Under the pieces are notes generated by a model, which was given only the letters and a program-made list of their open reading frames with translations, made no database searches and was not told where the DNA came from. The position numbers and the translations under genes are program-made. Positions 1 to 31,036 of a DNA stretch of 31,036 nt are shown here, in pieces; positions within the stretch are counted from its first letter, which is position 1; every line of letters starts with the position of its first letter. Source of the DNA: a virus. The stretch spans positions 1 through 31,036 of the IMG/VR virus record IMGVR_UViG_3300020711_000353; one strand, 5' to 3'.

Positions 1-24
1 TGATGATATTTTAAATATTGGCAT
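1..24 (-). CDS. 5' end of an unidentified gene (partial)
   Basis: An ATG overlaps the stop of the upstream gene as TAATG, and the frame stays open to the window edge. Only eight residues are visible, MPIFKISS. Their Met-Pro and aromatic-Lys-Ser composition resembles the N-termini of neighbouring large proteins (MPKNKFNS, MLKFNS, MPSFNS). The tight overlap and this resemblance are the only support, and the function cannot be judged. Confidence 0.4.
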
Positions 25-2144
25 TATTCTTCCTCTTCTTCATGTGAAAAACCGAGTGCTTCAAAAGCACCACGTAATCCACCATCTTGTTTAATTCCTT
101 CAATAACTTTACGTTCATCTTGTGGTGTTTTTATGGCATCTTGACCGGCAGTTGATTTAACAACATCAATAAAACCTTTTCTACCTTCTGGAGTGCTAAT
201 AACATCATCTACTGTTGGTGGATCTAACGGTACTTGAATACTTCTTCGTTTTCTAGCCGGTGTTACTTCTACTGCTGCTGGTGTACCACTACTATTGAAT
301 GCTTTGTTCGGAGATTCCATTGGTCTAGGTTGTTCTGTTGATAACTGACCACTAAATGCTGACCAGTTTGGACCAGTGTAATTTGATCGTGGTTCTATAG
401 CATAACCAGGTCGGTCTTCCCAGCCATAACCTATATCGTATTTTTTAGCAAAAGAATCGAATGCTTCATCACTATCAAAGTTGTTTCTATCAATACCTAA
501 AGTTCTACGACTTTCATTAATTAAACGTCTAAATACAGCTGCTGTTTTATCGCTATTAATTGTTGGCAATGCTTCTCTAAGTTCGTTTAGACCAAATCCA
601 GTACCAACTTTGGTCTTTTTGTTAACTGTTGTTTTTGATCCAGGTGCCCAACCACCGAGAGGGTTCTTTTTTGATGGTTTTGGTTTAGTATATAATTTAT
701 CGGCATTGGCAACTTCATTTCTTAACATTGTTTGAGCTTGTGTTCCTGAATGACAAATAAGCTCAGCAGTTGGATCAGTTACTGGTGCTAAAAAGTTTCC
801 ATCCACACTTTCCAAAGAATCGTATGCTCTTTGACCTTGCAATGTTGAGCGTTCTCCAAAGAACGGTGTTAGATTGTGAAATAAATTAGCAACATGTTTG
901 CGAGCACCGGAAAACCTTGAATCCATCTCACGAGAAACGTTCATAGCTTCTATTGGGTTATTATATTTTACTTCTCGTTTTCCCTTGCGTCCTTTTAACA
1001 AATCTCTTCGGAAAGTACGCATTTTACCAATAGGTCGATAACTATAAACAATATCGTATTTTCCATTATCTTGTACGTTGGTAACTACAGCAAACATTTG
1101 TTTGTCTCTACCACCGCCACCAGCATTGTAAACGTGTTCATTATCATTATAATCTTCTGGGTTTAATCTTTTCCCTATATTGGAATCAGGGTTTTCAAGG
1201 TCCCAGTTAAGAAAATGGCAAACCGTTCCAACTTTTAATGGTTCATCAAGTTTTTTAGTACCCATCAAAGTTAGTGCAGGTGCAATAGGTTCAAACTGAT
1301 CATCCACTGCAACATACCTAAGTTTTTCGTCTTTGAATTCAGTACCATTAGGTTTAGCTTTTACATCTGCTGATCTAAGAGGAACATTGCTAGTTTCTCT
1401 GTGAGGTATACGGATAAATTGATCAACCCAAGGTTGCAATGCACATTGTGGGTGGCATTCTTCGCCACTACAAAATTTATTGTGGAAAGAAATACTATGA
1501 TTTTCAGCTGCTGCTGATGCCTTAATATCTGTTAAACTACGTGCAGCATCTGTGTTATAACCAAGACCGTTGCATTTTAAACATCCTTGACCATTGCAAC
1601 CACGACATTGATATGCTTCTGATTGTCTAAGCGATTCAGGAATTAAAGCATATACAGCTTTTACAAGTTCACGATTTTGTCTATTTTGTTGGAAATGGTT
1701 AGTTTTTTGTTGACGAGCTTCTGCTCTAACGGGGTCTTCTATGCGAGCTCTTCTCTTTTCGCCTATCCGTTCTTTAACGTGTTTTAACCATTGACTAGGA
1801 CTAACTGTAACGTTTTCTGGAACCCAAGTTTTTACTAAATTACCTTCTTCATCGGGTCTTAAAACTTCTGTAGCTAACTCAGATCTTCTGTTGGGTGTTT
1901 GCAATGCCAACGTTTCAATTGGGCTAAATGCATCACGTTCATGTTCTTGAGATACTTGTTGTTGGATTGCTTTGTTTGATTCTTCATGAGTTTCTGATTC
2001 AATGCTTTTAGTTAATTTTTGTGCTTCTGGGTTTTCAAAGATGTTAAATCCACCTTCTCCACCACCATAAAGACCTTCAACGTCAGCATCATTATAGATG
2101 TCATCAAAACCTGCGTATTTAGAGTTAAATTTATTTTTCGGCAT
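24..2144 (-). CDS. Large hypothetical protein with DnaJ-like zinc module (706 aa)
   Basis: I do not recognise a family. The N-terminus is MPKNKFNSKYAG, sharing a KFNS motif with other proteins here. A compact cysteine cluster lies at about residues 177-195 (CRGCNGQGCLKCNGLGY), matching the CxxCxGxG pattern of the DnaJ/HSP40 cysteine-rich domain. A second Cys/His group follows at about 225-235 (CSGEECHPQC). There is no J-domain HPD motif, so it is not a DnaJ chaperone. The rest is polar and charged, with an acidic C-terminal tail. The ATG lies inside the last codons of the upstream gene, as expected for translational coupling within one transcript. It is the last complete member of a run of giant zinc-module proteins. 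A virion or nucleic-acid-binding role is possible but unproven. Confidence 0.85.
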   Translation of the reverse strand: MPKNKFNSKYAGFDDIYNDADVEGLYGGGEGGFNIFENPEAQKLTKSIESETHEESNKAIQQQVSQEHERDAFSPIETLALQTPNRRSELATEVLRPDEEGNLVKTWVPENVTVSPSQWLKHVKERIGEKRRARIEDPVRAEARQQKTNHFQQNRQNRELVKAVYALIPESLRQSEAYQCRGCNGQGCLKCNGLGYNTDAARSLTDIKASAAAENHSISFHNKFCSGEECHPQCALQPWVDQFIRIPHRETSNVPLRSADVKAKPNGTEFKDEKLRYVAVDDQFEPIAPALTLMGTKKLDEPLKVGTVCHFLNWDLENPDSNIGKRLNPEDYNDNEHVYNAGGGGRDKQMFAVVTNVQDNGKYDIVYSYRPIGKMRTFRRDLLKGRKGKREVKYNNPIEAMNVSREMDSRFSGARKHVANLFHNLTPFFGERSTLQGQRAYDSLESVDGNFLAPVTDPTAELICHSGTQAQTMLRNEVANADKLYTKPKPSKKNPLGGWAPGSKTTVNKKTKVGTGFGLNELREALPTINSDKTAAVFRRLINESRRTLGIDRNNFDSDEAFDSFAKKYDIGYGWEDRPGYAIEPRSNYTGPNWSAFSGQLSTEQPRPMESPNKAFNSSGTPAAVEVTPARKRRSIQVPLDPPTVDDVISTPEGRKGFIDVVKSTAGQDAIKTPQDERKVIEGIKQDGGLRGAFEALGFSHEEEEE

Positions 2145-4695
2145 TTTCCGATTCTTTCATCAATGGTTCAGCCATTACAAGTCCATTATCTTGTATAGAT
2201 TTACGCAATGTGTCACGCATTTTTGCACTACCTTCAGCACCTTGTTGATCAAATGATTTCATGATTACATTGCGCAAAGAATTCTCATACGCACTCATAG
2301 CTTCATCATTTGATTCACCAGCATCATAAGCGTGTTCTAGTCGTGAAGCATTTTCAAACATTGGTTTTAATGATTCACGTAAGCTATCTGGTGATACGCC
2401 GGTACTTTCAATGGCAGATTGAATCTTAGGAATTGCTTCTTGAATTCTAGGGTGCAATGATTTTGCATTCATTGTACCATCTGGTTGTGTTTTAATAGTT
2501 GGAGTATCAACCGTTAATCCAGGAATATTCATTGGCAAAGATGCAAAACGTTTACCAATCAATTCATTAATATCTTCAAGCTCTGCACTGGCGGCACAAA
2601 ATTTAGCATTTTTGCTTGCACGGTGTTTTTGACTTCTTTTGTTTAATTCTTCAAGAATGTCGGGTGTTATGTTGACTCCAGAAGTATAAACACCAACAAG
2701 ATCAGAAGTAGTTAAATTTGGGCTAGATTCATTTAAACCGTATTGTACAACTCTTCTTCCTTCGGCATCTGTTTCAGTATTTGGTAACTGAGTTACAGGA
2801 TCCACTGTAGAAAAATCTGTCATTAGCTCATGAGGGTTTGTTGCTGCTCCACCAGGATAAGCTTTACCCATTGCATATTGAAAAAGCATGTTTGGTATTT
2901 TTATACCAGTTGGTGTTACCAATTGGTGATGACCTGCTGGAAGAATTAATGCTTTTTCACTGTAGGAACCGATTCTGCAATTTTTGCAAGGAGTAGTCCA
3001 TCCTTCTGTATCAGTCTCTTGGAATTCATCATCACCATGACAATCAGGGCATGAAGGATCACCATGTGCTTTCCAACCATCAACGCTACCAATAGGATCA
3101 AAATCTTCCAAAATTATTGGATTACCATCGACATGTGTTACTTCTAATTCACGTTGTTCTACAGGAAATTCTTCTGGACCTTTAGTAACAGTTTTAGGAA
3201 TTGTACCTGCTCCATTACATTTAGCACAAACATGACCATCAGTTAATTTGATTGTTGCGTTATTTGAATGGCAATTCCCACATTCTACACCAAACTTAGG
3301 ATTCATTGCAGAAAGGTCTTTACCAGTTTGCTTACATGTACGACATGGTATTGCTAACTCTTCAGATTTATTATTTTGCCATCTAAAACCTTCGCCATTA
3401 CAATCAGGACAATTTGGACAATCTTCTTGATTAAGAATACGTGTACGACCATTACCAAGACCTTCACCAATTTGTCTACTACCATCTTCAGAGTAAATTG
3501 GTGCACCTGGTATGCAATCTCCACAAAATGTTGAATTAATAGAACGATATGGATCTAGGGAACCATTAAAACAAGGTTGTCCTTTTCTCATTCCTGGACA
3601 TTTTTCACGACTAGTTACATTTCTAGATTCGTATCTATTGGGTGCTACATAAGTTGTCATTTCATCACCAAATTGGTCTTTACCAGTTGGTCTTCTAAAA
3701 TATTTTTTAATTCTTGTTCCAGCAAGCCCAAGTGTTACCATTGGGATTTTTGCAAGGGCGTTGACATAACGCCCTCTATCAGCTAGTGTTCTAACATATC
3801 TAGTTCCTGAAGAAGTAGGGTCATCACTTAAATTTTCTGGCAACATTGATTGACGTAGTAAAGATTGACTAGAACGAAAGTATTTACCAAGAGATATATA
3901 GCCAGATTCATCAACAATATATTTAGGTGTAAACTCATGTTTTCTATCAGCATGGTCTTCTTGACTTCTGCCACAAATGCAAGTATTTGCTTTAACTTCA
4001 TCGCTAATAGATTTTACTTTTGGAGTTCTTCTATTCCTGGTGAATATGTTGGATAATACTTCTTCTGGACCATGTTCTTCGAATACGTTTAATGGATGAG
4101 TTGGATCAAGTTCGTCTACAAATGGCAAACCACTTTGAGAACGTAGCATTGATGTTGCTGATTCTTGGTTTACAGTGCGACGAGCTTGCATAACGGCATC
4201 AGTTGGTGGTTTAGGACCTCTAGTGAAACCGGGACTACCTTTTGGAACAAATACAGTAAGACCATCTTTACCCAAACCTTCAAATTCTGGAAAATCATAA
4301 CTTCCAGATGGCAATGGCACTGCTTCATAGCCAGACTCTGGACTACTCAACCATTCTTTCATTTGGTGAACTTTTAGAACACCACGGGCGTCTCTGTTAT
4401 CTTTCCACTGTGGAAGAGAATCGTGGTACAGTGCAATTTCAGAACGTGCAGCAGGGTTTCCTGACAAAAGTGCTTGTGCATCACCATGGAATACTCCATA
4501 TGGTTTTCTAAGTTCAGTTTGTCGTTCTACATACTTTTTTCTTCTTGCTGCAATATCAGCAGCTTCTGATGCGTATGATTCATTGGCTTCTAATTGAGAT
4601 TCATCAATATACGCTGGTGCTTCTTCGTGTGGAAGAAGGTTTGGAAGTCTACGATCTGATTCTTCTGCTGTTTTAAGAAATTTAAACTTACGCAT
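2131..4695 (-). CDS. Large multi-zinc-ribbon hypothetical protein (854 aa)
   Basis: No family is recognised. Several zinc-binding modules are visible. There is a CICGRSQEDH group with a following His at about residue 240, and a DnaJ-like series between about 423 and 570: CPNCPDCNGEG, CRTCKQTG, CGNCHSN, CAKCNGAG, CPDCHGDD and CKNCRIG. The middle contains a basic stretch (TRIKKYFRRP). The C-terminal third is helical, ending KESENAEK. I chose the ATG giving MRKFKFLKT, just downstream of the upstream stop. An in-frame ATG 12 nt earlier overlaps that stop and would add MVNI. Neither has a strong ribosome site. The density of zinc modules suggests RNA, DNA or protein binding. No catalytic motif is seen. 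Confidence 0.85.
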   Translation of the reverse strand: MRKFKFLKTAEESDRRLPNLLPHEEAPAYIDESQLEANESYASEAADIAARRKKYVERQTELRKPYGVFHGDAQALLSGNPAARSEIALYHDSLPQWKDNRDARGVLKVHQMKEWLSSPESGYEAVPLPSGSYDFPEFEGLGKDGLTVFVPKGSPGFTRGPKPPTDAVMQARRTVNQESATSMLRSQSGLPFVDELDPTHPLNVFEEHGPEEVLSNIFTRNRRTPKVKSISDEVKANTCICGRSQEDHADRKHEFTPKYIVDESGYISLGKYFRSSQSLLRQSMLPENLSDDPTSSGTRYVRTLADRGRYVNALAKIPMVTLGLAGTRIKKYFRRPTGKDQFGDEMTTYVAPNRYESRNVTSREKCPGMRKGQPCFNGSLDPYRSINSTFCGDCIPGAPIYSEDGSRQIGEGLGNGRTRILNQEDCPNCPDCNGEGFRWQNNKSEELAIPCRTCKQTGKDLSAMNPKFGVECGNCHSNNATIKLTDGHVCAKCNGAGTIPKTVTKGPEEFPVEQRELEVTHVDGNPIILEDFDPIGSVDGWKAHGDPSCPDCHGDDEFQETDTEGWTTPCKNCRIGSYSEKALILPAGHHQLVTPTGIKIPNMLFQYAMGKAYPGGAATNPHELMTDFSTVDPVTQLPNTETDAEGRRVVQYGLNESSPNLTTSDLVGVYTSGVNITPDILEELNKRSQKHRASKNAKFCAASAELEDINELIGKRFASLPMNIPGLTVDTPTIKTQPDGTMNAKSLHPRIQEAIPKIQSAIESTGVSPDSLRESLKPMFENASRLEHAYDAGESNDEAMSAYENSLRNVIMKSFDQQGAEGSAKMRDTLRKSIQDNGLVMAEPLMKESENAEK

Positions 4696-4700
4696 AATGT

Positions 4701-5387
4701 TTACCATTCTGGTCCATTAAGATCGTATTCAGTGGTAGATATATCTGGTTCGTCTGCTTCTGTGGCGGTTGCATTAAAAATTCCACCGTGTTGAGCCACT
4801 AAATCTGATACATCAAATGGTCTTTCTGTAGCAGCCATTTCACTTTCATAAGGTTCAGCACCATCATATTGTGTATAAGCATTTTGTTTTTTCTGATCAT
4901 CAGCCATGTTCTGAACATAATCAGTTTGTCTTGCAGCTGCTTGTTCTTTACCACGTCTCTTGGTAACTCTGTCTTTACGATCTCGAACCCATCCATTAAA
5001 TAAACGTTGCATACTTGGAGATTCTCCTGGTAGCAAAGTTTTACGTAAACCGTGTAGCATAATGTGTAGTTTCATCATTTCATCATTAGCAGAATTATTG
5101 TGAGCTACACAAGTTGTCAAAACTGTACGACCATTAGTTACATAACCTTCAGCTTTTGGTTTATTCTGAGAAGCATCAAAAGTAGGCGTATAATTTCCAT
5201 CTTCAATTTCTGGATGAAAATCTGGATCGTAGTGATCAACAATATCGCAATGAGGATATTCTGATTTTGTTTGTCCGTATCGACGTAGAAATGCATCGTC
5301 AGGAAGCCTTACACGATCCCTAGCTACGTAGCAAGGTATGCCTGCAAGCGGTATGTCAGCAAAAATTTTTCTTATCTTTTTAGCCAC
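4701..5387 (-). CDS. Hypothetical protein (228 aa), GTG start
   Basis: It starts at GTG, with AAGGA five bases upstream, two bases after the stop of the 1145-aa gene. The protein begins MAKKIRKIFADIPLAGIP and has a central basic region (VRDRKDRVTKRRGKEQ) and an acidic C-terminus. It carries scattered His and Cys residues (YPHCDIVDHYDPDFHPE) but no regular zinc ribbon. It lies between two very large zinc-module proteins and is probably co-translated with them, so it may be a partner subunit. I recognise no family. Confidence 0.8.
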   Translation of the reverse strand: MAKKIRKIFADIPLAGIPCYVARDRVRLPDDAFLRRYGQTKSEYPHCDIVDHYDPDFHPEIEDGNYTPTFDASQNKPKAEGYVTNGRTVLTTCVAHNNSANDEMMKLHIMLHGLRKTLLPGESPSMQRLFNGWVRDRKDRVTKRRGKEQAAARQTDYVQNMADDQKKQNAYTQYDGAEPYESEMAATERPFDVSDLVAQHGGIFNATATEADEPDISTTEYDLNGPEW

Positions 5388-5389
5388 AA

Positions 5390-8300
5390 TTATCCTTCAC
5401 ACTTATACGTATCTGCTAGGAGTTGAGAAATTTGTTGTCGTTGCTGTAATGGATCTTTGACAGTTCTTTTAATAATAGCCGTACCTTCATTGATAATGCC
5501 ATTGAGTCGTGTCATTTCTTCTGGACCAACCACTTCTGGTCGAATAATTCCACGGTTACATTTTGGACAACCCATATCATGTTCTATACGTGGTATAGGT
5601 ACATTGTTAATGATTTTTGGAGCATCTTCTGGTAGTTCTTTAGGTTCAGCAATGTCTGGCAAACCATCTTGTTCCATCATGGCTTCTTGTTTAGCTATAG
5701 CTTGAGGGTCATCAAACATTGCATTTTGACCCATAAAACTAGGTTTTTCTTGTCTCTGTAATTGCAAATCTTGTTCTAAAGATGACCTAGTAGGTTGATC
5801 GATATTTTGTCCACGATCCCTTAGAAAAATTACAGGACCAAAATTTTCAATATCAGATATTGCTTTTTCATTAGGTGTTGGCGGAGCATAATTTGCAAGG
5901 CTCTCTTCTCTATCTTCTGCAGCAATTGATCTTGCATAGTCTAGAGCAGCTGTGTCTTTAGGATCAATACCTTCAGCTTCTGGGTTAGGAATTAAACTAT
6001 TTTTAACACGTTCTTTAAGTAATGATACGGTTTCAGGAGATAATGATTCTTCAGTTGAATTTGTTGAATTGCGAGCATGTTGGCCTGGGGTATCATCATG
6101 TGGATAACCATTTACTTCTAGATCATGTTCTGGACATCCATCACAGTGGATAGTATCAGCGGATGATACACCTGAGCATTTTGGATTTTCACAATCTGAA
6201 CAATGTTTTCTATTTACTGTCATTTCGCCAGTGTTGTTGCATGTAGGGCATATGTGATCTTTATCTTTAAAGACAATTTGAGATTTTCTTCTGCCTTTGC
6301 AACCTTTTTTCTTTTGCTTACACTTATTGCAGTGATCTTGTTGGTCATTCATTACAGTACCGCATGTGTCATCTTTGCAATTACGGCAATGAGTATCCCA
6401 GTATCTAAATAAGTTAAGTTTATTCCAAACAGAATTACCATTACAAGTTGGGCATAGTTCTTTTTCTGGTGCTTCCATACCTTCACCTTCTAAAACAACA
6501 TCTCTTGTTCTAGGGATTGCTGGCATTGATATTGATTGTCTTAGTTCAAGGTCATTGGGGTCATATGAAGAATCTACATCATAATCATCGTTGATAGCAG
6601 ATTTTTTTGTAATACCTTCTCCACGTCTTTTCAAACGCAATGGATATTTTTTAGCATATGAAGGATCTGAGAACCTACTAAGGAAATGGTTGATAAAATC
6701 TTTGGCACCAAGAACACTTTTTGGATTATATCCAAGATATTCGTTGTATTCTTCTTGCGTTAGATCTGGGTGTAATACTTCACCTTCGCTATTAGTAGCA
6801 ACTTGTTTGTTGCGTGGTCTAACAGGATACTTAGTACTAATTTCTAAGTCAGAACCTGGCAAAAAGTCATTGGCATCAATATCTTCTGCATCACCCAATA
6901 TACGTGGTCTTACAATCTCATCATATGAATTTGGTGTAATAGCTTCATCACCAAGAGTGGCGACATTTTCTTGTTCTGAAGGTAGTGCTTTGTTTGCTAC
7001 CTTACGACCATTCATGCCAAGAAATGCCCAAGGACGATTCTTACCGTATAAGAAGAAATTCTTTACACTTTCAACACCGTGACCAACTGTATTGCTAGGA
7101 GCCAATGGGTTACGCATAAGAACGGTTTGTGTTCCAGGGTATAGACCTTCTGGACTATTCCTATCTTGTTCACCAGCATCTCTCTGGAAAACAATACCTG
7201 CTCCAGTTTCAGCGTCTGGTTTTACTGTAGGGAATTTAAATTGAGGATCTGGTTTAAAGAAGCCAAGGTATGCTTCTGGGTCAACACCTTCAGGAACTGG
7301 TGCGCAGTTATTGGCACCATATACAAGTGGGTTGCAACGGTTATATCCGTCTGTTCTAGCAATACTCACACCGTCTTTTTCGCTTCTACCACAGTGAGAA
7401 CATGGTAAAGTCTTATTGGGTTCTACATCAACATGAGTTGCAATTGGTTCGCCATAATCTATACAATCTTTATTGTCACAAGACAATGAAAGAATTGGCA
7501 ACTTAATTCGCTTAATACCTCGTTGGTTGCCATTAGCATATGTTTCTTTAATCATTGGATTATCAAATACAGTGTCAAAAGGTACGGCTGTTACATTACC
7601 TTCTTCATCCATAAATTCTGAATTTTGTCTTCCTTCAGGTAATCCATCTATGGTGTGGTGCGCTGGATTGAGTTGAACTTTACGCAAATGAATTTTTTCG
7701 TCCAAAGCTTTTAATGCTCTATCAGATGCTTTGTAATCTTCATTTTCACTAAGGTCACCAAGTTGACGAGCTGTTTCACGAGTTTTTACAAGATCTGGTC
7801 TTCCTTTTTGAAGTTGTTCCAAATCTTTTGTTGTAGCTTCATGTAGTTCTGGACTAAAACGGTATACTCTTCTTTCTCCAGATCCTTCTTGACCAGGGTA
7901 GAGAACATTGTAATCGTTGTCTACAAACGCTTCACTAGCAGCGATAGAATTACCGTGGTTGACACACTTAGTGTTACCACAGATTGCACTGACTGGTTGT
8001 CGCATTGCACTAGTCTCACGACCATATGGGAACATACCAGGTTCCCAGTCATACTTTGGATAACGTCCTTTTTCACCACATACTGTGCATTTTTGTGGAC
8101 GCATTAAGTCCAACATCTTGCTCATTAGTTTAGGGAATCGGTGACAAGTTGTACAAAAACCTTCTGAGTGAGTTGGCAAAGTCCAACTACCTGTTGTATC
8201 AGCAAAGTCTTCAGGTGCACTTTGCAACACTTCAATAGGATTATACGAAGCTGTAGCGTTAGGGCTTTCGTGAGTTTCACCCTTTGGATGCCAAGCACCG

Positions 8301-8827
8301 GAAGCCACATCAAATACATGTTGACCATGTAGATTAGTACTATTATGATCTACTTCACCATTTTCATTAGTTCTGAAATTACCAGGAATGTGAGTAGATG
8401 CTTTTAAGCGGAACGAATCAGGTCCATCTGGTTCATAGAACAAGTGAATATCAAAATGACGACCACTATCGTGATGTTTTATTCCACTGAATATTTGTCG
8501 TTCTGGAGGTGTATCTCCAACATCAGCTCTAGATATTACAGCTGGAAGTTGAGCTAATCTATCTGCAAAACCTTTATGTGGGGTGCTTGCCATTCCTTCA
8601 GGAACATGATCGATGCTTGGATAGTTACCATTGTACCAGTGTTCTTTGTTGCTATCCCACATGTTTTTGGCGTCATCAATGTGAACATTACCCATTCGTT
8701 GTTCGGCGGGTTCTCCAAATGCTGATTCTCCTACCATTTTTTGATAGTCAGTATTAACAGCTGGGTCTATGTTTCGTACTTCTGCAACTTTAGAGTTGTA
8801 CTTTACTTTATATTTTGAATTGTACAT
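5390..8827 (-). CDS. Giant multi-zinc-finger hypothetical protein (1145 aa)
   Basis: This is the largest protein in the window, with no recognised family. Its N-terminus, MYNSKYKVKYNSKV, repeats a (Y)NSK motif twice. Zinc-binding groups are spread through it: FCTTCHR and KCTVCG near residues 224-250, CGNTKC near 281, CDNKDC and CSHCG near 450-480, then a dense series at about 790-900 (CPTCNG, CRNCKDDTC, CNKCKQKKKGC, CPTCNNTG, CSDCENPKC, CDGCPEHD), and CPKCNRG near 1087. The groups alternate with polar linkers. I prefer the ATG at 8827 to a TTG two codons earlier because it places the NSK motif at the start, as in the neighbours. The Shine-Dalgarno is weak (AAGAATTG). Such length with so many knuckles suggests a scaffold or nucleic-acid-binding virion component, which is inference. 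Confidence 0.85.
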   Translation of the reverse strand: MYNSKYKVKYNSKVAEVRNIDPAVNTDYQKMVGESAFGEPAEQRMGNVHIDDAKNMWDSNKEHWYNGNYPSIDHVPEGMASTPHKGFADRLAQLPAVISRADVGDTPPERQIFSGIKHHDSGRHFDIHLFYEPDGPDSFRLKASTHIPGNFRTNENGEVDHNSTNLHGQHVFDVASGAWHPKGETHESPNATASYNPIEVLQSAPEDFADTTGSWTLPTHSEGFCTTCHRFPKLMSKMLDLMRPQKCTVCGEKGRYPKYDWEPGMFPYGRETSAMRQPVSAICGNTKCVNHGNSIAASEAFVDNDYNVLYPGQEGSGERRVYRFSPELHEATTKDLEQLQKGRPDLVKTRETARQLGDLSENEDYKASDRALKALDEKIHLRKVQLNPAHHTIDGLPEGRQNSEFMDEEGNVTAVPFDTVFDNPMIKETYANGNQRGIKRIKLPILSLSCDNKDCIDYGEPIATHVDVEPNKTLPCSHCGRSEKDGVSIARTDGYNRCNPLVYGANNCAPVPEGVDPEAYLGFFKPDPQFKFPTVKPDAETGAGIVFQRDAGEQDRNSPEGLYPGTQTVLMRNPLAPSNTVGHGVESVKNFFLYGKNRPWAFLGMNGRKVANKALPSEQENVATLGDEAITPNSYDEIVRPRILGDAEDIDANDFLPGSDLEISTKYPVRPRNKQVATNSEGEVLHPDLTQEEYNEYLGYNPKSVLGAKDFINHFLSRFSDPSYAKKYPLRLKRRGEGITKKSAINDDYDVDSSYDPNDLELRQSISMPAIPRTRDVVLEGEGMEAPEKELCPTCNGNSVWNKLNLFRYWDTHCRNCKDDTCGTVMNDQQDHCNKCKQKKKGCKGRRKSQIVFKDKDHICPTCNNTGEMTVNRKHCSDCENPKCSGVSSADTIHCDGCPEHDLEVNGYPHDDTPGQHARNSTNSTEESLSPETVSLLKERVKNSLIPNPEAEGIDPKDTAALDYARSIAAEDREESLANYAPPTPNEKAISDIENFGPVIFLRDRGQNIDQPTRSSLEQDLQLQRQEKPSFMGQNAMFDDPQAIAKQEAMMEQDGLPDIAEPKELPEDAPKIINNVPIPRIEHDMGCPKCNRGIIRPEVVGPEEMTRLNGIINEGTAIIKRTVKDPLQQRQQISQLLADTYKCEG

Positions 8828-8844
8828 AATCAATTCTTAGCTTA

Positions 8845-10047
8845 TCACTTGTTCAAGATATTTTGCAATTGTGCAATTCTTGAACTAACTCTTGATCCAG
8901 CATTTCCCATTGCTTGTCCACCAATACTTTGAGGAGCAGGAGTTGATACTGGAGTAGGAGTTGGAGCAGCAGGAGTGGCTGGTGCAACAGGTGTCATTGC
9001 AGGTGCTGGAGTTGATACTGGAGTAGGAGTTGGAGTTGGAGTAGGTGCTTGTGTTGCAGGAGCAGGAGCAGCAGGTGTTGGTGCAGGAGTAGATGGAACT
9101 GGGGTTGCTTGTGATGTAAGAGGAGTTGTTGTTGGTGTTGAAGTAGTGGTGGTTGCAGGTGCCGGTGTCGAAGTTGCAGTAGATGAAGTAGGTACAGGAG
9201 CTGGTGCTGCAGGAGTAGGTGTGCTTATTTGATTTTGTGCAATGTTAGGATTAGTACTTATTGCAGGTGCAGGTGTGCTTACAGCAGGAATTGGAGAACT
9301 TATAGTGGGAGCAGGTGCAGCAGTTGGTACTGTTGGTGCTACTACAGGAGCAGGTGCAGGGGTTGCTGCTATAGGAGTAGCTTTAGGAACTGCTGCTACA
9401 GGAGCAGGTGTAGCACTACCACCGGTACCTGGCATCATAGCAATCATGCCATCTTTAATAAAATTTGTATCGTTTGATCTCTTCAATCTCTCAGATAACT
9501 TAGCAATTCTTGCACTAATCTTAGAAGAAGCATTTTGCATTTGCTGTTCATCAATTCCTTGTGGTGGTGTAGCTTGTACAGGTGGTTGTTGAACAACATC
9601 ACTAGAAACAGGAGCAGCAGGAGCAGAAGTAGGTACAAATGTTGTTGGTGCAGGAGTTGTTGGAGCTACAGGTTTTGTAGAATCAATAGATGTATCAACA
9701 CCTTGTTGTGGAGCTTTTGGAAGATTGTTTTCATCAATAGTAGGATCACCAGTTAATCCAGGGTGCGTATTAACAGGAGTTGTAGGTGCTTTTGGTGTTG
9801 GCTTGTCCGGAATGTTTGGGTTACTTTCAGTTGGGTCTCCCGGATCACCATCATTGTCTGGATCGGTGCTCTTCGTTGTTGCAACAGGCTTAGTGCTAAC
9901 TGGTTTTGAACTTGCTGGAGTTACACCAGAAGCTTGTTGGTGAGCAGCTGTTTGAGCAGCAGTAGGTAGAGTTACTTTAGGTGGTGCAGCTGGTGTTTTA
10001 GCAACACTTCCACCAGGATTAGCTGGTGCTAGTAATGCTATACGGTA
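8845..10047 (-). CDS. -1 frame extension of the Ala-rich protein (makes an 800-aa fusion)
   Basis: This frame is open from 10068 to the stop at 8845. It has no ATG, GTG or TTG until the ATG at 9540, so its first 169 codons cannot be translated independently. It is reached by a -1 slip at 10047-10053 in the upstream gene, which would add 400 residues to the first 400. The extension is rich in Pro, Ala and Thr. It repeats modules seen before the slip: DPDNDGDPGDPTESNPN copies DPDNDNDPNDPNESNPN, and ISARIAKLSERLKRSNDTNF copies the KIARLSYFLKESKDTNF helix. A third, partial helix ends the protein (SRVSSRIAQLQNILNK). The alternative is an independent 231-aa gene starting at 9540, but no well-spaced ribosome site is visible there. 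A sequencing error is the other alternative. Confidence 0.7.
   Translation of the reverse strand, partial: YRIALLAPANPGGSVAKTPAAPPKVTLPTAAQTAAHQQASGVTPASSKPVSTKPVATTKSTDPDNDGDPGDPTESNPNIPDKPTPKAPTTPVNTHPGLTGDPTIDENNLPKAPQQGVDTSIDSTKPVAPTTPAPTTFVPTSAPAAPVSSDVVQQPPVQATPPQGIDEQQMQNASSKISARIAKLSERLKRSNDTNFIKDGMIAMMPGTGGSATPAPVAAVPKATPIAATPAPAPVVAPTVPTAAPAPTISSPIPAVSTPAPAISTNPNIAQNQISTPTPAAPAPVPTSSTATSTPAPATTTTSTPTTTPLTSQATPVPSTPAPTPAAPAPATQAPTPTPTPTPVSTPAPAMTPVAPATPAAPTPTPVSTPAPQSIGGQAMGNAGSRVSSRIAQLQNILNK
9999..10040 (-). promoter_or_regulatory. Frameshift-stimulating stem-loop
   Basis: On the mRNA strand the arms pair at 15 of 18 positions. TAGCA pairs with TGCTA; after one U-U mismatch TACT pairs with AGTG (one G-U); after two mismatches CACCAG pairs with CTGGTG. 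The loop is CTAATC. The structure begins 6 nt after the slippery heptamer, the usual distance for -1 frameshift stimulators. The zero-frame TAG stop is the first three bases of its 5' arm. Confidence 0.65.
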
Positions 10048-11246
10048 AAATTTGTATCTTTTGATTCCTTAAGAAAGTATGATAGTCTAGCAATCTTACG
10101 AGCAGCACCCTCTTTAGCATTTGGATTACTTTCGTTTGGATCATTAGGGTCATTATCATTATCTGGATCAGTTGCTGATGGTGCTTTTTGAAACTGCATG
10201 TTACCTTCAGCAGCATTTGCACTAGGCATTGGAGTTCTAAATGATGATGGTGCTGATGGTGCTGGTGGAGTAGAAGCACCGGATGGCTTGTCCCCTTGAA
10301 CACCTTTAGTAAATTGACTAATAAGAGATCCTGCGGCTGCGGCGGCACCGGCAAATGGTGCAGCAACACCCTTAGCAACGTCAGTTGCAGCAGTTCCTAC
10401 TGCATCAGCAGCACCTGCAACATCATGACGAGCTCTGTCAAATTGATTAGCAGTAGAGTGAGCAACATCAGCTGCAGCAGTTCCTACTGCGTTTCCAGCA
10501 GCTTGTGCAGCAGACCCTATACCAGAAGCAGCATCTCCTACGCCAGTTCCTACGGCGTGAGCAACACCTTTAGCAACATCAGAAACTTGACTTGGAAGTT
10601 TTTGTACTTCGTTTCCTACTGCTGATACTCCTGTGCCTACTGCTCTTGTAGCATCTCCTACACCAGTTCCTACGGCGTGAGCAACATCTTTAGCGCCAGT
10701 TCCTACTGCATTTGCAACACCCTTAGCAACGTCAGTTGCTTGGCCTGGAAGTTTTGTTACTTCGTTTCCTACTGCCTTTGCAGCAGATCCTACACCAGAA
10801 GCAGCATCTCCTACGCCAGTTCCTACAGCGTGTGCAACATCTTTAGCGGCGTTTCCTACTGCTTTTGTAGCCTTGCCTGCACCTGATCCTACATCAGAAA
10901 TAGCTTGACCTAGGTCAGAAATAGGATTCCATCCCCATGCAGTTTTTGTACTACTTTCTTTGCAAAAATCACAGTTAGCGTGGCGAATTGACCATTCTTC
11001 GTATACTGCTCGTACAAGCTTAGCTTTAGAGTCACTGACATTAGCAAGCTTGCGATAAGCTACCTTCTCGATGTCTTCTTCAACCATTTGCATGCGTTGA
11101 GCTAATTCTTTGTCGCTGTGAGCGAGGAATAGAAAATCACCAGTTTTTGTAAGCAATTCATGCTTAGCAGTTACTAGTTTCTTACCGGCAATCTTTGCGT
11201 CAAAAGCAAGATTTACTGTGTCATCGTAATCGAACATCGAGGTCAT
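10038..11246 (-). CDS. Ala/Gly-rich repeat protein, zero-frame product (402 aa)
   Basis: The ATG at 11246 has an excellent AAGGAG site seven bases upstream. Residues 1 to about 110 form a folded-looking helical domain (FDYDDTVNLAFDAKIAGKK) ending in a Cys pair (CDFC). Residues of about 120-320 are Ala/Gly/Val-rich amphipathic repeats with units such as DVAHAVGTGVGDA and AKAVGNEV. These resemble LEA or apolipoprotein-like helices and may bind membrane or form an extended rod. The tail has an acidic Asp/Asn/Pro linker and a KIARLSYFLKES helix, ending FTV. Just before the stop lies A_AAT_TTT, so a fraction of ribosomes probably shift to the -1 frame. It follows three tRNA genes and a structured leader. 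No family is recognised, and a virion role is inference. Confidence 0.85.
   Translation of the reverse strand: MTSMFDYDDTVNLAFDAKIAGKKLVTAKHELLTKTGDFLFLAHSDKELAQRMQMVEEDIEKVAYRKLANVSDSKAKLVRAVYEEWSIRHANCDFCKESSTKTAWGWNPISDLGQAISDVGSGAGKATKAVGNAAKDVAHAVGTGVGDAASGVGSAAKAVGNEVTKLPGQATDVAKGVANAVGTGAKDVAHAVGTGVGDATRAVGTGVSAVGNEVQKLPSQVSDVAKGVAHAVGTGVGDAASGIGSAAQAAGNAVGTAAADVAHSTANQFDRARHDVAGAADAVGTAATDVAKGVAAPFAGAAAAAGSLISQFTKGVQGDKPSGASTPPAPSAPSSFRTPMPSANAAEGNMQFQKAPSATDPDNDNDPNDPNESNPNAKEGAARKIARLSYFLKESKDTNFTV
10047..10053 (-). promoter_or_regulatory. Slippery heptamer A_AAT_TTT for -1 frameshifting
   Basis: The zero-frame codons are ACA AAT TTT ACC GTA TAG. The heptamer fits the X_XXY_YYZ rule: a -1 slip re-pairs AAT onto AAA and TTT onto TTT. 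The stop follows two codons later. The next -1 codons (TAC CGT ATA GCA) continue open for 400 codons. The same in-phase heptamer occurs in the second repeat copy at 9460-9466, but without the nearby stop or the stem-loop. Confidence 0.7.
10534..10847 (-). repeat. Three coding repeats in the Ala-rich domain
   Basis: A near-identical stretch of about 40 bp occurs at 10534, 10654 and 10807, on the plus strand starting TCTCCTACRCCAGTTCCTAC. The copies encode variants of DVAHAVGTGVGDA. Spacings of 120 and 153 bp show duplication of larger 40- and 51-codon units. More diverged copies flank them. The repeats lie within the 402-aa gene and keep its frame. Confidence 0.8.
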
Positions 11247-11269
11247 CGTGTTACTCCTTATATTGTTCC

Positions 11270-11313
11270 CGTAGGAACGCTGGACAATAAGCGTTATTCG
11301 CTTACTACCTACG
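11270..11313 (-). promoter_or_regulatory. Structured leader upstream of the Ala-rich gene
   Basis: On the mRNA strand an outer stem CGTAGG/CCTACG encloses a hairpin TAAGCG-AATAA-CGCTTA. An alternative pairing, AACGC (11291-11295) with GCGTT (11276-11280), excludes the inner hairpin. The element lies between the CAU tRNA and the AAGGAG ribosome site of the 402-aa gene. It could be a processing site for the tRNA-mRNA transcript or a leader that modulates translation. There is no U-tract for a classical terminator. Confidence 0.45.
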
Positions 11314-11335
11314 ACAGATTCCGTATACTTTTAAA

Positions 11336-11411
11336 TGGTAGGAATGGTAGGAATTGAACCCACGACCGAAGGATTATGAGTCCTCTGCTCTTACCACTGA
11401 GCTACATTCCC
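11336..11411 (-). tRNA. tRNA with CAU anticodon (Ile2 or elongator Met)
   Basis: A complete cloverleaf is visible. Acceptor GGGAATG pairs with CATTCCT (one G-U), the anticodon loop is CTCATAA, the T-arm contains TTCAATT, the discriminator is A, and CCA is encoded. The initiator hallmark (unpaired C1-A72) is absent, so this is not tRNA-fMet. The GACTCATAATC anticodon arm and the bases after it resemble lysidine-type tRNA-Ile(CAU). Elongator Met cannot be excluded. Confidence 0.9.
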
Positions 11412-11412
11412 T

Positions 11413-11486
11413 TGGCTGAGGGACTAGGACTCGAACCTAGAATAAGGGCTTCAAAGGCCCCTGTGTTGCCATTACACCATCCCTCA
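11413..11486 (-). tRNA. tRNA-Gln (anticodon TTG)
   Basis: The acceptor is TGAGGGA/TCCCTCA with U1-A72, typical of tRNA-Gln. The anticodon loop is CTTTGAA, the T-loop is TTCGAGT, the discriminator is G, and CCA is encoded. One base separates it from the CAU tRNA, so both are likely processed from one precursor. Confidence 0.93.
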
Positions 11487-11487
11487 T

Positions 11488-11562
11488 TGGCTCCCCAGAT
11501 AGGATTCGAACCTATAACCTAGCGATTAACAGTCGCTTGCTCTGCCGTTGAGCTACCAGGGA
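11488..11562 (-). tRNA. tRNA-Asn (anticodon GTT)
   Basis: The acceptor is TCCCTGG/CTGGGGA with two wobble pairs. The anticodon loop is CTGTTAA in a GCGA/TCGC stem, the T-loop is TTCGAAT, the discriminator is G, and CCA is encoded. It begins 8 bases after the cupin stop, so it is probably transcribed with the sugar operon. It would decode the AAU codon of the slippery site downstream. Confidence 0.93.
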
Positions 11563-11570
11563 ATGTTTGG

Positions 11571-11930
11571 CTAATCGCCCTTTATTACTCTGATGCTATC
11601 ATCATCAAAATGTTGTGTAGAAAATTCAAATACACGAGCATTTTCTAATCCTATCAATTGATGACGTAGACCCGTGCGTATGTGAAAAGAATCACCAGGT
11701 TGTAGAACAATTTGCTCTGCCTGATTAATATCGTCAGTTTCACCGTATACAAGAACAACGGAACCATTCTCTACGTAGAATGTTTCATCTTTGATATTGT
11801 GGTAGTGCCAAGAAAGTCTTTTACCTTTGTTGAAATGAAGAATTTTTGAACAATACTTTTCTGTATTGCAAACGATCTCCTCGTAACCCCAACCTTTTAC
11901 TACGCATTCTCTAGCTGAAGAAGTGTTCAC
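11571..11930 (-). CDS. Single-domain cupin (119 aa)
   Basis: Both cupin motifs are present. Motif 1 is GKRLSWHYHNIKDETFYV, with HxH and Glu metal ligands in the G(X)5HXH pattern. Motif 2 is PGDSFHIRTGLRHQL, carrying the last His. Small cupins in sugar clusters often act on sugar phosphates or nucleotide sugars, as epimerases or isomerases like the mannose-6-phosphate isomerase C-domain. It starts at GTG with AAGGA seven bases upstream and overlaps the end of the HAD gene. It is the last protein gene of the heptose-like operon. A metal-dependent sugar isomerase or epimerase role is inference; the cupin fold is secure. Confidence 0.85.
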   Translation of the reverse strand: MNTSSARECVVKGWGYEEIVCNTEKYCSKILHFNKGKRLSWHYHNIKDETFYVENGSVVLVYGETDDINQAEQIVLQPGDSFHIRTGLRHQLIGLENARVFEFSTQHFDDDSIRVIKGD

Positions 11931-12228
11931 TATTTATTCCTTTATCATCAACATAGAAGTCACCAGAAGGTTTCCCCATAATTAATTGGTGGTATTGACA
12001 ACCCCAATCTTGCAATTGTTGTTCTGTTAATTCTCGGAAAAGCTCGCTAGCTTTTACTGGGTCATTATCAGTTCTATCCATACCTCTAGCTGTAAAGTAA
12101 ACAACCTTATGACCTTGGTCATATAAACTGTTTACTTGAATTATAGCATCGTGATATGGTTCTGCTTTTGCGTAATCACCATCGATAGTATTGCATATGG
12201 TGCCATCAATGTCAACTACAAACTTCAT
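11911..12228 (-). CDS. Minimal HAD-superfamily phosphatase (105 aa)
   Basis: The HAD motifs are visible in a very short, capless protein: DIDGT near the N-terminus (nucleophile and acid/base Asp), YFTARG (motif II Thr), and GKPSGDFYVDDKG (Lys plus the acidic motif IV). Family members near capsule and LPS genes are small phosphatases. Placed next to an HldE-type kinase and nucleotidyltransferase, it is a candidate for the heptose-1,7-bisphosphate phosphatase step. It is only about half the usual length of GmhB, so that assignment is tentative. Its ATG overlaps the stop of the nucleotidyltransferase gene (ATGA type). Confidence 0.8.
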   Translation of the reverse strand: MKFVVDIDGTICNTIDGDYAKAEPYHDAIIQVNSLYDQGHKVVYFTARGMDRTDNDPVKASELFRELTEQQLQDWGCQYHQLIMGKPSGDFYVDDKGINSEHFFS

Positions 12229-12617
12229 CTTTCTAGAATCCTTGTTGTTGAGTATGGTTCTATTCTTTCAAAATATTTTACAGTCTTGGCATATTCTTTA
12301 CCAGGAAATTCTTTGCCCCACCAATCACTACCAGCAAACCAAATATCTGGGTTAAGGTTTTTTACAATATTGATAAGTTGTTCATCTGAATTAAAAAGTA
12401 CAACATTGTCAACATGTTTTATGGAACTAATAACATATTTTCTATCATTTTCATTATGAAAAGGACGATCAGGACCTTTTTTCTCTGATACGCGTCTATC
12501 AGTATCAATGGCAACTGTGAGGGTTCCACCATAGCTTTTAGCGTGTTCTAATAATGCAATATGTCCTTTATGGATAACATCAAATGTACCAGTCAGGAAT
12601 AGTTGTTTATTTTCCAT
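12225..12617 (-). CDS. Cytidylyltransferase-fold nucleotidyltransferase, HldE C-domain-like (130 aa)
   Basis: The N-terminus LFLTGTFDVIHKGHIALLE contains the HxGH nucleotide-binding motif of the cytidylyltransferase superfamily. A late TTRILE segment matches the (S/T)T(S/T)xI motif that closes the active site. The length equals the C-terminal half of HldE/RfaE, which adenylylates heptose 1-phosphate to ADP-heptose. Glycerol-3-phosphate cytidylyltransferases have the same fold, but the neighbouring HldD-like epimerase and PfkB kinase favour a heptose substrate. The start overlaps the end of the epimerase gene. Confidence 0.85.
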   Translation of the reverse strand: MENKQLFLTGTFDVIHKGHIALLEHAKSYGGTLTVAIDTDRRVSEKKGPDRPFHNENDRKYVISSIKHVDNVVLFNSDEQLINIVKNLNPDIWFAGSDWWGKEFPGKEYAKTVKYFERIEPYSTTRILER

Positions 12618-13407
12618 TTAAATATTCTTCTATCGTTTTAAATTTGTGGTCACCCCACTCCTTCTTAGCACATGTGTAGGACTGATATTTACCAACCAAG
12701 TGTTCGGGAAATGGAATGATATTTACTTCACCATTATACTGCTTTGCAACGGCATTTGCAACTTCTTCAAAACTTCTTGGATTACTTGTACCAAGATCGT
12801 AGATACCAGATCGTTTGTCGTTGTTTAATACTATATCTACAACATCATCTACACAAATAAAGTCTCTTTTAAAATTTTCTGATCCTTCAAATAGATTAAG
12901 TTTACCAGACTCTTTAATTTGCCACGTAAATTTGCTAACTGGGCTTGCCTGGTCACCTTTATGTTCTTCTCCGTCACCATAGACGTTGAAATAACGAAAT
13001 CCTTGTATAAACTTAAAATCATCGATATTGTCTTGTACCCAGTAATCAATCTGCAATTTAGACATGGCATAATGATTGATAGGGTTAGGTATACCGTCCA
13101 AATTGCCATAAACTGAAGCTGATGATGCATACTTGATTGGAATACCGTGATCTCTAGCTTTTTCCAACAATGCCAGAGTGAACTCTATGTTGTAATTATA
13201 CAATAGTCTAATATTTTTTTCTGTGGTGCTTGATATAGCACCCTGGTGAAGAATAAGTTTAACTTGATCCCATGCATTAAAATTGGAAAGGAAATAATGA
13301 CAGTCTTGTTGATTGACTATCAATATACGTTGTCCATCAAGAGCTTTTAAGAAGTTCTTGCCAATGAACCCTTCGGATCCAGTAAGTATAATCAAACCGA
13401 TTCCCAT
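12607..13407 (-). CDS. hldD: ADP-L-glycero-D-manno-heptose 6-epimerase-like SDR (266 aa)
   Basis: This is an extended short-chain dehydrogenase/reductase. It has the NAD(P) motif TGSEGFIG, an ASSASVYG strand with the catalytic Ser, and YAMSK as the YxxxK dyad. HldD-specific segments are clear: GAISSTTE, FRYFNVYG followed by EEHKG and ASP, LFEGSENFKRDF, and IPFPEHLVGKYQ. HldD interconverts the D,D and L,D forms of ADP-heptose. At 266 aa it is shorter than the roughly 310 of the E. coli enzyme, with loss mainly after the Rossmann core. The ATG at 13407 overlaps the methyltransferase gene. A TTG four codons later would give a start more like the family's MIIVTG. Confidence 0.88.
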   Translation of the reverse strand: MGIGLIILTGSEGFIGKNFLKALDGQRILIVNQQDCHYFLSNFNAWDQVKLILHQGAISSTTEKNIRLLYNYNIEFTLALLEKARDHGIPIKYASSASVYGNLDGIPNPINHYAMSKLQIDYWVQDNIDDFKFIQGFRYFNVYGDGEEHKGDQASPVSKFTWQIKESGKLNLFEGSENFKRDFICVDDVVDIVLNNDKRSGIYDLGTSNPRSFEEVANAVAKQYNGEVNIIPFPEHLVGKYQSYTCAKKEWGDHKFKTIEEYLNGK

Positions 13408-14096
13408 TCTTCGTGATTGTATTCACCATTATGGTCCCAATATAGTTCAGATCGTGAAGCAGGGTAAACAATATCCCAATCTGTGAATTCGTAACCATTA
13501 TCAACCAATACATCATTTCTGATAGCAATCATATCGTCAGAATGAATCCAAACAGGGGTATATCCGTGTGAGTTGAACATTTTTTTAAATGCATACGGAG
13601 AAGCACCGTACCATCCGTTGTTTGACCATAACCAATTAATATCATATTTGCGTGTTTGGCTTTCATAAGGTTCAAAACGAACATTGTTTTCAACCATCAC
13701 CACTCTAGGAGAATACTTATTAAGCATTGCATCAGTAATCCAGTAATCCATACCATCAAGATCAATTGATACAAAATCTGGCGACTTTGGAACATTGTGC
13801 TTATCAAATAGATCACAAATGTTATCTTTGGAAATCCATTCCATGTGATAATTAATTGTGGTGTTATTTACATGTCTACTGTATTGTTCATCACCTTCCA
13901 TAAGAAGGCCATTCCAACCATTCATGTGCAAGTATGCTGTATTAGACAGTTCTGGCCAATCAGTGGCACCAAACTCAACATAATACTTATTAGTGGTACC
14001 TATCTTGTCAAATGTGTATTCAATAAATGAGTCTTGACCCTTTTGAGAAAACCCTTTGCTTATTGCTGGAACCTGATCGTATCTTAGAATTGTCAT
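13392..14096 (-). CDS. FkbM-like SAM-dependent methyltransferase (234 aa)
   Basis: The N-terminal half has the FkbM-family opening SQKGQDSFIEYTFDKIG, followed by the SAM-binding strand YYVEFGA and NGWNGLLMEGD. A later VSIDLDGMDYWI carries the acidic motif. FkbM enzymes O-methylate sugars and polyketides, so within this operon it may methylate the heptose or a glycan. The ATG at 14096 has GAGGAG ten bases upstream and overlaps the kinase stop. An upstream TTG at 14138 would extend far into the kinase gene and is rejected. Confidence 0.75.
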   Translation of the reverse strand: MTILRYDQVPAISKGFSQKGQDSFIEYTFDKIGTTNKYYVEFGATDWPELSNTAYLHMNGWNGLLMEGDEQYSRHVNNTTINYHMEWISKDNICDLFDKHNVPKSPDFVSIDLDGMDYWITDAMLNKYSPRVVMVENNVRFEPYESQTRKYDINWLWSNNGWYGASPYAFKKMFNSHGYTPVWIHSDDMIAIRNDVLVDNGYEFTDWDIVYPASRSELYWDHNGEYNHEEWESV

Positions 14097-14818
14097 ATAG
14101 TGGTCACTCCTCGATGTTTTACAACTTCTGATGCACACTCATTGGCATACACAATACTTTGTTCAAGATCTTGACTATTGACGTATTTAACAACCAAAGC
14201 TGCCATAAAAGCATCGCCAGCACCTGAAGAATCTTTGACTTCCATTCTTTTAACAGAATACCGTTTGCCATTGTATTCACATCCATGACCACCCATTGTG
14301 TGAATAATCTTATCTTTATAAGCATTTGTTATATCAGGATCAGAATTATTGTATTCGTAATCATTGATTTTGATTATGAAAGCTTTCTTTGCCCATTTTC
14401 CTAGTTTTTTCTTTGTATCAAGGAATACACGTGGATGTGATTTACAAATTGTTTCAATGTCATCTTCTGTCAAGAATCCTTTATTGTAATCAGAAATAAC
14501 AATGACTTCATATTGTTTATAATCAATTGGTGTATCAAATATACCGTAGTTAGGTTCTGTATCTACTCTAAAGAACGTATGGTTAGTAGCTTCATGCACA
14601 TATCTTGTCTTAGTAATAGATTCCCAATTGTCATTGGTAATAATACTGCAATCTTCAACAATTGTTATATTTCGCAGTACGTTCATTGCCATACCTTCGT
14701 TCTCTTCTTGATGTAGAACATTCAATACTGGTACTGGCACGTCAGGAGCAAGGCGCACTGCGTCACAATAGACAAATACGTCTTTACAACTTTCACCTAT
14801 CACTAGGATACGTTTCAT
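14093..14818 (-). CDS. PfkB-family sugar kinase, HldE N-domain-like (241 aa)
   Basis: The start MKRILVIGESCKDVFVYC and the segment RLAPDVPVPVLN closely follow the pattern of the HldE/RfaE kinase domain. A GMAMNVLRN segment corresponds to the GGAANVA motif. The PfkB signature DSSGAGDAF, with the catalytic Asp, is intact. HldE-N phosphorylates D-glycero-D-manno-heptose 7-phosphate at C1. In many bacteria it is fused to the nucleotidyltransferase; here the two are separate genes in one operon. I chose the ATG at 14818, just after the upstream stop, over a TTG at 14842. At 241 aa it is shorter than the roughly 315 of the E. coli domain. Confidence 0.83.
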   Translation of the reverse strand: MKRILVIGESCKDVFVYCDAVRLAPDVPVPVLNVLHQEENEGMAMNVLRNITIVEDCSIITNDNWESITKTRYVHEATNHTFFRVDTEPNYGIFDTPIDYKQYEVIVISDYNKGFLTEDDIETICKSHPRVFLDTKKKLGKWAKKAFIIKINDYEYNNSDPDITNAYKDKIIHTMGGHGCEYNGKRYSVKRMEVKDSSGAGDAFMAALVVKYVNSQDLEQSIVYANECASEVVKHRGVTTI

Positions 14819-14819
14819 T

Positions 14820-16022
14820 TTAGTATCTAGACTTCTTTTCAATAATGATAGCTGGACGATTACTCATAGCAGCATTCATAAACGCAAGAACTACTTCTCT
14901 AGCATCGGTAGGTTCAATTACTGGAATAGTTACTGCAGTTTTGAGAACATCAGTAAAGTCTTGTGAGTGTGTAATACCAGAATAGAACGGACCAGAATCA
15001 GCAGACACTGCACGCACAATAACAGGCACTTTGAATTCACCGTGCGAGATTCTTTCAATCTTGTCTAAGTGGTTTACAATAGCATCCATAGCAACCATCA
15101 TAAAATCGTGACGTTCAAAATAAACAACTGGTTTAAAACCTTCAAATGACATACCGATAGCTAGACCCATCATCAAGTTTTCAGCAACAGGTGTTTCAAT
15201 TTTTTGTTCTGCTGGTACACCTTTCAATGTACCCATAGCATCACCTCTTGCTACGTTATAACCAATAAAGACAGCGCCTTCACTACCTAATTTTGTCATA
15301 ACTTGTTCCATAGTATCCTTATACGAAGCACCTTCAGTATCTACAGGAGGATTCAAATATTCATATGGTTCAAGAGGTGGAAAGTACTCATCGTCAGTCT
15401 TTTTTACAGCTTGCGACAAGTCAATCATACCGGGTTTACGTGCATGTGGGTAAGTGATGTCATATTGATATTTCTTTACACACTTAAAAGGCCATTCAAA
15501 ATGAGCAGTGCTACCCCAACGTTCTTCATTGGTTGCTTCTACTGAACGGTTGTTAGCTTCAATCACAAAGGTACATGGTAGATCCATGCCTTCTACATAA
15601 CGAGCAGCTTCGAACAAGTGACCATTGTCTTCTGTACCATCTCCAACAAAACACCAGACCTTTTGGTCAGATCCCTTTTTCTTTAGAGCAAGAGCAATAC
15701 CAGCTGCGATAGCAGGTGTACCACCAATGATTGCGGAACAGAAGAAATTACGTTCTCTGTCATAAACAAACATACTTCGTCCATTAAGGATGCGATTTTC
15801 CAATACATCCTCAGGGATACCGTGTAGTAGAGCGTGATAGTGGCTACGGTGATTACTAATAACGTAATCACCTTCCTTGATATCCTTAAAGATATCAATT
15901 AGCTGTTCTTCATTGCCACCTGATAGGTGAAACAAGAATGGCAATTTATTATCTAAGTAAAGATCACCAATTCTATTCTCAAAAGCAATTAGCTCTTCAG
16001 GTGTCCAATTACGCTTATCCAT
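14820..16022 (-). CDS. Compact TPP-dependent E1-type enzyme, alpha and beta parts fused (400 aa)
   Basis: The first half is 2-oxoacid dehydrogenase E1-alpha-like. It has HRSHYHALLHG, GGTPAIAAGIALALKKKG, and the TPP/Mg signature GDGTEDNG...EANN. The second half is E1-beta or transketolase pyrimidine-domain-like (IETPVAENLMMGLAIGMSFEG, with the catalytic Glu). It ends right after this domain, so the transketolase C-terminal domain is missing. In separate-subunit E1 enzymes the two parts total over 600 residues. No lipoyl or E2 gene is nearby, so a role in respiration is unlikely. TPP carboligation or decarboxylation for a modified sugar is inferred from the operon. I start at MDKRNWTPEEL, right after the upstream stop. 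Confidence 0.85.
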   Translation of the reverse strand: MDKRNWTPEELIAFENRIGDLYLDNKLPFLFHLSGGNEEQLIDIFKDIKEGDYVISNHRSHYHALLHGIPEDVLENRILNGRSMFVYDRERNFFCSAIIGGTPAIAAGIALALKKKGSDQKVWCFVGDGTEDNGHLFEAARYVEGMDLPCTFVIEANNRSVEATNEERWGSTAHFEWPFKCVKKYQYDITYPHARKPGMIDLSQAVKKTDDEYFPPLEPYEYLNPPVDTEGASYKDTMEQVMTKLGSEGAVFIGYNVARGDAMGTLKGVPAEQKIETPVAENLMMGLAIGMSFEGFKPVVYFERHDFMMVAMDAIVNHLDKIERISHGEFKVPVIVRAVSADSGPFYSGITHSQDFTDVLKTAVTIPVIEPTDAREVVLAFMNAAMSNRPAIIIEKKSRY

Positions 16023-16023
16023 T

Positions 16024-17037
16024 TTATTTATCTTCCATTTCAATCATGATTCTACCGGCATTACCGTTCTTAAGTGTATCAAATGCTTTGTTAACATCAA
16101 ACAATTTATATTGATGAGTTACAATTTTATCAATATTAAGTTTACCATCTTTGTTGAGGTTGACATATCGGGGAATATCTTTCGAGGGATCTGTCTTGCC
16201 ACCTTGTGTAGCTTTGATGCTGAGTCCGTTGCCATTAAAGAAAGAAAGAGCGTTAGCGATCTCCAAAGATTCACCTGGTTTAGGTTGACCCACTAGGATC
16301 ATTCTACCATTGTTAGATAGATAACCAAAACTCTTTTTGATTGCATCAATGTTGCCCGTAGTATCAATTACTACGTCTACTTTTCCATCAAATTCATATT
16401 TGTTACTAAAGAACTTGTCAGCACCAGCATCAAACGATAACCATGCTTTATCTTCTTTATTATCAATAGCAACAATTGGATTCACACCACGTAAAACTGC
16501 ACCTTGGATTAGGTTTAGACCAACTCCACCAGTACCTATGATAGCAACGCTTTCACCAATCTTAAAATCACACTCATTGTCAATAATGCCAAGTGCAGTA
16601 GTTAAACTACATCCAAGAAGGGCAGCAAAATGATTGGGAGTATCAATAGGAACTGCAGTAAGTCTATTTTCTGAAACTATAGAGTATTCACTTAGTGTGG
16701 TAACCTTACCACTACTGATAGTCTTGCCATTAAGTACATATTCTGGGAACGGAGCTTCAATTCCATTTCCTACACGCCAATGCATGACTACTTTGTCACC
16801 AGGTTTAACAGTGGTAACACCATCACCAATTTCTTGTACAATGCCACAGCCTTCGTGACCCATAAGGTGAGGTAAAAATTTACCATTACCTTTATTGCCA
16901 TTAATCTCATGTAACTGAGAACCACAGATACCGCTAACAAGTACCTTTACAAGCACTTGGCCAACTTTCAATGATGTAAGTTCTATGTCTTCTACTGATA
17001 GTGGAGCGTTTAACTCTCTTAGAATAGCAGCTTTCAT
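16024..17037 (-). CDS. Zinc-dependent medium-chain alcohol dehydrogenase (337 aa)
   Basis: This is an MDR-superfamily oxidoreductase with GICGSQLHE near residue 38 (catalytic zinc Cys), GHEGCG near 60, and the Rossmann motif GTGGVGLN near 168. The four-Cys structural zinc lobe that normally follows the GHE region is absent: that stretch reads HWRVGNGIEAPFPEY. This occurs in some MDR subfamilies. It likely oxidises or reduces a polyol or sugar alcohol for the neighbouring TPP enzyme. The ATG overlaps the stop of the glycosyltransferase-like gene (TAATG). Confidence 0.88.
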   Translation of the reverse strand: MKAAILRELNAPLSVEDIELTSLKVGQVLVKVLVSGICGSQLHEINGNKGNGKFLPHLMGHEGCGIVQEIGDGVTTVKPGDKVVMHWRVGNGIEAPFPEYVLNGKTISSGKVTTLSEYSIVSENRLTAVPIDTPNHFAALLGCSLTTALGIIDNECDFKIGESVAIIGTGGVGLNLIQGAVLRGVNPIVAIDNKEDKAWLSFDAGADKFFSNKYEFDGKVDVVIDTTGNIDAIKKSFGYLSNNGRMILVGQPKPGESLEIANALSFFNGNGLSIKATQGGKTDPSKDIPRYVNLNKDGKLNIDKIVTHQYKLFDVNKAFDTLKNGNAGRIMIEMEDK

Positions 17038-17870
17038 TAGATCAACTCGTAAAGTGACTTGATAGTACGGAATTTGTCGTTAAGGTCAAATGTTCTAGCC
17101 ATATCACGGTAAGGAACATTTGTATTAACACGATCAAGCAAAGATATAAAATTTTCAACTGTTTTCATGCTTTCATTATTCACAGAAGCGATAAATGGTG
17201 CATTTGGTACACCGATAATGTTTTTGCAACGCTTAGCAAGTTTACCAATGTCAATTAAGTTTAGATTGTAATCTTGCGTGCTACGATATCCATCAACTTT
17301 GACGGTTGTGATGACGTTATGACCTTCATTGTTCAGTTTTTTTAACAATGCAGCAAAACTCTTGTCTTGCTCTTCTCTAGACATCCGAAGGATAGGGCTA
17401 ACAGGGTAACCATTAATAATCAAGTAGTCAAAGTCTTCATCCAATACATCTTTTGCAAAACATGGTTCATTTAGAATAGTTTCTTCAATAGAATCAAATG
17501 GTTGTTGCAGATGTGGCAGTTGTTTAGCTAGGTAATTACCAATTTCGTATGACCACATAAAATAACTGCTCAATGTGCTATCTTGCTTTGATACGTGGTG
17601 TGATTCATAAAGACTGTCACCAAGTATGGCATGACACCATAAGTCAATAGAGTAACGTGGGTGTGGCATATCAACAAATTTAATATTTTTATCAAGTATT
17701 AGTTCTGCTAGCTGTTCTCGGTAATTAACAGGAATAAAAACTTTAGCATTAATCTGTGGATTCTTTTCGCACAACTTGTTTACTACGTGCAATGCTACAA
17801 TACAATCACCGTAGCCTTTATCACAGTGGAAATACAAATCGTTAGTCAACAAAAGATCTAGATTTGGCAT
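17037..17870 (-). CDS. GT9/heptosyltransferase-like protein (277 aa)
   Basis: The N-terminus contains FHCDKGYGDCIVALHVVNKL, resembling the GDxxxxxPxxxxL opening of GT9 heptosyltransferases. Near the C-terminus CKNIIGVPNAPFIASV corresponds to their donor-binding motif (G-x-x-t/n-g/a-p). The two-domain GT-B arrangement is plausible at this length, although it is shorter than typical enzymes (about 320-350 aa). It heads the heptose-nucleotide operon, which suits an enzyme that transfers the product. No export or anchoring signal is seen. Similarity is at motif level only, so an unrelated GT-B-fold protein remains possible. Confidence 0.6.
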   Translation of the reverse strand: MPNLDLLLTNDLYFHCDKGYGDCIVALHVVNKLCEKNPQINAKVFIPVNYREQLAELILDKNIKFVDMPHPRYSIDLWCHAILGDSLYESHHVSKQDSTLSSYFMWSYEIGNYLAKQLPHLQQPFDSIEETILNEPCFAKDVLDEDFDYLIINGYPVSPILRMSREEQDKSFAALLKKLNNEGHNVITTVKVDGYRSTQDYNLNLIDIGKLAKRCKNIIGVPNAPFIASVNNESMKTVENFISLLDRVNTNVPYRDMARTFDLNDKFRTIKSLYELI

Positions 17871-17941
17871 TTATATAACTTTATCGCAGACCAGAGATGA
17901 TTGTGGTGATTTGAGCAACATTATTATTCTTTCTAATAAAG
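17871..17941 (-). other. Short spacer between tRNA-Asp and the sugar operon
   Basis: These 71 bases hold no ORF. On the coding strand a TTATATAA stretch immediately precedes the ATG of the GT-like gene, and no Shine-Dalgarno is visible. I see no convincing promoter or terminator, so read-through from the promoter at 18543-18571 is the simplest source of the operon mRNA. Confidence 0.4.
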
Positions 17942-18019
17942 TGGCGATCTCGATGGGACTTGAACCCACGACCCCTTCCGTGACAGGGAAGTGCTCTAAC
18001 CAAACTGAGCTACGAGACC
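17942..18019 (-). tRNA. tRNA-Asp (anticodon GTC)
   Basis: The acceptor is GGTCTCG/CGAGATC with one G-U pair. The anticodon loop is CTGTCAC in a TTCC/GGAA stem, the D-loop is standard, the T-loop is TTCAAGT, the discriminator is G, and CCA is encoded. It lies 7 bases after the holin-like stop, again between two protein-coding blocks. Confidence 0.93.
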
Positions 18020-18026
18020 AGAAGAA

Positions 18027-18365
18027 TTACTTCTTCTTGGGTGTAGCTTTCTTGGCAGCTTGTACTTTCTTGGCAGCAGCCTTAACTGGAGTAGGTACTA
18101 CTTTTGGCTCCGATGAAGGCAAAACCTTTGGTGCTGCAGGTTGTGGTAGTGTTCCAAGAAGCCAACCAAACTTAGGGTATTTCTTTTCTAGTGTACTAAT
18201 TGCTGTGTAATACAGACCAGAAACAACAGGTGTCAACACAGCGAATGTACCGGTGTTCAACTTACCCCACTTGGATGTACCCCAAGCAATAAGAGCACCA
18301 ACAATGGCTGCAACAAATGCACGACCTGTTGCTCTTGTTGTAGTTGTATTAAGTGGACTTGACAT
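18027..18365 (-). CDS. Holin-like two-TM protein (112 aa)
   Basis: Two hydrophobic segments are visible: residues of about 16-33 (FVAAIVGALIAWGTSKW) and about 42-60 (FAVLTPVVSGLYYTAI). They are joined by a short turn. A long C-terminal tail follows, rich in Pro, Ala and Lys, ending KKATPKKK. This architecture (short N-terminus, two helices, basic tail) is typical of small phage holins. The nearby permuted-papain amidase could be the matching lysis enzyme. It follows a 56-aa protein and precedes tRNA-Asp. Holin function is inferred from topology only; another small membrane protein is possible. Confidence 0.6.
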   Translation of the reverse strand: MSSPLNTTTTRATGRAFVAAIVGALIAWGTSKWGKLNTGTFAVLTPVVSGLYYTAISTLEKKYPKFGWLLGTLPQPAAPKVLPSSEPKVVPTPVKAAAKKVQAAKKATPKKK

Positions 18366-18535
18366 TATTCTTTCTCCTTATTATTGGTGAATTTGACGGA
18401 TACCTGAACACCATTAACTTGAGTACGTAGGCTGTTGAGAAGTCCAGCGATAGTTTCGCTGATCTCTTGGCTTGCGAGCTCGTCGCTTTGGGTATTACGG
18501 GCATCATAACTTATGGATATAACAGCTTTTTTCAT
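18365..18535 (-). CDS. Small hypothetical protein, leaderless (56 aa)
   Basis: The protein runs from MKKAVISISYDARN to FTNNKEKE, with an alternating beta-strand pattern, a helical middle and a VQVSVKF strand. It is probably a small alpha/beta domain, family unknown. No ribosome site precedes the ATG at 18535. Instead a -10 TATATT ends 7 bases before it, so the mRNA should start at or next to the ATG. An in-frame TTG at 18571 overlaps the -35 and is rejected. Its stop overlaps the holin-like start. Confidence 0.75.
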   Translation of the reverse strand: MKKAVISISYDARNTQSDELASQEISETIAGLLNSLRTQVNGVQVSVKFTNNKEKE

Positions 18536-18542
18536 AAGAATG

Positions 18543-18571
18543 AATATAATGCATATTTTTGTAAAAGTCAA
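18543..18571 (-). promoter_or_regulatory. Promoter, TTGACT-N17-TATATT, leaderless
   Basis: The -35 TTGACT is at 18566-18571 and the -10 TATATT at 18543-18548, with an ideal 17-bp spacer. The ATG A at 18535 is the eighth base after the -10, where transcription normally starts. It likely drives the 56-aa gene, the holin-like gene, tRNA-Asp and the sugar operon. Confidence 0.7.
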
Positions 18572-18585
18572 GCTTTTTACAAAAA
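18556..18585. promoter_or_regulatory. Inverted repeat over the -35 (operator candidate)
   Basis: Arms TTTTTGTAAAA and TTTTACAAAAA are perfectly complementary over 11 bp with an 8-bp spacer. The spacer and one arm contain the -35 element. There is no GC-rich stem or trailing U-tract on either strand, so it looks more like a repressor or activator site than a terminator. Confidence 0.5.
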
Positions 18586-18592
18586 ATTATTA

Positions 18593-19126
18593 TTATGCAA
18601 TAATATTGAAAGAAGCAGCTAAATCAGCTGGCATCATTTGATATGGGTTTCTATCAAATATGACACCACCGGCCCACAATGATTGAGCTACTACTGCACT
18701 GCAAATCATTGTGTTGTTATTTGTAAATTGCAACTTAATACCTGTGATTAAATCCAGGGTAATACTGACTATGGTAAAGAAACCATACTTATCCTTAATA
18801 AAGCTTTTGCAAGCAGACACCGTTTGATCACGGCTTTGTTTGTTAAGCTTTGTTGTGACGTAGTAATACTCTACATCAGCATACTCACTAATATTGCTAG
18901 TTATTACTCCACGTCCTACTGCCTCAACAATGGTTCCATCTTCGCCAACAATCATTGCAGCATGATTCCATCGAGAAAATGGCTTCATTTTACCATGATA
19001 TCTAATAAATTGACCAAATCGAATTAACTTGGCTAAGACACCTGTAGTTGATACCAAAATAAAGTCTCCTGGGACATATTGTTTTGGATCTTCACCTGCG
19101 GCATATATCTTATATGTCGAAGTCAT
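18593..19126 (-). CDS. Permuted papain-fold (YiiX/NlpC-P60-like) amidase (177 aa)
   Basis: The protein follows the order of circularly permuted NlpC/P60 enzymes. A VPGDFILVST strand leads to the catalytic His in WNHAAMIV (about H55), Glu in TIVEAVGRGV (about E68), and the nucleophile Cys late in MICSAVVAQSLW (about C142). PADLAASF near the end is also typical. These enzymes cleave amide or ester bonds in peptides, peptidoglycan or lipids. Near a holin-like gene it may be a lysis or cell-wall enzyme. No signal peptide or wall-binding domain is seen. The ATG lies within the last codons of the upstream gene with AAGG eight bases before it. Confidence 0.8.
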   Translation of the reverse strand: MTSTYKIYAAGEDPKQYVPGDFILVSTTGVLAKLIRFGQFIRYHGKMKPFSRWNHAAMIVGEDGTIVEAVGRGVITSNISEYADVEYYYVTTKLNKQSRDQTVSACKSFIKDKYGFFTIVSITLDLITGIKLQFTNNNTMICSAVVAQSLWAGGVIFDRNPYQMMPADLAASFNIIA

Positions 19127-20195
19127 TTATATCGCCTTCATAATCGTATGTTTCATTAATTCCAAAGAAGGATCCGTAAGCTGCACCACCTAGCGGATGC
19201 TCACCGACACCCAACATATCTAATGTTGATCCATATTCTCTTTTAATACCTTGTTCATCTTCTTCTTCTTTATTATCTATCACAGATGCTGTAATACCAG
19301 CAAGTGGTGCTGATGAAGATGACAAATCATAATCTTTGTTGCGTTCTACACCTAGTTGTGTACCTTGTTCATTACCAGGTTGAGTTACAAACCAGCTAGC
19401 ACCGCTTATAGGGGCTCCTCCGCCAATTCCGGTACCTGGGTTAGCCTTCTCATGCAATCCACCGTCTCTAGGTGGGTCTCCGACGCTTTGAAAGCCATTT
19501 GGTTTGTTAAGAGTAAAAGCACTACCTGCATCGGTATCAATAGCAATACGTTTAAAACCACCAAGAACGGCGGGAAGTGGACGATGTTGCTTTGCACCAG
19601 TTTCTAATTGATCTTGTGGACCAGTTTCTACTCTATTGGCATCACTAGTAAGATCAGCAGGTGTTAAACCATGTACAAAAGATTGGTCTTCCGAAATAAG
19701 GTCGGTGGGGTCTGCGTATTTAACGCTAGCGTGGTGTCCAAGAGTGTCATCTGGATCTGCATCGATTTGATACTTAGGAACACGGTTAAGAGGAGTGTTT
19801 AATTTTTCATCTACGCCAGTATTACCGGTATTAGGGTCAACATTGGGGGCAAAAGCTCCTACACTTCCTGCACCCGTAGAACGTTCACCAAAATCCATGA
19901 TTCCTGCTTGTGGCAGTCGTAGGATTTGGATTTTGCGAATAGCATCCTGAGCAGTAACGCTTTCAACAAATTGATTCCAAAGAATTTTATCTCTAGCAAG
20001 TGTTGATGTTAGCTCTGAGCCAAGTGATAGGGTAAGTATAAAACCTTCATCATGAACAGTTACTTCTGGATCTGCTTCGTAACCCTCAAATTGTGACATT
20101 ATAGAACGAATGATGCCTTCACGGTTGTCTTTAGTCACATAAGGATTAAAAACACAGCGAAAATTCTTCCTCTGTAGTCCAAGAGAATTGCTCAT
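19110..20195 (-). CDS. Hypothetical protein (361 aa)
   Basis: Unrecognised. Residues 1-105 look folded (QRKNFRCVFNPYVTKDNREG followed by beta-strand-like HDEGFILTLSLGSEL). From about 110 onward it is Gly/Pro/Asp/Asn-rich and low in hydrophobics, suggesting a long disordered region. The acidic C-terminus ends in YDYEGDINDFDI. The start lies three bases after the phosphoesterase stop with no clear ribosome site, so it is probably translationally coupled. A virion or tail-associated role is possible but nothing in the sequence proves it. Confidence 0.75.
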   Translation of the reverse strand: MSNSLGLQRKNFRCVFNPYVTKDNREGIIRSIMSQFEGYEADPEVTVHDEGFILTLSLGSELTSTLARDKILWNQFVESVTAQDAIRKIQILRLPQAGIMDFGERSTGAGSVGAFAPNVDPNTGNTGVDEKLNTPLNRVPKYQIDADPDDTLGHHASVKYADPTDLISEDQSFVHGLTPADLTSDANRVETGPQDQLETGAKQHRPLPAVLGGFKRIAIDTDAGSAFTLNKPNGFQSVGDPPRDGGLHEKANPGTGIGGGAPISGASWFVTQPGNEQGTQLGVERNKDYDLSSSSAPLAGITASVIDNKEEEDEQGIKREYGSTLDMLGVGEHPLGGAAYGSFFGINETYDYEGDINDFDI

Positions 20196-20198
20196 ATA

Positions 20199-21077
20199 CT
20201 ACATACGCGGATACTTGAGCTTTTTAAACCGTTCTAGGCTAGTGCCTTCATATCTACGACATAAGTAATCAAGGGAAACAAACATTGGGTCATAGCTTCC
20301 GCCATTAACTTGATGTTTAACGACAATACCACGCCAGTGAGCATTACCCTGAGGTCCTTTGTAGTTTTCATCATGCAGATAACAAGCACCTGCTACGAGG
20401 CCATGTTGGGATCGTGCTCCACCATCTCTACCATCACCATTTACATATCTCAGACCATAGAGAAGAGTCTGCTGGTGCCCCATAGTAAAAGAATGACCAA
20501 TGCTCTTAAGACGACCATCGATTGTTCCACCATAAGGATTACCCGTCATTGGGTTATAAAAGAAGTGACTGTAAGCTACGCCATCAAGCCATAGAATTTC
20601 TTTGAATGGCTTTACTTGCCATCCAGTACGAGCGTAATCAAGGTCGTCTGTGCTAAACAATCCATCAATTTGAGCATCATTTTCAGTTGCACGGTTAATA
20701 CGGTCTTCGTGATTACCTAAAAGAATATGACGCTCTGGATTCCATTTTGCGTGCTTAGTCTTACGTTGTTGATCATTGTAATCGTAAATAGGTTGATTAA
20801 GAATACGCCATGCTTCGTTAGCAGATTCAATGTCTTGAACTACTCTGCGACCTTCCATGCTCTTCTTTCCTTTATCATACAATGAAAGAGCTGGCATATC
20901 TGCATGGTCACCTAGGTGAATAATCTTAATATTCTTGTTGCGATATTCCTCAACGATAAACATTCCAATCCAATTCAGGTGGTCTGTAGGAACACCGTCC
21001 TTGGCTTGAGTATCTGGAATTACAATGTGTACAACTGGTTCGGTTTCTACTTGCAATTCTTTTTTCTTAAGGTTCAC
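20199..21077 (-). CDS. Calcineurin-like metallophosphoesterase (292 aa)
   Basis: The metal-binding motifs are in order: IPDTQ (Asp22), HLGDHAD (Asp57), LLGNHEDR (Asn122, His123), then later His residues in YSHFFYN and FTMGHQQ. The final motif reads GHQQ instead of the common GHTH, so one metal-ligand position is altered. Members hydrolyse phosphomono- or diesters, and many phages carry one, possibly acting on nucleic acid ends or cyclic nucleotides. It starts at GTG with AAGGA five bases upstream. The DTQ variant of motif I is common in phage homologues. Confidence 0.88.
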   Translation of the reverse strand: MNLKKKELQVETEPVVHIVIPDTQAKDGVPTDHLNWIGMFIVEEYRNKNIKIIHLGDHADMPALSLYDKGKKSMEGRRVVQDIESANEAWRILNQPIYDYNDQQRKTKHAKWNPERHILLGNHEDRINRATENDAQIDGLFSTDDLDYARTGWQVKPFKEILWLDGVAYSHFFYNPMTGNPYGGTIDGRLKSIGHSFTMGHQQTLLYGLRYVNGDGRDGGARSQHGLVAGACYLHDENYKGPQGNAHWRGIVVKHQVNGGSYDPMFVSLDYLCRRYEGTSLERFKKLKYPRM

Positions 21078-21089
21078 ATTATTCCTTAA

Positions 21090-21254
21090 CTATTCGTTAA
21101 CATCATTCGCGTCAAGGTCCAAAACATCCTGAGTTTTTTCACCATCTTTAATGTCCAACAAATTACGTGTATCTTTTGTTGTTACAATTGGTGAAGTTGG
21201 GCTATCAGTCAAAGCGTTGGAACCTTTACTGGGTTGTGTACTATACCTAATCAT
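21090..21254 (-). CDS. Small hypothetical protein (54 aa)
   Basis: It begins MIRYSTQPSKGS with AGAAAGG upstream at good spacing. A TTG start nine codons earlier is less likely. The protein is polar and ends in an acidic stretch (LDLDANDVNE). The IRYS opening resembles IRYAS and IRYSA segments in two other small proteins here. No family is known. Confidence 0.6.
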   Translation of the reverse strand: MIRYSTQPSKGSNALTDSPTSPIVTTKDTRNLLDIKDGEKTQDVLDLDANDVNE

Positions 21255-21546
21255 TATTGCACCTTTCTTTGTGTCTGTCAAACCTTAATTGCAAAGTTTC
21301 TAAAATATTTTTTATTGCTTTATTTTTATCTTTGGATAGAGTATTTTTCCAAATTGTTGAATTTGATGGATTAATAACAATTTTACCTTCATGACGATTG
21401 CCATTGGTTAAAAGGAATGCATCATATGATATATCGCATTTATCGCATTTAATAGTCTTAATTATTTCATATTCTACTTCATATGAAAAATCAACATTAC
21501 CTTTGTTTATAGTAATGCCTTCTGGCAAACCTTCAATTTCACTCAT
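21247..21546 (-). CDS. Small CxxC protein (99 aa)
   Basis: The ATG at 21546 overlaps the preceding stop as ATGAGTGA, so I prefer it to a TTG eight codons earlier. The protein holds one CDKC knuckle at about residues 34-37 and a terminal RHKERC, which could together form a zinc site. The rest has beta strands (VEYEIIKTIK) and a Lys-rich helix. It is unrecognised and translated in series with its neighbours. Confidence 0.65.
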   Translation of the reverse strand: MSEIEGLPEGITINKGNVDFSYEVEYEIIKTIKCDKCDISYDAFLLTNGNRHEGKIVINPSNSTIWKNTLSKDKNKAIKNILETLQLRFDRHKERCNND

Positions 21547-21772
21547 GCGTTTTAAAGGCCAAAATTCCAAGATCTTTTAGATACTCTTCAGGAGTAATAT
21601 TAGTAACTTGTGAAAGAAGATTCAATAAACTCAATACTACACCCGTTAAACAGCTGAATAGCGCCAGAGGGTCGCTTTCTAATACCATTTCATAAGCTAC
21701 ATCTTCTTGTTCACTAGTTATTGCTGTGAGTAGAGCTACTACTAATCCAACATTTTCAGCAACATCATCCAT
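21539..21772 (-). CDS. Small hydrophobic-helix protein (77 aa)
   Basis: The ATG at 21772 follows the Dps stop by one base (TAATATG). A TTG 51 bases upstream, inside the Dps gene, is less likely. The protein has two hydrophobic helices, VGLVVALLTAI and ALFSCLTGVVLSLLNLL, separated by an acidic loop, and a C-terminal ITPEEYLKDLG. It may be helical and self-associating or weakly membrane-bound. No family is recognised. Confidence 0.6.
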   Translation of the reverse strand: MDDVAENVGLVVALLTAITSEQEDVAYEMVLESDPLALFSCLTGVVLSLLNLLSQVTNITPEEYLKDLGILAFKTHE

Positions 21773-21773
21773 A

Positions 21774-22280
21774 TTATTTACCGGATGCTTTAAGGAACCA
21801 ATTCCATTTCTGATGCATATCAATGCGTTCAGCTATAAAATTGGCGATGCCTTGTTGGTTGGACTTGTTTGCTAAGTCAAATGTTTTCATTAAAGTAATA
21901 ATGAGATCAGAGTTTAGCGCAATCAAATAATTTGTCAAGGCTTTAGCATCACTGGTTTGTTCATCAACTTCATTGAGGTTTGCTATTTTAACAAGATCAC
22001 TCATGTTATATTTTGCATATCCACCAAGTTTACGGATATTTTCAGCAATAGGATCAATACTATCGTAAACGTCGCTTACTATTTCATCAAATAATTTGTG
22101 GTATTCGTAAAAATCAATTCCTGTAACATTCCAATGGAATTCATGTACAGTGTGATAGAACAAGGCAACATCGGCAAGCAATTGTTGTAGTTGTTTAACG
22201 AGTGGTGGCTGGTTTGACTTTGGTGCACTGTCATCTTCTACAGCACCAACAACTCTAAACCCATTCCAGGAATCAGTCAT
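21774..22280 (-). CDS. dps: Dps-family ferritin-like protein (168 aa)
   Basis: The Dps signature is complete. From the ATG at 22280, His49 (in FHWNVTG), His61 and Asp65 (in YEYHKLFDE), Asp76 and Glu80 (in SIDPIAEN) reproduce the ferroxidase spacing of E. coli Dps (51, 63, 67, 78, 82) exactly. Dps assembles as 12-mers that oxidise and store iron and protect DNA from peroxide; some bind DNA. The N-terminal extension here is acidic and proline-containing rather than Lys-rich, so DNA binding through that tail is doubtful. A TTG start at 22307 would overlap the preceding gene; TAAC-ATG coupling favours 22280. In a phage it may protect DNA in infected cells, or be packaged. Confidence 0.9.
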   Translation of the reverse strand: MTDSWNGFRVVGAVEDDSAPKSNQPPLVKQLQQLLADVALFYHTVHEFHWNVTGIDFYEYHKLFDEIVSDVYDSIDPIAENIRKLGGYAKYNMSDLVKIANLNEVDEQTSDAKALTNYLIALNSDLIITLMKTFDLANKSNQQGIANFIAERIDMHQKWNWFLKASGK

Positions 22281-22281
22281 G

Positions 22282-22992
22282 TTACAACCAGTTAAGGTTA
22301 TCCCCAAATGATTCGTTTAGGCTTTCTTCAACCAATTTAGCTGATAGCTTATTCGCACTAGCTGACTTGATGCCACGGAAAGTGCTTCCTTCTTTGCGAG
22401 CTCTACGGCAGATTTCTACATTGTCAACAAAGTTGTCAATAATAGCTGCACGCTTTTCTACATCAAGAATTGGAAGAGTTTTTTGTTCTACATAGTATAC
22501 AGCAGCTTCACGAGTGTTAAGTTGACTGTCAAGAAGACGGTGACCCTGATCTTCAATCCATACTTCAGCACCAGCAGTTACAAAGTTAATCCAGTCGGCA
22601 TCTTCGTATTCACGATTGATTGAAGCAGCAGTACGATAAAGAAGGCTACCATCATCTTCACCAAGGTCAGCGGTTCCTGCACTGCTAACACGATATTCTT
22701 TAGCGATAGTTCCACCTGGAAGACTATTCAGGTAGTCCTCAGTGTCAAAATCAACATATTCAGAAGCAATTTTCTCAAGAGATTCTTTTTCTGCACCAAG
22801 TTCTGTAAGAATATTTGCGTAACGCTCAAGTTCTGTCATAGAAGCATTAGGGTTGCTAGCAGCAGTCCTTGTAGTGTCAAGGATGTCTTGTAGTCTGTCT
22901 AGTCTAGCGAAGATACTCTCTGAAGAGCCGTTGAACCAGCCATTGTCTGCGGCGGCAGTCTTAGCTTGTCTTTCAATGTCATCGTAGTTCAT
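22282..22992 (-). CDS. Hypothetical helical protein (236 aa)
   Basis: Unrecognised. It is mostly helical and acidic (IFARLDRLQDILDTT, MTELERYANILTEL). Toward the C-terminus a basic Ala/Ser segment (FRGIKSASANKLSAKLVEES) precedes the final residues SFGDNLNWL. That segment resembles Ala/Ser-plus-Leu helices at the ends of other proteins in this window. It sits just before dps, with the stop separated from the dps ATG by one base. A structural role is possible. Confidence 0.75.
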   Translation of the reverse strand: MNYDDIERQAKTAAADNGWFNGSSESIFARLDRLQDILDTTRTAASNPNASMTELERYANILTELGAEKESLEKIASEYVDFDTEDYLNSLPGGTIAKEYRVSSAGTADLGEDDGSLLYRTAASINREYEDADWINFVTAGAEVWIEDQGHRLLDSQLNTREAAVYYVEQKTLPILDVEKRAAIIDNFVDNVEICRRARKEGSTFRGIKSASANKLSAKLVEESLNESFGDNLNWL

Positions 22993-23019
22993 AATGGAAT
23001 CTTTCTGTTTTCCTGTTTA

Positions 23020-23709
23020 CTAGTGCAACTCGTGCATTAGTTTACATTCGTCTTCGGGGCAATTGTGTGCAGTGCAGTGACCTACTCCAAAGATTTCTTT
23101 TGAAATTAAATCTGCAAGTCTTGGTGTAATTTTGCTAGCAGTTGTACCACTATTGGCAGGATTAGCACCATTAAGTTCACCTGGTTGGATTCCACCTGGA
23201 GCAGCTGGTACTTCACCATTAGCTCCACTTCCACCAGATCTTAAAGCACCCGTTTGCATTGGACTTTTACCTGGGTGGCTTGTTAGTGGCATAGGATTTG
23301 ATTGAGCACCAAATCCAAGAGGGTTTGAAGGATTTCCACCAGGTTGCATTGGTCCATCTGTAACACTAGCTGGTCCACCTGTGAAATAAGCTAAAGCATT
23401 GACAATCTTTGAAGCACCCTTAGCATGTTGAGCAGCATAAATAGAATCTTTAGCTTTTTGCTTAGCTTTTGCTTCACTATCTTTATTGCCTTCAACATAT
23501 GGGAAACATTTAGCTTTTTTACCTGGTCCTTTGTAACCTGGTTGATTATCAGAAGTTGTGCATGATGTTGGTTCATCACTAGCAGAGAATTTAAAACCAA
23601 ATGTAGCACTAGCAACAATGCGACGACAATCTACACAATAAGTTTCATCTCCAGCTGAGCTAACTTTTGTTATTGTACGACCTGTATCGCAAATAGGGCA
23701 ATTATTCAT
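23020..23709 (-). CDS. Zinc-ribbon protein with Gly/Pro-rich linker (229 aa)
   Basis: An N-terminal zinc ribbon spans residues of about 4-30 (CPICDTG and CVDCRR). A short Lys/Ala helical region (EAKAKQKAKDSIYAAQHAKG) and the hydrophobic KIVNALAYFTGG follow. About 85 residues of Gly/Pro/Asn/Ser linker separate these from a C-terminal helix (ASKITPRLADLISKE) and a Cys/His end (CTAHNCPEDEC), which may bind a second zinc. GAGGT lies seven bases before the ATG. Family unknown. The modular helix-linker-helix design resembles the frameshifted Ala-rich protein. Confidence 0.8.
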   Translation of the reverse strand: MNNCPICDTGRTITKVSSAGDETYCVDCRRIVASATFGFKFSASDEPTSCTTSDNQPGYKGPGKKAKCFPYVEGNKDSEAKAKQKAKDSIYAAQHAKGASKIVNALAYFTGGPASVTDGPMQPGGNPSNPLGFGAQSNPMPLTSHPGKSPMQTGALRSGGSGANGEVPAAPGGIQPGELNGANPANSGTTASKITPRLADLISKEIFGVGHCTAHNCPEDECKLMHELH

Positions 23710-23711
23710 TA

Positions 23712-24644
23712 TTATACCTCGAAAAATTTCTCAATTACATCAATTGGATAAATAGAAGCAATTTTAGCAGCAGTAACAGTTCCAGTACCGTCAGTCAATT
23801 CAAGTGGACCACGATCGTAGTCTTCTGGGTGCATTTTGTTATCACGTGGGATAGCATTACTGTTAGGCTTAACATCGTACAAAGTTTGGCCAACGCTTTG
23901 TTGTGGAGTTTTGTTATAAAATTTAAATTGATCATAACCGTGATAGTAATCATCTGAAAGAAGAGCGAGATCTTCGTCAAGTGGCTTACCAGCTTGTGCA
24001 TCGTTGTATCCACGGTAGTAAAGTTCACTGTCATTAGATTTCTTTTGGAAAGTGTCAAGAGTGTTTTCTACAAAACTTCTTTTTGATTCTTCTTTAACAA
24101 TTTCTTTACCAGCTAATTCGTCTTTAACAGTAGGTCCTTCTACGTGTTCAAGATCAACACTTGCTACGTGGCTATTTTCAAGGTCTCCACCTGCAAACAA
24201 GTGGTCCAAAGCGCCATGATCATCATTCGGTTGTCCACATCCGCAGTTTGTGCATGCAATGCGAGTTAGGTTATTTGGTACGAAGTTCTTCTCGCAGTGA
24301 TTGCAGAAGGGTTCTCCGTTTTCCATAATGTATGCGATTCGTGCGTTCATGTTACTTCCTAGTGCTCCGTTAATGAGTGGTGATAAAGAACCTGGGCTAA
24401 CACTGCTCAGTCCTTCATTTGATACAATTCCTGGTTCTTTTTCTAAATCTGTATGAAAATGACCTGTTGGTGCAGTCAAACCAGTTGAATTGTTGTCCTG
24501 GTTACCAATGTCTGCTCTTCTAACAAAACCAACGTGTCCTACAGCAGACTGTCCAGGAAGCCCAAAACCTTCTTCATGATTTTCGATGGCTTCTAAAGAA
24601 TCATCGTTTTCATAAGTTCCGGCACTGGTATCTGCGTATTTCAT
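23712..24644 (-). CDS. Zinc-ribbon hypothetical protein (310 aa)
   Basis: It begins MKYADTSAGTYEN, followed by a disordered Gly/Asn-rich region. A zinc ribbon lies at about residues 113-138 (CNHCEKNF and CTNCGCG), directly after NARIAYIME, a helix like the RIAxL segments elsewhere. The middle is acidic and the C-terminus ends in a helix (AAKIASIYPIDVIEKFFEV). The ribosome site is weak. It is separated by two bases from the next zinc-ribbon gene downstream, suggesting joint expression. Function unknown. Confidence 0.78.
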   Translation of the reverse strand: MKYADTSAGTYENDDSLEAIENHEEGFGLPGQSAVGHVGFVRRADIGNQDNNSTGLTAPTGHFHTDLEKEPGIVSNEGLSSVSPGSLSPLINGALGSNMNARIAYIMENGEPFCNHCEKNFVPNNLTRIACTNCGCGQPNDDHGALDHLFAGGDLENSHVASVDLEHVEGPTVKDELAGKEIVKEESKRSFVENTLDTFQKKSNDSELYYRGYNDAQAGKPLDEDLALLSDDYYHGYDQFKFYNKTPQQSVGQTLYDVKPNSNAIPRDNKMHPEDYDRGPLELTDGTGTVTAAKIASIYPIDVIEKFFEV

Positions 24645-24676
24645 TATTAACTAGTACGTTCTAAGATCTATTTTAC

Positions 24677-25534
24677 TTATTCCCAAGTGGTGCCAGAATG
24701 TTCGTTTTCCTCTTCTGGCATCTCGGTGTCACCATGATTGGTCTTTGCAGCCCAATTGTCATGATCAGCAATTTTTTCTTCAGGAGATTCCATCAATGGA
24801 TTCCACTTACGAGTTCCATTTTCAGAATCCCAGTGATCATTGCATCCTTGTCCAGGTGCACAAATAGGTTGTCCATGAAATGAGCCTGAGCAATTAGGAT
24901 TGCCACAACTTACACAATTATCACCATCTGGATTGTTTTCTGAACGAGCAATGTTGTTTGCACAACCGCTTCCTGGGATGCAATGTGGCATACCATTAAA
25001 TTTACCAGCGGTTGGTTGACCACAACGACAAATTGTTTCAAGAATCATTTCTAGAAGACGTGGTATATCCTTGACTTTTTCAAGAATTTCCATTTCCATA
25101 TTTGAACCAGCTTGTTTAGAAGAAGCTGTTAACATTGGCCCCACTCGTACTGGTCCACCTAAACTATCGTTTCCACCATATGCACCAACTGAAGGAGTAA
25201 GAGATGGTACCGATGGGGCAGTATTTCCATTTCCAACGCCAAGAACTTTTTCAGCACCCTGCATACCTAAAAATCCTTTTAAAGCACCCCATCCTTTAGA
25301 TATACCACTTCCTACGGCATCAAATAATTTGGGTCCATATTTAACAGCGTCAGCTACACCTGCAGCAGCGTCGGTTCCAACTGCAGCAACGTCAGCAACT
25401 GGGTCTAAACCAAGTTCACCAGCTGCAGCAGCATCAGAAACACCTGCAACACCATTTAAAGTACCTGCAATATCGGCAGTACGCAACATCTGTTGTTCTT
25501 CTAGCAATTCTTCTAATCTTTTAGGAATAGTCAT
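24677..25534 (-). CDS. Ala/Gly-rich protein with duplicated Cys module (285 aa)
   Basis: Residues of about 20-110 are Ala/Gly/Val-rich amphipathic sequence (DAAAGVADAVKYGPKLFD). Around 165-245 two tandem Cys modules share a plan: CGQP...PHCIPGSGCANN and CGNPNCSG...PICAPGQGCNDHW. This points to an internal duplication, perhaps binding zinc. The C-terminus is acidic and polar. GGAG lies eight bases before the ATG, and the start abuts the protease stop. The Ala-rich part recalls the 402-aa protein. No family is recognised. Confidence 0.78.
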   Translation of the reverse strand: MTIPKRLEELLEEQQMLRTADIAGTLNGVAGVSDAAAAGELGLDPVADVAAVGTDAAAGVADAVKYGPKLFDAVGSGISKGWGALKGFLGMQGAEKVLGVGNGNTAPSVPSLTPSVGAYGGNDSLGGPVRVGPMLTASSKQAGSNMEMEILEKVKDIPRLLEMILETICRCGQPTAGKFNGMPHCIPGSGCANNIARSENNPDGDNCVSCGNPNCSGSFHGQPICAPGQGCNDHWDSENGTRKWNPLMESPEEKIADHDNWAAKTNHGDTEMPEEENEHSGTTWE

Positions 25535-26262
25535 TATAATTTCTCCAAGTCAGACATTAGATCTGCTAACCGCATATCTCCGTATTGTCCTTTTTCTACA
25601 ATTTCTGGGGTAATTAAGGCCCATGATTCTTGCATATAAGAATTAAGCCATTCCCACGATACTTGCTGCACTTTGCCCCATGTTATACATTGGGCGTAGT
25701 CTTTGTCGTATCCAACGAGGACTACACAGTGACCACCTTCAATTTGATTATCAGCAGGAGTATGAGTCAAAGCCCATGGTTGATTGTTGATAAACTGTTG
25801 TTGAGCAACACCAGGCATTTGAACACCAATATATACTAAACCATAACTGGCAATAACACTGCGAAGCTCGTCTTGATCAGCATGGTCAGTTGGAGCAAAT
25901 GCTGATAGTTTTTTACCAAAAATTTCATTATTTTTCCAATATGTTAGAAGGTCCGCTTCGACAGCTCCAGTATCTTGTCCGTTAGTAAAATTGAGATAAG
26001 CTTGCTCGACTTCGGTGTCATTAGGGAATTGTTCAGAGATTTCCAAAACATTAGCGTTAGCCATTCTGGCGTGAACAATACCAGCAAAAGTACAATCCCC
26101 ATATTTATCATTCCCTAACATGCCCCAATCCGCTACACTAGGAACAACAACACTTTCTGGGGCAGTTGGAAGTGGGTTGCTTTGATAAAAAGCCAACATA
26201 TGTAGCCCAGCAGGGCGTTTAGGATCTAGTTTACCTAGTTTACCAACAATACGATCTGTCAT
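25534..26262 (-). CDS. Papain-like cysteine protease (242 aa)
   Basis: The C1-like arrangement is visible. The nucleophile Cys57 sits in NDKYGDCTFAG at the start of a helix. The catalytic His178 is in EGGHCVVLVGYD, followed by ITWG, where papains carry the third residue and a conserved Trp-Gly. There is no signal peptide or propeptide. Phage homologues of this type are usually annotated only as hypothetical or protease-like. It lies among structural-looking proteins and could process one of them or act on the host. AAGGAG lies five bases before the ATG. Confidence 0.7.
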   Translation of the reverse strand: MTDRIVGKLGKLDPKRPAGLHMLAFYQSNPLPTAPESVVVPSVADWGMLGNDKYGDCTFAGIVHARMANANVLEISEQFPNDTEVEQAYLNFTNGQDTGAVEADLLTYWKNNEIFGKKLSAFAPTDHADQDELRSVIASYGLVYIGVQMPGVAQQQFINNQPWALTHTPADNQIEGGHCVVLVGYDKDYAQCITWGKVQQVSWEWLNSYMQESWALITPEIVEKGQYGDMRLADLMSDLEKL

Positions 26263-26271
26263 GATTTCTCC

Positions 26272-26565
26272 TTATGGGGTCCAACTTGGACCAAGATAAT
26301 GTGGTTGCAACATAGCCTTTTCAGGATCCATACCAGCAAAGTCAGTTGATGGCATTCCTTCAAAACTTAACTGTTCTTCCTGTGGTGGAGGTGCAGGTGT
26401 AGTTATTGGTTGCAAGGGTTTTGGTTTTCTAGGTAATACTTGTTCACTATAAAATTTTTTAGCTTCTGGTGTATCTTTTTTGCCAGGTCGGACGTAACGA
26501 TGTATATATTCTTGCCTATGTGCTTCGTAATCATCGCTAGCATATCTAATATTCCAATTAGTCAC
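26272..26565 (-). CDS. Small Pro-rich hypothetical protein (97 aa), GTG start
   Basis: I place the start at GTG 26565. It has a strong GGAGGG site nine bases upstream and overlaps the stop of the 40-aa zinc-ribbon ORF as GTGACTAA. A longer reading from a TTG at 26652 merely translates the zinc-ribbon ORF in the wrong frame. The product begins with TNWNIRYASDDYEAHR and has a Pro-rich middle (TPAPPPQEE). Function unknown. Confidence 0.7.
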   Translation of the reverse strand: MTNWNIRYASDDYEAHRQEYIHRYVRPGKKDTPEAKKFYSEQVLPRKPKPLQPITTPAPPPQEEQLSFEGMPSTDFAGMDPEKAMLQPHYLGPSWTP

Positions 26566-26680
26566 AGCAGGAATCCCTCCATCCGCAAGATTTGCACTTG
26601 AAATGTGCATGTTCTGGGTCAAGATTGTTGCCACATAGTGGGCATGCATCAAAAATGGCTAATGGACAAGCTTCACTCAT
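26558..26680 (-). CDS. Hidden 40-aa zinc-ribbon protein
   Basis: The ATG at 26680 overlaps the stop of the 359-aa gene as ATGAGTGA. The 40 residues contain a textbook zinc ribbon: CPLCGNNLD near residues 13-21, and CKSCGWRDSCCD at 29-40, ending at the stop. The pattern CxxCG-x11-CxxCG is far better than anything in the overlapping frame, which makes this a real gene despite its size. It is coupled to genes on both sides by overlaps. Confidence 0.8.
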   Translation of the reverse strand: MSEACPLAIFDACPLCGNNLDPEHAHFKCKSCGWRDSCCD

Positions 26681-27752
26681 TGATAGCCTCTTGTTTTGCT
26701 GGATTATCGAGTGAAATATCAGCATGTTCATTTAATGCACTAATAATCTCTTCTGGTTTATGTCCTTTAAGCATATATCTCTTAAAAGTGTGTGAAGGTA
26801 TGTGTTTTAAACTAGAAAGCAATGATCTTGCTTGATCATGGTTAATGCCCATGCCACGAGCAGCAAGATATTTTGTAATTGGGTGAGTAAACTCTTCACC
26901 AAACTGAGCCAATGGGTGAAAACCATTTCCATGCCATGCTTCAAGCAATTCTTTTGAATCAATTCCATGTTGATAAGCCATTGCAATGTGAGCTGGCTTC
27001 ATTACACTGAAACGCAATGGAGTAAAGCCAGAAGATGGTTCTAATTCTGTTGCATTGCTTTCTGGTAATGGATTTTCTTCTCTAAATTGCTTAGCTGCTG
27101 AACCTGCTGGGGTTTCACCAAAATTAATCCCAGCAGCACTACCAAGTTCAGTGGCATATGGATCTTGAATGGTATGTGGTCTAGCACTGCGATAAAAATT
27201 CTCAACTAAATAATCGTGAGGCACACCAATGCTCATTGCTCTCTTGTAATCTGCTGGTTCAATGCCAAATGCGTACGCTTCACGTAGGTCATCCATTTTA
27301 GCAGGATCCCAATCAGTGTGTTCATGTGCAGGAAATTCTGCTGTTCTTTGATCAAGAATTTTTCCAAGACTTTCTTGATCAAAATCACCAGTATTAGCGT
27401 TGTAACCTATCTTGAATGGCAAAGCAATGTCGTGATTTCTGTCCCAACCGTTAGCTTGATTGATTTCTCTCTCTTCTAACACTTCAGGTTGTGAATTGTA
27501 AATGCTAACTGGGTCTTTGCGTCCTTCACCAATATAAGTTTTAAGTTCAGTGGTTGGAGCAGGTCTACCTTCCAACTCATCTTCAGTGATTTGGTGGTCT
27601 TGCGTTAGTTGATTGAACACATTTAGTATATCTTCGTGTTTACCGTCGTCAAATGATGGATTGCGTTCGTAAAATTTCAATTTATCGTGAAGAATATGCA
27701 CTCTATCGAGCGCTTCTTCTCTAGATATTGATCCTGAGTTAAATTTTAGCAT
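26673..27752 (-). CDS. Helical-repeat hypothetical protein (359 aa)
   Basis: The start is MLKFNSGSISREEALD, with the KFNS motif shared by other large proteins. The C-terminal two thirds show loose repeats of about 25 residues with an aYxxGI...A/L pattern (REAYAFGIEPADYKRA, MAYQHGIDSKELLEA, RYMLKGHKPEEIISA), suggesting an alpha-helical repeat surface. No catalytic motif is visible. The family is not recognised. A protein-interaction or virion role is plausible. Confidence 0.78.
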   Translation of the reverse strand: MLKFNSGSISREEALDRVHILHDKLKFYERNPSFDDGKHEDILNVFNQLTQDHQITEDELEGRPAPTTELKTYIGEGRKDPVSIYNSQPEVLEEREINQANGWDRNHDIALPFKIGYNANTGDFDQESLGKILDQRTAEFPAHEHTDWDPAKMDDLREAYAFGIEPADYKRAMSIGVPHDYLVENFYRSARPHTIQDPYATELGSAAGINFGETPAGSAAKQFREENPLPESNATELEPSSGFTPLRFSVMKPAHIAMAYQHGIDSKELLEAWHGNGFHPLAQFGEEFTHPITKYLAARGMGINHDQARSLLSSLKHIPSHTFKRYMLKGHKPEEIISALNEHADISLDNPAKQEAINE

Positions 27753-28345
27753 TAATAAACATCCGTTATTCCATCTGTATCGTCAGAAGGAGGGTTTAGA
27801 GGTGGAAGTAAACCAGTATCTGGATCAAGACCTTCTGGTGTCAATCCTTTAATAACATTTTTAGCTTTGTTAATTTTATCTTTTACATAAACACCAGCTA
27901 CACCTGGTGTTGTTTTTAACATTTGTTTAGTATTTTGTCTTTTTTTAGGATCTGTCAAAATTTTAGCTGCATTTGTAATATCGCTCATCATTGTTTTTGG
28001 CCCTTCTGGCCAAACAATATTATACATTTGAGTTAAATGGCTTCCAATCGAGTCTGATGCAACTGGGCCTGTTTTGGTAGCGTTATTTAAATTGTTATTT
28101 AAATTGCTATTAAAACTATTTTGTGTTTTGGTAGCAGAATATCTAATAGCCCACTTCATTCCAACTGTTCCTTGTACTGGAGTATTGGAATTTTCTTCTT
28201 GTGTTTTTTCTGAAGGTTTGGAACGAAAAATTTTAAAATGTGGTATATGACCAGTTTGAAGAAGTGGTGTAATAATATTCATTGCTTGGTTAATACAGTC
28301 TGTACAACCTATTTTAGCATCAATATGCCCTAGCTTACATGTCAT
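27752..28345 (-). CDS. Hypothetical protein with N-terminal Cys motif (197 aa)
   Basis: The N-terminus MTCKLGHIDAKIGCTDCINQ carries C-x4-H and C-x2-C, a likely small zinc site. A central WAIRYSATKTQNS resembles IRY segments in two small proteins nearby. The remainder is Lys/Asn-rich and ends in a Pro/Asp tail. AAGAGG lies about nine bases before the ATG, which overlaps the nuclease stop (ATGA). Function unknown. Confidence 0.75.
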   Translation of the reverse strand: MTCKLGHIDAKIGCTDCINQAMNIITPLLQTGHIPHFKIFRSKPSEKTQEENSNTPVQGTVGMKWAIRYSATKTQNSFNSNLNNNLNNATKTGPVASDSIGSHLTQMYNIVWPEGPKTMMSDITNAAKILTDPKKRQNTKQMLKTTPGVAGVYVKDKINKAKNVIKGLTPEGLDPDTGLLPPLNPPSDDTDGITDVY

Positions 28346-28764
28346 TTGATAAGACCTCTTACATATTTTTCAGCTTCGTAGTCAGCAGCTGCTGCAGTAT
28401 GTATTCCACCATGGCCTCTATGATGAAACTCACAAAGCCACTCAAGATTATCTGCGCTTTCTACCCAAGCACCTACATGATCTGGGTCTGAGATACCAGG
28501 GTAGTCTATTTCTAGCCACTTAAGGTCGACTCCGTTCTGTAAAGAGAACTCAACATGGCTGTGATGCAACTCTAGAGGTTTATCTAGAGCACATTCACTA
28601 AAATCATTACGATGCAAACCAACAGAACACTGCGCAGTGTCTTTCGTTCTGCGTCTGTAAGCGTTGAAGTCCCTGTAGTGAGGGTCTTTTTCGCGCTCCG
28701 GATGATCAGGATAGCAAATAGTATATCTATGAGTAACATTTTGCTCGTGTTCTTCGACTGACAT
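28342..28764 (-). CDS. HNH-family endonuclease-like protein (140 aa)
   Basis: The HNH core is recognisable: LELHHSHVEF at about residues 64-73 (strand with catalytic His), then DNLEWLCEFHHRGHGGIH near the C-terminus, giving the Asn and the metal-binding His pair. Cys46 and Cys58 precede the core and, with later Cys/His, may form a zinc knuckle. HNH proteins in phages act in packaging next to terminase or as homing enzymes. No terminase is nearby here, so the role is open. No clear ribosome site precedes the ATG, which starts 5 bases after the 52-aa ORF. Confidence 0.75.
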   Translation of the reverse strand: MSVEEHEQNVTHRYTICYPDHPEREKDPHYRDFNAYRRRTKDTAQCSVGLHRNDFSECALDKPLELHHSHVEFSLQNGVDLKWLEIDYPGISDPDHVGAWVESADNLEWLCEFHHRGHGGIHTAAAADYEAEKYVRGLIK

Positions 28765-28769
28765 AGTAA

Positions 28770-28928
28770 TTATTCACTATCTACAGCAGAAAATCCATCC
28801 TGATACGTGCTATTTGTATTAATTTCTTCACTAAAATGCTTATTTACCTTAACTGAGGACATTTGTGTACGTACTTTGTCGTAATATTCTTGTGTAGTAC
28901 AACCTATACAGTTGCAATTTTTTAACAT
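28770..28928 (-). CDS. Small Cys-motif protein (52 aa)
   Basis: The ATG at 28928 has AAGGA six bases upstream and a strong promoter just before. The product starts MLKNCNCIGCTTQEYYD, giving a C-x-C-x2-C cluster, and continues with a polar helix to DGFSAVDSE. It is the first gene after the promoter at 28943-28973 and precedes the HNH gene by 5 bases. Family unknown. Confidence 0.7.
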   Translation of the reverse strand: MLKNCNCIGCTTQEYYDKVRTQMSSVKVNKHFSEEINTNSTYQDGFSAVDSE

Positions 28929-28942
28929 AAATTATCCTTTTT

Positions 28943-28973
28943 AAATATATATAAGAGCGCGGGGGTCTGTCAA
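28943..28973 (-). promoter_or_regulatory. Sigma70-type promoter TTGACA / TATATA
   Basis: A consensus -35 TTGACA lies at 28968-28973. The -10 is TATATA (16-bp spacer) or TATATT (18-bp spacer) in the TATATATATTT run. The spacer is unusually GC-rich (CCCCCGCGC) in this AT-rich genome. It lies in the only sizeable non-coding gap of the right half and directs the 52-aa gene onward. Confidence 0.75.
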
Positions 28974-28996
28974 GTCTATTCGGTGAAAATTTTAAA

Positions 28997-30334
28997 TTAT
29001 TTTTCGGTTTTGAACACTTCTGGATTGCCTTGGATCATTTCCATAAAGTTTTCATCAGTCTGTGGGTTGTAATCAGCTTGCCAAGTTGGTGCAGAATCCA
29101 CTCTAGATCGATTATTTCGTTCTGAATGATCACGAACTAGTCGGTGAACTAAACTATGTACTCTGTTGGAACGCCAGTGAGCTGAAAAAGGATCTTTTTT
29201 AGCAACATTTCCCATCTCAGCCATGTTTCCTACATCTGGAATGTCTTGTGGATAGCCTGCAAAAAATGATTCACGAACACCTGGATGCTTACTAGTAGCA
29301 AGTTTTGATAGATTCTGTGCATCAACGACGTGACTCATAGGGTTTAACTGGTTATTTATGACGTGGTGAATGTTAAATGTCTGAGTAAAATCAGGAGTTC
29401 TTGCCATTTCCCATAGTCTTACATGCATTGGATCATTACCAATTAATGCAGTATCACCCAAAGTTTCTCGAATGTTCTTCAATGTACCATTTGCAACAAC
29501 ATGGAATGGATCTTCTTGAGGAGCTCCTGACATAATACCAACGTATTCTTCACCATGAGAGTCTTTTGGATCAATTTCTTTTCTCTTTGTACCAAAATGT
29601 TCATGCGCGGCATCTTTAGCTATTTGAAAATATTTGCGAAGATCAGTTTCTCCAGCTTCAACAAGTCTTCTCATTCCGGTTGCAGCACCATGAGCAGCAG
29701 CTCCAGCTCTCAAGTAAACAGAATCATGTTTGTGTTGACCAGTTCTTCTGTCAGTCATGTAACGACTAGGATAAATTGCTTCTCCATTTGCATCAGTACC
29801 AATACGAATAGAATCAGAATTGACTAAAAGTTCATTTAATGAAATAGGTTGGTTGCGTCCTGGTACTTGAAGCATTAACATTCCGTAATCTGCTAAACTT
29901 GGAGTGTGAGTAGCAGTTCCTTGACCATAATGTGGTTTTTCACAACCATCACCCAAGTAGTGTGTGTGACCATTCTTGTCACCAGTAATACCCATTGTTT
30001 CAGAAACTTCACGAGGAATAAGTTCGTCAGCTATACCTTGCCATCTACCACCACATTGAGGGTTAAGACATCTTCTAGCTTGTGTACCATCTTCATTCTT
30101 TTGACCTTCAATAGGTGAACCTTGGCATCCTTCACGATAATGTTCAACCATTCTTTGGTGAGCTCGATCTGTTAGTTCACCATGTGGAGTCGATGAAAGT
30201 TCTGACCAACCTTCTAGTCCACTACCTTGCGGTGGGTAGACTTGTGTAATCTCTTTAACCTTACGCACTTTTATGGCAAGACGTTGTGAATTGAATTTTC
30301 TAACTGGTTGTTTTTTACTGTTAAATGATGGCAT
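28997..30334 (-). CDS. His-rich hypothetical protein with KFNS N-terminus (445 aa)
   Basis: The ATG at 30334 has AAGGA five bases upstream and begins MPSFNSKKQPVRKFNSQR, with two NS motifs. A longer reading overlaps the upstream gene and is rejected. The protein has CLNPQCGGRWQG near residue 90 and a DGCEKPHYG segment, possible zinc ligands, and many His (THYLGD, HKHDSVYL, NIHHVINNQ). No catalytic family is recognised. Its stop lies just upstream of the TTGACA promoter, so it ends the preceding transcription block. Confidence 0.78.
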   Translation of the reverse strand: MPSFNSKKQPVRKFNSQRLAIKVRKVKEITQVYPPQGSGLEGWSELSSTPHGELTDRAHQRMVEHYREGCQGSPIEGQKNEDGTQARRCLNPQCGGRWQGIADELIPREVSETMGITGDKNGHTHYLGDGCEKPHYGQGTATHTPSLADYGMLMLQVPGRNQPISLNELLVNSDSIRIGTDANGEAIYPSRYMTDRRTGQHKHDSVYLRAGAAAHGAATGMRRLVEAGETDLRKYFQIAKDAAHEHFGTKRKEIDPKDSHGEEYVGIMSGAPQEDPFHVVANGTLKNIRETLGDTALIGNDPMHVRLWEMARTPDFTQTFNIHHVINNQLNPMSHVVDAQNLSKLATSKHPGVRESFFAGYPQDIPDVGNMAEMGNVAKKDPFSAHWRSNRVHSLVHRLVRDHSERNNRSRVDSAPTWQADYNPQTDENFMEMIQGNPEVFKTEK

Positions 30335-30335
30335 G

Positions 30336-30842
30336 TTATTCCTTGTTTCGTTGTAGCTTATCAAGTAACTTCAACGCTTTCATTTGTATAAAATCTTTTT
30401 TTGACAAAGCTTCTGGAAGCACACCATCAGTGTTTGCAAAACAGTCTCTACAAATATTATCACCATTGAATGATTTGTTAGTAAGAGGAACATTCTGACG
30501 ACAGCTTGGGCAAACAGTATGACCTGGCATACCAGCATAAGGTGTAAATTCTGAAGTTATTATTTCTTTGTTTATTTCTGGGTTAACTCCACGTAGTGCT
30601 GTATAACATTCTCTACAAATAGGTTGATTGTCATCATCTTTGAATTCCAAGTATCGAAGAAATGGTTCCGTCATGGTTGAGTCAATAGTTATTCGGTTCA
30701 AAGCTTTGCAACTTGGGCATTCACCTAATAGCCTAGTATCTTGGTTGATACGTGATAGACCTTCTGGCGCTACCTTACGACGAACATCTTGTTTTTTCTC
30801 ACTACCCAAAGATTGGCGGTATGCGTCCCATAGATCACCCAT
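30336..30842 (-). CDS. Double zinc-ribbon protein (168 aa)
   Basis: Two zinc ribbons of similar design lie in tandem: CPSCKALNRI with CRECYTAL at about residues 42-85, and CPSCRQNVPL with CRDCFANTD at about 111-142. Each is followed by a GV(N/L)PE sequence, so they are an internal duplication. A basic helical tail follows (MKALKLLDKLQRNKE). Such ribbons may bind nucleic acid or protein. The ATG overlaps the previous stop (TAATG). Confidence 0.82.
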   Translation of the reverse strand: MGDLWDAYRQSLGSEKKQDVRRKVAPEGLSRINQDTRLLGECPSCKALNRITIDSTMTEPFLRYLEFKDDDNQPICRECYTALRGVNPEINKEIITSEFTPYAGMPGHTVCPSCRQNVPLTNKSFNGDNICRDCFANTDGVLPEALSKKDFIQMKALKLLDKLQRNKE

Positions 30843-31036
30843 TATAGATCGTACCTTTGTTGTTGCTTTTGTTCTTGGTCAATTTTAATACGAACATCTT
30901 CGGGCAATTCATCCATTGGAATATAATCACCACGTTCATTTTTTGGACGCTTACTCATATCCTTTGGTTGTACGGGTGTACTGTGTTCTTCATTGAATAC
31001 TTTGCGTATATCTTCTATGATATCAGAAGTTTCTGC
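30842..31036 (-). CDS. 3' end of a hypothetical gene (partial)
   Basis: The frame is open from the window edge to a TAA at 30842, giving 64 residues. It is charged and polar (FNEEHSTPVQPKDMSKRPKN) and ends DQEQKQQQRYDL. An internal ATG gives MSKRPKNERGD with AAAGGAT immediately before it, so a short 38-residue gene cannot be excluded. Function cannot be told from this fragment. Confidence 0.6.
   Translation of the reverse strand, partial: AETSDIIEDIRKVFNEEHSTPVQPKDMSKRPKNERGDYIPMDELPEDVRIKIDQEQKQQQRYDL

Follow-up and report, generated by a model that had tools for sequence, protein, structure and literature searches.

The window analysed here is the whole 31,036 nt stretch of the IMG/VR virus record IMGVR_UViG_3300020711_000353, and positions 11571–17870 of it are filled by nine minus-strand ORFs, confirming the nine overlapping genes of the original prediction. 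The ORFs are co-oriented and overlap or abut, with no real gaps between them. The annotated overlaps are 1–46 nt; for the FkbM-like, kinase and TPP genes, choosing internal ATGs over the TTG/GTG starts makes them smaller. The tRNA genes tRNA-Asn/Gln/Met (11336–11562) and tRNA-Asp (17942–18019) flank the block, which consists of the following genes, three of which (MDR, TPP and kinase) form a triad discussed below:

17037..17870, minus strand: GT9-like glycosyltransferase, 277 aa, by predicted fold; no Pfam match
16024..17037, minus strand: MDR zinc-type dehydrogenase, 337 aa (triad); ADH_N 1e-15, ADH_zinc_N 3e-13
14820..16043, minus strand: fused E1-alpha/E1-beta-type TPP enzyme, 407 aa (triad); E1_dh 1.6e-14, Transket_pyr 1e-10, phrog_34187
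14093..14842, minus strand: HldE-I-type PfkB kinase, 249 aa, common to the triad and the heptose module; TIGR02198 6e-28
13392..14138, minus strand: FkbM-like methyltransferase, 248 aa, optional; Methyltransf_21 in relatives
12607..13407, minus strand: HldD-like ADP-heptose 6-epimerase, 266 aa; TIGR02197 3e-63, 1eq2 HldD 4e-42
12225..12617, minus strand: HldE-II-like nucleotidyltransferase, 130 aa; TIGR02199 5e-29, HKGH motif
11911..12228, minus strand: mini-HAD phosphatase of EcbF/BcbF type, 105 aa, candidate heptose bisphosphatase; TIGR01689 7e-11, PDB 9iqw 4e-11, DxDGT motif
11571..11930, minus strand: cupin, 119 aa, candidate sedoheptulose 7-phosphate isomerase in GmhA's place; Lyx_isomer 4e-6, AF2 fold, active-site residues

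The nine-gene operon is real and not a chance arrangement, because dozens of viral contigs, as well as P-TIM68 and S-SM2, show the same gene order. A promoter and terminator scan gave nothing above chance, and PADLOC returned no match, i.e. no link to a defence system.

Three of the proteins carry the heptose assignment. The kinase is shortened relative to its best family, the HldE kinase domain TIGR02198, and scored 97.9 bits against an equivalog cut-off of 345; it also matched 4e84 HldA (3e-10), with the PfkB GAGD catalytic motif kept in the alignment. The nucleotidyltransferase, whose HKGH corresponds to the HxGH motif, reached 101.1 bits for TIGR02199 (equivalog cut-off 181.5) and also matched glycerol-3-phosphate cytidylyltransferase (6e-22). 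The epimerase scored 214 bits for TIGR02197 (cut-off 274.6), and its alignment with HldD covered the SSA, YxxxK and HKG active-site segments. All three fall under the NCBI equivalog cut-offs and heptose families are nonetheless their best matches, which held for the kinase and nucleotidyltransferase in the profile check proposed for them and supports the predicted heptose-nucleotide pathway. That prediction had allowed either ADP- or GDP-heptose; ADP is the more likely, because the nucleotidyltransferase is HldE-II-like.

The proposal that the mini-HAD is the bisphosphatase was borne out in part. The HAD motifs are present in the 105 aa protein, but the Cys/His zinc loop of GmhB is absent, in contrast to the archaeal GmhB of locus L118. 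It is not a typical GmhB, although it may nevertheless perform the phosphatase step. The database label of phosphoheptose isomerase was ruled out for this gene, the protein being a HAD with DxDGT. Neither the GT9-like protein nor 30 relatives matched Pfam, and sequence profiles gave no GT9; the predicted transferase was instead supported by its AF2 model (pLDDT 67, moderate confidence), whose eleven best PDB fold matches were GT9/WaaC/TibC heptosyltransferases. The FkbM-like protein had no direct Pfam match, with Methyltransf_21 matched weakly by two of ten relatives (best 1e-4), and its gene is missing from the 87 %-identical relatives L027–L030.

The cupin is nearly all strand and passed the Pfam cut-offs for both Cupin_2 and Lyx_isomer. 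Its AF2 model (pLDDT 94.4) gave as best fold matches the D-lyxose isomerase structures 7nzp, 7nzo and 7nzq, with oxalate decarboxylase and KdgF folds close behind. Eight active-site residues have been published for TsLI, the D-lyxose isomerase of Thermofilum, including the sugar-binding K62, K86, E156 and D163 (PMC8378251), and all eight are found in the window cupin as K29, H42, H44, K47, E49, H90, E102 and D109. The His, His, Glu, His metal ligands (H42, H44, E49 and H90) were invariant in 24 viral cupins, as were the sugar-binding equivalents K29, K47 and E102, so that seven of the eight residues were kept in 24/24 and D109 in 23/24. PHROG and RefSeq label the protein as cysteine dioxygenase, an identity that the active-site residues and the fold speak against. 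The functional diversity of cupins, and the much smaller size of this one beside lyxose isomerases, count against assigning it as an isomerase.

The original prediction described a route without the GmhA isomerase. The absence of GmhA was upheld: no SIS/GmhA (SIS domain PF13580, SIS_2) was found in the window, in related contigs or in eight complete cyanophages carrying the module. The isomerase step itself need not be missing, because the cupin, from its residues and modelled fold, appears to be a good candidate for GmhA's task, acting on sedoheptulose 7-phosphate. Among cupin-bearing viral loci, which are not independent of each other, 44 of 45 also carried the nucleotidyltransferase and HAD genes, and the sole locus without them lies at a contig edge. 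In one archaeal phylum, a cupin of the same type was fused to the HldE heptose-7-phosphate kinase in seven genomes, and in one genome it lay inside a GmhB–cupin–nucleotidyltransferase protein. Kinase sites in this phylum had SIS/GmhA nearby in 32 cases, the cupin in 15 and both in none, a mutual exclusion with p=7e-6, uncorrected for the relatedness of the genomes. The HldE kinase beside the cupin or GmhA was frequently above the curated heptose cut-off. A literature search for a cupin acting as GmhA found nothing relevant.

From gene content and order, families, active-site residues, fusions and co-occurrence, we infer the reactions and substrates of a pathway in which the operon probably makes a nucleotide-activated heptose from host sedoheptulose 7-phosphate, for use in a glycan, with the cupin taking GmhA's step. 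The cupin, with a divalent metal, would convert sedoheptulose 7-phosphate to D-glycero-D-manno-heptose 7-phosphate; the PfkB kinase would phosphorylate C1, the mini-HAD would remove the 7-phosphate, the HldE-II-like enzyme would add AMP and the HldD-like enzyme would epimerize C6. The product, most likely ADP-D- or L-glycero-beta-D-manno-heptose, would then be the donor from which the GT9-like enzyme transfers heptose onto a glycan of the host surface or the virion.

The same logic might apply to another lyxo- or manno-configured sugar phosphate, a hexose or pentose, to give a non-heptose ADP- or CDP-sugar. The scores under the heptose cut-offs and the cytidylyltransferase match are consistent with this, as are the resemblance of the cupin to D-lyxose/D-mannose and mannose-6-phosphate isomerases and the occurrence of the module in S-T4 and Sf-CH8 without an HldD-like gene. 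However, the epimerase in the window is specifically HldD-like, the predicted transferase fold is that of GT9 heptosyltransferases, and the archaeal cupin alternates with GmhA beside a kinase often above the curated cut-off, which leaves a non-heptose product fairly unlikely.

The remaining genes of the operon include the E1-type TPP enzyme and MDR dehydrogenase, both of which were identified as predicted. The best NCBIfam match of the TPP enzyme was PDH E1; transketolase and DXS gave weaker matches and were rejected. The protein ends after Transket_pyr, without the transketolase C-terminal domain of E1-beta, as do all eight aligned relatives, and in alignment A1 the TPP-binding GDG...NN motif and the PYR-domain Glu were invariant, except for the NN pair, which varied in some relatives. 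The MDR gene adjoins the TPP gene in 83/97 loci. This tight linkage with the kinase, and the position of the triad next to GmhB-HldE-HldD in Prochlorococcus (L017) and next to HldE and a GT9-like gene in Nitrospirae (L021), could suggest that TPP and MDR, not GmhA, provide the heptose skeleton, perhaps by transferring a C2 unit to a pentose, with the cupin otherwise employed. Against this, six complete cyanophages have the cupin–nucleotidyltransferase–HAD–kinase set without TPP or MDR, and the triad occurs without the cupin–nucleotidyltransferase–HAD set in 31 of 90 viral loci. It is also found in a few Patescibacteria without other heptose genes, and no HldE-II nucleotidyltransferase was matched in four triad-bearing Patescibacteria. 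Because the two sets occur independently, it is decidedly unlikely that TPP and MDR substitute for GmhA.

The TPP enzyme and MDR are linked to the heptose genes in the operon, as originally grouped, but they form a separable module outside the intrinsic heptose route, since this module often occurs without other heptose genes. In the samples searched the triad was nearly confined to viruses. A search for informative cellular context of the fused TPP gene matched the centre genome alone in each of three phylum samples (1/292, 1/246 and 1/278), and so added nothing to loci L014–L026. As an add-on using the same kinase, the two enzymes would most likely yield a second or modified sugar skeleton through TPP-dependent C–C chemistry and a redox step, although this is a guess, as is branched-sugar synthesis. 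It is conceivable, if on balance doubtful, that MDR, the fused TPP enzyme and the PfkB kinase constitute an undescribed sugar-building pathway, in which an E1 lacking the third domain builds or branches a sugar of at least C7, the kinase activates it, and phages join it to the cupin heptose route. Literature searches found nothing relevant on a TPP gene in heptose clusters, and no paper on a guessed Coxiella branched-sugar link.

In another reading, heptose 7-phosphate comes from the host and the cupin acts as a dioxygenase or as a binding protein. Its database name might imply this, as might Iyer et al. 2021 (PMC7824862), who place a cupin-like DSBH protein from a cyanophage with hydroxylating enzymes. 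This reading is highly improbable given the 8/8 lyxose-isomerase residues, the best fold matches, the archaeal kinase–cupin fusions and exclusion of GmhA, and the mention in the same paper of cupin sugar isomerases in such clusters.

If the cupin route to heptose is correct, an unrelated protein provides a second entry to heptose nucleotides besides GmhA in many cyanophages and some archaea, two widespread labels ('cysteine dioxygenase' for the cupin and 'phosphoheptose isomerase' for the HAD) are corrected, and many phage heptose clusters become complete pathways. Heptose is a component of bacterial surface glycans recognized by phages, and a phage making its own could therefore change the host surface. 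The TPP triad, in turn, is a common viral metabolic module.

Compared with D-lyxose/D-mannose isomerases (TsLI, YdaE and Z5688), the window cupin has the same fold and keeps all eight of the residues that bind metal and sugar, but is 119 aa rather than 171–227 aa, has neither their N-terminal helices nor the insert that separates the metal-binding motifs, and probably acts on a phosphorylated C7 sugar. The TPP protein shares with pyruvate/2-oxoacid dehydrogenase E1 the TPP-binding PP domain and a PYR domain with conserved Glu and His, and differs in its fused alpha/beta halves, the absent transketolase C-terminal domain and its sugar-operon setting. The sugar clusters in the cyanophages P-SSM2, S-CAM1 and S-SSM7 (T4-GC 304–308), of which Iyer et al. 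2021 (PMC7824862) give a general description, likewise have the cupin, kinase, nucleotidyltransferase, HAD and epimerase, with carbamoyltransferase and oxygenase genes in place of MDR/TPP. The P-TIM68 and S-SM2 clusters contain MDR, TPP, kinase, epimerase, nucleotidyltransferase, cupin and HAD in nearly identical order, with proteins mostly 40–70 % identical to those of the window; their transferases differ, and no close relative of the window GT9-like gene was detected in them. The phage operon resembles the bacterial ADP-heptose pathway (GmhA, HldE, GmhB and HldD) in its HldE-type kinase and nucleotidyltransferase, HldD-like epimerase, HAD phosphatase and adjoining GT9-like transferase, whereas HldE is split over two genes, the cupin is proposed to stand for GmhA and a mini-HAD for GmhB, and the MDR and TPP genes are extra.

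Nine real minus-strand genes, abutting or overlapping one another and with tRNA genes on either side, were found between positions 11571 and 17870 of the window, and are listed here in order of transcription.

17037..17870 (-), GT9-like gene
(-), MDR dehydrogenase
14820..16043 (-), E1-type TPP enzyme
14093..14842 (-), PfkB kinase
(-), FkbM-like gene
12607..13407 (-), HldD-like epimerase
(-), HldE-II-like nucleotidyltransferase
11911..12228 (-), mini-HAD
11571..11930 (-), cupin

Most gene assignments of the original prediction were upheld by Pfam, NCBIfam and PHROG, with the kinase, nucleotidyltransferase and epimerase falling below the NCBI equivalog cut-offs and the FkbM-like methyltransferase weakly supported. 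The operon is a triad (MDR dehydrogenase, TPP enzyme and kinase) joined to a heptose module, the kinase being common to both. The cyanophages P-TIM68 and S-SM2 share its gene set, as do dozens of viral contigs. When 90 viral loci, near-identical contigs among them and not phylogenetically independent, were surveyed by tblastn, 38 carried everything and 31 had MDR, TPP and kinase only, while six cyanophages (P-SSM2, S-CAM1, S-T4, S-SSM7, Sf-FS3 and Sf-CH8) had kinase, nucleotidyltransferase, HAD and cupin without TPP or MDR, and four of these six also had the epimerase. The existence of loci with the triad only and of loci with the heptose set only therefore argues for two modules with one common kinase. 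In the same survey nucleotidyltransferase, HAD and cupin occurred together in 44 loci, the sole cupin without the other two (L090) being at a contig edge. Among 97 loci with the TPP gene, MDR and kinase were each present in 83.

The canonical ADP-heptose route comprises five activities: isomerase, kinase, phosphatase, adenylyltransferase and epimerase. The isomerase step was described as missing in the original prediction; this was not supported, as the heptose module has five proteins with the cupin as isomerase candidate. The search for gmhA elsewhere that had been proposed found no SIS/GmhA protein, either in the window or among eight complete cyanophage genomes (SIS_2 profile). With five activities, five proteins, no SIS/GmhA and the cupin alone left over, it is probably this protein that catalyses the isomerase step, standing in for GmhA.

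The cupin scored above the cut-off for Pfam D-lyxose isomerase, a family matched by 13 of 24 relatives at E 0.01, and the cupin profile retrieved D-lyxose isomerases from the PDB. Its AF2 model, a confident one (pLDDT 94.4), had D-lyxose isomerase 7nzp/7nzo/7nzq at fold ranks 1–4, with phosphomannose isomerases lower in the list. The chemistry fits, since D-lyxose, D-mannose and D-manno-heptose share the same configuration beside the aldehyde. Residues K29, H42, H44, K47, E49, H90, E102 and D109 align with the eight metal/sugar residues of the Thermofilum enzyme (K62, H75, H77, K86, E88, H143, E156 and D163; PMC8378251), and the first seven are invariant in 24/24 viral cupins, with D109 in 23/24.

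The strongest evidence for a cupin that would take GmhA's place comes from archaeal sequences, sampled as 279 genomes of one phylum reached from a Nanoarchaeota MAG, and MAGs can miss genes. The viral cupin profile matched 28 of the 279; seven of these have the cupin fused to the C-terminal side of an HldE-type kinase, and one archaeal genome encodes a single protein that holds a cupin between GmhB and nucleotidyltransferase domains. The fusions are as follows.

L118:1450-2757 (-), archaeal fusion
L167:6105-7532 (-), archaeal fusion
L160, L161, L164, L165, L166 and L171, archaeal fusions

In other genomes of the set (e.g. G088, G109 and G242) a SIS domain lies within the kinase's own open frame. 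At 64 strong kinase sites, SIS was found within 4 kb in 32, a cupin in 15, neither in 17 and both in none (Fisher p = 7e-6, computed ignoring relatedness). Kinase-linked cupins kept the first seven active-site residues in 16/16, and 7/13 unlinked cupins had Q for the first metal-binding His.

As for the other heptose-route proteins, the epimerase aligned with 1eq2 (4e-42) across catalytic and substrate segments, which makes a convincing case for an HldD relative. Judged by sequence, the kinase belongs to the HldE-type PfkB enzymes but is shortened, and the HAD, which lacks the GmhB zinc loop, is an EcbF/BcbF-type mini-HAD. The GT9-like gene had no sequence-profile match, and its best eleven fold matches were all GT9 or TibC heptosyltransferases, the model itself being moderately confident (pLDDT 67).

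The operon lies between tRNA-Asn/Gln/Met (11336-11562, -) and tRNA-Asp (17942-18019, -) as if it were a cassette. Most other genes of this 31 kb viral record, a genome fragment, had no PHROG match, and the virus is therefore considered divergent. At lower coordinates (8845-9540 and 10038-11246, -) are a Pro/Thr/Ala-rich low-complexity protein, its gene within a strong GC-skew stretch, and a second protein carrying 153-bp tandem repeats; an ARIAKLS-like motif is common to their N- or C-terminal segments. At 18593-21077 (-), one gene matches phrog_1128 (enoyl-CoA hydratase-like, possibly a prohead protease of ClpP-like type) and another is metallophosphoesterase-like.

The TPP enzyme is an E1-alpha PP domain fused to an E1-beta PYR domain, ending before the transketolase C-terminal domain and retaining the TPP motif and activating Glu. 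In the samples searched it is almost confined to viruses: the gene was confirmed in at least 401 viral stretches, and in each of three phylum samples the centre genome alone matched. Its gene neighbourhoods suggest that it takes part in sugar chemistry together with a kinase of the HldE type. Four Patescibacteria hold the triad without an HldE-II nucleotidyltransferase match, a Nitrospirae MAG has the order TPP-MDR-SDR-HldE-GT9-like, and MDR often occurs together with an SDR gene of cluster c30 (in 27 loci). In a Prochlorococcus single-cell genome the TPP gene adjoins GmhB-HldE-HldD, with MDR and TPP convergent with GmhB, full HldE and HldD (L017:1624-6494). GmhA may be absent from this possibly incomplete genome too, because its sole SIS_2 match (L105) resembles MurQ. 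Our guess is that the TPP enzyme might add or transfer a two-carbon unit, with a redox step next.

Cyanophage sugar clusters have been described with cupin-fold sugar isomerases, PfkB kinases, HIGH nucleotidyltransferases, epimerases and HAD phosphatases (Iyer et al. 2021, PMC7824862), and heptose genes including a 'phosphoheptose isomerase' were named in SynMITS9220M01 (PMC7378029); none of the open-licence papers searched was found to describe a cupin in place of GmhA. Phage records label the mini-HAD 'phosphoheptose isomerase' and the cupin 'cysteine dioxygenase' or 'putative nucleotidyltransferase' (e.g. NC_006883, NC_015279 and NC_048049), and the labels of both look wrong. In DPANN archaea, the alpha and beta parts of the TPP enzyme are separate genes adjoining radical SAM genes; the 735 kb phage LR756501 resembles them, its E1-beta gene (176 aa) and E1-alpha gene (214 aa) lying on either side of a radical SAM gene (L013:9995-12213).
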